The notes beneath the pieces were generated by a model, which saw only the letters and a program-made list of their open reading frames with translations, was not told where the DNA came from and did not search any database. From Saprospiraceae bacterium (lineage in GTDB: Bacteria > Bacteroidota > Bacteroidia > Chitinophagales > Saprospiraceae): 64,000 bases of DNA. Of this stretch, positions 1-64,000 are shown piece by piece; the stretch's first letter is position 1; every line of letters begins with the position of its first letter. The position numbers and the translations under genes are program-made. The stretch is taken from assembly GCA_028280415.1 (NCBI GenBank), contig JANQLV010000064.1, forward strand, positions 1 through 64,000, given 5' to 3'.

Positions 1-1
1 T

Positions 2-130
2 ATCTACGAAATTCTACAAATTTTAAGTGTTTCAACTTTTGATAAAACGCCTCTAAATCAATTACTTATGAATCAAAGTTTACAAAAAACACTAAACTCT
101 GGGCATAATCAGTTGAAAATCAATTGGTAA
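2..130 (+). CDS. C-terminal fragment of a transposase-like protein (gene continues to the left)
   Basis: An open frame runs from the first bases of the window to a TAA at 128-130 and encodes 42 residues without a start codon, so it is the 3' end of a gene that begins outside the window. The segment YEILQILSVSTFDKTPLNQLL resembles, from memory, the C-terminal tail of IS4-type transposases of Bacteroidota (an 'ILQILS...DKT..N.L' pattern). No inverted repeat end can be confirmed in the 130 bases after it. It could equally be the tail of another protein; the family call is tentative. Confidence 0.4.
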   Translation: MYEILQILSVSTFDKTPLNQLLMNQSLQKTLNSGHNQLKINW

Positions 131-268
131 TAACCGGACACTAGTGCATTCAATCATTCAAAATTCATCCATTCAAAAAATACCCGGATTAAACCCTGCC
201 CAAAAATAACAGTCTCATATCCGTACCTCCTGCTGAATGTAATCTTAAACTTTTGAAAATTGACGATC

Positions 269-589
269 ATGAAAATTCGATTATTATTTATAGCTTTTTT
301 TGCTATCTGTTTTTCAGTTGCCAGTCAGGCACAGACAGCAACACCGAAAGTAACTCATAGACAGGTCAAACAGCAAAAACGCATTCAACAAGGTATTGCA
401 TCGGGTGAATTGACACGAAGGGAAACTGTCAAAATACAAGCTCGACAGGCCAATATCCAAAAAACGAAACGTGCGGCAAAGGCTGATGGAGTAGTTACGA
501 AAAAAGAGCGGGCGGTGATCCATGCTAAGCAAAATGCGGCTAATAGAAGTATTTACCGTAAAAAGCATAATAGCAGAGATCGAAACTAA
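269..589 (+). CDS. Small basic secreted protein, function unknown
   Basis: A 106-residue protein. The ATG at 269 is preferred over an in-frame TTG at 260 because it places the basic end of the signal peptide (MKIRLLFIAFFAICFSVASQAQ, first residues) at the N-terminus. The mature part is rich in Lys, Arg and Gln, with two short repeats of a helical unit of the type 'I..G..SGELT..E' and 'AKADGVVTKKE', the latter looking like a degenerate Ca-binding or helix-turn pattern. Similar small periplasmic proteins are common in Bacteroidota but have no known role. A rho-independent terminator follows at 625, so the gene is probably monocistronic. Confidence 0.65.
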   Translation: MKIRLLFIAFFAICFSVASQAQTATPKVTHRQVKQQKRIQQGIASGELTRRETVKIQARQANIQKTKRAAKADGVVTKKERAVIHAKQNAANRSIYRKKHNSRDRN

Positions 590-624
590 ATTTGAAAGCA
601 CTTAATTTTTTATAGGAATCAATG

Positions 625-658
625 CTCGTCGGTTTGCAAAAGTCGGCGAGTTTTTTTT
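625..658 (+). terminator. Rho-independent terminator
   Basis: Arms 625-635 and 640-650 pair over about 11 positions with three G-U type pairs, and eight T follow at 651-658. It sits 36 bases after the stop of the small secreted protein. Confidence 0.8.
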
Positions 659-690
659 GAGCAAAAACGGTAACAAAACAAAAAGTTTTT

Positions 691-698
691 TATTTTTG
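691..698 (+). promoter_or_regulatory. Candidate -7 element TATTTTTG
   Basis: Matches the Bacteroidota -7 consensus TAnnTTTG and lies 38 bases before the DUF2461 gene. No TTTG is found at the expected -33 spacing, so the call rests on one box. Confidence 0.35.
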
Positions 699-736
699 CT
701 TTAAGATAAAAATAGTTTTAATAAAATTGGGCAAAT

Positions 737-1405
737 ATGAGTCACTTCACCAAAGAATTTCAAACCTTTTTTAAAGAACTGGAAAAGAATAATAACCGGG
801 AATGGTTTCATGCTAATAAAAAACGATACGAAGCGTATGTGAAAAAACCATTTGAAGAATTTATTGCGCTGATGATCGATAAACTACAAGCTTTTGACCC
901 TGCGATTGTTATTACACCAAAAGATGCAATTTTCAGAATACACAGGGATGTGCGTTTCAGCAAAGACAAATCCCCTTATAAAGTACAGGTCTCGGCGATC
1001 ATTTCAAAAGGTGGTCGAAAAGATATGTCTACTCCAGGGATATATTTGGAATTGAATCATGAAAAATTTGGCATTTACAGTGGCGCCTATATGCCCGACA
1101 AGCATCAATTACAAGGTATCCGCGAAGCAATAGCTTCGGATACTAAGACGTTTAAGAAACTTATAAAGGCAAAAGCATTTGTCAATAAATTTGGGAACAT
1201 TCAGGGAGAGAAAAACAAACGTATCCCCAAAGAATTTCAGGAAGCAGCTGAAATCGAACCCTTGATTGCTAATAAACAATTTTATTATGTTGCGAACCTG
1301 GATGCGGATACCATTTTTGATCCTAAGCTACCCAAGATCATAACAGATCACTATAAAGCGGCTAAACCCCTGAGTGATTTTCTATCGGAGGCTATGCAAG
1401 GATGA
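737..1405 (+). CDS. DUF2461 / TIGR02453 family protein
   Basis: A 222-residue cytoplasmic protein matching the DUF2461 family over its whole length. Recognisable parts are the N-terminal 'F..FF.eL..NN.reWF.anK..Ye' region (residues 10-30), the central FRIHRDVRFSKDKSPYK block (about 76-92) and a following 'GgiY.ei.p....gaG.y.P'-like stretch (here IYLELNHEKFGIYSGAYMP). The family is widespread and uncharacterised; its biochemical role is unknown. The gene stands alone between a terminator (625-658) and a 165-base gap. Confidence 0.85.
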   Translation: MSHFTKEFQTFFKELEKNNNREWFHANKKRYEAYVKKPFEEFIALMIDKLQAFDPAIVITPKDAIFRIHRDVRFSKDKSPYKVQVSAIISKGGRKDMSTPGIYLELNHEKFGIYSGAYMPDKHQLQGIREAIASDTKTFKKLIKAKAFVNKFGNIQGEKNKRIPKEFQEAAEIEPLIANKQFYYVANLDADTIFDPKLPKIITDHYKAAKPLSDFLSEAMQG

Positions 1406-1570
1406 GTTATTGGGAATTCTTCAAAGCAAAGATATTTTGTCGTTAGAGTCCTTAATTGATTAGTTCCTAGATAGCATTTGATTTATTGTAGAATATTGTT
1501 GACATCGATCATTTACATGATTATATTGCCGACACGGACTTACGAAAACCAGAATATATAATTTTCTGAT

Positions 1571-1951
1571 ATGACTTTTGAAGAATTTAAAATCTATTGT
1601 TTATCAAAGAAAGGGGTTGAAGAGACTTATCCTTTCGGTGATATGGCTGTATGGTTTAAATTAGGGGAGAAAGCATTTTGCTGGACTTTTGTTGAAATGT
1701 TTGTGATGGGAGATGAGATGAAACCTGCTTTTACCTTCGTTAATTGTAAATGCGATCCGGAGCAAGCTTTGAGATGGCGGGAGCAGTTCAGCGCTGTTCA
1801 GCCCGGTTGGCACCAAAGCAAGAAACACTGGAATTCTGTTTACATGGATGGTTCTCTCTCTGATTCGGAATTTAAAATAATGATTGATCACGCCTACGAT
1901 ACGGTGCTTAAATCGCTTTCCAAAAAACTTCAACTGGAATTAGGGTTATGA
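1571..1951 (+). CDS. MmcQ/YjbR family DNA-binding-like protein
   Basis: A 126-residue protein of the MmcQ/YjbR (DUF419) family: N-terminal 'T.eefr.ycls..gv.E..PFG' (residues 1-24), a beta-strand region with 'kmFa....' equivalent (AFCWTFVEMFV), 'K.dPe.a..lr' (CKCDPEQALRWRE) and the 'g...s.KHWnsV.ldg.l.d.e...li..Sy' signature (KKHWNSVYMDGSLSD). The family has a double-wing fold related to TfoX and has been proposed to bind DNA, but no role is established. Its last codons overlap the next gene by 4 bases (ATGA at 1948-1951), so the two are translationally coupled. Confidence 0.88.
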   Translation: MTFEEFKIYCLSKKGVEETYPFGDMAVWFKLGEKAFCWTFVEMFVMGDEMKPAFTFVNCKCDPEQALRWREQFSAVQPGWHQSKKHWNSVYMDGSLSDSEFKIMIDHAYDTVLKSLSKKLQLELGL

Positions 1952-2262
1952 CCGAAGCAGCGCAACTTTTTGATGCTATTGTCGAGGAATTCACCCGTAA
2001 AGAGGATGTGCTTCCAGGCAAGATGATGTCGGCATCGGCACTGAAAGCGAAAGGAAAGGTATTCGCTTTTTTCCATAATGATGAAATGACTTTTAAACTT
2101 GGAAAAGATTTTGATCCGGAAGCTTATGGGCTCCAGCACTGGAGCTATCTCAGTCCTTTCAAGAATAAACCACCGATGAAAGCCTGGTATACGATTCCTT
2201 TTGTCCATCATCAATCCTGGGATACACTCACCCGCCTCGCTTTGGATAAATTAAGAGGATAA
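1948..2262 (+). CDS. Small TfoX/YjbR-like protein
   Basis: A 104-residue protein that starts inside the stop codon of the YjbR gene (ATGA overlap). The core 'gKvFAFFHNDEMTFKLGKDFDPEAY' (around residues 36-60) and 'KPPMKAWYTIPFVHHQSWDTL' (about 73-94) resembles the TfoX N-terminal / YjbR fold, in which a two-stranded sheet is followed by 'pM..W..vp......w..la..al'. It is probably a sister protein of its upstream neighbour. Function unknown. The MATE exporter gene follows after 34 bases, suggesting one transcription unit from 1571 to 4395. Confidence 0.65.
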   Translation: MTEAAQLFDAIVEEFTRKEDVLPGKMMSASALKAKGKVFAFFHNDEMTFKLGKDFDPEAYGLQHWSYLSPFKNKPPMKAWYTIPFVHHQSWDTLTRLALDKLRG

Positions 2263-2296
2263 AAAGATAGTAAGATAGAAGAAGAGTAGAAAGATA

Positions 2297-3649
2297 ATGG
2301 TATTTGCCTATCTTTGGCGGCGCATGAAAAACGTCGAATTAATACTAAGAGGAAATATTACGAGCTACCTGTTTAAGCATACGCTGACTATTTTTGTTGG
2401 CTTAGTGGCCTTATCCTCTTTAGCTTTGATTGATTTATACTTCATTGGAAAAATAGGGGCTGAGGAATTAACGGCTGTGACCTTTGCTGCTCCAATTTTA
2501 TTGTTTTGTATTAACCTTTTGCTGAGTGTTGGAGCTGCCTTGATGATCGTTGTCTCGAAATTGGTAGGCAGTGAGGACAGGGATAATATCAATAGAGTAA
2601 GTTCGGCGGGGATTTACCTCGCTGTGGTGATTGGAGTTTTGGTCTTCATGATGGGTTTGTATTATAACGATTCCATTTTTTCTTTTTTAAAAGCGGAAAA
2701 ACATATCGTTGAATTATTGCGATCCTACATGTTTTATATGTACCTCGCTTTTATTTTGCTGTCTCTGATGGTGGCCTGTACCAATGTGATGCGTGCATTT
2801 GGAGATGTTACTTTACCGACCACGATAATGGCAACCGTCGTTTTTTTAAATCTTATACTTGATCCGATTCTGATTTTTGGCTGGAAAGGCATTCCTGCCT
2901 TTGGACTTAATGGTGCGGCCCTTGCGACTATGATCTCTATTGCAGTTGGCTTGTTGATTTCCCTGATTTTCCTGTTTAAATATATCAGTTTTAAACCTTC
3001 CTACCTGATCTTTCGTTGGGATGAGATTATTAAAGTAGCTGTTCCGGTTACTTTTAGTAAAACGATGCTTCCTTTTGCCAATGGAGTGATTACATCCATG
3101 CTTGCCGTTTGGGGGCATAGTGCTGTAACAGCCTATGGAATCGGTTATCGGGTGGATTTGCTGGTATTATTATTTATGATGGCTATGTCTATTGTTGTTG
3201 CGCCTTTTGTCGGCCTGAATTTCGGTGCCAGAAATTTCCAGCGGATTCGGGACTGCATAAAAATCAGCCTTCGTTTTTCATTGATCTACGGAATTGGAGC
3301 TGCGATTTTAATTTTTTTTATTCGCTATTGGATTGGAGGTCGTTTTACCGATGATCAATCCATTATCAATGCTTTGGCACTCTATCTCCTGATCGTGCCG
3401 ACAGGCTACTTTTTAAATGGCATATTCTTCATCGGAAATGCCGTCTTGGATACCCTTAACCGCCCGATGATCGCTGCAGTGATAACTTTTGGACATTTGT
3501 TTATTCTTTATTTGCCAATGGCCTCTTTCGGCAATCAGTTTTTGGGAAAAACCGGTATTTTTATGGCCTATCCAATATCTAGCTTTATTGCAACTATTGT
3601 GGTATTATTGGTAGTGAAAAATACTATACAGAAACTGGAAAAACAATGA
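2297..3649 (+). CDS. MATE family multidrug/toxin efflux transporter
   Basis: A 450-residue inner-membrane protein with about 12 hydrophobic segments in two similar halves, typical of MATE (NorM/DinF-type) antiporters that export cationic or small organic compounds using Na+ or H+. The first-half signature 'P.......L.s..D.yfiG..G...L.av..a.P' is seen as LSSLALIDLYFIGKIGAEELTAV (split here by eye), and 'F.GDv..P' as FGDVTLP. An in-frame ATG at 2324 is an alternative start that would remove nine residues; the 2297 ATG follows an AG-rich stretch and is kept. It overlaps the FkbM methyltransferase gene by 4 bases, which suggests the exporter and the methyltransferase serve the same product. Confidence 0.88.
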   Translation: MVFAYLWRRMKNVELILRGNITSYLFKHTLTIFVGLVALSSLALIDLYFIGKIGAEELTAVTFAAPILLFCINLLLSVGAALMIVVSKLVGSEDRDNINRVSSAGIYLAVVIGVLVFMMGLYYNDSIFSFLKAEKHIVELLRSYMFYMYLAFILLSLMVACTNVMRAFGDVTLPTTIMATVVFLNLILDPILIFGWKGIPAFGLNGAALATMISIAVGLLISLIFLFKYISFKPSYLIFRWDEIIKVAVPVTFSKTMLPFANGVITSMLAVWGHSAVTAYGIGYRVDLLVLLFMMAMSIVVAPFVGLNFGARNFQRIRDCIKISLRFSLIYGIGAAILIFFIRYWIGGRFTDDQSIINALALYLLIVPTGYFLNGIFFIGNAVLDTLNRPMIAAVITFGHLFILYLPMASFGNQFLGKTGIFMAYPISSFIATIVVLLVVKNTIQKLEKQ

Positions 3650-4395
3650 ATTGGACAAGTCGTTTGGGTTTATGGCGTTCGATTCTGATATATTACTGGA
3701 AACCTTTTAATCAAAGGAACTTAAGACGCTTTTACCGGCAATTTATTGAACCCGGCGATCTGTGTTTTGATATCGGGGCTCATCTGGGAAATCGTTCTAA
3801 AGCCTGGCTGGCACTCGGAGCAAAAGTAGTTGCCTTTGAACCCCAACCGCTTTGTATCGATTTTCTAAAAAAGAAATTTAAGACCAATTCAGACTTTATA
3901 CTCGATAAACGGGCTGTAGGCGAACAAGCGGGCGTTCTACCGATGTTCATCAGCCAAAATGCACCAACAGTCAGTTCCCTGAGTGGTCAAAAATGGCGAC
4001 AAGCACTCAATGAACGGAGTGGTTTTGAAGTAAAATGGCAAGAGCAAATAGAAGTAGAGGTAGTAAACCTGGATCAGCTCATTCTGCAATACGGGCAACC
4101 TGCTTTTTGCAAAATCGATGTTGAAGATTTTGAAGAAGCCGTTTTAAAAGGGTTATCCGTACCGATTAAGGCATTATCCTTTGAGTTTTTTAACTGGACA
4201 CCTCAGCGTACAAAAGCTTGCCTAAGCTTGCTTATGAAACTGGGAAACTACGAATTTAACTGGACGTTTGGTGAAAAGCTGATTTTTCGATCTTCCACCT
4301 GGCTTTCTGCAAAGCAAATATTGGAACAAATATCAGCATTTAAAACAGGGACGTCATTTTCGGGAGATATCTATGCCCGATGTAAAACTATGTAA
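3646..4395 (+). CDS. FkbM family methyltransferase
   Basis: A 249-residue SAM-dependent methyltransferase of the FkbM family, which O-methylates sugars or polyketide hydroxyls. The SAM-binding motif I is at residues 36-52 (GDLCFDIGAHLGNRSKA), followed by VVAFEPQP (motif II, acidic residue at strand end) and the family-typical 'D....lh...i.fiKiDvEGfE..vl.G' seen here as CKIDVEDFEEAVLKGL. The usual 'EG' after 'DV' is 'ED'. It starts in the stop codon of the MATE gene (ATGA at 3646), so the two are coupled. The gene is followed by 119 bases before the ribA-led cluster, with which it may or may not cooperate. Confidence 0.85.
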   Translation: MNWTSRLGLWRSILIYYWKPFNQRNLRRFYRQFIEPGDLCFDIGAHLGNRSKAWLALGAKVVAFEPQPLCIDFLKKKFKTNSDFILDKRAVGEQAGVLPMFISQNAPTVSSLSGQKWRQALNERSGFEVKWQEQIEVEVVNLDQLILQYGQPAFCKIDVEDFEEAVLKGLSVPIKALSFEFFNWTPQRTKACLSLLMKLGNYEFNWTFGEKLIFRSSTWLSAKQILEQISAFKTGTSFSGDIYARCKTM

Positions 4396-4502
4396 CTGAT
4401 TTGTTGTTTCTTAGAAAGACGCGGTTTTATACGAATGGTGTAATAAAAAAGATTTTTCTCGGTTAGGCATTTGCCAATTCCGGAAAACGGTAAAATTATT
4501 TC

Positions 4503-4510
4503 TAATTTTG
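4503..4510 (+). promoter_or_regulatory. Candidate -7 element TAATTTTG before ribA
   Basis: Matches TAnnTTTG and ends only 4 bases before the ribA ATG. If it is used, transcription would start at or next to the ATG, giving a leaderless message. There is no matching TTTG at the -33 spacing. No FMN riboswitch is visible in the 119-base gap. Confidence 0.35.
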
Positions 4511-4514
4511 CATT

Positions 4515-5111
4515 ATGAAAAAACAAGTAGAAGCGGGTATTCCTACGAATTGGGGCGTGTTTAATATGGTGGCATACTCTGATGATTCGAATGAACCAAT
4601 GCCTCACCTGGCCTTGGTCCATCCCGAAGTGGATACCAGTCGGCCGGTTTATTTGCGTATACATTCAGAATGTCTGACCGGTGATCTTTTTGGTTCGCAT
4701 AGATGTGATTGTGGGGAACAGTTGGATAAAGCTATGCGACTGGTTGCCGAAAAAAAGGGGGTGGTACTTTACTTGCGGCAGGAAGGTCGTGGAATCGGAC
4801 TGATAAACAAGTTGAAAGCTTATAATTTACAGGACAAAGGACTGAATACAGCGGATGCTAATGTACATCTGGGATTGGAGATTGATGCCCGACAATATGG
4901 AATTGCAGTTGAAATTATGCAAGATCTGGGAATACGATCTATTCATCTGTTAACTAATAATCCGCTTAAAATTGAGGCCATCGAGCATTCGGATATTGAA
5001 GTAGTCAGTAGAGTACCCATTGTGATCGAACCGAATGAAGATAACAAAGCTTATCTCGAAACCAAAAAAGATTTAATGGGACATTTTCTCAACCAAAATG
5101 GTAAACCCTGA
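4515..5111 (+). CDS. ribA: Stand-alone GTP cyclohydrolase II
   Basis: A 198-residue enzyme, the length of E. coli RibA, that opens GTP to 2,5-diamino-6-ribosylamino-4(3H)-pyrimidinone 5'-phosphate, formate and pyrophosphate. Zinc ligands are C53, C64 and C66 (CLTGDLFGSHRCDC); the GTP-binding LRQEGRGIGL is at 87-96, the active-site region KLKAYNLQD at 99-107 with Y103, the catalytic Arg is likely R126 in DARQY, and LLTNNPLKI is intact. There is no DHBP synthase domain, whereas the riboflavin gene in Bacteroidota is commonly a fused RibBA. Downstream genes on the same strand are a RibD-type reductase, MDR dehydrogenase, PTPS-like protein, glycosyltransferase and methyltransferase. The enzyme function is secure; its use in a dedicated pathway rather than riboflavin synthesis is inferred from context. 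Confidence 0.93.
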   Translation: MKKQVEAGIPTNWGVFNMVAYSDDSNEPMPHLALVHPEVDTSRPVYLRIHSECLTGDLFGSHRCDCGEQLDKAMRLVAEKKGVVLYLRQEGRGIGLINKLKAYNLQDKGLNTADANVHLGLEIDARQYGIAVEIMQDLGIRSIHLLTNNPLKIEAIEHSDIEVVSRVPIVIEPNEDNKAYLETKKDLMGHFLNQNGKP

Positions 5112-5220
5112 AATCATACTATTCTTGGAAATAAGGAACTCCTGACAGGGATCAAATTGTCGAAAATGGGTCGATGATCTTTTGCTGCAATCTGTTTCGC
5201 TATTGTTTACTACTGGATAA

Positions 5221-6153
5221 ATGGATAATCAAAAACTTTGGCATCAACTACTCGGACTTAAAAGTCAAATCGATGATTTTTCGGGAGAGCTTTCTTTTTG
5301 TTATTTTTCCGAAAATGATATTCTGATTAATGATTATCCTGTTTCAACTGCTGCTTCCGGTATTATAATTTCCTGCTCTTCCGATTTTCAAATTCCCGCT
5401 GAAATTCCCGGCATTAAATATTATGGCTTTGAACGTATTGAACTTGATCCCCGGATACTTGCCGATGAAAGAGAAAGCCATTTTTTCAAATTATATCTAC
5501 CCTATTGTTTTACTAATTACCGGGCCCGGCAATTGGAGCGCTGTATAAGTATTGCTCATTTTGCACAGTCACTGGATGGAAAAATTGCTACTCTTGAAGG
5601 AGACTCCCGCTGGATCGGCAATGAAGAAAATTTGATTCATGCGCACCGCATGCGTGCACTTTGTGATGGTATTGTCGTTGGCAATAATACTATCCGCTAT
5701 GATCAGCCAAGGCTGACTGTTCGCAAAGTAGAAGGAAAGAATCCGAAGCGAATTGTTATCGGTAATTCAAAAGTGGACATGAGCAGCTTACTGGCTTCCT
5801 GTACTGATCCGGTATTGGTGATTAGCAATCAGTTTTCTTATGAAAATAAACAATTAGAACCGCTACTGGTAGCCAGTGTAAATTGCAAAATAGGAAGTCA
5901 GGATGTACTAACAGCACTTTATCATAAAGGTATTCGGAGTATTTATATAGAAGGTGGTGCAAAAACAACTTCCAATTTTCTTAGTGACAAAGCGGTTGAT
6001 ATTTTACAATTGCATATTGCTCCCATAGTTTTTGGCTCGGGCAAACAGGGAATAGTCCTTCCCGATATCAAAACCGTAGAAGAGTCTCGTCAATTTAAGC
6101 ATTTCGAATTTTTTCCGATCGGCAATTCTGTTATGTTTGTCGGTGTACTCTGA
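5221..6153 (+). CDS. RibD C-terminal (reductase) domain protein with an unknown N-terminal extension
   Basis: A 310-residue protein whose residues 105-305 match the RibD C-terminal / dihydrofolate-reductase-like domain: SLDGKIAT at 118-125, 'WIGNEEN...HRMRALCDGIVVGNNTI' at 131-158 (split by eye), the substrate loop RYDQPRLTVR at 159-168, and the C-terminal IEGGAKT followed by the 'hiAP.vfGsGk' motif. In riboflavin synthesis this domain reduces the ribosyl side chain of the RibA/deaminase product with NADPH. The deaminase domain, with its zinc-binding HAE and PCxxC motifs, is absent. Residues 1-100 are not recognised. It is 109 bases downstream of ribA and likely acts on the RibA product or a derivative. 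Confidence 0.82.
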   Translation: MDNQKLWHQLLGLKSQIDDFSGELSFCYFSENDILINDYPVSTAASGIIISCSSDFQIPAEIPGIKYYGFERIELDPRILADERESHFFKLYLPYCFTNYRARQLERCISIAHFAQSLDGKIATLEGDSRWIGNEENLIHAHRMRALCDGIVVGNNTIRYDQPRLTVRKVEGKNPKRIVIGNSKVDMSSLLASCTDPVLVISNQFSYENKQLEPLLVASVNCKIGSQDVLTALYHKGIRSIYIEGGAKTTSNFLSDKAVDILQLHIAPIVFGSGKQGIVLPDIKTVEESRQFKHFEFFPIGNSVMFVGVL

Positions 6154-6339
6154 CCATCCCTTATTCCGGGATAACAACCTTGTATCTAATGCAGCATCGG
6201 ATGTATTTAAAACCCGCTGGATTCTTAAATATGGATTTAGAAAATATTCCTGGAATTCGATAAATCGAAAAATAGCGGAATATTAATAATCGAATGCTGG
6301 CCATAAATTGGCTATTTTTATTTTCTAACTAGTAACATT

Positions 6340-7317
6340 ATGTCTGATTATAAGGCGCTTTGGCACATAAATTCCCGACAATCTGAAATCAAAACTACTG
6401 CCTTTGCTACGAATAAACAGTTAAAGATAAAATCCCTTTTCTCTTTAATCAGCCTTGGTACGGAGAAGCTGGTGGCAAGCGGAAAGGTTCCTCTTGAACT
6501 GCATCAGAGTATGAAAATCCCGTATCAGGCGGGAGATTTCAGTTTTCCGGTTAAATATGGCTATTCCCTGGTTGGTGAAGTGATCAGCGAACAACATCCC
6601 TTATTTGGGAAGAGGGTACATCTCTTGCATCCGCATCAGAATTTTTGTTTGGTTGATGAAAAAGATGTTTTTCCAATTCCCGCAGAAGTGGATAGTCAGG
6701 TAGCAACTCTGGCGAGTAATATGGAAACCGCCTTAAACGCTGTTTGGGATTCTGGCCTTACTTTAGGCGACCGAATACTAATTGTTGGTTTTGGTTTAAT
6801 TGGTTCTTTGATTGCCCGTTTGGTAGCAGATATTCCCGGTACGGAAGTGGAAATACTGGATATTGACCTGCGTAAAGTCGAGCTTGCCCGGTCCCTTGGT
6901 TTTAATGCTTTTGAAAAAGCTGCAGCGCTAAATCCGCAGAATTATGATTTGGCTTTTCATTGTTCTGCAAAACCCGCAGGGCTTCAGGTTTGTCTGGACA
7001 AAACGGGTTTTGAAAGCAAGATCATTGAATTGAGCTGGTATGGCAACCAACCTTCCACAATCCAGTTGGGTGGTACTTTTCACCAGCAAAGAAAGCAACT
7101 GATCAGTTCACAGGTTGCTTATCTTCCGCCGGGTCATCGTGGACGGTGGGATTTTCAGAGAAGGAAAGAACTCATTTTTAATTTACTCAAAATGCCGATT
7201 TTCAAGCATCATATCTCACAAACCCTTAAATTTGCGGACGTTCCGAAATTTTTTAATGCCATTAGAGCTGATACAATTTCCGAACTGGGCGTTTGCATAG
7301 ATTACCAGGAGCAATAA
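6340..7317 (+). CDS. MDR-superfamily (zinc-type alcohol dehydrogenase-like) dehydrogenase
   Basis: A 325-residue medium-chain dehydrogenase/reductase. The nucleotide-binding motif is GFGLIG at 150-155 with an acidic residue at the end of the next strand (LDIDLRK). The N-terminal catalytic part has 'SLISLGTEK' (35-43) where classical zinc enzymes have a zinc-binding Cys in 'CGTD'; the structural-zinc Cys lobe is also missing, so zinc may not be used. This resembles BchC-like and other non-classical MDR proteins. It lies between the RibD-type reductase and the PTPS-like gene (54-base gap to the latter), so a redox step on the side chain of the cluster product is a reasonable inference. Confidence 0.75.
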   Translation: MSDYKALWHINSRQSEIKTTAFATNKQLKIKSLFSLISLGTEKLVASGKVPLELHQSMKIPYQAGDFSFPVKYGYSLVGEVISEQHPLFGKRVHLLHPHQNFCLVDEKDVFPIPAEVDSQVATLASNMETALNAVWDSGLTLGDRILIVGFGLIGSLIARLVADIPGTEVEILDIDLRKVELARSLGFNAFEKAAALNPQNYDLAFHCSAKPAGLQVCLDKTGFESKIIELSWYGNQPSTIQLGGTFHQQRKQLISSQVAYLPPGHRGRWDFQRRKELIFNLLKMPIFKHHISQTLKFADVPKFFNAIRADTISELGVCIDYQEQ

Positions 7318-7371
7318 TCTTCTTTGTGTATAGCGACATAAACATATAACCACATAACATAAATACATACT

Positions 7372-7749
7372 ATGTTTACAGTAAAAATACGAGACCATGT
7401 AATGATCGCTCATTCTTTGCCAAATAAGTTTTTTGGGCCGGCGCAACAACTACATGGAGCTACCTACATTGTTGACGTTGAGTTTATGAGTAAAGATTTG
7501 GATGAGCATAATGTAGTAATAGATATCGGAGCAGCAGGCAATCTGTTAAAAAGCATTCTCGATCCACTTAAGTATCGCAACCTGGATGAAATGCACATCT
7601 TTAATGGTAAATTAACGACTACAGAATATCTGGCCTATTTCATTCATCAGGAATTGGCAAAAGCTTTGGCAAGTACCTATACAGGAAAAATTAAAGTGAC
7701 CTTGGGAGAATCACATGTAGCCTGGGCGAGTTATGAAGGAAAAGTTTGA
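7372..7749 (+). CDS. Divergent 6-pyruvoyl-tetrahydropterin synthase / QueD-like protein
   Basis: A 125-residue protein with the PTPS (T-fold) layout: N-terminal strand with H14 in 'IAHSL', then LHGATY at 27-32, DIG at 51-53, 'LDEMHIF....TTTEYLA' corresponding to the 'LDH..LN...PTaE' block, and the C-terminal Glu in 'ESHVAWASYE'. Canonical PTPS/QueD proteins have C-x3-H-G-H carrying the catalytic Cys and two zinc His. Here these positions read A24-x3-H28-G-A30, so the Cys and one zinc ligand are gone. The reaction is therefore probably not the QueD one. The gene overlaps the glycosyltransferase gene by 17 bases. Confidence 0.82.
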   Translation: MFTVKIRDHVMIAHSLPNKFFGPAQQLHGATYIVDVEFMSKDLDEHNVVIDIGAAGNLLKSILDPLKYRNLDEMHIFNGKLTTTEYLAYFIHQELAKALASTYTGKIKVTLGESHVAWASYEGKV

Positions 7750-8743
7750 TCGCCTGGTTTTCGTGGTTCCTGATCCGGAATCTTTTATTTCAGGTGGGAA
7801 TATTTATAATCTTCATTTTTTAAAGGCATTGCGAACGATTGATCCTTCTGTGATCAATGTTGATTTTGACGTATTTCAAAAAGAATATCATTCAGGGCAA
7901 GATTTACTATTTTTTGATTCGATCTATTTTGAGTCCCTTAAAAAATATGAGGGGGATTTGTCAAAAGCCTATTTGATCGTACATCATCTGGAAAGCCTTA
8001 ACCAAAAGGATGCAGATCGAATTTCCTTTTTTCAAAAAGAAGAAAAAGCTGTATTGGATCGCTTTGGTGGTTTTCTGTCGACCAGTTTTTTTACGCAGGA
8101 ATACCTAAATAATCTCGGCTATACAAAAGCCAAACACATTTGTTTACCTCCGGCTATTACATTTCAGGCGAAGCCTCAAAAACAGACCAGTGAGAAGATT
8201 AGAGCTTTGATGGTTAATAACCTGATAGAGCGCAAAGGTATAGTGGAGTTTTTTACTTGTTTGCGGGACTCGAATATTTCTGAAAAACAATTTCAAATCA
8301 CGCTTATCGGTAATAAACTTATCGAACCAGCTTATGCGGCTGAATGTGAAAAATATCTGACTGATCCGAAATTGAAAAAACTGGTCAAGTATATCGGCGA
8401 GCAACCACGACAACAAGTTATGCGATATTTTGAAAAGTCAAATTTGTATATTTCTACAGCTTATATGGAGACTTTTGGAATCGCTTTGCAGGAAGCCGTC
8501 GCTTATCGATTACCTGTACTAGCTTATGATGGAGGAAATGCTAAATATCATATCGAGGAAGGAAGGAACGGAATGCTTTTTTCTAGTATCGAAAGCCTGG
8601 TACAGCAAATCGAAAAAATTGCAAAACGACCAGATCAATTTCAAAAACTAATTAATAAGGCCTGGGCGTTTCGCAAGTTTGAAAATTATACCTGGTTCGG
8701 GCTAGTGAAAGAATTTGTTGTACAGCTGGCATCAAACTATTAA
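7733..8743 (+). CDS. GT4-family glycosyltransferase
   Basis: A 336-residue GT-B fold glycosyltransferase. The C-terminal donor domain shows 'RALMVNNLIERKG' (start of the second Rossmann domain), 'VKYIGEQPRQQVMRYFEKSNLYISTAYMETFG' in part, and the E-x7-E motif at E246-E254 (ETFGIALQE) typical of GT4 retaining enzymes, followed by 'P.la.dgG......e.g.nG.lf'. The N-terminal acceptor domain starts with the 'VPDPESFISGGNIYN' segment (11-25), whose SGG.iyn is typical of the 'GG' loop. Translational coupling with the PTPS-like gene (17-base overlap) suggests it glycosylates the cluster product. The sugar donor cannot be read from sequence. Confidence 0.85.
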   Translation: MKEKFDRLVFVVPDPESFISGGNIYNLHFLKALRTIDPSVINVDFDVFQKEYHSGQDLLFFDSIYFESLKKYEGDLSKAYLIVHHLESLNQKDADRISFFQKEEKAVLDRFGGFLSTSFFTQEYLNNLGYTKAKHICLPPAITFQAKPQKQTSEKIRALMVNNLIERKGIVEFFTCLRDSNISEKQFQITLIGNKLIEPAYAAECEKYLTDPKLKKLVKYIGEQPRQQVMRYFEKSNLYISTAYMETFGIALQEAVAYRLPVLAYDGGNAKYHIEEGRNGMLFSSIESLVQQIEKIAKRPDQFQKLINKAWAFRKFENYTWFGLVKEFVVQLASNY

Positions 8744-8774
8744 ATCCCGAAAGTGAATAACAACACCAAATCTC

Positions 8775-9650
8775 ATGTCTGCAGAAGGTTTTGCTATACA
8801 ATGGTTAAAGGATCGCTTCGCTTACGATAATAAAGCGAGAAATCCGGAAGTTGAAAAAGCTTTTCTGGATCATTTTAGAACAAAGGAAAAGCTTAATATC
8901 GTAGATATCGGTTCGGGTATCGGTGCTAATTGCATTTATTTTATGGAGCGTCTTTTCAAACATCAGAACTGGATTTTGGTTGAAAAAGATGAGTCACTTT
9001 ACCGGGCTACTTTTGCGAGTATCAAACGCTTTTTGGAAGATTATAATTTCTTTTATACTGTTGAAGAAAATACATTCAGGATTAAAATTTGGGAAAGCCG
9101 GGTGAAAATAATTTTACTCAATGCTTCTTTTTTTGATATAAAAGAATTGATAGATTTTGAGCAAACAGATATTTTAATGGCAGCGGCAGTTTTTGATTTA
9201 TTGAGTGAAGAACAAATTAATACATTTTTAGCGCCCTTGTCTGGTAGAGAGATCAGCTTATTTACGACTATGAATTATCAGTCGATGCAGTTTTTACCCG
9301 AAACAGATATAGATCGAAAAATCATCGAAGCTTACGAGCAACATATGCAAAGGCCGCAGCCGGTCGGTGCCGCTTTAGGGCCGCGTGTATCCAAAGGGCT
9401 GGAAGCTTTTTTTTATAAAAAAAATATAGATTTTCGAAAAGGAGAAAGTACCTGGAATTTGGATGAAAAAGCGAAGAAAATGCATAAACACCTTTTAAAA
9501 TACATGTATAATTCGCTTTTGACACATTCACTTAACCCGCTTAGCGAAGATCGCTTTCAGTCCTGGTATCAGCAAAAGCAAAAAGCCTCGGAGCTAGGGG
9601 AACTGAAAATGGAAGTTGTACATCAGGATTATTTTTGCAGGAATTTTTAA
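8775..9650 (+). CDS. Class I SAM-dependent methyltransferase
   Basis: A 291-residue protein with SAM-binding motif I NIVDIGSGIGAN (41-52), an acidic residue in 'WILVEKDESL' closing the second strand, and 'DILMAAAVFDLLSEEQ' as the post-motif IV region. Beyond the fold no substrate can be assigned. It is the last gene of the same-strand cluster that begins at ribA, 31 bases after the glycosyltransferase stop, and is followed by a strong bidirectional hairpin. Methylation of the glycosylated heterocycle is inferred from position only. Confidence 0.78.
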   Translation: MSAEGFAIQWLKDRFAYDNKARNPEVEKAFLDHFRTKEKLNIVDIGSGIGANCIYFMERLFKHQNWILVEKDESLYRATFASIKRFLEDYNFFYTVEENTFRIKIWESRVKIILLNASFFDIKELIDFEQTDILMAAAVFDLLSEEQINTFLAPLSGREISLFTTMNYQSMQFLPETDIDRKIIEAYEQHMQRPQPVGAALGPRVSKGLEAFFYKKNIDFRKGESTWNLDEKAKKMHKHLLKYMYNSLLTHSLNPLSEDRFQSWYQQKQKASELGELKMEVVHQDYFCRNF

Positions 9651-9786
9651 TTTAAACAGGAACCATTCGGAATTTTAGTATCACTAAAGGGATTTATAAA
9701 CTATTACGGAATAGGTATTGGGCATTGGGTTTTCCGGGATAATTGTTACTTGCATAAATGGGGCAAAAATGATTTCTGATATACAA

Positions 9787-9819
9787 GAAAACCAGTAATT
9801 ACGAAAATTACCGGTTTTC
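9787..9819. terminator. Bidirectional terminator hairpin
   Basis: Arms 9787-9800 and 9806-9819 pair over 14 positions with a 5-base loop; the one imperfect pair becomes a G-U pair on the minus-strand transcript. It separates the convergent genes ending at 9650 and 9857. Confidence 0.7.
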
Positions 9820-9835
9820 ACATACCCACAAAGCT

Positions 9836-9852
9836 CCATCCTACTAGGATGG
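9836..9852. repeat. Perfect short palindrome CCATCCTA-C-TAGGATGG
   Basis: Eight-base arms with a one-base centre, just downstream of the minus-strand SH3-protein gene. The loop is too small for a normal RNA stem, so it may be chance or a protein-binding site. Confidence 0.4.
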
Positions 9853-9856
9853 CTTC

Positions 9857-10957
9857 TCAGCATCCATAACAGCTAAACACTTCATCCATTGCTGCTTTTT
9901 TATATTGCCATTGACCATTTATTTTTTTTGAGACCAATAATTGATAGGAGATAGAACCACCACAGCATTCAGCCATATAAGGGCTGTAAAATATCAGATC
10001 GGGAAATCCGTCATTATTAACATCCCCCTGCCAGACTAATCTGGGACCGAGGTAAGTAGCATATTCATATTGATATAGCTGATCCGTTCCTAATGTCCTG
10101 GATAGGTCAACACCATTTTCTTCATTCAGATTAAAAGCATCATTATGATCACTTAAATGAATACCGTATTTCCTGGAAAAAGCTTTTCCCGTAAATTCAT
10201 TTTTTTCCTGACTCATTTCTTCATAAGCAATAAGGAAAAAATGTTGATGCTCCAGGTTTGCGATTTGTAACCGCTCATAGGGATAAATGAATTTCCCCTG
10301 TGTGTCCCAATGCTCGACAGTAAAATTGTTGAAATATGATTTTTCAAAAGGGATATGCTCCGGGTCAATAGCTTCCCTAGTACCAAAAAAAAGCAGGAAG
10401 GAATCCTGTTGAGCGGCCCCTACGGTCAAGAAATCTCCGCTATTTTCGTAGGCTATTTCTTCTTCCCATAAAACCTGAGATTGCTCAATCCGGATATCAG
10501 CCGCTTTGATCTTGTGTTCATTAGTTTTGGGATCAACATAAATGCCGTACCAGTGCAATGCGGGATCATAATTTACAGACTGGCACCTTTCGCCCGGGAC
10601 GGTGATTCTAAAGTCATTATTAATAGTTGTTGAAGGAACAAATAGAGGGCCCGTTTTCAGGTAGCCCGAAAACAGATATCCCTTCTTTCCCTTATGTTCC
10701 GTTTCAACCCAATAGCCAATTTTGGAATCGATAGTATCTATTCGTTCCGGATCATAAATTTCTTCCCAATGCCCAATTGTTTTGACATTAGTACCATAAG
10801 GTAAAATGTACAGGCGATCAGCGCCTTGATAAGGACTTGTACGCAAGCTTAGTCCAGACGGAGCAACCACGGTGAAGTCGATCGTATCGGGATTTATTGC
10901 GAAGATATTAGACTCAAAAGCGAATAAAGCCAGGATAATAAAAACTGGATTTTTCAT
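9857..10957 (-). CDS. Secreted SH3-domain protein with FG-GAP-like tail
   Basis: A 366-residue exported protein. It has a signal peptide (residues 1-20, ending ...SNIFA), a bacterial SH3 domain at about 28-105 ('GLSLRTSPYQGADRLYILPYG', followed by the 'W.......G.kGYlfSGYL' strand), and a C-terminal segment GDVNNDGFPDLIFY that looks like a single FG-GAP/VCBS calcium-binding repeat. The tail is Cys-rich (ECCGG and a terminal CYGC). Bacterial SH3 domains often bind peptidoglycan or mediate protein contacts, but no enzymatic role is visible. A separate SH3 lipoprotein lies at 25757-26899. Convergent with the methyltransferase gene. Confidence 0.7.
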   Translation of the reverse strand: MKNPVFIILALFAFESNIFAINPDTIDFTVVAPSGLSLRTSPYQGADRLYILPYGTNVKTIGHWEEIYDPERIDTIDSKIGYWVETEHKGKKGYLFSGYLKTGPLFVPSTTINNDFRITVPGERCQSVNYDPALHWYGIYVDPKTNEHKIKAADIRIEQSQVLWEEEIAYENSGDFLTVGAAQQDSFLLFFGTREAIDPEHIPFEKSYFNNFTVEHWDTQGKFIYPYERLQIANLEHQHFFLIAYEEMSQEKNEFTGKAFSRKYGIHLSDHNDAFNLNEENGVDLSRTLGTDQLYQYEYATYLGPRLVWQGDVNNDGFPDLIFYSPYMAECCGGSISYQLLVSKKINGQWQYKKAAMDEVFSCYGC

Positions 10958-11177
10958 ATTCTTTAGATTTTAGGCTTCTCTGAATTTTAAAGTCAAAAAA
11001 GCTGATTTTTAATGTTTTGTGTTTCATTTTCAACATCAAGATGAAAGGATTTTGAATGCTATGGACGCACTTTTGAGGATTCGTGGTAACTCAATGAGAA
11101 TTCGTTAGCGATTTTTTTTTGGGTAGCTTCTACATTTCTTATATATTTAAGCTCTGTTTTTAATTGATATATGAAAA

Positions 11178-13394
11178 ATGGCAGAAGAACCTGTTAGTCA
11201 AAACGAACAAAGTAATATAAAAACGGAGTTGAGCAGGGATTTGGGATTAACCTCAGCCCTTGCTATTGGAATAGGGACAATGATCGCTGCGGGCATCTTT
11301 ACCCTTTCAGGATTGGCGATACGAAATGTGGGCTCCGCCGCTATTTTGTCTTTTCTTTTAGCTGCAGTAGTGGCTACTTTCACAGCTTTAACCTATTGTG
11401 AATTTGTTTCTATTTATCCACGTACCGGAGAAGGCTATCTCTATGCACGTAAAACCTTTTCTCCTCCCCTGGCTTATTTCGTAGGTTGGGCCTTGTTTTT
11501 AGGTTATGCCTCTTCCTGTGCATTTTATATTGCAAGTTTGTCCAGCTATTTTAATGAATTCATCTGGCATAGTCCTATCGAAGCGCTTTTTGGAATTTTA
11601 ATGCTAATTGGCCTGACTTTATTAAATATAAAAGGGACAAAAGAAAGTGGTAAATTTCAAATATGGGTGACAGCGGCAAAAGTAGTTTTATTGATCTGGT
11701 TTATTTTTGGCGGTTTGAGTTTTGTGGAAATTGATGAAGTAATGGAACGTTTCAGTACAGATATTGTACAGATTGGTTCTACTGCTGCATTGGTTTTTAT
11801 TACTTTTTTTGGATTTTCTGCAATTGCTGCTTCGGCCGGAGAGGTTAAAAATCCGGTCAAAACCATTCCCAAAGCAATATTTATTTCCATGGGGGTGGTT
11901 ACCTTGTTGTATACGCTGGTTGTTTTAGTAGTACTTTTTGCAGGACTGACTGAATATACAGAAGCATCGATGGGGGAAGCTGCCAAAAAGTTTCTGGGAT
12001 ATATCGGAGGATATGTAATTATTGCGGGGGCAATTTTTTCGATGATATCAGCTTCCAATGCTTCAATCATGGCTGGGTCGAGGGTAATGCTGTCGATGAG
12101 CCAACTCGGGCATATGCCTAAAGAAGTAGGAATTATTAATACCAGGACACGTACACCGATCATTTCCGTTTTATTAGTTGGTGGTGCGATTCTCGTTTTT
12201 TCAATTGTATTGCCTTTAGAAGACCTGTCTTATTTTGCCAATACCGTATTATTACTTGCTTTGATATTGGTAAACAGTGCTTTAATTATGCATCGCCGGA
12301 AATTTCCGGATATGGAGCGACCTTTTAAAGTGCCTTTAGTGCCTTTACTTCCAGCACTTGGAATTTTAGCTAATTTATATTTGATTGGTCAGATTTTTCA
12401 ACATCCTTTGCCATTAATATTGGCCGTCGGCAGTTTGCTGCTGGGCGTTTTGGGTTTTGTAGCCTGGAAAGGAGCACAGGCAGAAGAAAAAGCACTGCCT
12501 GGAATTAATTCGCATATTGCCCACAGCCAGGGAAAAGGAACGCAAGATAAAAAACAGTTTAGAATATTGGTTCCGATATCCAATCCGTACAATATAGAAA
12601 ACCTTATGCAATTCGCCAGTTCAATTGCCATTGAAAGGAAAGCGGAAATATGGTTGCTGCGGGTTGTCACAGTTCCGGAGCAGTTGCCTCCCACAAGTTT
12701 TGATGAGTCTATTATTGAAAAAGAGGGACCACTGTTGAAACAGGCCAGAAAAATAGCTGAAGATCGCGGAATACGAACCCATGCCTTGATTCGTGTTGGA
12801 CATAATGTGGCCAGAGCTATATTGGAAACTTCCAATGAACGATTCTGCGATTTGATCGTTCTGGGCTGGAAAGGTTATAGTTCTAATAAAGAAAAAATCC
12901 TGGGGACGATCACGGATGATGTGGTTCGCCTGGCGAGAACAGATATTATTTTGGCCAAAATTGTAGGAGATAGCCCGATTAAAAGGATTCTGTTACCGAC
13001 TGCTGGTGGTGAACATGCACGTTGTGCAGAGCAATATGCGGCTACCATTTCAAAGGCCAATGATGGCTTTGTTACCGTTTGTCAGGTCGTGGCCCCAAGT
13101 GGAGATGAATCTATTAGCAGGCAGTACCTCGAAAAAGCGGTAGAACGCCTGCAAGCGGAAAATGCAAAAGTGGATTCTAAGCTGATAAACAGTAGCTCAA
13201 TCCCTGAAGGCATCGTCCAGGCTGCCAGTGATTTTGATGCAGTCATGGTAGGTGCTGCCGGCAAGAGTATTTATCCTCAGATCATGTTTGGGAATATCCC
13301 GGAAGCAATTGCTAAAAATACGGATCGCACGGTCATTGTAGTAAAGCATTATCATCCGGTAAAAGCCTTATTGGGACGGGTCGTAGGAGAATAA
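11178..13394 (+). CDS. APC-family amino acid permease fused to two UspA domains
   Basis: A 738-residue protein. Residues 15-440 form an APC-superfamily transporter with about 12 hydrophobic segments and the family signature near the N-terminus (GIGTMIAAGIF at 31-41, the unwound TM1 that binds substrate). Residues 455-590 and 595-730 are two universal-stress-protein-like domains; the first contains 'DLIVLGWKGYSS.....LGTITDDVVR' and the second 'DAVMVGAAGKS....MFGNIPEAIAKNTDRTVIVVK', matching the 'G-x2-G-x9-GS' nucleotide-binding region. Fusions of this kind are known in bacteria and archaea, and Usp domains may sense ATP or other nucleotides to gate transport. The substrate is not predictable. 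It is flanked by gaps on both sides and is probably transcribed alone. Confidence 0.85.
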   Translation: MAEEPVSQNEQSNIKTELSRDLGLTSALAIGIGTMIAAGIFTLSGLAIRNVGSAAILSFLLAAVVATFTALTYCEFVSIYPRTGEGYLYARKTFSPPLAYFVGWALFLGYASSCAFYIASLSSYFNEFIWHSPIEALFGILMLIGLTLLNIKGTKESGKFQIWVTAAKVVLLIWFIFGGLSFVEIDEVMERFSTDIVQIGSTAALVFITFFGFSAIAASAGEVKNPVKTIPKAIFISMGVVTLLYTLVVLVVLFAGLTEYTEASMGEAAKKFLGYIGGYVIIAGAIFSMISASNASIMAGSRVMLSMSQLGHMPKEVGIINTRTRTPIISVLLVGGAILVFSIVLPLEDLSYFANTVLLLALILVNSALIMHRRKFPDMERPFKVPLVPLLPALGILANLYLIGQIFQHPLPLILAVGSLLLGVLGFVAWKGAQAEEKALPGINSHIAHSQGKGTQDKKQFRILVPISNPYNIENLMQFASSIAIERKAEIWLLRVVTVPEQLPPTSFDESIIEKEGPLLKQARKIAEDRGIRTHALIRVGHNVARAILETSNERFCDLIVLGWKGYSSNKEKILGTITDDVVRLARTDIILAKIVGDSPIKRILLPTAGGEHARCAEQYAATISKANDGFVTVCQVVAPSGDESISRQYLEKAVERLQAENAKVDSKLINSSSIPEGIVQAASDFDAVMVGAAGKSIYPQIMFGNIPEAIAKNTDRTVIVVKHYHPVKALLGRVVGE

Positions 13395-13740
13395 TAAAGA
13401 AAAGCCTGCAAGCGAGGTTTTGATCATTCTGCTGGTACAGTACACCAGGTTTTTAGTTCTTTTTTCCATGTTTTTCCATTTTATTGGTTCAAGGTGACAG
13501 GGATAGCTGAAATTTTAACATTTTTGGCTGCAACTTTTTCTGATTTGAATAGTCTTTCGAATGTATTCCAATTACAAAGCGGTAGCTGGCGCCACTACTA
13601 CTGCCTGAAACGAGAAACGAAACCATTTTAAACCAAGTGAATTTCCCTTTCAATATTTTCAGGTTACCGAATACGAAGAGATGATGTAAGATGAATTAGC
13701 AATTTTGTGATTGCTCTTTTGATTACACTAAAAATTAGTA
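13395..13740. other. Intergenic stretch of 346 bases
   Basis: Apart from the terminator-like hairpin at 13401-13421 I see no gene, RNA or promoter that matches the Bacteroidota consensus. It must hold the promoter of the DUF5916 gene. Confidence 0.5.
13401..13421 (+). terminator. Terminator-like hairpin after the APC-Usp gene
   Basis: Arms AAAGCCT (13401-13407) and AGGTTTT (13415-13421) pair with one G-U pair, loop of 7. The short stem ending in T is typical of weak terminators in this window. Confidence 0.5.
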
Positions 13741-16410
13741 ATGAAAGCAACAATCGGCAAGCTTTTGCTTGTGTGTTCATTATGCTTACCCTTATTCGCA
13801 TTTACCCAGGATAATCTGGCAAAATCCGAAAAGCATAGTGAAAAAAAAATGTATCACACCAAAGCAATTTCCTCATCGCCCGTACTGGACGGAATATTTG
13901 ATGAAGCTTGTTGGAGTACTGTGGGCTGGTCTTCGGGGTTTATCCAAAGAGAACCATATGAGGGTAAAAAACCTTCTCAGGAGACTGCATTTAAAATTTT
14001 ATACGATCAGAAAAATATCTATGTTGCTTTTCGTTGTTTTGATAACGAGCCGGAGAAAATCGAAAAAAGACTTTCGAGAAGAGATGGTTTTGAAGGCGAT
14101 TGGGTAGAAATTAACATTGACAGCTATTTTGATAAACGTACTGCATTTTCATTTACCATTACTGCAGCAGGTGTCAAAGGAGATGAATTAATCTCGGATG
14201 ATGGAAATAATTGGGATTCTAGCTGGGATCCTATCTGGTATGTGAAAACTAATGATGATGATAAAGGATGGACCGCAGAAGCGCGGATTCCATTGAGCCA
14301 GTTGAGATTTGGAAATAAAGAAAACCATGTCTGGGGGATACAGGTCAACAGAATGGATTTTCGTACACAGGAGCGCTCTAATTGGCAATTTGTAGAGCGG
14401 AATACTTCCAGTTGGGTTGGAAGCTTCGGGGAGCTACACGGGATCACAGGAATTAAACCTCAACAACAGGTAGAAATCATGCCCTATATAGTTGCCCAGG
14501 CCGAAACTTTTGAAAAAATAGAAGGAAATCCATTCGCTACCGGAAATGATCAGAGTCTGACTTTGGGATTGGACGGAAAGATTGGAGTAACCTCGGATTT
14601 GACCCTTGATTTTACCATTAATCCGGATTTTGGACAGGTAGAGGCCGACCCTTCAGTAGTTAATCTTGATGGTTTTCAAATATTTTTTGATGAAAGGCGA
14701 CCTTTTTTTATTGAGGGTAGAAACATTTTCAGCTACCGTGTAACTTCTGCCGAAGCCGGTGGTCCCTTTGGCCGGGATCAACTCTTTTATTCCCGGAGAA
14801 TCGGTGGTAGCCCGCATGCTTATCCCGATTTGGCGGAGGATGAATATGCTGATGCTCCCACGAATACAACTATTTTGGGCGCGGCTAAATTTACGGGGAA
14901 AACCAAAGAAGGGCTGTCTATAGGCATCTTGGAAACGGTAACTGCCCGGGAGTTTGCTGAAATTGATTTGGAAGGCCAACGTCGGGAAGAGGAAATAGAA
15001 CCGCTGACCAATTATTTTGTTGGAAGATTACAAAAGGATTGGCAAAACGGAAATACAGTAATTGGAGGAATGTTTACCGCTACGAATCGCGATATTCGTG
15101 GAGATAATCTGAACTTTTTACATAAATCGGCATATACCGGAGGTCTTGATTTTTTACAAAGGTGGAAAAACAAAATCTGGTATGTTTCCGGAAACTTCGT
15201 TTTTAGCAGAGTTAACGGAAGCACCGAAGCCATTACAAATACGCAAACTTCTTTCGAAAGATTATTTCAAAGAGAAGGAGCGAACCATTTGAAATTAGAT
15301 ACAACTTTGACAACGCTGTCGGGTCATGGAGGCACTTTGAAAATTGGAAAAGGCGGTGGCGGAAAACGTTTCAATTTTGATACAGGAGTAACCTGGAGAA
15401 GCCCCGGGCTGGAACTCAATGATATGGGCTTTTTGAGAAGTACCGATTATTTTACCCATTTTATGTGGGCAGGCTATCGCATAGATAAAGCCTTTTCGAT
15501 CTTCCAACAAGTTCGTTTTAACTATAATCATTGGTTTTCCTGGGATTATGGAGGCTTACACACCTATCGGGGTTGGAATGTAAACGCACATGCCCGTTTT
15601 AGGAATAATTACGGTTTGGGAAGCGGATCGAATATCCGGCCCTTTGATATTTCGACCAATATTTTGCGTGGAGGGCCAGCAATGCGCCTTTCTCCTAATA
15701 TTAACAACTGGTTTTATGCCTTTTCTGATCAAGGGAAAAAGATTTTTGCGGAGTACAATATGTTTCATTCATGGACCTTTGATAAATCTGCTCATACAAA
15801 AGATTATGGCATTTTTATCAATTATCAACCGAGTAAAACAGTTAGAATATCCATGGGACCGAGTTATAACTCCCGAAGAGATGATGTACAGTTTATCGAT
15901 AATATCGATTACGGGGAAAAGGTAAGGTACATAAACGGTAGGATCGATCAAAAAACGCTGAGTATGTCTTTGCGTTTAAATTATACGATCAAACCAAATT
16001 TAACAATTCAGTACTATGGCCAACCTTTCATATCCCGGGGACGTTATACAGAATTGAAGTACATTGCCAATCCTTTAGAGCCCAGAGCGGAGGATAGATA
16101 CATCTTGCTTGAGGAAGATCAGATTGTTTTTAATGAAGAAGATGCGGTCTATGAAGTAGATGATGATTGGGATGGCAATTTTGATTATACCATTAGTGAT
16201 CCGGATTTTAATTTCATTCAGTTCAGATCAAATCTGGTTATGCGATGGGAATACATTCCGGGATCGGAGTTATTTTTAGTCTGGTCTCAGGGAACAACTA
16301 GTTTTGGGGATCCGCAAGATAGGTTGTTGCCAAGTTTGGCAGAAAATTTATTTTCGGAAAAGGCGCACAATATTTTTTTAGTGAAATTTACCTATAGGTT
16401 TATAAAATAA
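13741..16410 (+). CDS. DUF5916 outer-membrane protein with CBM9-like domain
   Basis: An 889-residue exported protein with a signal peptide (residues 1-22). Residues 35-230 match the carbohydrate-binding family 9-like domain ('VLDGIFDEACW' at 50-60, 'LYDQKNIYVAFRCFDNEP', '..EARIPLSQLRF'), and the remaining 650 residues match DUF5916, which appears to be a beta-barrel rich in aromatic residues ending in Phe-Ile-Lys. Proteins of this architecture are very common in Bacteroidota; the role is unknown, though a barrel with a glycan-binding front is a plausible reading. Monocistronic; a terminator shared with the convergent LTA-synthase-like gene follows. Confidence 0.85.
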   Translation: MKATIGKLLLVCSLCLPLFAFTQDNLAKSEKHSEKKMYHTKAISSSPVLDGIFDEACWSTVGWSSGFIQREPYEGKKPSQETAFKILYDQKNIYVAFRCFDNEPEKIEKRLSRRDGFEGDWVEINIDSYFDKRTAFSFTITAAGVKGDELISDDGNNWDSSWDPIWYVKTNDDDKGWTAEARIPLSQLRFGNKENHVWGIQVNRMDFRTQERSNWQFVERNTSSWVGSFGELHGITGIKPQQQVEIMPYIVAQAETFEKIEGNPFATGNDQSLTLGLDGKIGVTSDLTLDFTINPDFGQVEADPSVVNLDGFQIFFDERRPFFIEGRNIFSYRVTSAEAGGPFGRDQLFYSRRIGGSPHAYPDLAEDEYADAPTNTTILGAAKFTGKTKEGLSIGILETVTAREFAEIDLEGQRREEEIEPLTNYFVGRLQKDWQNGNTVIGGMFTATNRDIRGDNLNFLHKSAYTGGLDFLQRWKNKIWYVSGNFVFSRVNGSTEAITNTQTSFERLFQREGANHLKLDTTLTTLSGHGGTLKIGKGGGGKRFNFDTGVTWRSPGLELNDMGFLRSTDYFTHFMWAGYRIDKAFSIFQQVRFNYNHWFSWDYGGLHTYRGWNVNAHARFRNNYGLGSGSNIRPFDISTNILRGGPAMRLSPNINNWFYAFSDQGKKIFAEYNMFHSWTFDKSAHTKDYGIFINYQPSKTVRISMGPSYNSRRDDVQFIDNIDYGEKVRYINGRIDQKTLSMSLRLNYTIKPNLTIQYYGQPFISRGRYTELKYIANPLEPRAEDRYILLEEDQIVFNEEDAVYEVDDDWDGNFDYTISDPDFNFIQFRSNLVMRWEYIPGSELFLVWSQGTTSFGDPQDRLLPSLAENLFSEKAHNIFLVKFTYRFIK

Positions 16411-16509
16411 TTTTAAAATCTTAAGAAGTGGTTGAAAGCTTAATAACAGACATTAAATAACTTTTACCCTTCTTATCTTTGATGTGACAAATAAATGTGA
16501 GTTGTTTTC

Positions 16510-16550
16510 AGTGGCTTGTATCTGTAAGGGGACGCAGGCCACTTTTTTTA
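16510..16550. terminator. Terminator between convergent genes
   Basis: Arms AGTGGCTTG (16510-16518) and CAGGCCACT (16535-16543) pair with one G-U, followed on the plus strand by seven T. It serves the DUF5916 gene; the minus-strand gene ends at 16548. Confidence 0.7.
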
Positions 16551-18287
16551 TTGCTCAGCATAGCTTTTTAGAAGTTGCTCCATGAATAATTGGTAAAAAT
16601 CTTCATGTCGGATATAATTTAACCGTTCCCGCTCCACTAACATGCCTTTTTGAAGCCCCGCTTCATAAAAACCTGTAATCAGAGAACTGTCCTTGCTGAT
16701 CAAATGCAATGGAGTGGCCGCGACTTCCGTTTTATCTACAATTTGAAATTCCATCCCCGGAGGTTGATGATCCCCGATAAGGATAAAAATGCTACTGGAT
16801 TCTTCCGATTCAATAAAACGACAGATGAGTTCTAGCTGATATTGAATAGCTGCCCGATACCTATCGAGGTCTGAGCCGACGAGGCTAAGTACTTTACCGG
16901 GCTGTTGCTTGTTTAATGCCTGCCAGTCGTCCAGTAAAGGCGGCGGCGTATACCAGGGAACATGTGATCCCATAGTAATAAAAAACATCAGTTTAGGGGC
17001 CCTTTCTTCCTTGCTGATTTTGTGGCGATAATATCCCAGACTATACTGATCCGGTATCCCACCCAATACGTCGTATTGAAACCCTTCATACTCAAAATCC
17101 TGATAGGTCCACCATTCATCAAATCCCCAATAACGGTTGGTTCGGGCATAGGGGATGAGCGAATCGGCATTGACATTACTGATGGAAGAAAGCCGATAGG
17201 TTTGATAGCCTTGCTGATTGAAATACCGAACGAGATGCGGGTAATTGAAATTTCGCTGGATGAGATCATTGAATTGAACCTGATTTTCAACTTTTATTCC
17301 GCTCATAAATGAGGTGAAAGCCAACCAGGAACGGCCACCTTTGATCGGAGAGATACTATAGGTCGAAGCCATTGAAAAACCTTTGTTTTCCAGGCGTCCT
17401 TGTATTTCCGTCATTTGTTTTCGGTAATCAGTTCGCAGGTCATCACTTTCAGTTGCAACGGTGCCATAAGATTCAATAAAAAGGAGATAGATATTGGGTT
17501 TTTCGGCGATATCCTGCTCTAAAAAGACTTCATAAGGGCTGTTTTGGATTTCCTTGTATTTGTCGGCACCATCCAGGCTTACACTTTTTAAAATATGATG
17601 CGTCATCCAGTTACTGGCAAGTAAATTCTGATTTTCCAGTTTATAACTGGAAACGGAAGTATAAACCAGGGTGAAAAGCCAGAGCCCCGCGAAGGATATC
17701 TGAGTCCATTTCTGAGCTTGTGTCTTTTCAAAGAATCGCAGTAATATTTTCAATAAATAAATAAAAAGACATCCCAAAAGAAACAGGATTAAAACAGAGA
17801 TTATATAAGACCAGACAGCACTGCTTTTAAGGCTATTGATAAAAATGGGTAGCACCTCACTCAGTAAAATATAGTCATTTCTGAAGGCAGGGATGATCCC
17901 GTAAAACTTCTGATTGAATTCAAAATAAATATTGTATACAAATAAAAAAACATAGGCGAAATAAAGCAGGCACCTGAGCCATTTATTGTTTTTTTTGAAA
18001 AAGAAAAACAGGCTTAAAAGAAACAGAAATTCTGCGTTGAATTTGAATAAATGATAATCGTTTTTGCCAAAAAGCATATGTATCCTTCCCGTCCAGGAAC
18101 CGGCTTCAATCGTTGAATCTTTCAGCCATCCGGTCAGATCGATTAGACTCACATAATTTTGGAAATAAAGAATACTATTGAGGAGTATGAATAAACCCCA
18201 GAATTTTAAAAATGACGATATGTTTATGTTATTGTTCAATTTTTTTAATTCTAGTCCTTCCACCTTGTCCCTAGGCAGGTTTGTCAT
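16548..18287 (-). CDS. LTA-synthase-like membrane sulfatase-fold transferase
   Basis: A 579-residue membrane enzyme of the alkaline phosphatase/sulfatase superfamily. I place the start at the ATG at 18287, which overlaps the stop of the upstream gene (TAATG); an open frame extends 18 codons further to 18341. The N-terminal third has about five membrane segments. The extracytoplasmic catalytic domain contains LLFIESYGT (metal-binding Glu), 'GGRSWLAFTSFMSG' around the likely nucleophile, 'TMGSHVPW' and 'LIGDHQPPG' (metal-binding Asp-His). Relatives transfer phosphoglycerol or phosphoethanolamine to polymers, glycans or lipids. Co-transcription with a CDP-alcohol phosphatidyltransferase suggests lipid or glycan headgroup modification of the envelope. 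The donor and acceptor are unknown. Confidence 0.83.
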   Translation of the reverse strand: MTNLPRDKVEGLELKKLNNNINISSFLKFWGLFILLNSILYFQNYVSLIDLTGWLKDSTIEAGSWTGRIHMLFGKNDYHLFKFNAEFLFLLSLFFFFKKNNKWLRCLLYFAYVFLFVYNIYFEFNQKFYGIIPAFRNDYILLSEVLPIFINSLKSSAVWSYIISVLILFLLGCLFIYLLKILLRFFEKTQAQKWTQISFAGLWLFTLVYTSVSSYKLENQNLLASNWMTHHILKSVSLDGADKYKEIQNSPYEVFLEQDIAEKPNIYLLFIESYGTVATESDDLRTDYRKQMTEIQGRLENKGFSMASTYSISPIKGGRSWLAFTSFMSGIKVENQVQFNDLIQRNFNYPHLVRYFNQQGYQTYRLSSISNVNADSLIPYARTNRYWGFDEWWTYQDFEYEGFQYDVLGGIPDQYSLGYYRHKISKEERAPKLMFFITMGSHVPWYTPPPLLDDWQALNKQQPGKVLSLVGSDLDRYRAAIQYQLELICRFIESEESSSIFILIGDHQPPGMEFQIVDKTEVAATPLHLISKDSSLITGFYEAGLQKGMLVERERLNYIRHEDFYQLFMEQLLKSYAEQ

Positions 18288-18982
18288 TACACTTGGAATC
18301 TGCCCGTCAATACTTGAGCAAAACTTTTTCCGAATGACCAAAGTACCAGAAAACTACTGATTATCAAAACGGGTAAATAAATGGCTGGAGGGCTGATAAA
18401 AGGAATAATTAAACTGAGCATCAGTATTACTGCAATTATTTGGGCAAAATAGTCTCTTGATTCCTTTTGCTTTTGGGGTTTGAACAATAATAATAAAAGG
18501 AAATAAAGGTATCTTAAAATAGCAATGAACATCAGCCATAATCCAACCTTGCCTTGAGTATAATGAATACAGATTATAGCATAAACATAAAAAGCGTCTG
18601 TTTCCATGTCAAAATAAGCGCCAAAATCTGAAATGCTGTTAAATTTTCTGGCCAAAAAGCCATCGAGGCCATCCAGTAATACAATGATTAGTGCAATCAC
18701 AGCCAGTATTTCACCGGAAAGTAGATCATGGGTATGAAGTAATAGGAATAAGAAGCTTAGGCGTAATAGCGTAATGAAATTGGCGGGAGAAAAGAGGAAG
18801 AGCAAATTGGCTGATTCACGAGCTTTCCAAATAAAAAGCACCACAAAGGAGATTGTAGCGCCAAATGAAATACAATTAATATTTTTGAAGCCAAGGAAAA
18901 AGAAACAGCTCATTAAAAGAATAACTGCGTGGGCTGTCATCCAACGCTGAATCCAGGGCATCGACTTATTTACTTTTATCAA
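18287..18982 (-). CDS. CDP-alcohol phosphatidyltransferase family protein
   Basis: A 231-residue integral membrane protein with the full catalytic motif D107-G-x2-A-R-x8-G121-x3-D125-x3-D129, in which the Asp residues bind the metals that activate the CDP-linked donor. Hydrophobic segments surround it (about 15-35, 40-52, 60-82, 92-105, 135-215). Such enzymes make phospholipids such as phosphatidylglycerophosphate, phosphatidylserine or phosphatidylinositol; the alcohol cannot be named from sequence. The gene overlaps its upstream neighbour by 17 bases and its downstream neighbour by 1 base, so all three are made together. Confidence 0.86.
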   Translation of the reverse strand: MIKVNKSMPWIQRWMTAHAVILLMSCFFFLGFKNINCISFGATISFVVLFIWKARESANLLFLFSPANFITLLRLSFLFLLLHTHDLLSGEILAVIALIIVLLDGLDGFLARKFNSISDFGAYFDMETDAFYVYAIICIHYTQGKVGLWLMFIAILRYLYFLLLLLFKPQKQKESRDYFAQIIAVILMLSLIIPFISPPAIYLPVLIISSFLVLWSFGKSFAQVLTGRFQV

Positions 18983-19178
18983 CCTCGGGCATTTTGCAGG
19001 CTTCCCCTGCTTTTTTGCCGCAAACTGTACAATCGCCTATTTTCTCTTTTAGCATCGGATTGTTAGTAGCACAAGTCCCTCTGAATTCCTGTCCGGTAAC
19101 CACCTGACGGATATTGATCATCAGAAAAGACAAACCGAACACTACAAAAATTATTACTAAAACATATAAGAATTCCAT
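18966..19178 (-). CDS. Small Cys-rich membrane protein, NqrM-like
   Basis: A 70-residue protein with one N-terminal membrane segment (3-22) and four Cys (C36, C50, C53, C61) in a short soluble tail containing 'FRGTCATNN' and 'GDCTVCGKK'. The layout, one helix followed by 'rGsC....' and a C-x2-C, resembles NqrM (DUF539), a maturation factor for the Na+-translocating NADH:quinone reductase, probably in iron delivery. Similarity is by eye only, and no nqr genes are in the window. It heads the minus-strand operon 19178-16548. Confidence 0.5.
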   Translation of the reverse strand: MEFLYVLVIIFVVFGLSFLMINIRQVVTGQEFRGTCATNNPMLKEKIGDCTVCGKKAGEACKMPEVDKSK

Positions 19179-19238
19179 ATTCTAAAAAATTATACCTGGA
19201 CAGTTATATTATTAGAACAAATATTGTCCAAAACAGTT

Positions 19239-19246
19239 TATTTTTG
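19239..19246 (+). promoter_or_regulatory. Candidate -7 element TATTTTTG for mazG
   Basis: Matches TAnnTTTG and lies 45 bases before the mazG ATG. It is adjacent to an oppositely oriented -7 box at 19249-19256. Confidence 0.4.
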
Positions 19247-19248
19247 CA

Positions 19249-19256
19249 CAAAGATA
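19249..19256 (-). promoter_or_regulatory. Candidate -7 element TATCTTTG for the minus-strand operon
   Basis: Minus-strand match to TAnnTTTG, 71 bases before the start of the Cys-rich membrane protein gene. A TTTG exists at 19273-19276 but with a 16-base spacer instead of 19. Confidence 0.4.
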
Positions 19257-19290
19257 CACCTTTTGTATTTATCAAATAGACTTATATCCG

Positions 19291-20049
19291 ATGGAAAACA
19301 AATTAAAGGCTTTTGGTCGCCTCTTGAAGATAATGGATGAACTTCGGGAGCAGTGTCCCTGGGATAGAAAGCAGACTTTGCAGAGTCTTCGAAATCTGAC
19401 CATCGAAGAGACCTACGAGCTTGCCGACGCTATTCTCGAAGAAGATATGGAAGAAATAAAAGAAGAAATTGGCGACATCCTGTTGCACATGGTTTTTTAT
19501 GCAAAGATTGCCGATGAGAAAAAGGCTTTTGATATTGCTGATGCGATCAATACGGTTTGTGAAAAACTAATCAAGCGGCATCCGCACATTTATGGTGATA
19601 TCAAAGTCGAAGATGAAGAAGAAGTTAAGAAGAACTGGGAGCAGTTAAAATTACAGGAAGGAAAGAAATCCGTGCTTTCCGGTGTACCTAATTCGCTGCC
19701 TGCAATGGTCAAAGCGTACCGGATGCAGGAAAAAACAGCTCAGGTTGGTTTCGAATGGGAAAATAGTGAGCAGGTCTGGGAAAAAGTGGAAGAAGAAATT
19801 GGAGAGTTCAAAACGGAAATGGCCAATAATAGCTCGCTGGAGAAAAAGGAAGAAGAGTTCGGAGATATCCTTTTTTCGCTGATCAATTATGCCCGATTTG
19901 AGGGAATCGATCCTGAAACGGCTCTGGAAAAGGTTAACAAAAAGTTTAAGAGCCGTTTTGAATACATAGAAGCGAATGCCAACCAGGATTTGCAGGATAT
20001 GAGCCTCGAACAGATGGATGCCTTATGGAATCAAGCAAAAACGCGGTAA
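19291..20049 (+). CDS. mazG: Nucleoside triphosphate pyrophosphohydrolase MazG
   Basis: A 252-residue cytoplasmic house-cleaning enzyme that hydrolyses non-canonical and canonical NTPs to NMP and pyrophosphate. Two MazG domains are visible. The first has 'CPWDRKQTLQSLR...EETYEL.DAI' (20-47) with the metal-binding 'EE..E....GDILLH' pattern, and the second has 'VEEEIGEFK.......EEEFGDILFSLINYAR' (about 170-212). The length is normal. It sits just upstream of rpsO and has its own candidate promoter. Confidence 0.93.
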   Translation: MENKLKAFGRLLKIMDELREQCPWDRKQTLQSLRNLTIEETYELADAILEEDMEEIKEEIGDILLHMVFYAKIADEKKAFDIADAINTVCEKLIKRHPHIYGDIKVEDEEEVKKNWEQLKLQEGKKSVLSGVPNSLPAMVKAYRMQEKTAQVGFEWENSEQVWEKVEEEIGEFKTEMANNSSLEKKEEEFGDILFSLINYARFEGIDPETALEKVNKKFKSRFEYIEANANQDLQDMSLEQMDALWNQAKTR

Positions 20050-20127
20050 TGCAGAGGATTTTGCTATTCATTATTTGCGTTTCAAAAATTGAAAATCGAA
20101 TAATGAAAGATGAAAATCATTAAAAAC

Positions 20128-20158
20128 TTTCACAATAAACTAAAAAAACATACCTTTG
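20128..20158 (+). promoter_or_regulatory. rpsO promoter (TTTC-N19-TACCTTTG)
   Basis: The -7 box TACCTTTG is at 20151-20158, and TTTC at 20128-20131 lies exactly 19 bases upstream, matching the -33 TTTG in three of four positions. This places the transcription start near 20165 and decides the rpsO start codon. Confidence 0.65.
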
Positions 20159-20217
20159 CACCGCTAAAACTGATTTTCGTAATCACTATTGGTAAACTTT
20201 TTAATTTTAAAATACAA

Positions 20218-20493
20218 ATGGCAAATTATTTATCTAAAGAAGATATGGCCAATATCTTCAAAGAATACGGAGGATCAGAGAAGAACTCTGGCTCTACGGA
20301 AGGGCAAATTGCTCTGTTTACTCACCGGATTAAAGGACTTTCCAATCACTTGCAGCAGAATAAAAAAGATCATTCGTGCAGACGAACGCTGCTAACATTG
20401 GTGGGTAAAAGAAAACGTTTGTTGAGGTATCTGGCCTCCAAGGACATTAATAAGTATCGTGCCTTGATTGAAAAACTGGGCATTCGTAAATAA
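20218..20493 (+). CDS. rpsO: 30S ribosomal protein S15
   Basis: A 91-residue S15 protein that binds the 16S rRNA central domain and begins assembly of the platform. The conserved 'GS.E.QIalfT.RI..Lt.Hl...kkDh.srR.Ll.lvgkRr.lL.YL' block covers residues 23-72. An in-frame ATG at 20110 would add 36 residues, but it lies upstream of the promoter at 20128-20158; the ATG at 20218 gives the normal family length. It is followed by a terminator and then pnp, the classical rpsO-pnp order. Confidence 0.95.
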   Translation: MANYLSKEDMANIFKEYGGSEKNSGSTEGQIALFTHRIKGLSNHLQQNKKDHSCRRTLLTLVGKRKRLLRYLASKDINKYRALIEKLGIRK

Positions 20494-20500
20494 TTTATAC

Positions 20501-20546
20501 AAAAGGAAGGTGTCAAAAATGTTGCAACACTTTCCTTTTGTTTTTC
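20501..20546 (+). terminator. rpsO terminator
   Basis: Arms 20501-20513 and 20527-20539 pair over 13 positions with one G-U; a T-run with one G follows. It lies 8 bases after the rpsO stop. Confidence 0.75.
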
Positions 20547-20894
20547 GTATCATTACGCAAAAGTTCTAAGATACGATAGCTGTTGCTGAAGAGATAATCC
20601 GGATGATTTTTAATTTTTCAAGATGGTTGCCTCATACTTTTATCCATTCTTTGCGTAATCCCTGATTCACCATCTTACTTAACTTAATATATTAAATCGT
20701 CTCTTCGCCGTTTCCAGACAGGAAACATTATCATTATTGAAAATAAATGTTTAGCTCTGAGTTATCTCAGCCTATTCGTGTATTTTAACATAAATCTTAC
20801 TTTGGCCAGGCCATTGTGAGTGCGGTTTGGTGTAAAGCAAATTGATATAGTCAGTTTTACACTTATTAATGAAAAAATCAAAAAAATTAATCAA
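20547..20894. other. Intergenic stretch between rpsO and pnp
   Basis: No gene is visible. A 7-of-8 match to the -7 consensus (TTACTTTG, 20797-20804) is the best candidate for a pnp promoter. If it is used, an upstream GTG at 20820 would still be transcribed, but the sequence from 20895 fits the family better. Confidence 0.45.
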
Positions 20895-23057
20895 ATGGGG
20901 ATGCAAACTCCTATTAGCACATCATTTAACCTACCTGATGGCAAAACTATTACTATTGAAACTGGAAAACTAGCTACACAAGCACATGGATCCGTTGTGA
21001 TACGACAAGGTGAAACGATGCTTTTGTGTACAGTGGTATCCAGTACAGAATTAAGAGAAGGACAATCTTTCTTTCCGCTTTCTGTTGACTACCAGGAAAA
21101 ATTTGCGTCCGTTGGTCGTATTCCGGGAAACTTCTTTCGTCGGGAAGCAAGACTTTCGGATTATGAAATCCTGATCTCCCGATTGGTAGACCGGGCTATC
21201 CGGCCACTTTTCCCGGAGGGCTATATGTACGAAACTCAAGTGATCATTAATTTGATCTCATCTGATAAAGAAACGATGCCTGATACACTCGCTGCTTTAG
21301 CTGCATCTGCTGCTTTAGCGGTTTCTGATATTCCTTTCGGAGGACCGATTTCAGAAGTAAGAGTGGCCCGCATCGATGGTGAATATGTGATTAATCCGGA
21401 ACGATCCAGATTGGAAGGCGCAGATTTGGATATCATAGTAGCGGCCACAATGGAAAATGTGATGATGGTAGAAGGAGAAGCTCAGGAATGTTCTGAAAAG
21501 GATTTGGTAGATGCTATTAAAGCCGGACATGAGGCTATCAAGGTACAATGTCAGGCACAACTGGATCTTGCGAATTTAGTAGGGGAGAAGGCAACTGTCA
21601 AAAGAGTGTTCGAACCCGCAGAAGTGGATGAAGAATTAAAAGAGAAAGTAAGAGGATTGATCGAAGAAGGTTTGCTTAAAATAATTAAAGGGGCACATAA
21701 TAAAGTTGATCGTAAAAATGGTTTCAAAGAGGTAAAAGAAGCAATGAAAGAAGCATTGCTTGAAGAGTGGGGAGAAGAGGTATATGAAGAAAGAATTGAT
21801 GAGGCGAAAGGCTATTATGATAAAATCCAGAAAGTTGCTATCCGTGAAGTATTGATGAGCGAGAGAGTGAGACTGGATGGTCGGGGCCCTAAAGATATTC
21901 GTAATATCTGGACGGAAGTAAACTACTTGCCGGCTACTCACGGATCTTCCGTTTTTACCAGAGGGGAAACGCAATCCCTGACTTCTTTGACTTTAGGGAC
22001 CAAGATGGATCAATTAATGGTAGATAATGCTCTGGATTTTCATTATGAAAATTTCATCTTGCATTACAACTTTCCTGCTTTTTCAGTAGGAGAAGTAAGA
22101 CCGATGAGAGGTCCGGGACGTAGAGAAGTTGGACATGCAAACCTGGCAGGACGTTCCCTGAAACAAGTTCTTCCTGAAGATAATCCATATACTATTCGTC
22201 TGGTTTCTGATATCCTGGAATCTAATGGCTCTTCTTCCATGGCTACAGTTTGTGCTGGTTCTTTGGCATTAATGGATGCCGGAGTACAAATAAAAGCACC
22301 GGTATCGGGGATTGCTATGGGGATGGTATCCGATGGCGAACGCAATGTAATTCTTTCTGATATCCTTGGTGATGAAGATGCCGTTGGTGATATGGATTTT
22401 AAAGTTACGGGTACTGCAAATGGGATCACGGCTTGTCAAATGGATATCAAAATCGATGGTTTGCCTTATGCTTTGTTGGAGGAAGCCCTCGAGCAAGCTA
22501 AGGAAGGACGTTTACATATCTTGAATGAGATGGGTAAAACAATCGCTGAGCCAAGAGAAGATTACAAACCACATGCACCTAGAATTGTTGAACTGATCAT
22601 TGATAAAAGTTTTATCGGTGCGGTGATCGGACCTGGTGGTAAGATTATCCAGGAGCTTCAGGCTGAAACCAATACGGTAATCAATATCGAAGAAGTGGAT
22701 GAGAAAGGAGTGGTCAATATTTCCAGTTCTGATAAAGCTTCTATCGATGCGGCATTGAAGAAAATCAAGGCAATTACGCATGTTCCGGAGGTAGGGGATG
22801 AGTACGATGCCAAAGTCGCTTCCGTTATGCCATATGGTGTATTCGTTGACTTCATGGGTAAAAGCGGATTATTACACGTTTCTGAAATCTCGCATTCCAG
22901 AATTGATAAAGTAGAAGATGTATTCAAACAAGGCGATCCGGTACGTGTGAAATTAATTGGTATTGACCAGAAAACCGGAAAATTCAGGCTTTCCAGAAAA
23001 GCACTGATTCCTCGTCCGGAGCGTAAAAATGGTAATAAAAATCCCAAGAATAATTAA
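20895..23057 (+). CDS. pnp: Polynucleotide phosphorylase
   Basis: A 720-residue 3'-5' exoribonuclease that phosphorolyses RNA and forms a trimeric ring. Two RNase PH domains (about 10-235 and 315-545, with 'GQTQ'-type GETQSL and 'DILGDEDAVGDMDFKV' in parts), a KH domain with the VIGPGGK loop and a C-terminal S1 domain (GDEYDAKVASVMPYGVFVDF in part) are all present. I chose the ATG at 20895 because the protein then begins close to the conserved first strand; a GTG-started frame from 20820 would add 25 residues of unconserved sequence. An ATG two codons later (20901) is also possible. Confidence 0.94.
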   Translation: MGMQTPISTSFNLPDGKTITIETGKLATQAHGSVVIRQGETMLLCTVVSSTELREGQSFFPLSVDYQEKFASVGRIPGNFFRREARLSDYEILISRLVDRAIRPLFPEGYMYETQVIINLISSDKETMPDTLAALAASAALAVSDIPFGGPISEVRVARIDGEYVINPERSRLEGADLDIIVAATMENVMMVEGEAQECSEKDLVDAIKAGHEAIKVQCQAQLDLANLVGEKATVKRVFEPAEVDEELKEKVRGLIEEGLLKIIKGAHNKVDRKNGFKEVKEAMKEALLEEWGEEVYEERIDEAKGYYDKIQKVAIREVLMSERVRLDGRGPKDIRNIWTEVNYLPATHGSSVFTRGETQSLTSLTLGTKMDQLMVDNALDFHYENFILHYNFPAFSVGEVRPMRGPGRREVGHANLAGRSLKQVLPEDNPYTIRLVSDILESNGSSSMATVCAGSLALMDAGVQIKAPVSGIAMGMVSDGERNVILSDILGDEDAVGDMDFKVTGTANGITACQMDIKIDGLPYALLEEALEQAKEGRLHILNEMGKTIAEPREDYKPHAPRIVELIIDKSFIGAVIGPGGKIIQELQAETNTVINIEEVDEKGVVNISSSDKASIDAALKKIKAITHVPEVGDEYDAKVASVMPYGVFVDFMGKSGLLHVSEISHSRIDKVEDVFKQGDPVRVKLIGIDQKTGKFRLSRKALIPRPERKNGNKNPKNN

Positions 23058-23500
23058 TTCAGACACTTAGACGATTTAAAAATTCCATACTGATAATTAT
23101 TGGAGAAATACCCAAACAAAACCTCTAGAACTAATCAAACAGGTTTTGTAATTCTGGGCTTCTGATTTGGAGTTTTATTAAAGAACAATAGCAAAAGAAG
23201 GCTAAAACTTAGCTGGTTTGGAGCTAAACTTTTAAGTTTTCGAAAAACTAGTACGGTTTTTGTCTTTTGATAAAAAACAACATTACTCACCTCGGTTTTG
23301 ATAAAACAAAGCCGGGGTGTTTTTATTCCATCCTCCCGGAACTTTTTTTCACTTTTATTTGTATAAATAACAAAATCCTATGTCATAGGGTTTTTTATAT
23401 AAAAAGTCAAGTTTTTCTTTAAGAAAAACAACTTTTTAAAAATTATTACGTATTATTATTAGACAACATTAAAATAACCGAAAGAAAAGCCCGTACGAAC
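23058..23500. other. Intergenic stretch between pnp and rpoD
   Basis: Contains a strong terminator at 23288-23325 but no gene. The rpoD promoter should lie between 23326 and 23500; no TAnnTTTG match is visible there. Confidence 0.5.
23288..23325 (+). terminator. Terminator in the pnp-rpoD gap
   Basis: CACCTCGG (23288-23295) pairs with CCGGGGTG (23312-23319) with one G-U and is followed by five T. It lies 231 bases after pnp, so either pnp has a long 3' end or a short untranslated RNA precedes it. Confidence 0.75.
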
Positions 23501-24367
23501 ATGCGTCAATTAAAAATTACCAATAAAATTACTGCCAGAGAGAGTCTGGCACTCGATAAATATCTCAATGATATTGGAAAAATCCCCATGCTTACCGCTG
23601 ATGAAGAAGCAGAATTAGCTCGAAAAATCAGGGAAGGGGATAATGAAGCACTGGAACGCCTGACAAAATCCAATCTTAGATTTGTAGTATCTGTGGCCAA
23701 GCAATACCAAAATCAAGGTCTCTCACTTTCTGATCTTATCAATGAAGGGAACGTCGGCCTGATGAAAGCGGCTAAGCGATTTGATGAAACCAAAGGGTTT
23801 AAATTTATTTCCTATGCTGTTTGGTGGATTCGTCAGTCTATCCTGCAATCAATCGTTGAATATTCCAGAATCGTCCGTTTACCCTTGAATAAGGTTGGTT
23901 CTTATAATAAGGTGAATGAAGCATTCCTTTCCTTTGTACAGGAGTTTGAGCGGGAGCCCACTAATGAAGAACTGGCTGAAGTGCTGGATATGACACCAAA
24001 AGAGATTAATAATATGCTCAAAGGAAATGGTCGTCATCTTTCATTCGATGCTCCCTTGAGCGGAGATGAAGGAGATTCCACCATGTTGGACATTGTAGCC
24101 AGTGAAAATGGAATCCTGCCGGATAATAACCTGATGGAGCAATCACTAAAAGAAGAAGTACAGCAGGGACTTTCTATTCTTTCCCCCCGGGAAGTCGAAG
24201 TCTTGTCTTCATATTATGGTTTGAATGGTTATAAATCACTTACTTTGGAAGAAATTGGAGAATTATATGGTCTTACGAGAGAGCGTGTTCGCCAAATTAA
24301 AGAGCGAGCCATTCGCCGTTTGCGTAAGTCTTATAATAGAAATAATCTGAAATCTTATTTGGGCTAA
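23501..24367 (+). CDS. rpoD: Primary RNA polymerase sigma factor
   Basis: A 288-residue sigma-70 family protein, the usual size of the Bacteroidota housekeeping sigma, which lacks the long region 1.1 and non-conserved insert of E. coli RpoD. Region 1.2 ([19 protein letters not shown]), region 2 ('[27 protein letters not shown]', '..[15 protein letters not shown]'), region 3 and region 4 ('[28 protein letters not shown]') are intact. It recognises the TTTG/TAnnTTTG promoters noted elsewhere here. A clear terminator follows. Confidence 0.95.
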
Positions 24368-24390
24368 GCCCATCACTGATAAAAATATTC

Positions 24391-24421
24391 AAGCCTGTTT
24401 CGTTTCGAGACAGGCTTTTTT
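24391..24421. terminator. Terminator after rpoD
   Basis: A 12-base-pair stem (24391-24402 with 24406-24417, one G-U) with a 3-base loop and a T-run. It also separates rpoD from the convergent hydrolase gene. Confidence 0.85.
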
Positions 24422-24449
24422 AGTCCTGTAACTAGCAGGAAATAATAAT

Positions 24450-25436
24450 TTATAAAAACCAGTTAAGGGCAATGTTCATTGCTTGTTTCCAACCATTAAC
24501 GTCAGAATTTTTTTCGAGAAAAGAATGATCTGCACCTTCGATCGTGACTAATTGAATAGCATGCCCTTTTGATAAAAGGCTGGTGAATAATACCTTAGCG
24601 GCTTCGGGATTCACATGTCTATCCTCCTCTCCTTGCAGAACTAAAATAGTACCGTCAAAACCGATCAGTTCATCAATTACAGAGGTTCTTAAAAAACTAG
24701 CCCATCTTAAATAGGTAAAACCCCAGAAAAACTTTTTTGTACTTGTTGGGTTTTTCATAATATCATCCCAAATTTTCAAAAAATAATCTATCCTTTCTTT
24801 TGAATTTGAACTAATATCGCTGAAAAAAATACCAGACTTTGCAAAACTATAAATGCTATAGAATTGGGAGGGACCTTCTCCGGCCATAATACAAACATTA
24901 GTTATTTTTTTAGGCATTAACTTTGCGACTCTGGCGGCCACAATACCTCCTTCTGAATGCCCCATCAACATTATTTTAGAAGTATCGATCTTTTCAGTGT
25001 TTAGCACTTTGTTAATAACAGTTTGTATTCTTTCGGACCAGGACTCCAGGGAGAAACGTTGATCAAATTCTTCATTCCGGGCATTAGGAGACATTATGTC
25101 CAGGAAATATACCCCTGGCTTTTCTATAATCAGAACTTTTGCTTTGCCCTTTGCCAGGTAAGTCAAATCTATATGTCCAGAAGTAGGAATAACAGATTGC
25201 TTAGTTTTAGAGAATAAAGAATGATAACCCGAACCTTGAATGTAGACAATTAAAGGAAGGGCTTTTTCTTTATCGAATTCTGATAAGTAATAAGTGATCT
25301 TGTCTTGTTCATTATTGATTAGAATATTCTTGTAATAAGGATTTCGCTTCACTTTTTCAACTAAAACAGAATCCTGAGAAAAAATCCCATTTGCGTGAAG
25401 AATAATGATTAAGAATGCACCTAGCCTTAACAACAT
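24450..25436 (-). CDS. Exported alpha/beta hydrolase
   Basis: A 328-residue protein with a signal peptide (1-20, ending in IFSQ). The hydrolase core has the nucleophile elbow GHSEGG, the Asp in 'GEEDRHVNPEAA' and the His in 'GADHSF', a complete Ser-Asp-His triad. A GSGYHSLF segment after the first strands probably provides the oxyanion hole. Substrate unknown; acyl-peptidase or esterase activity would be typical of secreted members. It stands alone between the rpoD terminator and a 320-base gap. Confidence 0.82.
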   Translation of the reverse strand: MLLRLGAFLIIILHANGIFSQDSVLVEKVKRNPYYKNILINNEQDKITYYLSEFDKEKALPLIVYIQGSGYHSLFSKTKQSVIPTSGHIDLTYLAKGKAKVLIIEKPGVYFLDIMSPNARNEEFDQRFSLESWSERIQTVINKVLNTEKIDTSKIMLMGHSEGGIVAARVAKLMPKKITNVCIMAGEGPSQFYSIYSFAKSGIFFSDISSNSKERIDYFLKIWDDIMKNPTSTKKFFWGFTYLRWASFLRTSVIDELIGFDGTILVLQGEEDRHVNPEAAKVLFTSLLSKGHAIQLVTIEGADHSFLEKNSDVNGWKQAMNIALNWFL

Positions 25437-25756
25437 ATGCAGATTATTAGTTAATGAAGGAATTTATGAGAGGAGTTGTTCTAGGTAAATTCATCTATAA
25501 AGAATAATAAGACGAAAAGAGTAAGTCTTAGTTAAGATTTATAGTTATGTAAATATAAATTTTTAATTCGAATTCTGGAAAAATGAATCCCTGTATTAAA
25601 AATGAATGCTTTGACAAACTCATTTAAAATCAGTCTTTTACAGGTATGAGATATTATACTTTATCTGTAGCAGCTTTGTAGCGATATATTCTATAACATT
25701 ACCTAATTTAATTAATTTTGTAGCTCAAATGGATTATAAGCCAAAACACTATCATC
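25437..25756. other. Divergent intergenic region of 320 bases
   Basis: AT-rich. It carries a candidate -7 box TAATTTTG at 25713-25720 for the downstream lipoprotein gene. Nothing else is recognised. Confidence 0.45.
25713..25720 (+). promoter_or_regulatory. Candidate -7 element TAATTTTG
   Basis: Matches TAnnTTTG, 36 bases before the SH3 lipoprotein gene. There is no TTTG at the -33 distance. Confidence 0.38.
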
Positions 25757-26899
25757 ATGAAAACCCATTATTTGCTTCCTCTATTCCTTTTGTTGCTCTT
25801 TGCTTGTAAAACGGAAACCCCGGATTCTAATAATGAATCTGACTTAGAAAATGTCAGTACCGAAAAAATAGATAAACTAAATAAGCAAAAAAAACCGACT
25901 AAAATGACGGTTGGATTGGAAAGCTTGCGTTTGCGGGCTTCTCCTGGAGAAGATGGTAAGCAGGTAGCTTATCTGGATAAAGGGGCCATTTTATATGAAA
26001 CAGGAGAAGTAAGTGATTTTACTACCCGTATTAAGCTGCGAGGAATTTGGTTCGACGAACCCTGGATTAAAGTGAAAACCGAAGATGGAACAGAAGGCTG
26101 GGTTTATGGTGGAGCAGTAGTTTTTGACATGGAAAACCCAACTATGCTCGCTAACAAACTATTGGACTTAAGATTGCGTAGCTTCTTTGGAAATGAACTA
26201 AGCGAACAAATGCATTCGTATAGAAAACTATATAATTCGGCGACCACCAGCAAGGACTTCTCTAAAGTATTTGCAATGGGACAACAACTGCGGGATACAT
26301 TAGTTACTATATTAGAGAAAAAGATCAATGTATTAGAACTGGATTATGAACAATTACCGGATTTGTTTTGGGTAGAAGAAGGTCTGCCCGGCTATGAAAC
26401 CGCTCTGGTAGCCGAAGGCACGATTTATTATCTGCTGCAAAATTTCAAAAAATTTAAAAAACTGGCTCATAATACCAGCGGAAAAGAAGATGATGAATTT
26501 GTAGAAATCAATTTGAAAGTTCATGCTTCGGATAGTGTGGAATATTTTTTCCCCTCCTGGTTTTTACAGACCTGGGATTATGGAGGCCATAGTTTATTGG
26601 GACAAGGCACACATTTGGATATATTGGAAACCTGTGATCAGGCACTCAAAAAAAGCGATCTGTTTTTGAAAGATATTGTAATCATTAAAGATCAAATTAT
26701 TAGTGATATAGTTGGAAAACATATTACCTATTGGGAAAATCAGGAGAAGATTAGCTCTGAACTGGATAGTATTTTGAAAGCTGATTTGGATATTCTGACG
26801 AATGATGATCTCATCGCGATTAAAACCCGTAGAAATATGTTTGATAATCCAAAGGCCAATAAGATCGAGGTAGATCACAAATCCGGAATGGGCGGATAA
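25757..26899 (+). CDS. SH3-domain lipoprotein
   Basis: A 380-residue lipoprotein: the N-terminal hydrophobic stretch ends in LFAC with the lipid-accepting Cys at residue 17. A polar linker is followed by a bacterial SH3 domain at about 50-120 ('SLRLRASPGEDGKQVAYLDKG', 'WIKVKTEDGTEGWVYGGAV' in parts). The C-terminal 250 residues are predicted helical and not recognised. It begins a same-strand run with two small envelope proteins (26985, 27711) spaced 85 and 51 bases apart; they may form an operon. Confidence 0.7.
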   Translation: MKTHYLLPLFLLLLFACKTETPDSNNESDLENVSTEKIDKLNKQKKPTKMTVGLESLRLRASPGEDGKQVAYLDKGAILYETGEVSDFTTRIKLRGIWFDEPWIKVKTEDGTEGWVYGGAVVFDMENPTMLANKLLDLRLRSFFGNELSEQMHSYRKLYNSATTSKDFSKVFAMGQQLRDTLVTILEKKINVLELDYEQLPDLFWVEEGLPGYETALVAEGTIYYLLQNFKKFKKLAHNTSGKEDDEFVEINLKVHASDSVEYFFPSWFLQTWDYGGHSLLGQGTHLDILETCDQALKKSDLFLKDIVIIKDQIISDIVGKHITYWENQEKISSELDSILKADLDILTNDDLIAIKTRRNMFDNPKANKIEVDHKSGMGG

Positions 26900-26984
26900 C
26901 ACAGAAAGAATGTTCCGGAAATAGGTGGATATGTTTTGCCCGCCAATATCAGGAAATCGATTGCGACTAATGTAAATAATCAAC

Positions 26985-27659
26985 ATGCGAATACTTTTTT
27001 TTATAATTGTTTTAATTCTTCTGGCAGTTGTGCTTGTGACGGGGATCGCCTTATTGGGACGGTTGATTAAAAACTTTCAACCGGGAAAATCCAGAGTAGC
27101 GGAAGATGTCCGAAAGATGAAAGCTGCCCTACAGCTTTTTATCAATGATTTGATTCCATGGAACAAAGATGAGCTGGATCTTTTATCTTTTAACCAGGTA
27201 AATCAAAAAATAAAAAAGGGCTTGATTAAAACCGGACAGGGCGTGATTACTTCAATATATCATGAACCAATGATTGCCTGGTCTTATAAAAAGTATTATG
27301 GAGGTGGTGATAACGCCGTACTTTATGCTGCTACCAGTCATCATGAATTTATATTTCGTATTCGAAATCGTGGAACTGCAATTATCATTGATGGTCAGGA
27401 AATAGGAGAGCTAAGACCTAATGGCGTTTTATACAGTAATAAAACCCAAAGAATGATGGCTCGGATTAACAAGACAGAAGCACATTTAACACTCCCGGTC
27501 TTATTCGGGGATCGGGAAATTGCTACTATTAAAAGCCCGGACTATGTACAACAAACTAATAATCGTGCGTTTGAATTATTGACTGAAATGAACGAAGAGG
27601 AGGAAGCCGTTTTATTATCTTTTACTATTTTAGAGTTGGTCAATGAAGTGCTTGATTAG
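26985..27659 (+). CDS. Membrane-anchored protein of unknown function
   Basis: A 224-residue protein with one N-terminal membrane segment (3-25) followed by a soluble domain. The C-terminal part has a strand-rich stretch ('FRIRNRGTAIIIDGQEIGELRPNG') that resembles domains where a short hairpin is followed by 'lG.l...g.lys', but I do not recognise a family. It sits between an SH3 lipoprotein and a small secreted acidic protein. Confidence 0.6.
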   Translation: MRILFFIIVLILLAVVLVTGIALLGRLIKNFQPGKSRVAEDVRKMKAALQLFINDLIPWNKDELDLLSFNQVNQKIKKGLIKTGQGVITSIYHEPMIAWSYKKYYGGGDNAVLYAATSHHEFIFRIRNRGTAIIIDGQEIGELRPNGVLYSNKTQRMMARINKTEAHLTLPVLFGDREIATIKSPDYVQQTNNRAFELLTEMNEEEEAVLLSFTILELVNEVLD

Positions 27660-27710
27660 TAAATGAACCTTTTGCATGGGATGTTGTATATTCTTTAAAC
27701 GAATCAGTTT

Positions 27711-28157
27711 ATGATGAAAAAATTATACTTGATTATTTTTTTATTCCTTGCTGGTCTACAAGTGAATTTTGCTCAGCAACAAGATAGTTTCGAGGAATTG
27801 CGCCAGCAAATGGAAGAGATGCAAAAAGAGTTGTTTAAGCAGTTTGAAAATCTAGATATGAATGATTCCGGCTTTCAGTTTTTTATTGATACGATGATGA
27901 TTCCGGATTTTGGAGATATGGGCATGGATTTACAGCCATTTGGCCTGACCGATCCTACAATGTTCAATGATTGGTTGGGCGAAATGCAAAAACAACTCTC
28001 GGAAATGTCTGAAGAGGATTGGGCCGAAATCGAGCGATTATTTAAAGGTTTTGGTGAAAATGGATTCATTATGCCCTTTCCGCAGGCCCCGGTTACACCA
28101 AAAGAAGATGAAAAAACGATAATAGGTAAGAAGAAACGGAAAACGTATAAGCTTTAG
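27711..28157 (+). CDS. Small secreted acidic protein of unknown function
   Basis: A 148-residue protein with a signal peptide (residues 1-22, ending in NFAQ). Residues 26-50 are a charged, likely coiled segment (ELRQQMEEMQKELFKQ), then a Met/Asp/Phe-rich region, and a basic C-terminal tail (GKKKRKTYKL). Two ATG codons stand next to each other at 27711 and 27714. Function unknown. Confidence 0.6.
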   Translation: MMKKLYLIIFLFLAGLQVNFAQQQDSFEELRQQMEEMQKELFKQFENLDMNDSGFQFFIDTMMIPDFGDMGMDLQPFGLTDPTMFNDWLGEMQKQLSEMSEEDWAEIERLFKGFGENGFIMPFPQAPVTPKEDEKTIIGKKKRKTYKL

Positions 28158-28268
28158 TGCAAACGGTCTGTTTTGCTTATATATTGATTTTTTCGTATTT
28201 TTTACCGCTGAAAATCTACACAGATTAAAAAAAGTATAGTTTTTATACTCATGATTTCCCGGAATTAC

Positions 28269-28276
28269 TATTTTTG
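28269..28276 (+). promoter_or_regulatory. Candidate -7 element TATTTTTG
   Basis: Matches TAnnTTTG; 88 bases before the Nudix-like gene. No -33 match at the right distance. Confidence 0.35.
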
Positions 28277-28364
28277 TCAGGCCCTAGCGAACATTTATTG
28301 ATTAACTATGTTTAATTAATCATCGAAAATCATAGGTTTTCATGAATTTAAAAAACAACCAGAC

Positions 28365-28799
28365 ATGAGTGTTTTAGATTGTGCAAGACTAGTCATTTAT
28401 AGAATTAATCAAAAAGGACTGGAAATCTTTCTGGTTCAGGGAGCACGAAAAGATTCAAAAGACTGGCAAATTCCTCTGGGCAACCTCAATTCTCAACATG
28501 CCCATAATCTGGAAGCTAACGAGCGAATGATTCACCTTGATCCCATTGAGGATGGAGAAGCATTACACAAAGCTATGGCCATTGAATGCGAATGGCATGA
28601 GATTCCTTCAATCCGGGCAATGATTAAAGAAGATGTGAGGATCGTGAAAGATCAAATTAAGCAAAGAATACCAGAGCTGGAGCACGGGGCATTCTTTGCT
28701 GTAAAAGAAGCTTTCAAAAAAGTACTTCCTCATGAATATGCAATGCTTAAAGAACTGAAAGATGTGATTTCAGATCGTAATCAGGCAAAGTATATATGA
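28365..28799 (+). CDS. Degenerate Nudix-like protein
   Basis: A 144-residue protein whose first half resembles the Nudix fold: 'ARLVIYRINQKGLEIFLVQ' (residues 7-25, the usual first strands) and 'DWQIPLGN' (33-40), where Nudix hydrolases have 'W.lPkG'. The Nudix box G-x5-E-x7-R-E-U-x-E-E-x-G-U is not conserved: the corresponding helix reads 'KAMAIECEWHEIPSI', so the metal-binding Glu pair is Trp-His. It is therefore unlikely to be an active Nudix hydrolase and may bind a nucleotide or act as a regulator. The similarity was judged by eye. Confidence 0.5.
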   Translation: MSVLDCARLVIYRINQKGLEIFLVQGARKDSKDWQIPLGNLNSQHAHNLEANERMIHLDPIEDGEALHKAMAIECEWHEIPSIRAMIKEDVRIVKDQIKQRIPELEHGAFFAVKEAFKKVLPHEYAMLKELKDVISDRNQAKYI

Positions 28800-28990
28800 T
28801 TCTGTTTAATTAACTTCCTGGACTCTACTTAAACCACGATTTCCATTTTTATTCCTGATTGTATCAATTGGTTGGAACTTCTTTTCTTGTTGTAATCCCG
28901 GTGATGCGAATATCCCTCAGGAAGAATGAACCCCTCAACTGCTTCGAAAGCCATTTGTATGTATAGTCGAATTGGTATTAGAAGAAAAAA

Positions 28991-29710
28991 TCAATCCGGT
29001 TCTTGATTCGTCAGTTTTTTTAAAGATATCGCGTCTCTTTTTTCAAATAAGAGGCTATTGCAAAAACCAATATAGTCTTTCAACATTAGTTTGGCCTTTG
29101 TCAGTTCATATAGAGCTGCTTTTTTATCTTCTTTGGAACCTCCTGTTGATCTTATGTGGGCTTGTAATACTTCAGTTAGATATTGAAAGCAATCTGTATT
29201 TTTTCGGATACTAGTCTCCAGTTTTTCGGCAGGAACATGTTGCATAGTCTGAATGGCTGTCCGAAAATTATTGTTTACAATACTTAAACCCTTTTTGATC
29301 GCCAGTAAATCATTGCTTTTCTCCAATGAATTCAAATAGACCATGGGATCATAGAAAGCGGGGAGTCCCTGATGTATTTTTTTGGAATCTAAATTTTTTA
29401 AAATGATATCCAGGAAACTATGGAGGTTGTGATAATGTTCGTGTAAAGACTGGTCTAAACGATCTGCTTCGAAATGCTGTAATTTAGCCAGATACTCTTT
29501 TGCAAAAAGGCTTGTTTGTTCAACTGCTTGCGGATCGATGGAAATAGCCATCGTATCAAAGTATAGTTTTTGTTCAAGAAAAGCTCTTAACAAAGGTGTT
29601 GAGACCATTTCATTTTGAAAACCCTGATAGAGCAATTGAAATGCTTTGTCCTGATTCTTATGACAGGAAAAAAGGGCAAAGCAGCAAATAAAGAGTAAAG
29701 AAAATCGCAT
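28991..29710 (-). CDS. Lipoprotein of unknown function
   Basis: A 239-residue protein with a lipoprotein signal peptide, lipobox ending in FSC with Cys at residue 16. The rest is helical and charged, without a domain I recognise; 'LHEHYHNLHSFLDIILKNLD' and 'PAFYDPMVYLNSL' could be a distant relation to the helical DUF885 family, but this is weak. It is divergent from purC. Confidence 0.6.
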   Translation of the reverse strand: MRFSLLFICCFALFSCHKNQDKAFQLLYQGFQNEMVSTPLLRAFLEQKLYFDTMAISIDPQAVEQTSLFAKEYLAKLQHFEADRLDQSLHEHYHNLHSFLDIILKNLDSKKIHQGLPAFYDPMVYLNSLEKSNDLLAIKKGLSIVNNNFRTAIQTMQHVPAEKLETSIRKNTDCFQYLTEVLQAHIRSTGGSKEDKKAALYELTKAKLMLKDYIGFCNSLLFEKRDAISLKKLTNQEPD

Positions 29711-29729
29711 AGCTAAAGATCGTTATTCA

Positions 29730-29737
29730 CAAATATA
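29730..29737 (-). promoter_or_regulatory. Candidate -7 element TATATTTG
   Basis: Minus-strand match to TAnnTTTG, 20 bases upstream of the lipoprotein start. No -33 match was found. Confidence 0.4.
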
Positions 29738-29850
29738 AGCTTATTCTTGTACTCGGTTTGAAAGATTTCGTTGCGTGTACCAGCTACTATGCAGGCTATA
29801 ATTACTAAGTTAAGGCCTTCGGCCTCACCATCTAATTTCTAGTTATTAAT

Positions 29851-29881
29851 TTTAAAATCTTGAATGCCAATCTTACCTTTG
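29851..29881 (+). promoter_or_regulatory. purC promoter (TTTA-N19-TACCTTTG)
   Basis: The -7 box TACCTTTG is at 29874-29881 and TTTA lies 19 bases upstream at 29851-29854, three of four matches to the -33 TTTG. Transcription would begin near 29888, which excludes the in-frame codon at 29864 as start. Confidence 0.6.
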
Positions 29882-29905
29882 CGGGAAATAAAAATCACTG
29901 AGCTT

Positions 29906-30856
29906 ATGTCATTAGATAGCATCGCTATAGCGAACACGGACTTTCACTTTGAAGGACAGACAAACTTTTATCGCGGGAAAGTCAGAGATGTCTACACCGT
30001 TAATGGCCAACTGATTATGGTGGCTTCCGACCGAATTTCTGCATTTGATCATATACTTCCAAGGGCCATTCCCTATAAAGGACAGGTACTCAATCAGATC
30101 GCGGCACATTTTCTAAAAGCTACACAAGACATTGCTCCCAACTGGTTACTGGATACGCCCGATCCGAATGTAGCGATTGGACTGGCATGCGAACCTTTTC
30201 GGGTAGAAATGGTGATTCGGGGATACCTGGCCGGTCATGCCTGGCGTACTTATAGCTCCGGCGCCCGGATCTTATGCGGTGTTCCTTTACCGGAAGGCAT
30301 GAAAGAAAATGATCCTTTTCCGGAGCCTATTATCACACCGGCTACCAAAGCGGAAGAAGGACACGATGAGGATATATCCAGAGAAGAAATCATAGCACAA
30401 GGGATTGTGTCGGAAGAAGATTATAAGCAGTTGGAAGGCTATACACGAGCCTTGTTTCAAAGAGGAACGGAAATGGCAGCAAAGCGAGGTTTGATATTGG
30501 TCGATACCAAATATGAGTTTGGAAAAAAAGATGGCAAGATTTATTTAATTGATGAAATTCACACGCCGGATAGTTCCCGGTATTTTTATAAAGAGGGTTA
30601 TCAGGACAGACAGGATAGGGGAGAGCGTCAGAAACAACTTTCAAAAGAATTCGTACGGGAATGGTTAATGGCAAATGGTTTTCAGGGCAAAGAAGATCAA
30701 CTGATGCCGGAAATGCCGGATAGTCTGGTTGAACAAATTACAGATCGCTACGTCGAATTATACGAATATCTTACAGGTGAAGCTTTCGACAAAGGAGATA
30801 ATACGCATGTGCTTCAAAGAGTAGAAAATAATATAAAAAGTTACTTAAATCACTAA
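29906..30856 (+). CDS. purC: SAICAR synthetase
   Basis: A 316-residue phosphoribosylaminoimidazole-succinocarboxamide synthase, which joins aspartate to CAIR with ATP in purine synthesis. Conserved parts are 'YRGKVRDVY' with the ATP-binding Lys, '[22 protein letters not shown]' in parts, '[17 protein letters not shown]' and '[13 protein letters not shown]'. The start at 29906 is chosen because the promoter at 29851-29881 lies after the alternative start at 29864. Length is normal for the Bacteroidota-type long form. Confidence 0.95.
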
Positions 30857-31313
30857 GCGTATTGCTGTCGTTTTGACAAGGTGGTTTTGTGAAACCTTGA
30901 TTATTAGAATGAGTGAAGTCTAAGCATATCTTATTCGCATAGCCTTCACTGAATATTTTTAGTTCTCGGGCCAGGTTAATAGGAATAATTGATATTCGGT
31001 GCTCTGTGACCTCTGTGTCTTCTCTGCGAAACTCTGTGTCCAAAAAATCGAGAAATCAATAAAGATAAAAGCTGATGGCATTCAAAGCCCATCATTCCGC
31101 GATGATAGATGCTTTAGAAGTATTTTCTCAAATAAAACTGAAAACATAAATGACCGTATAGAAGTTTTATAGTATGGTATTGCGTTTTTCGGTATCAGAA
31201 ATTGTCCGCACCCCGGGAGACCTTAATGAAATAAGTCGAGTTAAAAACAAAACTGTGGAATAGGCAGAGCAGATCGAGGTCGAGAATACTAATGATGAAA
31301 AATTTATCGAATT
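30857..31313. other. Intergenic stretch of 457 bases before the NRPS gene
   Basis: It holds a short repeat (31002-31038) and otherwise no recognisable gene or RNA. It must contain the promoter of the NRPS-decarboxylase gene; no full consensus match is seen. Confidence 0.5.
31002..31038. repeat. Short CTCTGTG-type tandem motif
   Basis: CTCTGTG occurs at 31002, 31011 and 31032, with CTCTGCG at 31022. Clusters of this heptamer are, from memory, a widespread intergenic motif in several bacterial phyla; its role is unknown. Confidence 0.55.
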
Positions 31314-34300
31314 ATGAAAATAGAGCTGTTGTTGAAAGAATTGAAAGACAATAATATAAGTCTTGCTCTTAGAAACGGGAAATTATTGTGGAAACTACCC
31401 GAAGGGGGGATTGATGATAAACTTTTTAGCTTGCTCAAAGATAAAAAAGCGGAAATCAAGGCTTTACTGGAAAAAAAAGATAATTTAAAAAAGTACTTAA
31501 CAATTGGGAAAGCAGCTCAAATGGAAAGTTTTCCCCTGTCTCCTGCACAAAAAAGACTTTGGTCATTAAACCAGGTGAAGAATGGGGCAGCAGCTCATCA
31601 TATTCCCTTTGCAGGAAAACTTATTGGAGAACTGCATCTCGATCTTTTTGAAAAATCTTTCCGGTACTTGATTGAGCGACACGAAATTTTAAGAACGGTA
31701 TTGCGAAAGGATAAAAATCATTCGGAAACAAGACAGTTTATACTTCCCGTAAATGAAGCCGCTTTTAATATTGATTATTTAGATTTTTCTTTGAATCAAT
31801 CAGCTGATCAGGAGGTAAAACGTCAACTACAAAAAATGACCAAGGCTTTTATGGACCTTGAAAAAGCACCTCTTTTCCGAACCAGCTTAATTAAGCTTGC
31901 TAAAGAAGAGCACGTATTTTTGTTTGTGATCCATCATGCGATTTGTGATAGCCGCTCAATGGAAATATTTACTTCCGAACTTATCCAAACTTATAATAAG
32001 TTAAGGCATGATGTAGAAAAGCTGGAAACACCTTTGCGCATTCAATATAAAGACTATGTTTGTTGGCTGGAGGAAGAAAAGCAGACTGAAACGTATCGGA
32101 TTTCGGAAAATTACTGGCTCGATAAATTTTCCCGGCCGTCAATGCCCCTCAATTTGCCCAGTATTAAACGGCGCCCGCCCGTACAAACTTTTAATGGAAA
32201 CAGCCAACGGCATTCCTATACCCTTGAATTTACGGATCAATTAAAAAGATTTTCAAAAAATAATCGTGTTAGGCTTTTTACTGTTTTGATGGCTGGTATA
32301 AAAGCTTTGCTTGGCCGTTATTCCGGACAGGATGATATTACTATCGGTACACCGGTCTCTGGAAGGATTCACCCTGATTTGGAAAATCAAATTGGCTTGT
32401 ATGCCAATACGCTGGCTGTTCGAACTCAATTTAAGCTGGAAGATTCTTTTCAGAAATTGCTTCGGAAAGAAGAACAAAACTTGCTGGAAGCTCTAGAGCA
32501 TCAGGTTTATTCCTTTGAGCAATTGATAGATAAGCTTGATTTGAAAAGGAACTTAAACCGTTCGCCTCTATTTGATGTATTCGTCGCTTTTCAAGATCGG
32601 ACAAAACTTAATATTGATAAAGGCCCCGAATCTGTTAATGGCCTTTCTCTAGAAAAATACGATTTTAAAAAGAATGCTATACAATTTGATCTAAGCTTCT
32701 GTTTTTCAGAATATGATGATCGCTTGGAACTCGAAATTCAATACAATACGGATATTTGCGAGGATATTTTTATTTCAAAACTGTTTAAACATTTCAAAGA
32801 ACTGTTAACCGTATGTATTGCAGATACAACGATTCAATTAAATAAAGTTAATTACATTCCCTCCGAGGAGCAGGCTAAAATTTTTGAGTTTTCCAACAGC
32901 CTGAAAACAGATTATCCCAGGGACAGAAGCATTATAGAATTATTCGAAGAGCAGGTAAGCCTCAATCCCGAATGTGAAGCGGTTAGACTGGAGGAGCAAA
33001 ATTGGTCTTACCTTGAACTGGATGTTTTGGCTACAAAGTATGCCTGTGTCCTGCGAAAAGATTATGGCATCATGCCGAAAGATAGAGTAGTTGTTTCTTT
33101 AGAACACGGAGCTTATCTGATTCCGGTTTTATTGGCTATCAAAAAACTGGGAGCAGTTTATGTTTCTTTGGATCCTTCTACGCCTGGAAATCGAATTGAA
33201 TACGTACTCGAAGACAGTCAGAGCAAATTGTTTATTGACCAGTCTTTTATGGATGATCTTCAAGTTGCTGATTACAACTTTGATAATTTGAAATTGGAAA
33301 GGGCTTCGTATAAAGAGGCAGATAAAATTGAGTTTATTATTTATACTTCTGGCTCTACAGGGAGACCCAAAGGGATAATGATTAAGTCCGAGGGAGTAAT
33401 GAATCGCTTAAACTGGATGTGGAAAAACTATCCTTATTCCGCAGATGAAGTTTCCTGTGCTAAAACCTCAATTGGTTTCGTAGATCATATCTGTGAAATT
33501 TTTGGCCCCTTATTGAAAGGAATTCCCCTGGTTTTGTTTAAGAAAAGAGCAGTACAGGATACAAAGAATTTTATCTTCAGCCTGAATCAACATAAGGTAA
33601 GTCGAATCGTCCTCGTTCCTTCTTTACTACGAGAAATGCTTTTGTATCCGAAATTGTGTAAAGAGCAATTACAAAAATTAAAAATCTGGACAAGTAGTGG
33701 AGAAGCATTAAAAAAATCGGATGTCAAAAACTTCTATTCGGTTTTGCAAAATCCCGAAGTAAGACTTTTAAATATTTACGGCTCTACCGAAGTCACAGCC
33801 GATGCAACTTATTACGATACCTATGCTAAATTTAATAGCTATAAAAAATTCGAACTTTTTGATCTTTCTGCAAAGCGCAAAATTGAAAATCTGATCTCGG
33901 AGCATGCTGTTGCGAAACAAATCATCGATCAGCCATTATCCGAATTGATCAAAGATGATTTTTTTAAAGAGGTTTCAATTAAGGGACAGTTTTCGATAGA
34001 GGAGTATTTGACTTTTATCCGGTCCAGAATATTACCTAATGTAGTTAATTTAGGACACCCTTCTTTTATCGGGCACATGACCGGGCCGATTCCCGATATT
34101 ATTAAAGAGCTAAATGCTCTGGTAGTGGCCATGAATCAAAATCAGGTTAAGATAGAGACATCTTCTGTCGCAACTTTGATTGAAAAACAATTGATTGGCA
34201 TTTTTCATCAACTTGTATATAATCGATCCGAAGAGTACTATCGAAAATATACGCAAGATGCAGACCATGCACTGGGAATTGTTACGAATGGCGGTACAAT

Positions 34301-36038
34301 GTCCAATATTGTAGCCCTTAGTTATACGTTGAACAAACTTCTACAAGCCAAAGAGGGATTTGAAGGAATTGCTAAAGAAGGCTTGATTAGCGCTTTACAG
34401 GCTTATGACTACAAAAAGGTAGTTTTACTAGGCTCTAATTGGTGTCATTACTCTTTTGATAAGGCGCTTAAGATTCTGGGGCTTGGATCAAAGGCTTTTG
34501 TAGAACTGGATTATGAAGATAAAACCGAAGCTCAAATCCTGCAGGAAGTCACAGCCATTATATACAAATTAAAACAGGAAAAAGCTCTAATTCTTGGCAT
34601 TATTGGTATTGCCGGTACAACTGAATCCGGTAATGTAGAACCACTCGAAATTATCGGTAAAATTGCTCAACAACACGAGTTGCATTACCATGTTGATGCT
34701 GCTTTTGGAGGAGGTTTTCTTACCGATGATGAACTAAGACAGAAACTCAATGGAATTGAATTAGCAGACTCTGTAACGATTTGCGCACACAAGCAATTTT
34801 ATGTTCCGGTGGGATTGAGTATTTGTTTATTCGAGGATGCATCTCATGTACAGCATTCGGAAAGCAATAGCCGTTATCAGGCCAGAAAAGGCAGTTATGA
34901 TTTGGGAAGGTTTACCCTGGAAGGGTCAAAAGATTTTATGAGCCTGGTACTGCATGGTGCATTTAGTATTCTGGGGAAAGAAGGCTTCGGAGAAGTAATT
35001 CGCAATAATTATCACTCGGCTCAGATATTTGCTAAAATGATCCGGGAACGGGAAGAATTTGAATTGCTTTATGAACCGGATTTGAATATCGTACTTTACC
35101 GTTATCTGCCTTTAAGATTTAGAACCAAGCGAGATTATTCGGATGTTGAACTGGAGAGCATTAATAGACTTAATAAACAGATTCAGCAGGAGCAATTTAA
35201 GAGAGGCAATTCCTTTGTTTCCTATACTTCTGTAAAAAAGAAATCTGATGTTATTAATCAGGTAGTATTTAGAACTGTTTTTATGAATCCTTATACTACC
35301 CTAGAACATCTGGAATTGCTGTTGGACGAACAAGTTTCTATTGCCTATGAGATTGAAAATGGCATTAGAAGAGAAGCGATAGGCATTAACGAAAACATTT
35401 TGATCGGGCGTCCCATTGAAAATGTTAAAGTATATATTTTGGATGATTATCTAAATATTTTACCGATTGGGATGGTCGGCGAGATTTGTATCAGCGGGGA
35501 TGGCCTGGCTGCCGGTTATATCGGAGCAGAGGAACTGGATGCCAGCCGTTTTGTAGATAATGTTTTTTCAGAGGGAGAACGATTATATAGAACCGGAGAT
35601 TTAGGCAGATGGAAAGAGGATGGGAATATCGAATTTTTGGGCAGAAAAGATAATCAGGTGAAAATCAGAGGTAATCGAGTGGAATTAGGAGAGATTGAAA
35701 ATATATTGATCAATACGGAAAGTATTACCGGAGCGATAGTGATGGCTATTGAAAAAACGGATTCCGAAGAAAAAGAATTGGCGGCTTATTTTGTAGCGGA
35801 TAAGAAGGAAAAAATAACGGACCTGATTGCAATTTTGCGTCAGTCTCTACCGGATTATATGCTGCCTGATTATTTTATTCAACTAGATGGATTTCCATTA
35901 AATACAAGTGGAAAAATAGATAAAAAGGCATTACCTGATCCTCTGGAAGCGGGACAAACGCATAAATACAAAGTAGTGGCCACTGAAATGTACCATGCGG
36001 GAAAAAGTCGTCGCGATTTAGCTACACATTCCAAATAG
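31314..36038 (+). CDS. NRPS (TubC dock - condensation - adenylation) with an internal PLP-dependent decarboxylase
   Basis: A 1574-residue protein. Residues 1-57 resemble a TubC N-terminal docking domain. A condensation domain follows (about 70-520; HHxxxD at 207-212, with Ser instead of Gly after it). The adenylation domain begins near 535: A3 IIYTSGSTGRPKG near 676-688, A4 region with F722-V723-D724, A5 NIYGSTE near 821-827. About 840-1340 is a complete group II PLP decarboxylase: LGHPSFIGHMTG near 912, TNGGTMSN near 990, HVDAA with D1128, and the PLP lysine K1160 in AHKQFYVPVG. It resembles PanP-type aspartate 1-decarboxylases. The adenylation domain then resumes (GRPIENVKVYILD, A6 GEICISGDG, A7 YRTGDLG, A8 GRKDNQVKIRGNRVELGEIE, A10 NTSGKIDKKAL). 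The specificity code V-D-C-V-T-S-I-A-D-K points to beta-alanine. No carrier or thioesterase domain follows. The domain calls are firm; beta-alanine production and use are inferred. Confidence 0.9.
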   Translation: MKIELLLKELKDNNISLALRNGKLLWKLPEGGIDDKLFSLLKDKKAEIKALLEKKDNLKKYLTIGKAAQMESFPLSPAQKRLWSLNQVKNGAAAHHIPFAGKLIGELHLDLFEKSFRYLIERHEILRTVLRKDKNHSETRQFILPVNEAAFNIDYLDFSLNQSADQEVKRQLQKMTKAFMDLEKAPLFRTSLIKLAKEEHVFLFVIHHAICDSRSMEIFTSELIQTYNKLRHDVEKLETPLRIQYKDYVCWLEEEKQTETYRISENYWLDKFSRPSMPLNLPSIKRRPPVQTFNGNSQRHSYTLEFTDQLKRFSKNNRVRLFTVLMAGIKALLGRYSGQDDITIGTPVSGRIHPDLENQIGLYANTLAVRTQFKLEDSFQKLLRKEEQNLLEALEHQVYSFEQLIDKLDLKRNLNRSPLFDVFVAFQDRTKLNIDKGPESVNGLSLEKYDFKKNAIQFDLSFCFSEYDDRLELEIQYNTDICEDIFISKLFKHFKELLTVCIADTTIQLNKVNYIPSEEQAKIFEFSNSLKTDYPRDRSIIELFEEQVSLNPECEAVRLEEQNWSYLELDVLATKYACVLRKDYGIMPKDRVVVSLEHGAYLIPVLLAIKKLGAVYVSLDPSTPGNRIEYVLEDSQSKLFIDQSFMDDLQVADYNFDNLKLERASYKEADKIEFIIYTSGSTGRPKGIMIKSEGVMNRLNWMWKNYPYSADEVSCAKTSIGFVDHICEIFGPLLKGIPLVLFKKRAVQDTKNFIFSLNQHKVSRIVLVPSLLREMLLYPKLCKEQLQKLKIWTSSGEALKKSDVKNFYSVLQNPEVRLLNIYGSTEVTADATYYDTYAKFNSYKKFELFDLSAKRKIENLISEHAVAKQIIDQPLSELIKDDFFKEVSIKGQFSIEEYLTFIRSRILPNVVNLGHPSFIGHMTGPIPDIIKELNALVVAMNQNQVKIETSSVATLIEKQLIGIFHQLVYNRSEEYYRKYTQDADHALGIVTNGGTMSNIVALSYTLNKLLQAKEGFEGIAKEGLISALQAYDYKKVVLLGSNWCHYSFDKALKILGLGSKAFVELDYEDKTEAQILQEVTAIIYKLKQEKALILGIIGIAGTTESGNVEPLEIIGKIAQQHELHYHVDAAFGGGFLTDDELRQKLNGIELADSVTICAHKQFYVPVGLSICLFEDASHVQHSESNSRYQARKGSYDLGRFTLEGSKDFMSLVLHGAFSILGKEGFGEVIRNNYHSAQIFAKMIREREEFELLYEPDLNIVLYRYLPLRFRTKRDYSDVELESINRLNKQIQQEQFKRGNSFVSYTSVKKKSDVINQVVFRTVFMNPYTTLEHLELLLDEQVSIAYEIENGIRREAIGINENILIGRPIENVKVYILDDYLNILPIGMVGEICISGDGLAAGYIGAEELDASRFVDNVFSEGERLYRTGDLGRWKEDGNIEFLGRKDNQVKIRGNRVELGEIENILINTESITGAIVMAIEKTDSEEKELAAYFVADKKEKITDLIAILRQSLPDYMLPDYFIQLDGFPLNTSGKIDKKALPDPLEAGQTHKYKVVATEMYHAGKSRRDLATHSK

Positions 36039-36069
36039 AAATCAAATCGGCATTAAAGATGATTTCTTT
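36037..36069. terminator. Terminator-like hairpin after the NRPS gene
   Basis: AGAAATCA (36037-36044) pairs perfectly with TGATTTCT (36060-36067). It starts within the stop codon and lies between the convergent NRPS and dehydrogenase genes. Confidence 0.5.
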
Positions 36070-36110
36070 GCATCGGGGCTGCATTAAATTTATTATAGGA
36101 ATGCTGGAGC

Positions 36111-37316
36111 TTATTCCTTGCCTTTGAGATAATTTTCCAGATAAGCAAAATGACTTCCCAGACCCCGGTTTACAGCTACTGTTGCCCTTTCTATTACCGC
36201 GCTATTGTCCTTTAATAATTCCTCCAATATAGCGCTGATAAATTGCTGTCCGAAAGCAGTGGAGGCATCTCGTGGAAGTTCATTGGGAAGATTGTCAATA
36301 GTCATCATATCAATCTTGCCATCCTGATAAGCGTCGGTCTCCTGGCTGCTTACCGGGTCAAAACCAAAAACGGGATCGGCAATCGTTGATGCTTTAAGAG
36401 TAGATGGAATGGACGAAACGGGAGCGATATCACAGGTGACATCCGCAATGACCTTAATCGCAAAATCACCGGAATTCATATCGTCTATACTAAAAAATGC
36501 AGGAGCATTATTATCCCAATAAATGCCATTGATCATTATATCGCTGCATCTGTAAAAAGGAGCAAAGCTGCTTTCGAATAATTCCGGATGCTCATAAAAT
36601 GTTTCTTTATCAAAAGGGCTTCCATCTTTCCGTCTTGCATAATCTATACATTGGAGCTGGGTATAAACGGCTTTTGAGTATTGGTTTTTTAGATATTCTT
36701 CCGGACTGACTCTTTGAATACCCATATCGTCTAAAACCAGTGCGGCTCCTTTGCCAACGCGGCCGGTACCGGTGAGAACAATTCTCATTGGAGGATATTG
36801 CATACGCTTATAAATAGCTTGGGCCTCGGCATAATCCAGACAGTCTTTCATTCTTTTAAGCTCAAATAGTCCGGTTTTGCGACCATAAGTCATAATGCCA
36901 TTATGTGCACCGACCATACCAGCGAATTTCCCAAAGGCGATCAGACGTTGTCCCTTATTATTAGTCAATACCTCATAATCTATCAGGCGTATATTTTTTT
37001 CCACAATGGCCTGCAAAAGCTTTCGATTATATGATTGTTCCTTAATAGTATGAGAAAAGAAAAAATAGGTTTTATTGGGAATTAATTGTTCAATCGGAAC
37101 TTCCTTTACGCCCATCAACACATCGCGATCCGAAAGATCATCAGACATGGGGACGTTTAGAGTTCGGTAGGCTTCATCCGGAAAACAGCGGTTGGGTGAT
37201 GGTTGTACAAGTATATCGATTCCTCTTTCATTGATTAAGAAAGCACATTGCTCAGGTGTCAGTGGCACTCTTGAATCTGGTGGGATCTTTCCTTCCCGGA
37301 TTATTCCAATCTTCAT
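36111..37316 (-). CDS. Saccharopine dehydrogenase-like (lysine-forming type) NAD(P) oxidoreductase
   Basis: A 401-residue protein of the alanine dehydrogenase / saccharopine dehydrogenase (Lys1-type) family. The N-terminal domain has 'IGIIREGKIPPDSRVPLTPEQ' with the substrate-binding Arg (R5-x9-R motif region) and 'GVKEVP' with a conserved Lys, followed by 'YFFFSHTIKEQSYN'. The nucleotide-binding domain has LTGTGRVGKGAA. The C-terminal part contains 'VIADVTCDIAPVSSIPST', characteristic of saccharopine dehydrogenases. It may interconvert saccharopine and lysine plus 2-oxoglutarate; an opine-type substrate is also possible. It converges on the NRPS gene and has its own start region (candidate -7 boxes at 37381-37388 and 37392-37399), so no operon link is implied. 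Confidence 0.75.
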   Translation of the reverse strand: MKIGIIREGKIPPDSRVPLTPEQCAFLINERGIDILVQPSPNRCFPDEAYRTLNVPMSDDLSDRDVLMGVKEVPIEQLIPNKTYFFFSHTIKEQSYNRKLLQAIVEKNIRLIDYEVLTNNKGQRLIAFGKFAGMVGAHNGIMTYGRKTGLFELKRMKDCLDYAEAQAIYKRMQYPPMRIVLTGTGRVGKGAALVLDDMGIQRVSPEEYLKNQYSKAVYTQLQCIDYARRKDGSPFDKETFYEHPELFESSFAPFYRCSDIMINGIYWDNNAPAFFSIDDMNSGDFAIKVIADVTCDIAPVSSIPSTLKASTIADPVFGFDPVSSQETDAYQDGKIDMMTIDNLPNELPRDASTAFGQQFISAILEELLKDNSAVIERATVAVNRGLGSHFAYLENYLKGKE

Positions 37317-37380
37317 CAGATAATAGTTTTAAATGGTTTTAGTTCGTTGGCATATAGATCGTTTCTAGCCACAAAGAAAG

Positions 37381-37399
37381 CAAAAATAATGCAAATTTA
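37381..37399 (-). promoter_or_regulatory. Two candidate minus-strand -7 elements
   Basis: TATTTTTG (37388-37381) and TAAATTTG (37399-37392) both match TAnnTTTG on the minus strand, 65-83 bases upstream of the dehydrogenase start. Neither has a -33 match at 19 bases. Confidence 0.35.
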
Positions 37400-37552
37400 T
37401 AATGAACGATCATCCTGCTGTAGAATCACCATTTTTGATAAATATTTTTCAAATGAATCAGGCTTTTTGACCTATCTTAGCTATAGATCCCAGGCATTTA
37501 CGGACTGTCCTTTATTTTGATTCTTCCTTGTGTTTTAGGAGAATAATAGTTT

Positions 37553-37993
37553 ATGTTTCAAAAGATTACACCATCTATTCTTTTGCGCATGTTTCTTTCA
37601 ATGTGCTCTAAAACCGAAGATATCTCTGACCCCAGAGATGAAATCATAGGCCAGTATACAGGAACTGTTAGTATTCAGGAAGAATATGGTGGTGGATTTT
37701 TTGAAAGCGATACCTCTTATCAGTATGAGTTTATGGTTGAAAAGCTGGATTCGAATAAAATCCGGTTTAGTCCTGAAATTCCATTGATATATTATTCTAT
37801 ACCAACGGAAGAGTTTATTTATGAAGAAGATGATGCTTATGAATTTAGTGATGGCCCTTCCTATGCTTCCTATAGCTTAACTATTAAATTTGACAGGGAC
37901 TCTTCACTACTCAAAATTGTAAGAGGGAGTCGTGCTGGATTTCCCAGTTCTGATTTTTATCTCTATACATTTGCTGGAGAGAAAGACGAATAA
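37553..37993 (+). CDS. Probable lipoprotein of unknown function
   Basis: A 146-residue protein with a hydrophobic N-terminus ending in 'LSMC' (Cys18), a weak lipobox. The mature part is acidic and strand-rich with alternating Tyr, Phe and Glu ('QYTGTVSIQEEYGGG', 'YQYEFMVEKLDSNKIRF'), suggesting a small beta-sandwich or barrel. No family recognised. Confidence 0.55.
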   Translation: MFQKITPSILLRMFLSMCSKTEDISDPRDEIIGQYTGTVSIQEEYGGGFFESDTSYQYEFMVEKLDSNKIRFSPEIPLIYYSIPTEEFIYEEDDAYEFSDGPSYASYSLTIKFDRDSSLLKIVRGSRAGFPSSDFYLYTFAGEKDE

Positions 37994-38125
37994 TCTAGTT
38001 AGAAATATTCGATTTATGGAAAGATTTGCCCCTTGTTTGGCATGAATCTTGAAATTATTGGTTTGTACTTTTAGTAATCCCTCCTTTTATTTTACCCTTT
38101 TAATTAGTAACTAACATACATAACC

Positions 38126-38494
38126 ATGAAATTGAGAATTTCATTTCTCCTGGCTATTCTATGCCTAAGCATCCCTTTTTTACAAGCGAATAATGGCAAT
38201 CCTTCCAGTTCTACTGTAAGTTCTACCGCAGAAACAAGTTATCCTCTGGACAATATTTTCTACAATGATTTCGAAAATAGTGCCGTTTTTATTGATTTTG
38301 AGGCAATTACGGATGACCTGATTATGATTAATCTTTTTAGAGATGGGCAACTGATGATGGAAGATGATGTTACCGATCTGCCCGGAAATTCTATTTACGA
38401 GTATAACACAGAGATATTTAGGACAGGAAATTACACTATTGAATTAGTGACTCTGCAAGGAGTCAAAATACACAAGAAAATAGCAATAGAATAG
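38126..38494 (+). CDS. Small secreted beta-sandwich-like protein
   Basis: A 122-residue protein with a signal peptide (1-21, ending in LQA). A Ser/Thr-rich linker leads to about 70 residues ('DLIMINLFRDGQLMMED', 'FRTGNYTIELVTLQGVKI') whose strand order and 'G.Y.ieL.t..G.k..kkI' ending look like a T9SS type A sorting domain without cargo. It may simply share that fold. A bidirectional terminator follows. Confidence 0.6.
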   Translation: MKLRISFLLAILCLSIPFLQANNGNPSSSTVSSTAETSYPLDNIFYNDFENSAVFIDFEAITDDLIMINLFRDGQLMMEDDVTDLPGNSIYEYNTEIFRTGNYTIELVTLQGVKIHKKIAIE

Positions 38495-38527
38495 CTCTGT
38501 TTAGTTTTTTGGAATTTCTCATTTGGG

Positions 38528-38559
38528 TCGCTCGTGCAATTGCATTGAGCGATTTTTTT
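38528..38559. terminator. Bidirectional terminator
   Basis: TCGCTC (38528-38533) pairs with GAGCGA (38547-38552) around an internal palindrome TGCAATTGCA; seven T follow on the plus strand. It separates two convergent genes. Confidence 0.7.
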
Positions 38560-38560
38560 G

Positions 38561-39148
38561 TTAGTTCACAACTTCTGCATCATCCAGGATGTAGTTTAAA
38601 TAATCCAGATCTGAATCATTGAGTCTTAATTTTCCACGAAAAGTAGTCATTGCATCCTGCTTAAACCGTTGCGATTTTTTCTTCATCTGTACATCCATTA
38701 CTGTTTCGGCCCCTGCACCACCGCAGAAAAAACAACTTGAAAAAGGGAAAGCCGACAGTATTACGATCGTTTCATCTCCGGTTTCTTCAAAAGGAATAAC
38801 ATAGCCTTTGATTTGAATTTTTTTACCAGCCAGTTTTTTTACGGAAGGATGGAAAACGGGGTAGGGGATCATAACGTTCATATCCTCATTAAAACGTTCT
38901 TCAAAGTCAACTTTTGAAAGATGGCTCCAAAGTATTTCATAATGATTATCAACTACTTTATAGCTAGTTGTATCTTCTTCAATTGCATCATGATTTTCAG
39001 TCGGCTTGGAATTTAGAGAGCTACTATCTGAGATATTCACCGGAACTTCAGAGAGCTCGGGCTGGATTGATTCATCTTCCTTATCCAATAATTGTAATAG
39101 CCCCAAACCACAAAGAAAAACCAAGAGGAAAATGATTGCGTATTTCAT
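38561..39148 (-). CDS. DUF3299-like exported protein
   Basis: A 195-residue protein with an N-terminal membrane segment or lipoprotein-type signal (1-20, possible lipid Cys13). After an acidic linker, residues 75-195 contain 'VFHPSVKKLAGKKIQIKGYVIPF' in part and 'SCFFCGGAGAET' with C139 and C142. This resembles DUF3299 proteins, where a 'G..V.ipG.m.p' strand precedes a 'C..C..pP' motif; they are often found with metal or copper handling genes, but the role is not known. It has an excellent promoter at 39165-39195. Confidence 0.65.
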   Translation of the reverse strand: MKYAIIFLLVFLCGLGLLQLLDKEDESIQPELSEVPVNISDSSSLNSKPTENHDAIEEDTTSYKVVDNHYEILWSHLSKVDFEERFNEDMNVMIPYPVFHPSVKKLAGKKIQIKGYVIPFEETGDETIVILSAFPFSSCFFCGGAGAETVMDVQMKKKSQRFKQDAMTTFRGKLRLNDSDLDYLNYILDDAEVVN

Positions 39149-39164
39149 TGAAATTGCTTTTCAG

Positions 39165-39195
39165 CAAATATAAAATACGGATGCCAAAGCACAAA
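39165..39195 (-). promoter_or_regulatory. Consensus Bacteroidota promoter TTTG-N19-TATATTTG
   Basis: Minus-strand -33 TTTG at 39195-39192 and -7 TATATTTG at 39172-39165 with exactly 19 bases between them. It lies 17 bases upstream of the DUF3299-like gene start. Confidence 0.78.
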
Positions 39196-39237
39196 AATGC
39201 AAAAGTTAATTAACGTCCTGGCTAAGAAAGAAGCATT

Positions 39238-39278
39238 AGACTTCAGGTATTGATCAGAATAAGCAATACCCGAAGTCT
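39238..39278. terminator. Hairpin after the Omp28-like gene
   Basis: Arms 39238-39252 and 39264-39278 pair over 15 positions with one imperfect pair. It starts 8 bases past the minus-strand stop at 39287. There is no clean T-run, so it may act as an mRNA 3' end stabiliser as well as a terminator. Confidence 0.6.
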
Positions 39279-39286
39279 AAGAATAT

Positions 39287-40345
39287 CTATTTTACAATTA
39301 GCTTTTTCGTAGTAATAGCACCATTGGCAGTTTGAATATTTACAAAGTAAATTCCTGCGCCAAGCTCATTTGCAGCAATTTCAAAACTGGTTGGGCCACT
39401 ATTTAATGTGCCCTCGAATACCTGCTTCACAACCTGCCCGTTTGTATTATACACTTGAATATTAAGGTCCAAGCTGCTCTCATTTAAGTTTATATTTAAA
39501 AGTGTAGAGCTGGTGGCAAGGGTAGGATTAAGTTGAACATCTAAAACCTCCGGACTAATGAAATTCACTGAAACAGGTGCACCAAACTCACTGATTTCGT
39601 TTACATTGACAAATTCGTATGTCTCTCCAACCTTTTCCCAGATAATACCGGCGATGCTTATGTTATCAGCATTCCAGCTGGAAGAAAGCGTATAAGTTTC
39701 CGTGCCGGAAAAAGAGGCCTCTGCATTTATAGTTCCATCCGTCAATAAAAAGCCCAAATCCTCTGAAGTAATCGCTCCGCGCATGACGTAGGAATGCACT
39801 GCATTCGGACCGATACTAGTCTGATTAGCAACTACTTCATGTTCCAAAATATAAAGTCCCAGATAATAGGCTCCTTCCGTTTCCTGGAAAAACTTTGCAT
39901 TATAATTAAGTACGATCTCACCGTCAGGAGAAAGGGTTGCTTCCAGGCCAACATTCGCTAAAGGTGATAATAAGGCATTGGCATCTACAATATCCTTTAC
40001 TTCCTGTCTTTTCTGACTGGCATTACCGCTGCTTACTCCCAAATCTACATTTCCAGCGTAGAAATAAGGCTGATAAGGAGCATTGAAATTATCAGAAAGA
40101 GCCGAACCAGCCGAGCTTACTAAATCGCCGCTGTGATGAGCGCTGATAAAGGTAGCCTTACCCGTATTATCTTCGATAATCTCTTTGAAAAAAGTCCATC
40201 CCCAGTCTCCACAATTAGGACACCAGGTTGCGGTAATCTTGGTTAGGATAGTACTTTGTACCTCTGGCACCTCTTGGGCAAAGACAGTAGAAAAACTTAG
40301 GCAAGTAGATAATAGTAATAGTAGTGTAAAAAATCTTTTTTTCAT
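39287..40345 (-). CDS. Omp28-like thioredoxin-fold protein with T9SS type A sorting domain
   Basis: A 352-residue exported protein. It has a signal peptide (1-23, ending in VFAQ), a thioredoxin-like CxxC (TWCPNCG, C42 and C45) near the N-terminus of a domain resembling Omp28-related outer membrane proteins, and a C-terminal T9SS type A sorting domain (about 275-352: 'LNIQVYNTNGQVVKQ', 'ELGAGIYFVNIQTANGAITTKKLIVK' in parts). The sorting domain implies export across the outer membrane and attachment to the cell surface or release. The CxxC may be redox-active. Monocistronic by its flanking hairpin. Confidence 0.85.
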   Translation of the reverse strand: MKKRFFTLLLLLSTCLSFSTVFAQEVPEVQSTILTKITATWCPNCGDWGWTFFKEIIEDNTGKATFISAHHSGDLVSSAGSALSDNFNAPYQPYFYAGNVDLGVSSGNASQKRQEVKDIVDANALLSPLANVGLEATLSPDGEIVLNYNAKFFQETEGAYYLGLYILEHEVVANQTSIGPNAVHSYVMRGAITSEDLGFLLTDGTINAEASFSGTETYTLSSSWNADNISIAGIIWEKVGETYEFVNVNEISEFGAPVSVNFISPEVLDVQLNPTLATSSTLLNINLNESSLDLNIQVYNTNGQVVKQVFEGTLNSGPTSFEIAANELGAGIYFVNIQTANGAITTKKLIVK

Positions 40346-40526
40346 AATCTTTATTTAGCAATTAAAAGTTTACTGTTTTAATTTTTTGGAACTTATTGAA
40401 GTTAGTGCTTATTCTAAATTCTTACTTCATAATGCAAATATCGCTCTAAGGTTGAAACGAAATACAAAATTTAACAAGATTGTCTGCACATTACCATAAT
40501 GCTTTATTTTTGATACTTGATAAATG

Positions 40527-40565
40527 AAAAAAGGGAAACAACCTTGATCAGTCATTTCCCTTTTC
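40527..40565 (-). terminator. Terminator of the rpmI-rplT unit
   Basis: AAAAGGGAAA (40529-40538) pairs perfectly with TTTCCCTTTT (40555-40564). On the minus strand the stem ends in a run of T. It lies 20 bases after the rplT stop. Confidence 0.75.
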
Positions 40566-40584
40566 CTGCTTGAATGGAAATTGT

Positions 40585-40932
40585 TTATTTCCCTGCTTCC
40601 GCTACAATATTTTTGAAAGCATCAGGATGATTCATTGCCAAATCTGCTAATACTTTTCTATTCAGACCAATTTCATTTTTGGCCAGATTGTGCATCAATT
40701 TGGAATAAGTAGTTCCGTTTAAGCGAGCTGCTGCATTGATACGGGCGATCCATAATCTACGGAAAGCACGCTTTTTATTTCTACGATCCCGGTAGGCATA
40801 GGTCCAACCTTTCTCGACGGCATTTTTAGCAACGGTATAAACATTGCTTCTTGCACCGAAATAACCTTTTGCAGCTTTTATAATTTTCTTGCGTCGGGCT
40901 CTTGATGCTACAGAATTTACTGAACGTGGCAT
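40585..40932 (-). CDS. rplT: 50S ribosomal protein L20
   Basis: A 115-residue L20, binding 23S rRNA domain II early in 50S assembly. It has the basic helix '[21 protein letters not shown]' (in part) and '[22 protein letters not shown]', plus '[12 protein letters not shown]' at the C-terminus. It follows rpmI by 70 bases in the usual infC-rpmI-rplT order. Confidence 0.96.
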
Positions 40933-41002
40933 ATTAATAATTTTTAGTACGATACAGAGGTCACTAGACGCTTTTTCCTGTATCCTCGTTAAAAAATAAC
41001 AG

Positions 41003-41200
41003 TTATCTTAGACAAAGTAACTGTTTGATTCGCTTCTCATCAGCTTTGCTGACAAGACCTGAATGGCGTAGTCTAAGCTTTCTTTTTTTCGTCATCTTGG
41101 TAAGGATGTGAGATTTAAAAGCTTTTTTACGCTTGATTTTACCTGATCCAGTGATGGTGAATCGCTTCTTGGCACTGGAATGAGTCTTCATTTTAGGCAT
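41003..41200 (-). CDS. rpmI: 50S ribosomal protein L35
   Basis: A 65-residue L35 with the family start '[14 protein letters not shown]' and '[25 protein letters not shown]' in parts. It has its own consensus promoter at 41228-41258, so rpmI-rplT can be transcribed independently of infC. Confidence 0.96.
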
Positions 41201-41227
41201 CGTAAATACTTTTGTTTAAAAGGACTG

Positions 41228-41258
41228 CAAAGATAGTCAAAAGTTCTTTTAGATCAAA
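41228..41258 (-). promoter_or_regulatory. Consensus promoter TTTG-N19-TATCTTTG upstream of rpmI
   Basis: Minus-strand -33 TTTG at 41258-41255 and -7 TATCTTTG at 41235-41228 with exactly 19 bases between them. The predicted transcription start is about 20 bases before the rpmI ATG. Confidence 0.8.
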
Positions 41259-41343
41259 GTTGCATCCAGGAATTTTTCATCGCTCAGTATGTCATTAATA
41301 CTTTCCGAGCAAGGAAAATCCGGCAATAAAAACCAAAAACTAA

Positions 41344-41937
41344 TTAGTTCTTTTTATTTGTCTTTTTGGGCGCTATGATAACGATCATACGACGTCCTTC
41401 CATTTTAGGCAGACTTTCGGGTGAGCCAAGCTCTTCCAGCTCTTTAAGAAAGCGGAGCAATAATAATTGCCCTCGATCCTTAAACACGATGGTTCTTCCT
41501 CTGAAATGTACATAAGCTTTTACTTTTGAGCCTTCTGCGAGGAATTTCTGAGCGTGCTTGAGCTTGAAATTAAAATCGTGATCATCCGTATTTGGTCCGA
41601 AACGTATCTCTTTAATGACCGTTTTGGATGTCTTTGCTTTGATTTCTTTTTCCTTTTTCTTCTTTATGTAAAGGAATTTCTTGTAGTCGATAATTTTGCA
41701 AACTGGAGGTTTTGCTTTGGGAGAAATTTCTACTAAATCAAGTTCCATTTCTCTTGCCCATCGATTAGCTTCTTTAGTGGAGTAAATGCCAGTTTCTATT
41801 TTTCTGCCAGCTATCTGGCTAACGTCATCGAGATTGTCTCCAACCAGACGTATTTCTGGGACTCTGATAAAACCATTAATTCTAAATTCAGGGGTTTGTG
41901 GACCTCTTTGAAATTGCTTACGCTGTCTTTTCGCCAA
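41344..41937 (-). CDS. infC: Translation initiation factor IF-3, non-ATG start
   Basis: A 197-residue IF-3 that keeps the 30S subunit free and checks the start codon. The N-terminal domain contains 'INGFIRVPEIRLVGDN', the linker a Lys/Glu-rich stretch (YIKKKKEKEIKAK), and the C-terminal domain 'FRGRTIVFKDRGQLLL' and 'EGRRMIVIIAPKK'. The reading frame holds no ATG near its start: upstream of the coding region the codons are ATA, ATT, TAT, CTA and TTG after an in-frame stop at 41953-41955. I use TTG at 41935-41937. In other bacteria infC uses a rare codon such as AUU for autoregulation, so this is likely functional. Confidence 0.93.
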   Translation of the reverse strand: MAKRQRKQFQRGPQTPEFRINGFIRVPEIRLVGDNLDDVSQIAGRKIETGIYSTKEANRWAREMELDLVEISPKAKPPVCKIIDYKKFLYIKKKKEKEIKAKTSKTVIKEIRFGPNTDDHDFNFKLKHAQKFLAEGSKVKAYVHFRGRTIVFKDRGQLLLLRFLKELEELGSPESLPKMEGRRMIVIIAPKKTNKKN

Positions 41938-42022
41938 TAGATAAATTATTTGTTAAAAAATATGTATTAAATGTAACACGGGATAATACTCTTAAAGTTC
42001 CCGCTAAGCTTTATTTCGAAGA

Positions 42023-42063
42023 TAAAAATAAAAAAGTACATTCACATATTGCGAATGTACTTT
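42023..42063 (-). terminator. clpC terminator
   Basis: Perfect 11-base arms 42033-42043 and 42053-42063 with a 9-base loop, followed on the minus strand by a T-rich run down to 42023. It begins 23 bases after the clpC stop. Confidence 0.85.
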
Positions 42064-42085
42064 GATTATTTTTAAAACTATCTAA

Positions 42086-44626
42086 TTATTCTTTGATATC
42101 ACTATTCTTGACTTCCTTAGATAGTGTAATTTCAATTGATTTATTATCCTTAGCCATTATTGCTTTAAAAATACTGCCCTCTGAAGGGTTCTGATTCAAA
42201 ATGAATTCGGCTAGCGGATCTTCAATATATTTTTGAATAGCACGATGCAATGGTCTGGCTCCAAACTGCGGATCAAATCCTTTCTCCGCAACGAATTTCT
42301 TCGCTCCTTCGGAAAGTTTCAAGGCATAACCCATACCATCCAGTCGCTTGTACAAATCTTTCAAGGTGATATCTATGATCTTGAAGATATCTTCCTGATC
42401 AAGACTATTGAAGACAACAATATCATCAATTCTGTTTAAAAATTCTGGGCTGAAAGTTCGTTTTAAAGCATTTTGAATAACTGCTTTACTGTTATCTTCA
42501 GCTGCATCTTGTCTCGCCTGGGTAGCAAAACCAACCCCTTGCCCGAAATCTTTTAATTGACGAACTCCGATATTCGAAGTCATGATGATCAAGGTATTTT
42601 TGAAATCAACTTTTCTACCTAATCCATCGGTCAACTGGCCATCATCCAATACTTGTAATAAAATATTGTATACATCTGGATGCGCTTTTTCGATCTCGTC
42701 TAAAAGGATAACGGAATAGGGCTTTCTTCTAACTTTTTCGGTAAGTTGCCCTCCCTCTTCATATCCGACATAACCGGGAGGCGCTCCGATCAATCTGCTG
42801 ATCGCAAATTTTTCCATATACTCACTCATATCAATTCTGATCAAAGCATCTTCAGAATCGAAAATATAACGAGCTAAAGCTTTAGCCAATTCGGTTTTTC
42901 CAACTCCGGTAGGGCCAAGGAAAATAAAAGAACCAATTGGTTTTGTTGGATCTTTTAAACCAACTCGGTTACGCTGAATGGCTTTTGTGACTTTTATGAT
43001 TGCCTCGTTCTGACCAATGATTACATTCTGTAAATCCTCGGTCATTCCAACCAGCTTATTGCTTTCGCTTTGTGCTACTCTGACCACTGGAATTCCCGTC
43101 ATCATGGATACCACTTCAGCAATATCATCTTCATCAACAGGATAGCGCTTGGTCTTTGCTTCTTCTTCCCATTCGACTTTTGCAAACTCAAGCTTCCGAA
43201 CCAGTTGCGACTCATCATCTCTTAAATCCGCAGCTTTTTCGTATTGCTGGCTTTTAACGGCCTGATTTTTCTTTTCTTTAAGCTCTTCAATGCGCTTTTC
43301 GAGCTCCTCAATATTTTTGGGTACGTGGATGTTTTTCAAATGTACTCTTGCTCCAACTTCATCCAGTACATCAATAGCTTTGTCTGGTAAGAAACGATCA
43401 CTGATATAGCGATCACTTAATTTGACACAAGCTTTGATTGCTTCATCGGAATAATTTACATTGTGGAACTCTTCGTACTTCGGTTTGATATTTTGCAGAA
43501 TGTGAACAGCCTCTTCGGTAGAAGGCGGATCGACAATTACTTTCTGGAATCGCCGGTCCAGTGCTCCATCCTTTTCAATATGCTGTCGGTACTCATCCAG
43601 TGTTGAAGCACCGATACATTGTAATTCTCCTCTGGCCAGTGCTGGTTTGAAAATATTGGAAGCGTCCAGCGAACCGGTTGCACCTCCTGCTCCAACAATA
43701 GTATGGATCTCATCGATAAAGAGGATCACGTCACGAGATTTTTCCAGCTCATTCATGATCGCTTTCATACGTTCTTCAAATTGTCCCCGGTACTTGGTCC
43801 CCGCTACCAGTGCTGCAAGATCGAGCATCACGATACGCTTGTTGAAAAGCGTTCGCGAGACTTTGCGTTGAATAATACGCAAAGCTAACCCTTCCACAAT
43901 GGCGGTCTTTCCAACTCCGGGCTCACCAATCAGGATTGGATTATTTTTCTTGCGCCGGCTAAGAATTTGAGAAACGCGCTCAATCTCGTTTTCTCGTCCG
44001 ATGATCGGATCAAGTTTGTCTTCCTCTGCGAGTTTGGTTACATCTCTTCCAAAATTATCTAAAACTGGAGTACGGGATTTAGTAGCACCTTTTCTTTGAT
44101 ATCTGGCACTTTCTTCTTCTTCGAATGGTTCATCCGGGTCAGAAGGGCCAGAAGCAAAGAGATCCGGACTGGTCATGTCTTGCTCCTGCTTGACAAAGTC
44201 GAGCTCGGATTTGTAGATATCATAGTCTACATCAAACTGACTGAGAATCCGGCTTGCCAGATTTTCTTTATGTTTTAAAATGGAAAGCATTAAATGCTCC
44301 GGACAAATTTCTTCGTTTCTAAGCATTTTGGCTTCGAGGAAAGTAACTTTCAATACCTTCTCGGCATGCTTACTAAGGGGAAGATTTCCTACATTCAAAG
44401 ATGCCTTGTTGATGGGCATTCTCTGAACAGATTCTTCTATAGTCTGCTTTAGCTCGAATGTATCTACGTCCAGTGAATCAAGGACGCGAATGGCCAGACT
44501 ATCTTCTATCTGCATAATGCCTAGTAAAAGATGTTCTGTGCCTATAAAATCCTGTCCTAAGCGGACAGCTTCCTCTCGACTGCGAGAGATAATTTGCTTG
44601 ACTTTTGGTGAAAACTTCCTGTTCAT
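42086..44626 (-). CDS. clpC: ATP-dependent Clp protease ATP-binding subunit ClpC
   Basis: An 846-residue AAA+ unfoldase. It has two N-terminal Clp repeats (1-150), AAA-1 with Walker A GEPGVGKT and Walker [10 protein letters not shown], a UVR-type middle segment ([22 protein letters not shown]), and AAA-2 with Walker A GPTGVGKT and '[14 protein letters not shown]'. A VGF tripeptide in AAA-2 (in 'GQGVGFATQ') is probably the ClpP-docking loop, so it should work with ClpP in protein quality control. The order ClpC, then IF-3, L35, L20 on one strand is separated by terminators. Confidence 0.95.
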
Positions 44627-45353
44627 GATTGCTATTTAGACCTCGATATATGTTTCTTATTTTTAATAGAAGAAACAATAACAATAATAAGGTTAATTAT
44701 TTAAGTTTACAAAATAGATACTTGAAAAATCTATAAAATAGACCTATGCTTAAAGAAGGCTTTGTATCTGTAAGAAAACCGTCATTTGGGGCGGTTTGTT
44801 CAAACCCAAATTTCTGGTTAACAGTTACGTGTACGAAAGAATTGGAATACTGTTGTCCGTACGACGCGAGTTTTTCGTTATTAATATTTTAATCACCTAA
44901 AAAATTGTGCCACTAGGAATGTTTTTAGTTTGCTCTGACATAAAAACAGTAGCTCGATACATCGCAATTTTTCCTGTGAGAATCCGGAAATTGTAAAAGC
45001 CAGAATCCTGGATATGATGTCTTTACAATAACTGTCTTCAAAGTTGGAATGCTGCCTGAATGTAATGAACCAGCTCTTTTAAGCAGCAATACAGAGACCT
45101 GATTTTACGAATGGCCTTTTGGTTCTTCTTAAACGATAAAAAAGTCTTATTAAGTATTAGCCTAATTTGTATAAGTAAAGATGCTGGCTTCGTAAATCGT
45201 TGATTATTAGTGGGTTATTGGTGCTGTTGCTTGTAGCTGGAAATATTGAAAAAACGCAATTATTTTTCTCCAATTTATTTAATTATCTTGTGATTTAATG
45301 AGATATTTACGCGGACTAACATCCATAAATCGATTATAATAATATTAGTTTTT
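44627..45353. other. Divergent intergenic region of 727 bases
   Basis: I see no gene, tRNA or consensus promoter here. It contains the clpC start region at one end and the STAS gene leader at the other. The GGTTTGTTCAAACCC palindrome near 44794 is a simple inverted repeat, not a tRNA arm. Confidence 0.5.
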
Positions 45354-45734
45354 ATGAAATTTAGCATTAATAAAGAGGAAAGATATACGATCTTAAGTTT
45401 GGAGGAAGACAACCTGAATACCTTGATCGCTCCAAGCTTAAAGTCGGAGTTTGTGATCATGAGAAACGAAGGAGTAAAAAATTTGATACTCGATCTTACA
45501 GCTGTCAGTTTTGTTGATTCTTCCGGATTAAGTGCCATATTGACAGCTAATCGACTCTGGAATGATACAGGATTATTTATTTTGACAGGGATTGAACATG
45601 AAAGTGTGAAAAAACTTATAAGCATCTCACGCCTGAATACAGTCTTGACGATTATCCCGACTGTGCAGGAATCTATTGACTATGTTTTAATGGAAGAGAT
45701 AGAGAAAGAATTAAACTCAGACAGCGAAGATTAG
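45354..45734 (+). CDS. STAS-domain anti-sigma-factor antagonist-like protein
   Basis: A 126-residue STAS-domain protein of the SpoIIAA/RsbV kind. The signature 'NLILDLTAVSFVDSSGLSAIL' (split: strand, then DSSG at 55-58) contains the Ser that a cognate anti-sigma kinase would phosphorylate, and the following 'A.r....g..l.L.gi...v..li..s.l....' pattern is intact. The tail is acidic. In Bacteroidota such proteins can act in partner-switching or other signalling; no partner kinase or phosphatase is in the window. Confidence 0.87.
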   Translation: MKFSINKEERYTILSLEEDNLNTLIAPSLKSEFVIMRNEGVKNLILDLTAVSFVDSSGLSAILTANRLWNDTGLFILTGIEHESVKKLISISRLNTVLTIIPTVQESIDYVLMEEIEKELNSDSED

Positions 45735-45840
45735 CATAGTGCTTCCTTTTTCTGTCTTAGATAAAATGGCTTAGCTGCTGATTGCGGTTGAGCCATTCGT
45801 GTTTCTTCTTCCATCTTTTGGAGTGTTTTTGATGCCCCTA

Positions 45841-45868
45841 AAAAAATAGACCTGCTCAAAAGCAGGTC
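45841..45868 (-). terminator. Terminator of the Crp/Fnr gene
   Basis: GACCTGCT (45849-45856) pairs perfectly with AGCAGGTC (45861-45868), loop of 4, followed on the minus strand by a T-run. It lies 72 bases after the Crp/Fnr stop and may also end the convergent STAS transcript. Confidence 0.8.
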
Positions 45869-45940
45869 CAATACCATTTTTTAACCAAACTATAAAAATG
45901 AAAAGAAAGGCTAGTTATACATAGCTTTAAAAATATTATG

Positions 45941-46621
45941 CTAAGCCAACTTGGCCATATCTCTTATGAGTATGCTTCTTCGGTTGAAATAAATCAAATC
46001 CGATTTACGTAATTCATTTAAAACTGAAGTTACCGTTTGTCTTGAAGTACCGGTGAGGTTGGCAATATCCTGCTGAGTCAAAGAGTGCTTCAATAACATC
46101 TCGTATCCAACTCTTCTTCCGCGTTTTTCTGCACTATCTTTTAAGAAATCTATGATACGGGTACGAGCATCTTTGAAGATCAGGGATTCTAATCTGGATT
46201 CTGCTCTTCTCAGTCGTCCGCCAATCAGGGTGATCACTTTCAAACACAATTTATGATTACTCTGCATTAGTTTTTTGAAATCCGAAACTTTCAGTACGCA
46301 AAGCTTTATTTCCTCATTCATCGCTCTGGCAAAATCCTGACGTCTTTCTTCTCCTACTAAACCTAATTCACCAAACATGGCCGTTGGATGTAATATAGCC
46401 TTGATAACCTCTCGGCCATCACTGGAGTGTGTACCAATTTTAATGGTGCCTTTGACCAGGAAAAATATATTATTAGATGGCTCATCAGGTAAATATATAT
46501 AGCTGTACTTGGGCTTTACTTTTATTTCAACAAGTTTTGATAAAGTGTCTACTTCTTCAGTGCTAAGTACAGAGAATAAAGGAAATTGTTGTAGAAAGGT
46601 AGTTTTAGAAGCGTGATCCAT
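45941..46621 (-). CDS. Crp/Fnr family transcriptional regulator
   Basis: A 226-residue regulator. Residues 15-130 form a cyclic-nucleotide-binding-type beta roll ('YIYLPDEPSNNIFFLVKGTIKIGTHS' in part, 'GELGLVGEERR'), and 150-220 a winged helix-turn-helix with recognition helix 'LTQQDIANLTGTSRQTVTSVLNEL'. There are no N-terminal Cys clusters, so it is not an oxygen-sensing FNR; the Arg and Ser of classic cAMP sites are not clearly present, so the ligand is open. Its upstream region holds repeated TGTAAA/TTTACA half-sites that could be its own operators. Confidence 0.88.
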   Translation of the reverse strand: MDHASKTTFLQQFPLFSVLSTEEVDTLSKLVEIKVKPKYSYIYLPDEPSNNIFFLVKGTIKIGTHSSDGREVIKAILHPTAMFGELGLVGEERRQDFARAMNEEIKLCVLKVSDFKKLMQSNHKLCLKVITLIGGRLRRAESRLESLIFKDARTRIIDFLKDSAEKRGRRVGYEMLLKHSLTQQDIANLTGTSRQTVTSVLNELRKSDLIYFNRRSILIRDMAKLA

Positions 46622-47650
46622 GGTAAATAGGTTTAATAAGGATTTCTAAAAAGATTGCATTTTGACTATATTACAATGTAAAATTCTGAATAATATCTCC
46701 ATTAAAAAAGTACAGAATGTGAAAATTGTGATCTTGTAAATATTTTACAGGATTTTGTAAAGTATTGATTTTTAGTTGGTTAAATTGTTTTTTGTATTTT
46801 ACTTGTGAATAGCTGTACTTTGATTTTTTTGAGTGGAAATGTTAAAGTTTGTATTTGCTGGCCTAGATTTTCGCCAAATTATATTCGGATATATGCCTTT
46901 TGGGGGACATAAAAAGAGAAGAAAAAAGGTCTGATTTTATTGCAGAAGGATGCCTCGTCGGTTGATTACATCATTTGATAAGCAATAGAAATAGTAAACA
47001 AATTGCCTGAGGATTATCTGTTCTGACAGGTAGAAAAGCGGGATATTGAAACAGCCTCAAGTACAAAACTTGTCAGCTATCTATTGCTTAAATGTCGGAA
47101 AGAGGAAGATAGAATGATAAAAGGATAAATTGTCTTTACTTTTATATAAAAAAGTAATATTTTTACGATGTTGTTACATCCAAATACTGATTGTTAACTT
47201 CATTTCCTATCTATTTCCTAAGTCTGGAGTTGCTCATTCCCTCAGTATACTTGTGAATTTGTGACGATTTCTCCATTGACTTTAGATGCAGATTTTCATT
47301 TAGCTATGCTCAGTAACTTAGAATCAGCTTTAAGTGCTGAAAGGCTTTATATATAATTTTGAATTTTTATTTTAATTATAATAATTGTGTAAATGCAATG
47401 CCTCTTTTTGAATATTAATGATTTATGTATTTGAAATAGTTGGGATGTATATTAACACTTATCGGGAATGAAATACTTGATACAGCAAAAGTTAGTTAAA
47501 TGTGATGATGGAGTGATTTTTGCAACGCATAATGAATACACATAATTACCCTCCTTTTAATATTGATAATCAAGTCTGGTTTTGCTAATCTGTGACTTGA
47601 CATTTTTACGGAACGACTTATATACTTATAATTTAACCAACAGGCTTGCC
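46622..47650. other. Divergent intergenic region of about 1 kb
   Basis: Very AT-rich; no credible protein or RNA gene was found. The only structure I can point to is the group of TGTAAA/TTTACA half-sites at 46671-46761. This is where promoters for the Crp/Fnr gene and the type B cargo gene must lie. Confidence 0.5.
46671..46761. promoter_or_regulatory. Candidate operator cluster (TGTAAA/TTTACA)
   Basis: A perfect palindrome TGTAAA-TAT-TTTACA is at 46735-46749. A further TGTAAA at 46756-46761 lies 21 bases from the first half-site, two helical turns. A TTACA-A-TGTAA palindrome is at 46671-46681. The group lies 50-140 bases upstream of the Crp/Fnr start. Confidence 0.4.
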
Positions 47651-50600
47651 ATGAAAATATTTGTACATCTGTTTGCAAATAGTCGTAGTTCGGAATCTTA
47701 CCTATCTTATGCCATAGGTAGTCTCATTATCTTTTCTTTGTTGGGATATTTCACCAATGACCAATTTCGATTGAATGAAAACGCTTGTCTGAATTATGAA
47801 AGTAGAGCACCAGAAGGAAGCCATGCGGATACGATTTGTACAACTATCATTGATGGTTTAGAGAATACTAACTACTCTTTTGTTTCGGTTTTAAATCAAC
47901 CATTATTTAATCCTGAAATGGATATGCTATTCATCTCGACGGATGAAGGCATCCCGTTTTCCGATTGTTTGCCTTTAAATGAATTAAGCGGAAACTTCAA
48001 TAGTACAGAAATATGGATGGCCCCAATAAATGGAACGGGCGTTTTAACGGTCGATGACAATACCCCCTGTTTTACATATTCTCCGAATCCTGGACAGAAT
48101 GGTAATTTTATTGATACAATGGCGCTTATCATTTGTGACGATTTGGAAATTTGTGATACCACTGTTCTTATAGCCTCCGTGGTGCCAGCCAATTGTCCGG
48201 AAATAATTGTTGATGAAACCGCAAGCATCACAGTTGTAGAATGTTTTGAATTAGGTTTTTATTGCTTACCGATCAATCCGGTTGATTTATTCAATTATCA
48301 AATCACCGATAATGGTGAGCCCTATTTCCAGGGATTTGCAGCATGTGATTTCGATTCAATTTTATTTTATCAAACCAACCTGCTCGACTTACAAGCTCCG
48401 GATGGACCATATGAATTGGTTAACTGGGCAGAGAACGGCGAAAATCATTCGATCCCGGTATTTGAAGACCTGGAACAGCTATTGGATTCTATGAATGTCT
48501 GGGATCCGGAAGGTGATTGGATCATTAATTCGGCAGGCGATATTCAGGGAGGAACAGAATCAGGCACTTATGGAATATTGGAAATTAATCAAATTCCTTT
48601 CCCCTTCTTCAGTATTGATCTACCATTAGCTACGGCCGCTTTTCCGAACGGTGTTCAGATTGCTGTAGATACCGGTTTTCACGAAATTATTCTCAACGAT
48701 ATCTTTACCGGCTGTCAGGATACAATCCTGATCGATGTGGAATGTATAAATATTCAATGCCCTGAATTTTATGATGGCCCCACAGAACTATTAGCTGCTG
48801 ATTGCGATAGTTTGACCGAAATATGTTTAAATGTACCGATTACGGACTTTCTGAATTATACCGTTTTTGATAATGGGCCAGCCTACCAAGGGCCTCTTGC
48901 CGGCTGCGAAATTGATACCCTGCTGACTTATCCTACTGATGATTTTAGTGCTCCCGGAGTATATGATCTGGAAAGCTGGATCGTCAACGGACAGCTTTTT
49001 AGCTTTGACGGCTTTACAAATGTGAGCGAACTAATTGATTCGCTAAATGCTTTCGATCCGGTAGGGAACTGGTCCTTGCTAGGCAATTTGATCATTGGCG
49101 GAGCTGCAGGCAATACTTATGGTTCTTTAGTCATTTTTGAAAATGGAAATGTCCTGGCTGAGATATTGCCGGGGCAATTGCCCGTGGCAAACAATATTTC
49201 TATACAAGTGGACACGGGCTTCCACGAGTTGATAGTCAGGGATACTACGACGGGTTGTATAGATACAATTGGTCTTAACATAAATTGTGAAGCAATTGGC
49301 GGAATGAGCATCGATACCTTGCTCTCGGTATTTGAAGGCATGGTAGATACCTTCTGCCTGGATGTTTCTAATCTCGGAACGATCTCGAGTATCATTAATG
49401 TATGTCCCGGTGAGTCGGATGGAAATGCTGGCTTTATGATTATTCCCGGAACTACCTGCATAGAATACTCTGGAGACGTTTTGGGACTGGATACCTTCTG
49501 TGTAGAAGTTTGCGATTTCAACCTGGGGATTTGCGATACGACGAATATCATTATCGAAGTAATACCCGAACCGGATACTTTTGAAGTGGATATGCTCCTT
49601 GGCTTTTCGGATACCCTTTGCATTGACACTACTGGTTTACCTGGAAACATTACAAGCTTCAATAATTTCTGCTTTCAGGATGATATTAATCTGTTTCTGA
49701 ATGAGGATACTTATTGCGTGGAATTTATGGGAATCAGCCTGGGGACAGATACGATTTGCATACAAATTTGTGATGATCTTGGCTTTTGTAATGAGACTTT
49801 CATAATTGTCAATATTGAATCCCAGACAATAGATTCTATTGAAACGGAAATCGTAGTAGGAATGGCAAATACTGATACTATTTGTATTGATACCACAGAG
49901 CTTGCCGGGACGATAACCCTTATTAATAATTATTGTCTGAACCAATCCGGAACGTTCGTTGATTTTGATATTCTCGATGATTATTGTGTAAGTTTTGAAG
50001 GCTTGCTACCCGAAGGAAGTGATACGGCCTGTATAGAAATATGCGATGAATTTGGTTTTTGTGATACGACTATTCTAGTGGTTAATACCTTGGAAAATAT
50101 GGCGATTGATCCACCGGTCGCAATAGATGATGATACGATAACGGTGACCAACACACCGGTAGATATCAACATTCTGGATAATGATACACTAAACAGTAGC
50201 CTCATAGATATTGAAATTATTTCTGATCCGGAAAACGGGGTAGTAGTACTGAATCCGAATTTTGATGTGACTTACATTCCTAATGAAGGTTTCTGTGGTG
50301 CTGTAGATAGCTTTATTTATTTCATTGAAACACTCGGAGGTACAGATATGGCAACGGTCTTTATTGAAGTACTTTGTGATGAACTGGTAATTTATAACGG
50401 TATATCTCCGAATGAAGACGGGATCAATGATGTTTTTACGATTGGTGGAATCAATAATTTCCCGGATAATGAGGTACGTATTTTCAATCGATGGGGGAAT
50501 CAGGTATTCCTGAGAAAAGGCTATACCAATGATGCTGCTTTTGACGGGACCTGGCAGGGAAAGTCCTTACCGGATGGTACCTATTTTTATTTAATTGAAA

Positions 50601-50659
50601 TCACAGATGAAAACGGTGAAACGATGAAATTTAACGGTTATTTACAAATACATCGTTAA
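47651..50659 (+). CDS. Large repeat-containing surface protein with T9SS type B sorting domain
   Basis: A 1002-residue exported protein; an in-frame TTG at 47582 lies upstream, but the ATG at 47651 gives a proper N-terminus with a hydrophobic segment (about 20-37). Two long repeats of about 160-180 residues ('NYQITDNGEPYFQG.....' and 'NYTVFDNGPAYQGPLAG') are followed by at least three shorter units around 'DT.CIDTT.L.G.IT..NN.C', and by a cadherin/Big_9-like 'DDDTITVTNTPVDINILDNDT' domain. The C-terminus is a T9SS type B (CHU) sorting domain with 'NGISPNEDGINDVF', 'IFNRWGNQVF' and 'LPDGTYFYLIE'. It is Cys- and Asp-rich. It should be exported by T9SS; adhesion or gliding are possible roles. 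Confidence 0.85.
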   Translation: MKIFVHLFANSRSSESYLSYAIGSLIIFSLLGYFTNDQFRLNENACLNYESRAPEGSHADTICTTIIDGLENTNYSFVSVLNQPLFNPEMDMLFISTDEGIPFSDCLPLNELSGNFNSTEIWMAPINGTGVLTVDDNTPCFTYSPNPGQNGNFIDTMALIICDDLEICDTTVLIASVVPANCPEIIVDETASITVVECFELGFYCLPINPVDLFNYQITDNGEPYFQGFAACDFDSILFYQTNLLDLQAPDGPYELVNWAENGENHSIPVFEDLEQLLDSMNVWDPEGDWIINSAGDIQGGTESGTYGILEINQIPFPFFSIDLPLATAAFPNGVQIAVDTGFHEIILNDIFTGCQDTILIDVECINIQCPEFYDGPTELLAADCDSLTEICLNVPITDFLNYTVFDNGPAYQGPLAGCEIDTLLTYPTDDFSAPGVYDLESWIVNGQLFSFDGFTNVSELIDSLNAFDPVGNWSLLGNLIIGGAAGNTYGSLVIFENGNVLAEILPGQLPVANNISIQVDTGFHELIVRDTTTGCIDTIGLNINCEAIGGMSIDTLLSVFEGMVDTFCLDVSNLGTISSIINVCPGESDGNAGFMIIPGTTCIEYSGDVLGLDTFCVEVCDFNLGICDTTNIIIEVIPEPDTFEVDMLLGFSDTLCIDTTGLPGNITSFNNFCFQDDINLFLNEDTYCVEFMGISLGTDTICIQICDDLGFCNETFIIVNIESQTIDSIETEIVVGMANTDTICIDTTELAGTITLINNYCLNQSGTFVDFDILDDYCVSFEGLLPEGSDTACIEICDEFGFCDTTILVVNTLENMAIDPPVAIDDDTITVTNTPVDINILDNDTLNSSLIDIEIISDPENGVVVLNPNFDVTYIPNEGFCGAVDSFIYFIETLGGTDMATVFIEVLCDELVIYNGISPNEDGINDVFTIGGINNFPDNEVRIFNRWGNQVFLRKGYTNDAAFDGTWQGKSLPDGTYFYLIEITDENGETMKFNGYLQIHR

Positions 50660-50660
50660 C

Positions 50661-50736
50661 AAAAACCGGAGTCTTTCAATGGAAATGAGACGTTGGTGGG
50701 GGGCTAACTCAAATTTCATTGCAAAGACTCCTTTTA
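50661..50736 (+). terminator. Terminator after the type B cargo gene
   Basis: GGAGTCTTTCAATG (50668-50681) pairs with CATTGCAAAGACTCC (50717-50731) with one bulge; four T follow. The loop is about 35 bases. Confidence 0.65.
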
Positions 50737-50905
50737 AGTTTTGGCATTGCTTGAAGAATAAATTTAATGTATAAAATCTTATTTTCTAATCAGTTGTGAA
50801 ATTGGATGTAAATCATTGAAAATCAAATACTTCGAAAGCCCGAAAATGCTGCTAAAGGCATGGTTTTTGGAAATTTATTATTTGACTTTCGACAAAAAGG
50901 TAAAA

Positions 50906-51916
50906 ATGAGGAAATTTATACTTTTAACTTTAGCACTCTTTTTGGCAACAACCTGGTCCTATGGGCAGCAGGATGCCATGTTTACAAAATATATGTTTAA
51001 CAGCCTGGCCTTCAATCCTGCTTTCGCCGGAAGTCCGGAATATATGCAGGTTCGATTGCTATACCGAAATCAATGGTGGGGAATTGAAGGTGCGCCAACT
51101 ACTCAATCGCTTTCCGTACATTCACCAGTAAAGGAGCGCATCGGTTTGGGAATGAATTTGATCAACGATAAAATTGGTGCAACCGGATCGACTACGGCTA
51201 ATTTCAGTTATGCTTATCGCATGCCCTTCGGAAATGGAAAATTATCTATAGGTTTGCAAGCCGGGTTTTCCAACTGGCGTGCAGATTGGAATGATTTAAG
51301 ATTCAAAGACCCGGCATCTACAGATCAATCCTTTAGTGATATGACACCGAACCACTGGTTATTCAATTTCGGAACCGGTGTATTTTATTATGCACCGAAA
51401 TATTATATTGGAATTTCCGTACCACATTTATACAATAATGACTTGCGCAGAGATGTAGCCGAGGGCGTGGAAGTTTGGGCAAAGCAATATCGACACTATT
51501 ATTTTACCGCCGGAGCAGCGCTGCCTCTGCGCGGAGATGCTTTGATTTTCAAGCCGTCTATCTTGATTAAAAGTGTCGGATTATTCGGAGATTTCACACC
51601 TGCTTCCAGTAATCCTTCCCGGGTTGGTGCACCTACGGAATTTGATCTGGATGCCTCGCTTTTGTTTTACAATGCTTTGTGGGTAGGACTGTCTGTTAGA
51701 GGCGCTTTTGAAGCAAAGATTTTTGGCGGGGATAGTTCATTCGACTCAGCCGATATCTGGATAGCTTACTACCTGCCAAATGGCTATCGAATCGGTGCTG
51801 CGTATGATTATACCATCAGTGATCTACAGGAGTTTGCCAGAGGATCTTTTGAAATTATGCTCGGCTATGATTTTAATTTTAAATCCAAAAAATTCAATAC
51901 GCCAAGGTATTTTTAA
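50906..51916 (+). CDS. PorP/SprF family T9SS membrane protein
   Basis: A 336-residue outer-membrane protein of the PorP/SprF family. It has a signal peptide (ending SYGQ) followed at once by the family hallmark 'QDAMFTKYMFNSLAFNPAFAGS' (in part), then 'LLYRNQWWGIEGAPTTQSLS' and a beta-barrel. The ATG at 50906 follows an AAGG stretch; the frame extends upstream to a TTG at 50816, which would add 30 non-signal residues. Such proteins are linked to secretion or surface anchoring of T9SS type B cargo. Here the gene lies just downstream of such a cargo (47651-50659), separated by a terminator. Confidence 0.92.
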   Translation: MRKFILLTLALFLATTWSYGQQDAMFTKYMFNSLAFNPAFAGSPEYMQVRLLYRNQWWGIEGAPTTQSLSVHSPVKERIGLGMNLINDKIGATGSTTANFSYAYRMPFGNGKLSIGLQAGFSNWRADWNDLRFKDPASTDQSFSDMTPNHWLFNFGTGVFYYAPKYYIGISVPHLYNNDLRRDVAEGVEVWAKQYRHYYFTAGAALPLRGDALIFKPSILIKSVGLFGDFTPASSNPSRVGAPTEFDLDASLLFYNALWVGLSVRGAFEAKIFGGDSSFDSADIWIAYYLPNGYRIGAAYDYTISDLQEFARGSFEIMLGYDFNFKSKKFNTPRYF

Positions 51917-51952
51917 TATCCCTTTCTAGCTTAGCTGATAAATTATAGGAAT

Positions 51953-51993
51953 AAAAAGTTTGACTAATCTTTAGTCAAACTTTTTATTTTTTT
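51953..51993. terminator. Perfect 15-bp terminator after porP/sprF-like gene
   Basis: Arms 51953-51967 and 51971-51985 are perfectly complementary with a 3-base loop and end in a T-rich stretch. Confidence 0.9.
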
Positions 51994-51998
51994 AACAA

Positions 51999-52006
51999 TA
52001 TATTTG
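51999..52006 (+). promoter_or_regulatory. Candidate -7 element TATATTTG
   Basis: Matches TAnnTTTG right after the terminator, 151 bases upstream of the metalloprotease gene. No -33 match at 19 bases. Confidence 0.4.
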
Positions 52007-52157
52007 TACTTTTAGCTTTTAAGATGAGTCATTTCTCACACATTCCCAATAATATATCTGTTATATTGTAAAGCTAGTATGAATTCTTAGACCCAAGAGT
52101 TTAATGGCTTTTGGCCATAGTTTATATTTACTATTTTACCTTTATAGATTGATTGTT

Positions 52158-53975
52158 ATGAGATTTTTAACCAATGAAAAACTTGTACTGGTACTTTTCA
52201 TTTTTACCAGTTCTCTGTTATCTGCAACGACTATTGTTCCATTTCCAAATTTGGGGGAGATGGCTAAAGCCAGTGAATCGGCTGTGCTGGTTCAAGTACT
52301 GGATAATTTTGAATATTTTGATGGTAAAGCAACGCGCTTTAGAACCAGTGTCCGGGTACTGAAAACGGTTAAAGGAGTATTGCTGCCGGGTGATCGTTTT
52401 GTGATTCAGAATTTACATTTGAAAACAGGAGAATTAGAGCGAATAATCTGGGGCGACCTGGAACTAGAAACCGGCAAAAACTATTTTCTGTTTTTGGATT
52501 ATAATGCAAATGGCTACTGGCAACCCAAAATGCTTTCTTATGCAGCTTTTGAAGAAATGAACAGAGATGGAGAGAATGTATTGGTCCCATTTGGACTTGG
52601 GGCCGAAGTTCAGATTTTAAGCCATAAAGATGGTATAGAAAGAGAAGCGCTCAAAGTTTTCAAATCAGAAGCATTCATGGAGATGTTGCAAGGGGTGGTC
52701 AGCGGAGAAACCAGTTGGGATATCAAAGCGGTACAAACCAATTATCCCATTCAGTCCTTTATGACTTCGGCAGTACAAAGAGACGGTGTAAACCCTGGAC
52801 ATTGTACACATACTGGTAGTGGAACTCCTCCTGGCCGTTGGCAAGATTTCGAAACAACGGACCTTCCAGTGTATTATCATACTGCCGGGGATCCCGGATG
52901 TGTAGATGCGGAAACTAAGATTCAGGGAGCGATTACGGATATGAATACTCAATACACCGGGATTAACTTATCTGATGGAGGGACTCATACCTTTGTTCCT
53001 TCCTGTTCCGGCGGACAAGGCGCTACGGATAATGAATTTACTACCTGGGTTAATAATAATCTTGACCAACGCAGTGTATTGATCCAGTTTGATGATCCCT
53101 GTAGTGAAATTCCGGATTTGAGTAGCTGTAATGGTACGCTGGCGTTCGGAGGCCTGTATGTGTCTACTCTATTACATAATTGGTGCGGCGTTAACTGGCA
53201 AACCGCCGCTTATGGTTATGTAGTTGTTAATAATGGTACCGGGACCTGCCAGTGTGATGGCTCTACAGATTATGATATTATGATTACCCATGAGATGACG
53301 CATAGCCTGAATGTTGGACATATCGATCCCGGGACAGGTACTGCGAATATGAACCCTTCCTGTTGTAATACTATTCAAAATCTGGATATCCAATGTCTGG
53401 ATTATATGTACCTGATTCCACCATTACCTGTAGAATTAGCCAGGTTTGACGGAAAGCGGGTTTCAAAAGCTGTAGAGTTAAATTGGCAAACTTCTTCGGA
53501 ACTTGATAATGATCAGTTTATTATTGAGCGTTCTTCAGATGGGATTATCTTTGAAAAATTAGGGACTTTGGCAAGTAAAGGAGATTCTTATCAGGATCAA
53601 TTTTATAAGTTTATGGATTGGCAACCACTTATGGGAACCAATTACTATCGCCTGTCTCAAATTGATCTGGATGGAACGCGTAGTTTTATCGGAGAAATAA
53701 TCACAGTTGATTATTCAGCCAAAGAGGAAATAAGTATTTTCCCAAATCCGCTTGAAGGAGATCAATTGCAATTGATTTACCAGACACAGGAAAGTGGTAC
53801 TGTAAGTGTTGAGATTTTTAATATAGCCGGACAAGTTATTACAGTAAGGGAATTCCAGGCGAATTCCGCTCGTAATATTTATGCTATTGAATTGAATAAT
53901 TTGAACAGCGGGATTTATATCGTAAAAACCAGTCAGGGGGCTAAAACCCAATCCTTGCGCTTTGTTAAAACTTGA
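52158..53975 (+). CDS. Secreted metzincin-like zinc metalloprotease with T9SS type A sorting domain
   Basis: A 605-residue exported protein; I use ATG 52158 (signal peptide then 'SLLSATTIVPF') instead of the upstream in-frame ATG at 52104, which would add 18 residues before the signal. A beta-rich N-terminal region (25-200) precedes a catalytic domain with zinc motif H378-E379-x2-H382-x5-H388 (HEMTHSLNVGH), the metzincin pattern, and 'NMNPSCC' as a candidate Met-turn. Residues 425-500 form an 'LPVELARFDG' linker domain with a Fn3-like fold, and the C-terminus is a T9SS type A sorting domain. The last about 180 residues are paralogous to those of the protein at 54172. Confidence 0.85.
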   Translation: MRFLTNEKLVLVLFIFTSSLLSATTIVPFPNLGEMAKASESAVLVQVLDNFEYFDGKATRFRTSVRVLKTVKGVLLPGDRFVIQNLHLKTGELERIIWGDLELETGKNYFLFLDYNANGYWQPKMLSYAAFEEMNRDGENVLVPFGLGAEVQILSHKDGIEREALKVFKSEAFMEMLQGVVSGETSWDIKAVQTNYPIQSFMTSAVQRDGVNPGHCTHTGSGTPPGRWQDFETTDLPVYYHTAGDPGCVDAETKIQGAITDMNTQYTGINLSDGGTHTFVPSCSGGQGATDNEFTTWVNNNLDQRSVLIQFDDPCSEIPDLSSCNGTLAFGGLYVSTLLHNWCGVNWQTAAYGYVVVNNGTGTCQCDGSTDYDIMITHEMTHSLNVGHIDPGTGTANMNPSCCNTIQNLDIQCLDYMYLIPPLPVELARFDGKRVSKAVELNWQTSSELDNDQFIIERSSDGIIFEKLGTLASKGDSYQDQFYKFMDWQPLMGTNYYRLSQIDLDGTRSFIGEIITVDYSAKEEISIFPNPLEGDQLQLIYQTQESGTVSVEIFNIAGQVITVREFQANSARNIYAIELNNLNSGIYIVKTSQGAKTQSLRFVKT

Positions 53976-54004
53976 TAATTATACTCTTCTAGTTTAAAAA
54001 TATG

Positions 54005-54036
54005 GCCGATGCGAGACTATTCGCATCGGCTTTTTT
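54005..54036 (+). terminator. Terminator after the first metalloprotease gene
   Basis: Perfect 10-base arms GCCGATGCGA (54005-54014) and TCGCATCGGC (54021-54030), 6-base loop, six T. Confidence 0.92.
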
Positions 54037-54171
54037 ATTCTGATTTTTTCGGTATAGATATTGTCTTGTTATTAAGGAATAAACACAGATTAATTAAAAA
54101 AATAGTAACCTAAAATACAACCTCCGACAATAGGCACAGACTTAGTTTTTTTAATTAATAAAATAAATCCT

Positions 54172-57051
54172 ATGTTCCTTACATTGAGAAAACTCTTGTT
54201 TCTTAGCATATTACTATGCCTTTTTCAATCTTCTTTTTCGCAAACACTTTCCTTTAAAAACTCCACACTTAAGACTTATCAAAGCGAACAATTAAAGAAA
54301 AATTTTTCTAGAAGTTCTGTATTTCAACTACCTGGAAAACAACTAAGTGAACTTATTAATGAACCGGATTTTGATTATGAAATCAAACTGGATTTAGGGA
54401 ATGATAATGAATGGCATTTCGAATTGTATCCCGTAGACCTGTTTGCCGAGAATGCACAGATCAGAGTGCTTAGTGAACATGGTGAAATGCTACATCCCGT
54501 ACCGAGAAATATTGCCTTTCGAGGACATATAAAGGGTAATACACAGCAATTAGTAAGTCTTATTGTTCACGAAGATTATGTCTATGGACATATTACGGAT
54601 GGGGAAGAAAGAACTTATATCACCTCTCTGAAGAAGTATATATCGGATGCTGAAAAAGACCAGTATGTTGTTTATAGGAGAAGTGATAAAAAGACTACAG
54701 AAACGGGATCCTGTGGACTGGATATACATCCGGAGTTTAACCTGCAGCATGAAAAAGAGCATCATGCGCATTCGCATGGGAACGGGCGTAGTATGACCGG
54801 ACAATGCTATGATGTGGAATTGGGTATAGTCTCTGATTATTCGATATTTGTAGACAAGGGAAGTACCGTACAGGGAGCGATCAATCACGCAATCAGCGTA
54901 ATGTCAGATGTGGAAACGGATTATGAAATTTCTGATTTTGATGATGCTCTGGAATTTGAAATCGTTGAGCAGGTTGTTTCTATCTGTGAGTTTTGCGACG
55001 AATGGACGGGCTCTACTGATCCCAGTGAATTACTGAGCGAATTCGCTAACTGGTCCGTTAATGGTGGATTTAATAATAGTGTAGACATGGGACAGTTCTG
55101 GACCAATCGTGATTTTGATGGGACTACTGTTGGTTTAGCCTATCGTAGCTCTGGCTTGCTTTGCAATTTCGCTTATCATGTGCTACAGGATTTTACCGCT
55201 GATGCAGATTTTTTGAGGGTAATGACTTCGCATGAGATTGGTCATAATCTCAATGCGGTACACGATGCCGGATCGGGGGATATTATGGCTGCTACCGTTA
55301 GTAATACGAATACCTGGTCAGCTACTTCTGTTTCAACCATCGATGGGATAGTTGATGCGGCAGTAAGTTCATCTTGTCTTTCGACTTGTGCAGCAACACC
55401 ATGCGCTCCGGTAACAAATGTGAGTATTAGCAATATTACTACTACTGGTTTTGATATCAGTTGGACGGCCACTCCTGAAAGCAGCTACCGGGTTAGAGTC
55501 CGGGATGAAAATGATTTTAGTATTATTTACACCTCGACTCCTGTGACTTCTTCAACGATGACCATTAACCCTGCCGGTTGGGAAATATGTCATAATTATA
55601 TGGTCATAGTAGAGAATAATTGTGCAGGTACGTATAGTGCCCCGGTTTCCACTATCGTTTCGGATTCGGACGGAGGCTGCGCCGAATTTACTGCGGATAA
55701 TCAATTGGATTGGGGTGCTTTGACGGTTAACTTCACCGATGAATCTATTGGTGCTACTTCCTGGTCCTGGGATTTTGGAGATGGCGGTAGTTCCACTTCT
55801 CAGAATCCTTCTCATTCTTATACGAGTCCGGGAGCTTACGAAGTAGCTTTAACGGTAAATAGCGGCGCACATACGATGACGAAAACAAATTATATTTATG
55901 TACTGCCCACTGGACAGGCATTACCCTACACTGCCGCTGATGGGGGGAATATGGATGATAATGATTTTGGTACAATATCTTTGACCAGTGGTAAAAGCTC
56001 CCTTTTTGAAAAAGGAGTTCCCAGTAATTATTTTACAAATTTGACAAATTGTTGGGTGACTGATTTGGATGGAAATATCTCACGAGATGATAATGAGTCT
56101 GTTTTGTATACGCCCAGTTTCGATTTTTCTTCGGTTGTATCCGCTACCCTTTCCTTTGACCTGGGTATGGAAATTCAATTTTCCAATGGACCTTTTGCCA
56201 TCAAAATAGAATATTCAACAAATGATGGAAGCACCTGGACAAGACTGGGCTCTGACACTGATGCCAATTGGTATAACCGAGGGCCTAATTCGGCTGGCCA
56301 AATAGCAACGAGTATTTTTGCTGATGAGACGGGTTGGACCTATACTCTAAATTCATTTAACTGGACTTATGATGTAGGTACACTGTCGGGAAATTCATCC
56401 GTTATATTTAGATTTTTATTTACGGTGGATGATGCTTTTGGTGGAGGTTATACCCGGGCCGGAGCAATGATCGACAACTTTGAAATTAGTGCTACTTTAT
56501 TGCCGGTGGAACTGGCTTACTTCGATGGACATAAAAAAGATGATCAGGTAGTACTTAGCTGGAAAACCATGACAGAAATCAACAACGATTATTTTCTGAT
56601 TGAAAAATCTACTGATGGAATCCTTTTCGAAACTCTGGGACGCGTTTCCGGGAAAGGCAATACTTTGGAACCGCAGCTCTATGAGTTAATAGACAGATCG
56701 CCAGCATTGGGTGTAAACTATTACCGATTAAGTCAATACGATTTTGATGGTACTTTTGAAATGGAAGATGAAATAATAGCTGTAGAGTTCGCCGGAGATA
56801 TGGATATTTCGATACAACCGAATCCGGTAAAGGAGGAAGAAATAAGCCTGATATATCAAACTGAAAATGAAGGAGCATTGGAAGTGTTGATTTACGATAT
56901 GGCCGGGCAGTTAATCCAGTTTTATGATTTTCAAACTTTAAAGGGGATGAATCAATTTGAACTTGAACTGGACTTACCCGCAAATGGGGTTTACTATTTA
57001 AAAACCCGACAAGGAAATACTATTCAGAATTTGAAGTTTATAAAAATGTAG
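54172..57051 (+). CDS. Secreted reprolysin-like metalloprotease with Fn3, PKD and T9SS sorting domain
   Basis: A 959-residue exported protein with a signal peptide (1-24, ending in SFSQ), a propeptide-like region, and a catalytic domain with H354-E355-x2-H358-x5-H364 followed by D365 (HEIGHNLNAVHD), the reprolysin/adamalysin version of the metzincin motif; 'GDIMAATVS' is a candidate Met-turn. Next come a fibronectin type III-like domain (about 415-500), a PKD domain ('WSWDFGDGGSSTSQNPSHSY', around 530-550), a jelly-roll-like 'YTAADGGNMDDNDFG' region, an LPVELAYFDG domain and a T9SS type A sorting domain. It should be released or surface-bound and may digest extracellular protein. Confidence 0.88.
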   Translation: MFLTLRKLLFLSILLCLFQSSFSQTLSFKNSTLKTYQSEQLKKNFSRSSVFQLPGKQLSELINEPDFDYEIKLDLGNDNEWHFELYPVDLFAENAQIRVLSEHGEMLHPVPRNIAFRGHIKGNTQQLVSLIVHEDYVYGHITDGEERTYITSLKKYISDAEKDQYVVYRRSDKKTTETGSCGLDIHPEFNLQHEKEHHAHSHGNGRSMTGQCYDVELGIVSDYSIFVDKGSTVQGAINHAISVMSDVETDYEISDFDDALEFEIVEQVVSICEFCDEWTGSTDPSELLSEFANWSVNGGFNNSVDMGQFWTNRDFDGTTVGLAYRSSGLLCNFAYHVLQDFTADADFLRVMTSHEIGHNLNAVHDAGSGDIMAATVSNTNTWSATSVSTIDGIVDAAVSSSCLSTCAATPCAPVTNVSISNITTTGFDISWTATPESSYRVRVRDENDFSIIYTSTPVTSSTMTINPAGWEICHNYMVIVENNCAGTYSAPVSTIVSDSDGGCAEFTADNQLDWGALTVNFTDESIGATSWSWDFGDGGSSTSQNPSHSYTSPGAYEVALTVNSGAHTMTKTNYIYVLPTGQALPYTAADGGNMDDNDFGTISLTSGKSSLFEKGVPSNYFTNLTNCWVTDLDGNISRDDNESVLYTPSFDFSSVVSATLSFDLGMEIQFSNGPFAIKIEYSTNDGSTWTRLGSDTDANWYNRGPNSAGQIATSIFADETGWTYTLNSFNWTYDVGTLSGNSSVIFRFLFTVDDAFGGGYTRAGAMIDNFEISATLLPVELAYFDGHKKDDQVVLSWKTMTEINNDYFLIEKSTDGILFETLGRVSGKGNTLEPQLYELIDRSPALGVNYYRLSQYDFDGTFEMEDEIIAVEFAGDMDISIQPNPVKEEEISLIYQTENEGALEVLIYDMAGQLIQFYDFQTLKGMNQFELELDLPANGVYYLKTRQGNTIQNLKFIKM

Positions 57052-57140
57052 AAATATCACTCTTGCTCAGAATTTGTTGGGAAACCTCACACTTCACCAT
57101 AATCTTCCTATTTTGTGATTAGAAAAATGATTTCCGTTTC

Positions 57141-58229
57141 GTGATCACTGACCGCAAAATAATCCACATTGATATGGATGCTTTCTATGCATCTGTAGAG
57201 CAAAGGGATCATCCTGAATTGCGAGGTAAACCAATTGCCGTAGGAGGATCGAGCAGAAGGGGAGTTGTAGCTTCGGCCAGTTATGAAGCACGTAAATTCG
57301 GCGTTCGTTCTGCTATGCCGAGTATGACTGCTGCCAGATTATGTCCCGATCTGATATTTGTCAGACACCGCTTTGATATCTATCGGGAGGTCTCCCAACA
57401 AATTCGCGATATCTTTTTCGAATATACGGATCTCGTAGAACCCCTCTCCCTTGATGAAGCCTATCTCGATGTCACTGATCCCAAAAAAGGCCCCCGCTCG
57501 GCCACACTTATCGCGGAAGAGATTCGACGGCGAATTTTTGAAACGACTCAACTTACTGCTTCTGCCGGCGTTTCTTTTAATAAATCTCTGGCTAAAATTG
57601 CTTCCGATATTAATAAACCCAATGGGATAAAAGTGATAGTACCGGAAGAGGCATTAGACTTCATTGCCTCTTTACCGATCAAAAAGTTTCACGGGATTGG
57701 AAAGGTGACGGCCCGTCGTATGAATAATATGGGAATTTATACCGGAGGCGATTTACAAAAATTAAACGAAATTGAACTGGTACAGCGTTTTGGTAAAGTG
57801 GGACGATTTTATTACCGGATGGTCAGAGCAGAAGAAACCCGGCGGGTAAAACCAGATCGTATCCGAAAATCCATCGGTGCCGAACGGACTTTTTTCGAAG
57901 ATATTATAAGTACCGCAGAAATGAAGGATCGTCTGAGTTACGTTGCAGAGAAAGTTTTTTTGTATATGAAAAAGACGGACAATTTTGGACGAACGGTTTC
58001 CATTAAAATCAAAACACCGGATTTTCAAATCTTTACCAGAAGTAAAACTTTCAATAGCGAAATTCGAAGCTTGAAAAAACTAAAGCAAGTTGTTTTTGAA
58101 TTATTAGAAAGTAACCGCGAATTTTTTGATGCAGTACGCTTGTTAGGGGTTGCTGTTTCGAATCTGGCCAAAGAAAATGTTGCAGAAGGTATCCAATTGG
58201 AATTTGATTTTTGGGATGAAGAAGAATAA
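57141..58229 (+). CDS. dinB: DNA polymerase IV
   Basis: A 362-residue Y-family translesion polymerase. It has the metal-binding IHIDMDAFYASVEQ (8-21), the 'LVEPLSLDEAYLDVT' catalytic block, 'GVSFNKSLAKIASDINKPNG' in parts, the helix-hairpin-helix 'FHGIGKVTARRMNNMG' and a C-terminal little-finger domain. The start is GTG at 57141; the nearest upstream ATG (57127) is in another frame and closed by TGA. No beta-clamp motif is clear at the C-terminus ('QLEFDF' is the best candidate, QL.[LF]F-like). It is followed after 5 bases by a HAD phosphatase. Confidence 0.94.
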   Translation: MITDRKIIHIDMDAFYASVEQRDHPELRGKPIAVGGSSRRGVVASASYEARKFGVRSAMPSMTAARLCPDLIFVRHRFDIYREVSQQIRDIFFEYTDLVEPLSLDEAYLDVTDPKKGPRSATLIAEEIRRRIFETTQLTASAGVSFNKSLAKIASDINKPNGIKVIVPEEALDFIASLPIKKFHGIGKVTARRMNNMGIYTGGDLQKLNEIELVQRFGKVGRFYYRMVRAEETRRVKPDRIRKSIGAERTFFEDIISTAEMKDRLSYVAEKVFLYMKKTDNFGRTVSIKIKTPDFQIFTRSKTFNSEIRSLKKLKQVVFELLESNREFFDAVRLLGVAVSNLAKENVAEGIQLEFDFWDEEE

Positions 58230-58234
58230 TTTTT

Positions 58235-58936
58235 ATGAAAAAAACATTAGTCATATTCGATATTGACGGGACGCTCTTACATTCCAATAAAATTGACAGC
58301 GAATGTTTTGCGGAAACCTATCAAGTGCAATTTGGAAAGACTTTTCCGACCATTGACTGGAGCAAATATCCACACGTTACAGATCATGTGATTTTCAATA
58401 CGGTAATAAAACAACATTTTGGTCGAGCGGCGAATAAAAGGGATATTAGCCGTCAACAAACTCATTTTGTAGATTTGTTGAAAAAGAAAAGACTGGAAAG
58501 CCCTGAGGACTTTGCGGAAGTGCCCGGGGCAGTGGATGCAGTCAACCGATTGTTGACAGATGATCGATACCTCTTGGGCATTGCAACGGGTGGATGGAAA
58601 GCTCCCGCCAGTGTTAAACTTAATCACCTCGGTTTTCCTATCGAACGTTTCTACGATAGTTATGCAGATGATAAAGAAAGTCGCGAAGCCATCCTGGCCG
58701 AATCTTTACAGAAAGCGAAAGTTGATCATCCCGATATCGAACATGTTGTTTACGTCGGGGATGCTATCTGGGATGTACAGACTACCCGAAATATGCAAAT
58801 GAATTTCCTGGGGATTCGACACCGGGGGGATGTTGAATTTTTAAGAAAAGCAGGAGCGGGGACCGTCCTGCAAAACTTCCGGAATTACGGCTATTTCGAA
58901 GAACTGCTCCACCAGGCAAAACCACCCCTTGGATAA
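58235..58936 (+). CDS. HAD-superfamily phosphatase-like hydrolase
   Basis: A 233-residue HAD hydrolase. Motif I is FDIDGT (8-13; nucleophile D9 and D11), motif II the Thr in 'GIATGGW', motif III the Lys region around 'DDKESR', and motif IV 'YVGDAIWDV'. The helical cap between motifs I and II suggests a phosphoglycolate phosphatase-like member. It starts 5 bases after dinB, so the two are co-transcribed. The 8-base gap to the convergent VCBS gene leaves no room for a terminator. Confidence 0.85.
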   Translation: MKKTLVIFDIDGTLLHSNKIDSECFAETYQVQFGKTFPTIDWSKYPHVTDHVIFNTVIKQHFGRAANKRDISRQQTHFVDLLKKKRLESPEDFAEVPGAVDAVNRLLTDDRYLLGIATGGWKAPASVKLNHLGFPIERFYDSYADDKESREAILAESLQKAKVDHPDIEHVVYVGDAIWDVQTTRNMQMNFLGIRHRGDVEFLRKAGAGTVLQNFRNYGYFEELLHQAKPPLG

Positions 58937-58943
58937 TTCTATA

Positions 58944-60389
58944 TTACTTCACTTTTATTAAACGAATTGTTTCACTTCTTCCTTGAAGATCGCTCAAACG
59001 GAGAAAATAAGTTCCTCGTACCAGGTCTTGGGTACTTACCTGTAAAACCGAAACATTTTGATGCGGTATCGTTTTAACTATCTGTCCTTGGACATTGATC
59101 AATTCGACATTCACGTCATCTTCGAGTATGGTCGACTCAATTGTGAAATGATCAACAAATGGATTGGGATAAACATCAGTGTTGGTTTCGAATACAGTTT
59201 CTTCAATGCTAACTACAGAGCTGTTAAGATATAATTTGCTATAAATCCCGGCATCCGGTGCTAAACCCATTATGAAAAGATCCGGTGCTCCGTCATCGTC
59301 AACATCTGCAAAGTCAAGCGCAGAGCCCGTTGCTCCAATAAATGGCGTGTCCATAACTTCAGTAAAGTTTCCATTTCCATCATTGACGTATAACCTCGCG
59401 GTTTCATCCGGAATTGCACCTTTCCTGCCAGCCATAATCAGATCGGGGTCGCCATCCAGATCAATGTCTTCGAAAGCACAGTCGGAAAAGATAATATTGA
59501 CAAGAGTAGAATTATTGATAAGGGAAAAATTTCCATTGCCATCGTTTTGGTACAAATTGGCGGAGAATCCACTATCCGAACTACCGGTGATCAATAAGTC
59601 CTGGTCATCGTCTCCATCGATATCTTCAAAATCAACAGAACTGATATTGACAGCCATAAAAGGCGTATTTGAAACTTCTGTAAAAACGCCTGCGCCATTA
59701 TTGAGATATAATGTGGCCGATTTCAAAGTATTAATGTCAACAGTACCTGTCATCAATAGATCCAAATCCCCATCCGAATCCACGTCTGCAAAGTCAAACT
59801 CGCCCTGATAAGTTGGGGTCAAATTATTGTTAGTACTCAATGAAAAATTTCCATTTCCATCGTTGATATAAAACTCGGTGACCACGCTGGTCAGGGAGGC
59901 ACTAATTCCTGCGATCAGGATATCCGGATCGTTATCATTGTCGATATCGGCAAATCCAACATTGCCGTGGATGATAGCTGAAAAGGTGGAAGTACCGGAC
60001 TCCGAAAAGTTTCCGGCGCCATCGTTGAGATATAGTTTCGTAATAACTTCCGTTGCATTTTGCCCTGCGATCAGTAGATCCGTATCATTGTCATTATCCA
60101 CATCCTCGAAAGCCATTGCGGCATAGCCAAGCCCCGGAACAGGAGAATTTTTCAATGTAAAAATTCCATTACCATCGTTCTCGTAAAAATTACCAACGGG
60201 TAGAAAATTATTAGAATAGCCCAGTAAAAATAGATCGGGATCATCATCTCCGTCAATATCTGCAAATGCCATTTCACCATCATTGACACCTATAAAATCG
60301 TTATTCGTATCTTCTACAAAAGAGATTTGGGCAGATAGCAACATGATGTTACTGCTCAATAAAAGACTAAGTAAAATTTTCGTTTTCAT
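58944..60389 (-). CDS. Seven-repeat FG-GAP/VCBS protein with T9SS type A sorting domain
   Basis: A 481-residue exported protein with a signal peptide (1-20, ending in LSAQ). Seven tandem repeats of about 52-54 residues each contain the calcium-binding pattern D-x-D-x-D-x-x-x-D-L ('FADIDGDDDPDLFLLG', 'FEDVDNDNDTDLLIAG' and so on) followed by '..lY.NdG.GnF', as in beta-propeller FG-GAP/VCBS domains. The tail is a T9SS type A sorting domain ('VYPNPFVDHF', 'LVRGTYFLRL'). It is probably a surface adhesin or ligand-binding propeller. Confidence 0.88.
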   Translation of the reverse strand: MKTKILLSLLLSSNIMLLSAQISFVEDTNNDFIGVNDGEMAFADIDGDDDPDLFLLGYSNNFLPVGNFYENDGNGIFTLKNSPVPGLGYAAMAFEDVDNDNDTDLLIAGQNATEVITKLYLNDGAGNFSESGTSTFSAIIHGNVGFADIDNDNDPDILIAGISASLTSVVTEFYINDGNGNFSLSTNNNLTPTYQGEFDFADVDSDGDLDLLMTGTVDINTLKSATLYLNNGAGVFTEVSNTPFMAVNISSVDFEDIDGDDDQDLLITGSSDSGFSANLYQNDGNGNFSLINNSTLVNIIFSDCAFEDIDLDGDPDLIMAGRKGAIPDETARLYVNDGNGNFTEVMDTPFIGATGSALDFADVDDDGAPDLFIMGLAPDAGIYSKLYLNSSVVSIEETVFETNTDVYPNPFVDHFTIESTILEDDVNVELINVQGQIVKTIPHQNVSVLQVSTQDLVRGTYFLRLSDLQGRSETIRLIKVK

Positions 60390-60901
60390 ATTTCTGGTTT
60401 ATAATTTTTGCCGGATGTGACAACACTTGCTTGTTGATACAAACAGTTTTAGTCACTGCCTAATATACGAAATATATCGCTTAGTGTAGACGCGGTGGTC
60501 GCGCATAGCTGGCGTCGACATTCTGCACTTTGTTACTAGCTGTTTTTCAATTAATTGCAATCAATATACAACCTTTTAATGTTTTGTTATCTCAATCTAC
60601 AAAATTACATGACCAATCTTTTTTTCGCATTTTTCTTGAGCTAAATTCAACATTATCTTAACAAATCTACTTTTCGAATTTGCAAAATTGGAACATTATA
60701 AATGTAGGAGACGTAATCGAAGTAACACTAAATGCAAATACGAAAACGCTTATATTTTCAAGTTTAAAAGAGGCGGCTAATGCTAAAATGCAAATTGTGG
60801 CAATTAATTGCTTGAAGATCATTTTAAGTGAAAACTAATTAAGAATTAGAGAATTGATGGTTTCCACCAATTTATTTATGGATAATATGTTTACTCAAGA
60901 T
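60390..60901. other. AT-rich intergenic region of 512 bases
   Basis: No gene is visible. It contains a GC-richer patch at 60483-60535 (listed separately). The rest is below the base composition of the flanking genes. Confidence 0.5.
60483..60535. repeat. GC-richer motif A flanking a small lipoprotein gene
   Basis: The motif stands out in composition from its surroundings. Read on the minus strand it contains GTAACAAAGTGCAGAATGTC then CGCGACCACCGCGTCTACAC. Both blocks have related versions in the second patch at 61316-61520. Confidence 0.35.
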
Positions 60902-61291
60902 TTACCTCTCAATTGTTATTTTAAAAATGTTAGATCCATTTAACGAAGAAGTATCAACCTCTACTATAAATCTGTTTACTGAACTCTTATGCAAACCGCC
61001 CCTAGCATAGACCATACCGCTAGTGTTCTCGTAATTTGATGTTGAATCGGAGTAAGATAGAACCTTTACATTAAATAAGCAGGGCCCAAAAATTTCGTTT
61101 TCCTCACAAGTTAAAGAATATATTTCTGATTCCTCAAATGGTTCTAGGGCAATTTTATTGTCTTCCAGATACCAATCGAAAGTTACACTGTTGAGTTTAT
61201 AACTAGTGTTATTAATCAATTGGAATTGATGTGTTTTATCTTTGTCACAAGAATTAATTCCAAGTAATAAAAGAATTATCAATAATCTCAT
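60902..61291 (-). CDS. Small lipoprotein of unknown function
   Basis: A 129-residue protein with a clear lipobox (LLGINSC, Cys15). The mature part is strand-rich and has two Cys ('LTCEENEIFGPC') that could form a disulfide. No family recognised. It lies between two related GC-richer motifs (60483-60535 and 61316-61520), an arrangement seen for mobile or cassette-borne genes, and the region is otherwise sparsely coding. Confidence 0.65.
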   Translation of the reverse strand: MRLLIILLLLGINSCDKDKTHQFQLINNTSYKLNSVTFDWYLEDNKIALEPFEESEIYSLTCEENEIFGPCLFNVKVLSYSDSTSNYENTSGMVYARGGLHKSSVNRFIVEVDTSSLNGSNIFKITIER

Positions 61292-61315
61292 AAGTTAATT
61301 TTATTTGATTTTATG

Positions 61316-61520
61316 GCCAGTAACGCCGATGCAAACGCAGTAGCGCGACCTTGGAACCGATTTCTCGAGAATCGAGTAGGGCACCTCTCCCAAAAATAGG
61401 GCAAATTGTTCGTAAGTACGATTTTAAGGAGCGGTAATCTCAAAACGCTCAACTGAAGTTCCAGTAGGATGAAAATGGCTATCAACGTTTTGTACTTCGT
61501 TATGTGACGGAGTTTACTAG
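61316..61520. repeat. GC-richer motif B flanking the small lipoprotein gene
   Basis: Read on the minus strand it carries CATAACGAAGTACAAAACGT at one end and GTCGCGCTACTGCGTTTGCA at the other. Each block aligns by eye to the corresponding block of motif A (60483-60535), but about 190 bases separate them here against a few in motif A. Differences are mostly transitions. Confidence 0.35.
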
Positions 61521-62201
61521 ATTTGTTTAGCACTTAAATTTATTTATTAATAATATATATTTAATTATACCATATAATGAAGTTTTATTTTAGCATTTAG
61601 GAATAAAGTATTGCAACTGCTCCTATGGAAGAAATGAGACAAATCGTTAATCTGGAAAGCTTGGAAATGAACCGAATCTACTATTTGTGTTGTTCGCATC
61701 TGAAAATCCAATATGCTTAGGAAAGTGCCAACTAAAATTCCACTACCAATGCGTTTTTTTAATTTACCTTTCTCTAAATATTATAAAAATAGATAATTTG
61801 ATATTAAGATTTGACATCACTTGCATTTATTAGCTTAATGAATATTTTATTTAACTGATAATTGTTTAAGCAATTTGCACTAAAAGCAAGTTAGGCTTGT
61901 ATCTAATTTTAATATTTTAATATTTTCATTTATTATATATAGATAAACTTATCCTGTGTCACATAACATTATGTAGGTCAGATTCATAATTTTTTTGGAG
62001 ATCATCATAAAAGCTTTTGAGCCAGGTCATAAAGTATGGATCATAAGGGCATTAAGCAAGCGACACTTCAAAGAATGAAAGAAAAGTTATCGGATTTTTT
62101 TATCAAGAGCGACTTTCATATATTCTCACAATTGGTAGAAAAGGTTTTCTCAATTTCAAAACCTGTTTCTAAAAGTTTATATCCATTCTTTCATCAAAAT
62201 A

Positions 62202-62238
62202 AAAACACCTTATTCTACATAAGCAAATAAGGTGTTTT
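62202..62238. terminator. Perfect 13-bp hairpin
   Basis: AAAACACCTTATT (62202-62214) pairs perfectly with AATAAGGTGTTTT (62226-62238). It looks like a bidirectional terminator without an obvious gene in front; the 64-codon frame ending at 62230 runs into it. Confidence 0.65.
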
Positions 62239-62369
62239 CAAAATTAAGATAGATTCAGCGTTTTAAACTTTCCAATAAAAATTAATCATTGGAGTTTAAA
62301 TACTTCATTTACAAGAACGCAATCCGCACTATTGTTTCAATATGTTTACAATTTCTATTACTTCCTGAT

Positions 62370-62873
62370 TTATGGATTAACACAAACTCCATTGAGCAGA
62401 ATTCCACAAATTGAGCCCCAACAATTATCTCTTTCAGCACATGGTCCTATGCATACATCTCGAAAGGGAGAACTATCTGGTCCTGATAAACAATATTCAG
62501 TCGCAGCACTTACATGTACGTTTTCAAAATTGATATAGGTGTAAGTATTGTTCTCAATATCAGACTTATTAATTTTTAGAATTTCAACTTTATCCTGATT
62601 ATCTTTTTTTCCGAAAACAATGTAATAGTAACCGAAATCAGAATTCAATTGTGCATCAACTGAATTTATTTCATCGAACAAAGGATGAAAGTTTTTTTCT
62701 AGCTTGTTAATCAGGGATCTACTATCCATTGCTTTTATAAAATCCTTCTTTAAAATTTCAACATAATCTGCTGGCATATCCTTTGGATACTTATCTCCAA
62801 ACTCTTTCTTGCTAAACCCGAATAATGTTAAAGTAAAAACACTAACAAATAAAAATAAAATACTTTTTTTCAT
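62370..62873 (-). CDS. Small exported protein with Cys-rich C-terminus
   Basis: A 167-residue protein. I use the ATG at 62873, which begins a clear signal peptide (MKKSILFLFVSVFTLTLFGFS); an in-frame ATG at 62921 would add 16 basic residues before it. The middle is charged and helical ('SLINKLEKNFHPLFDEINSVD'), and the last 45 residues contain six Cys in C-x13-C-x3-C-x5-C-x4-C-x7-C spacing, suggesting disulfides. I do not recognise the family. The gene lies alone in AT-rich DNA. Confidence 0.6.
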   Translation of the reverse strand: MKKSILFLFVSVFTLTLFGFSKKEFGDKYPKDMPADYVEILKKDFIKAMDSRSLINKLEKNFHPLFDEINSVDAQLNSDFGYYYIVFGKKDNQDKVEILKINKSDIENNTYTYINFENVHVSAATEYCLSGPDSSPFRDVCIGPCAERDNCWGSICGILLNGVCVNP

Positions 62874-64000
62874 TTTTTTGATTTTAGGTTGTGTACTCTT
62901 TTTAGATTGGATTTTCCACATTTCTCCTTGTTGTTTTTAAAATTGCTATAGCATAGAATAATTGTGTAGTAAATATTTTGCTGTTTATTTATTCGGATTA
63001 TTATTTTATCAAAGCCTTGTGAAATGGGTACAGGCTTTAATGCTATTGAATTACTCTATCAATAGATATCTTCTCTTCCCTGGAGAACATCAATATCATT
63101 TTATGTTAGGAATACTGAAAGCAGGTATTAATAGAATGGAAAATCAATAGATGCTTTATGAAAAAATGAATTGCCCTTATTATCTATATCTTCATAGACT
63201 TTGAATACACCATTATGAAACAAATAAGGGTTTTCATAACTTATCTCATTTTCATCCTGTAGCCCCTAAGGCTACTTAATAATCGATAGCTGATTAAATG
63301 ATCTTTTCCTGATTCTTTGAAAGATTGTAAGTTGTTCTTTTTCATACTTAATAATTGATAACTGTTTGCTAACTTTTGATTACGGAGAAAGCAAAGTAAA
63401 GTACTTTGTAGAGAGTTAATAATTTAGTGAGAGCAATTTGGGTTTCAGTGGCTTTATATAATTTATGCTATTAAAATTCAATACGAACGTATTAAAAAAT
63501 AAACATATGAATTATTTATTAATTTTAATCTTTTGAAAATATTATTTAATTGGGACGCCTCAATTTATTGTCTGCGAAATATTAAAATGGTTACCTCCTC
63601 TTGTACCCTTTTTTTTATTTTATCGGATTAATTGAATTTGCAATAAGATTGTATTGATTTTTAAATTCGAAAATCACATTTCACGATTTAATTACGTTAT
63701 AGTTTTTGTAGTATTAGTTGTCTTCTTTATAAAGGATTGAGTAGACAACCTAGTACCAGCTCTGATATCATTATCCAAAGAACAAAAGCACAAAAAATAA
63801 TCTATACACTATTAAGCAAAATTGATGGTTTAAAAATATTTATTGAAAGAGGTGATTTTGGATCAACAGATTTTATGCTATCATTTTTCCGAACGGGTTT
63901 CATTCCTTAAGGGGATGGGGTCAGACAGTAATAGATTCTTGCTTAAGGTATTCTCAAGGATATCTACTTATTACCCGGGGATTATTGTATTGAATTTCTT
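62874..64000. other. AT-rich right end with no accepted gene
   Basis: An inverted repeat CCCTTATT/AATAAGGG is at 63174-63181 and 63223-63230, and GTTGTCT/AGACAAC at 63717-63723 and 63743-63749. A 57-codon frame with a TTG start (63737-63910) gives a protein-like sequence but has no support. The 62-codon frame at 62962-63150 looks spurious. Confidence 0.45.

Follow-up and report, generated by a model that had tools for sequence, protein, structure and literature searches.

A complete PLP-dependent group II decarboxylase lies between core motifs A5 and A6 of an NRPS adenylation (A) domain in a Saprospiraceae bacterium, and four other genomes carry this fusion, joined at matching points. Judged by sequence comparison, this A5-A6 decarboxylase fusion is a real and conserved architecture with a known precedent. 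The protein is likely an interrupted A domain that supplies itself with beta-alanine made from aspartate, the copy in the window (the whole stretch of 64,000 nucleotides analysed here) being an orphan with a decayed carrier domain. In the intact relatives, the PanP-like insert, with PLP bound to the equivalent of K1160, would alpha-decarboxylate L-aspartate to beta-alanine, which the surrounding A domain would adenylate and load onto the following carrier domain for condensation, such that free aspartate would be decarboxylated first and adenylation would come after. The substrate of the insert should be an amino-dicarboxylic acid, because the A domain needs the carboxyl group that is left after decarboxylation.

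Layout and distribution of the interrupted module

The reading frame of the module (Table 1) has no internal stop. Pfam AMP-binding matches the protein in two stretches, the best at residues 544-833 (E 6e-58), and AMP-binding_C matches at residues 1460-1534. The A domain is broken off at about residue 837 after NIYGSTEVTADATYYDTY, some 15 residues past A5, and restarts at about residue 1360 with ILIGRPIENVKVYILDD, followed by A6-A10, so that A core motifs flank an inserted enzyme domain in a single frame, as is the mark of an interrupted A domain. The insert is matched by Pyridoxal_deC at residues 902-1264 (E 5e-41) and, nearly at full length, by the PanP model TIGR03799 (residues 850-1343, profile positions 28-522 of 522). 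The original prediction had read a full-length decarboxylase in an uninterrupted frame from the motifs TNGGTMSN, HVDAA and AHKQFYVPVG, which are found at residues 991, 1126 and 1158, and domain search (proposed there as a check) and alignment agree with it. The N-terminal TubC_N-like region, weak in the window, scores 38.5 bits in the Dokdonia relative introduced below. The HHxxxDG motif of the condensation (C) domain is not intact, reading HHAICDS (G213S) with HH and D retained. Searches for Rfam families and for tRNA genes gave 0 matches each in the window.

Table 1. Positions of the module, its parts and its surroundings in the window
Feature	Position	Strand	Remark
SAICAR synthetase (purC), left neighbour	29864..30856	+	present in three congeners
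Stretch lacking between purC and the dehydrogenase gene in three congeners	30857..36110		NRPS gene and about 460 bases upstream
Whole ORF, 1574 aa	31314..36038	+	(TubC_N-like)-C-A(N)-PanP-like decarboxylase-A(C); without carrier domain
TubC_N-like N-terminal docking domain, aa 3-52	31320..31469	+	weak: 22.3 bits, cut-off 26
Condensation domain, aa 72-523	31527..32882	+	Pfam E 4e-101
A domain, N-terminal part to A5 and about 15 residues, aa 531-837	32904..33824	+	pocket VDCVTSIAD
Inserted PanP-like group II PLP decarboxylase with linkers, about aa 838-1359	33825..35390	+	PanP model 850-1343
K1160 codon (AHKQF), presumed Schiff-base lysine for PLP	34791..34793	+	invariant in 13/13 aligned decarboxylases
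A domain, C-terminal part A6-A10, about aa 1360-1545	35391..35948	+	domain matches, alignment
Carrier (PCP) domain remnant, other frame	35995..36090	+	two in-frame stops; aligns with PCPs of relatives
AlaDh_PNT_N-domain dehydrogenase, right neighbour	36111..37316	-	present in three congeners

A scan of genome contigs recovered at least three loci spanning A4, insert and A6, in a Dokdonia MAG (L003), Flavobacterium sp. UGB4466 (L004) and Kordia periserrulae (L005), with best segments 54-62% identical to the window; this count is a lower bound, since short exact peptides were required. A sampled search of the class added a fourth relative (L040, from the Bacteroidia genome G347), 39% identical over A4-insert-A6. 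Each of the four matches the whole module in one open frame, over window residues 3-1540 at 50% identity (L003), 3-1556 at 49% (L004), 72-1541 at 41% (L005) and 3-1554 at 36% (L040). A Pfam carrier domain is present in L003, L004 and L040, and in L005 one is seen in the alignment only. The search for the same architecture in other genomes, which had also been proposed, thus yielded four fusions, and in the alignment of all five sequences the insert junctions coincide. The idea that two genes were mis-assembled, or that the gene is a chimera, found no support beyond the fact that the genome is in 81 contigs; it is rejected, because four other genomes share the fusion and its junctions, and its probability is practically nil. 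The C domain of the Kordia module is only 18-23% identical to those of the other fused modules, indicating that inheritance of the A-decarboxylase unit does not always include the C domain.

The fusion is apparently rare in the genomes sampled. At an E-value of at most 1e-60, with the best three or four candidates scored per genome, it was found in two of the 395 genomes sampled from the class (that of the window and G347), once among 396 from the order to which the window belongs (the genome of the window) and once among 301 from the family of G347 (G347 itself); scored in the same way at E at most 1e-80, the family of L004 gave two of 397 (G399 and G400, both already known). None of the three other genomes of the genus, one of them 75% complete, carries the fusion, the matches there being separate pieces, and among 72,556 plasmid records 474 match, with 0 spanning 80% of the query at one place.

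The inserted decarboxylase and the A-domain pocket

PanP converts aspartate to beta-alanine. TIGR03799 is by far the best decarboxylase family for the insert, at 450.8 bits for the whole protein (454.3 for the insert alone) against 123 for the next, L-2,4-diaminobutyrate decarboxylase; the score stays below the curated cut-off of 606.1, so that the insert is by its sequence PanP-like and is not filed as PanP. In an alignment of 13 decarboxylases (five fused and eight separate), K1160, D1128, H1045 and R1320 are among 67 invariant columns; by analogy with the family, K1160 is presumably the PLP lysine and the other three are taken to have roles at the cofactor. Identity between the window insert and the eight separate PanP-like proteins is 31-34%, with pairwise identities taken from an alignment that also holds five unchecked longest-ORF rows of the genus. 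When solved structures were ranked by sequence match, named diaminobutyrate enzymes were among the best (8zpi in first place, and 2qma), and group II enzymes named for Glu and cysteine sulfinate are listed as well. Aspartate is a plausible substrate, given the PanP-like insert and the beta-alanine-like A pocket described below, and this specificity is not assured, because the PanP cut-off is missed and diaminobutyrate enzymes are among the structure matches. The same missed cut-off, together with the related enzymes acting on Glu and cysteine sulfinate, would allow the insert to act on glutamate or another dicarboxylic amino acid, yielding GABA or a substituted beta-alanine; the distance from PanP to the next family and the resemblance of the A pocket to a beta-alanine code make this quite unlikely.

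A shift of the aspartate from position 235 to 236 marks a beta-alanine A domain, with VDWVISLADK as the reference code; a literature search, with most subscription journals outside its scope, did not find this code. Read by tblastn alignment to L004 and numbered from motif anchors, positions 235, 236, 239, 278, 299, 301, 322, 330 and 331 give VDCVTSIAD in the window, VDWVISIAD in L003 and L004, VDWVVSIAD in L005 and VDATFSIAD in L040. V-D at 235/236, S at 301 and A-D at 330/331 are common to all five fused A domains, each of which shows the shifted aspartate, and none has a positive residue at the nine positions. The fused pocket, as read from these codes, resembles the reference beta-alanine code.

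In G347, the gene before the fused module contains a second VD-type, beta-alanine-like A domain (L040:4227) that lacks an insert. One decarboxylase may serve two modules in this genome, and the insert-free domain beside the fused module fits a shared pool of beta-alanine. By analogy with AfcQ/AfcP, the main mechanistic rival is the reverse order, in which the A domain would activate the side-chain carboxyl of L-aspartate and load it onto the PCP, and the insert would then decarboxylate it to beta-alanyl-PCP. In the AFC-BC11 pathway AfcQ and AfcP are stand-alone partners, and the decarboxylation step comes after loading, AfcP working on carrier-loaded L-Asp according to the part of the source drawn on here (PMC12186527), and a decarboxylase within an A domain sits near the PCP. 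Such an on-carrier route is nevertheless improbable for the fused modules, as the nine pocket positions offer no positive residue for the free alpha-carboxylate and the neighbouring VD-type domain of G347 has no insert of its own; decarboxylation of free aspartate before adenylation is the preferred order.

Separate PanP-like genes were collected by tblastn against plasmids, and nine of the 15 records listed were examined. In seven of the nine the gene lies within an NRPS/PKS cluster (Nostoc, Gloeocapsopsis, two Mycetohabitans, Halomonas, Chroococcidiopsis and Paenibacillus); on a Cupriavidus plasmid it lies outside any such cluster, and an Aeromonas plasmid, without annotation around the gene, was not judged. 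A shifted-code A domain is present in six of these seven clusters, with the codes VDWVISLAN, IDWIISLAN, VDTVISFGD (twice), VDGTFSVAD and VDAVSSIAD. No VD-type A domain was seen in the 48 kb read of Chroococcidiopsis, where one A domain is partly readable and the next NRPS gene extends past the stretch. Among 38 A domains in 12 loci (matches of fewer than about 230 aligned residues dropped, and Chroococcidiopsis, L079, left out), 13 lack D235 and carry D236, five fused and eight unfused, all at loci with a PanP-like gene or insert; the remaining 25 comprise 24 with D235 and one with V-K. Since nearly all of these loci were chosen for a PanP-like gene, the PanP-free sample being the two A domains of L041, the counts indicate that PanP-like genes accompany D236-type A domains; the converse, that such domains need PanP, is not shown. 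On the plasmid of Paenibacillus polymyxa M1, the PanP-like gene beside the NRPS (L045:7776-9393) is divided between two ORFs that lie in different frames, and it appears broken. The plasmid of Halomonas sp. KG2 carries identical VD-code A domains at L077:31237 and 42324, about 11 kb apart, as if duplicated.

In the decarboxylase tree of 13 rows, the five fused enzymes fall on one side with support of 80/87, which is not decisive, and the L040 decarboxylase is 40-41% identical to the cyanobacterial separate enzymes compared with 36-37% to the other fused ones. In the A-domain tree, the fused A domain of L040 groups with its neighbouring A domain (96/93). The fused A domains are not a clade in the best tree, with a p-AU of 0.232 when they are held together, and a single clade of 11 fused and VD rows is rejected (p-AU 0.0013, in a test in which the VD-type domains L040:4227 and L077:42324 were mislabelled). 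Two Mycetohabitans VD-type A domains (L047:1327 and L078:19298) are placed elsewhere in this tree on a branch with 98/99 support, apart from the cyanobacterial and Bacteroidota VD-type ones. This placement suggests that the pairing of a PanP-like gene with a D236 A domain probably arose more than once, and the beta-alanine-like pocket itself seems to have done so too. For the fusion, the trees fit a single insertion with later transfer as well as two insertions at one site.

In group II decarboxylases, which are dimers, the active site lies at the interface, so that a decarboxylase within the module could tie two NRPS chains together and hand beta-alanine to the adjoining A pocket; such a dimeric module is a tentative extension and somewhat doubtful. 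Stand-alone fold-type I enzymes are described as homodimers or homotetramers in the part of the survey used here (Milano et al., 2013; PMC3870968). A structure prediction of the A-decarboxylase-A segment for four sequences was too poor to use (mean pLDDT 51.6, pTM 0.34).

The solitary copy in the window

The original prediction was silent on two properties of the window copy: its solitary site between housekeeping genes and the missing working carrier domain. In three congeners, the gap between purC and the dehydrogenase is about 110, 40 and 70 bases (by tblastn ends), compared with 5.25 kb, holding the NRPS gene, in the window. The empty junctions indicate that the gene was most likely gained in the lineage of the window, loss in the congeners being the alternative, and the copy is probably a solitary subunit gained by transfer. 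Repeats over 30500-36400 comprise 18 direct families and 13 inverted pairs, one of the latter being an imperfect pair (20 nt, 85%) with its arms at 30530 and 36304, each within a neighbour gene; they are taken for chance, and no clear target-site duplication was found in this repeat search. Elsewhere in the window, on the minus strand at 16548-18982, two overlapping ORFs, one with a sulfatase domain, match neighbouring stretches that lie on one strand in congener G003, which suggests a frameshifted or split sulfatase gene.

Past A10 the frame runs into YHAGKSRRDLATHSK and then a stop, and the carrier remnant in the other frame reads MREKVVAI, a stop, LHIPNRNQIGIKDDFFASGLH and a second stop. 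Its alignment scores with the PCPs of L004, L003 and L040 (58, 44 and 57) were each reached by none of 500 shuffles of the translated sequence. The first stop aligns with a W in L004 and L040 and with a C in L003, and the second, after GLH, stands at the position of the pantetheine serine in the alignments with L004 and L040. Neither the window protein (Pfam) nor the genome at that place gives a PP-binding match, the five carrier-domain matches of the genome all lying elsewhere, and the module has no carrier domain with a pantetheine serine. With its carrier domain decayed, it has probably ceased to function as a synthetase module in this genome. Outside this gene, the one condensation domain found in the genome is part of a hybrid synthetase on contig C52. 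This 3877-residue NRPS/PKS hybrid (L041:6264-17897), the other assembly line of the genome, comprises A, KS, AT, class III aminotransferase, C, A, thioesterase and sulfotransferase (650-862) domains, and two of the three congeners have matching open frames of 3888 and 3897 residues; the genome of the third congener is 75% complete.

Changes were counted at columns where the other four sequences agree. The C domain of the window has 14 such changes (L003 1, L004 3) and the decarboxylase 11 (6 and 7), compared with 4 in the N-terminal A part (2 and 6) and 4 in the C-terminal A part (5 and 2); for C, N-terminal A, decarboxylase and C-terminal A, the counts are 41, 6, 16 and 4 in L005 and 9, 44, 77 and 16 in L040. 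The end branch of the window decarboxylase is 0.37, compared with 0.23 and 0.25 for L003 and L004, and 0.50 compared with 0.27 and 0.32 in the 13-row tree. By these comparisons the window C domain looks relaxed, including G213S, and the decarboxylase slightly so, and the A parts do not. Recent decay and a changed role both fit these facts. A new, carrier-free job, as a soluble enzyme making beta-alanine and beta-alanyl-AMP or beta-alanine only, would agree with 1574 codons that are still open, with A parts that show no excess of changes and with the 14 changes of the C domain. We give it a small chance, as the decarboxylase has a mild excess, no partner gene lies alongside, none of the three congeners has a close orthologue by which selection could be measured, and recent loss of function accounts for the same facts. 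The window copy is probably decaying as a synthetase, with its A and decarboxylase parts open and their key residues kept.

Comparison with known systems

The precedent comes from jamaicamide, in which beta-alanine is involved. In the sections of their survey drawn on here, Milano et al. (2013; PMC3870968) report two Pyridoxal_deC domains in NRPS/PKS proteins and describe JamL of Lyngbya majuscula (UniProt Q6E7J8), in which Pyridoxal_deC is embedded in the A domain (A-PLP4-A-CP) and is classed as a diaminobutyrate decarboxylase whose function is not clarified, the embedded family having lost its N-terminal three-helix domain. The architecture, the intact frame and the absence of a chimera stand from the original prediction, whereas its suggestion that the case lies outside the known ones is not supported, JamL having been in print already. 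By this description, JamL and the window protein are alike in carrying Pyridoxal_deC inside an A domain; JamL is a cyanobacterial PKS/NRPS protein of the diaminobutyrate class, while the window protein is from Bacteroidota and PanP-like. Unlike the embedded family as described there, the window insert keeps most of the N-terminal part, as its match to the PanP model begins at profile position 28. No A-domain-embedded decarboxylase besides JamL appeared in the sources covered by our literature search, which left most subscription journals outside its scope.

A-domain-embedded decarboxylases are no one-off of jamaicamide, as Bacteroidota have a PanP-like enzyme at A5-A6. If the proposed reading is right, a PanP-like gene or insert together with a D236 pocket would be a simple genomic hint of beta-alanine, A5-A6 would be another insertion site of A domains, and the module would be a natural model of one that makes its own non-proteinogenic building block.

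The insert shares near full-length similarity and the same catalytic residues with PanP (TIGR03799), and differs from it in that PanP is a separate protein, in its 31-34% identity to the eight PanP-like proteins and in its score below the cut-off. A domains interrupted by a methyltransferase or an oxidase, at A8-A9 and other sites, are described in the part of the literature used here (PMC8795117). In these too, by that account, A core motifs flank the embedded tailoring enzyme; the window insert differs in being a PLP decarboxylase at A5-A6, proposed to prepare the substrate and not to modify a loaded residue. Ketoreductase inserts in A domains also exist. As in the proposed module, a PLP decarboxylase and an A domain jointly put beta-alanine on a carrier in AfcQ/AfcP as described, where they are separate proteins and decarboxylation takes place on the carrier. 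Among these systems the kind of fusion is already known, whereas four features appear to be new: the Bacteroidota family, the PanP-like class, the junctions at A5-A6 and the way in which insert and pocket match.
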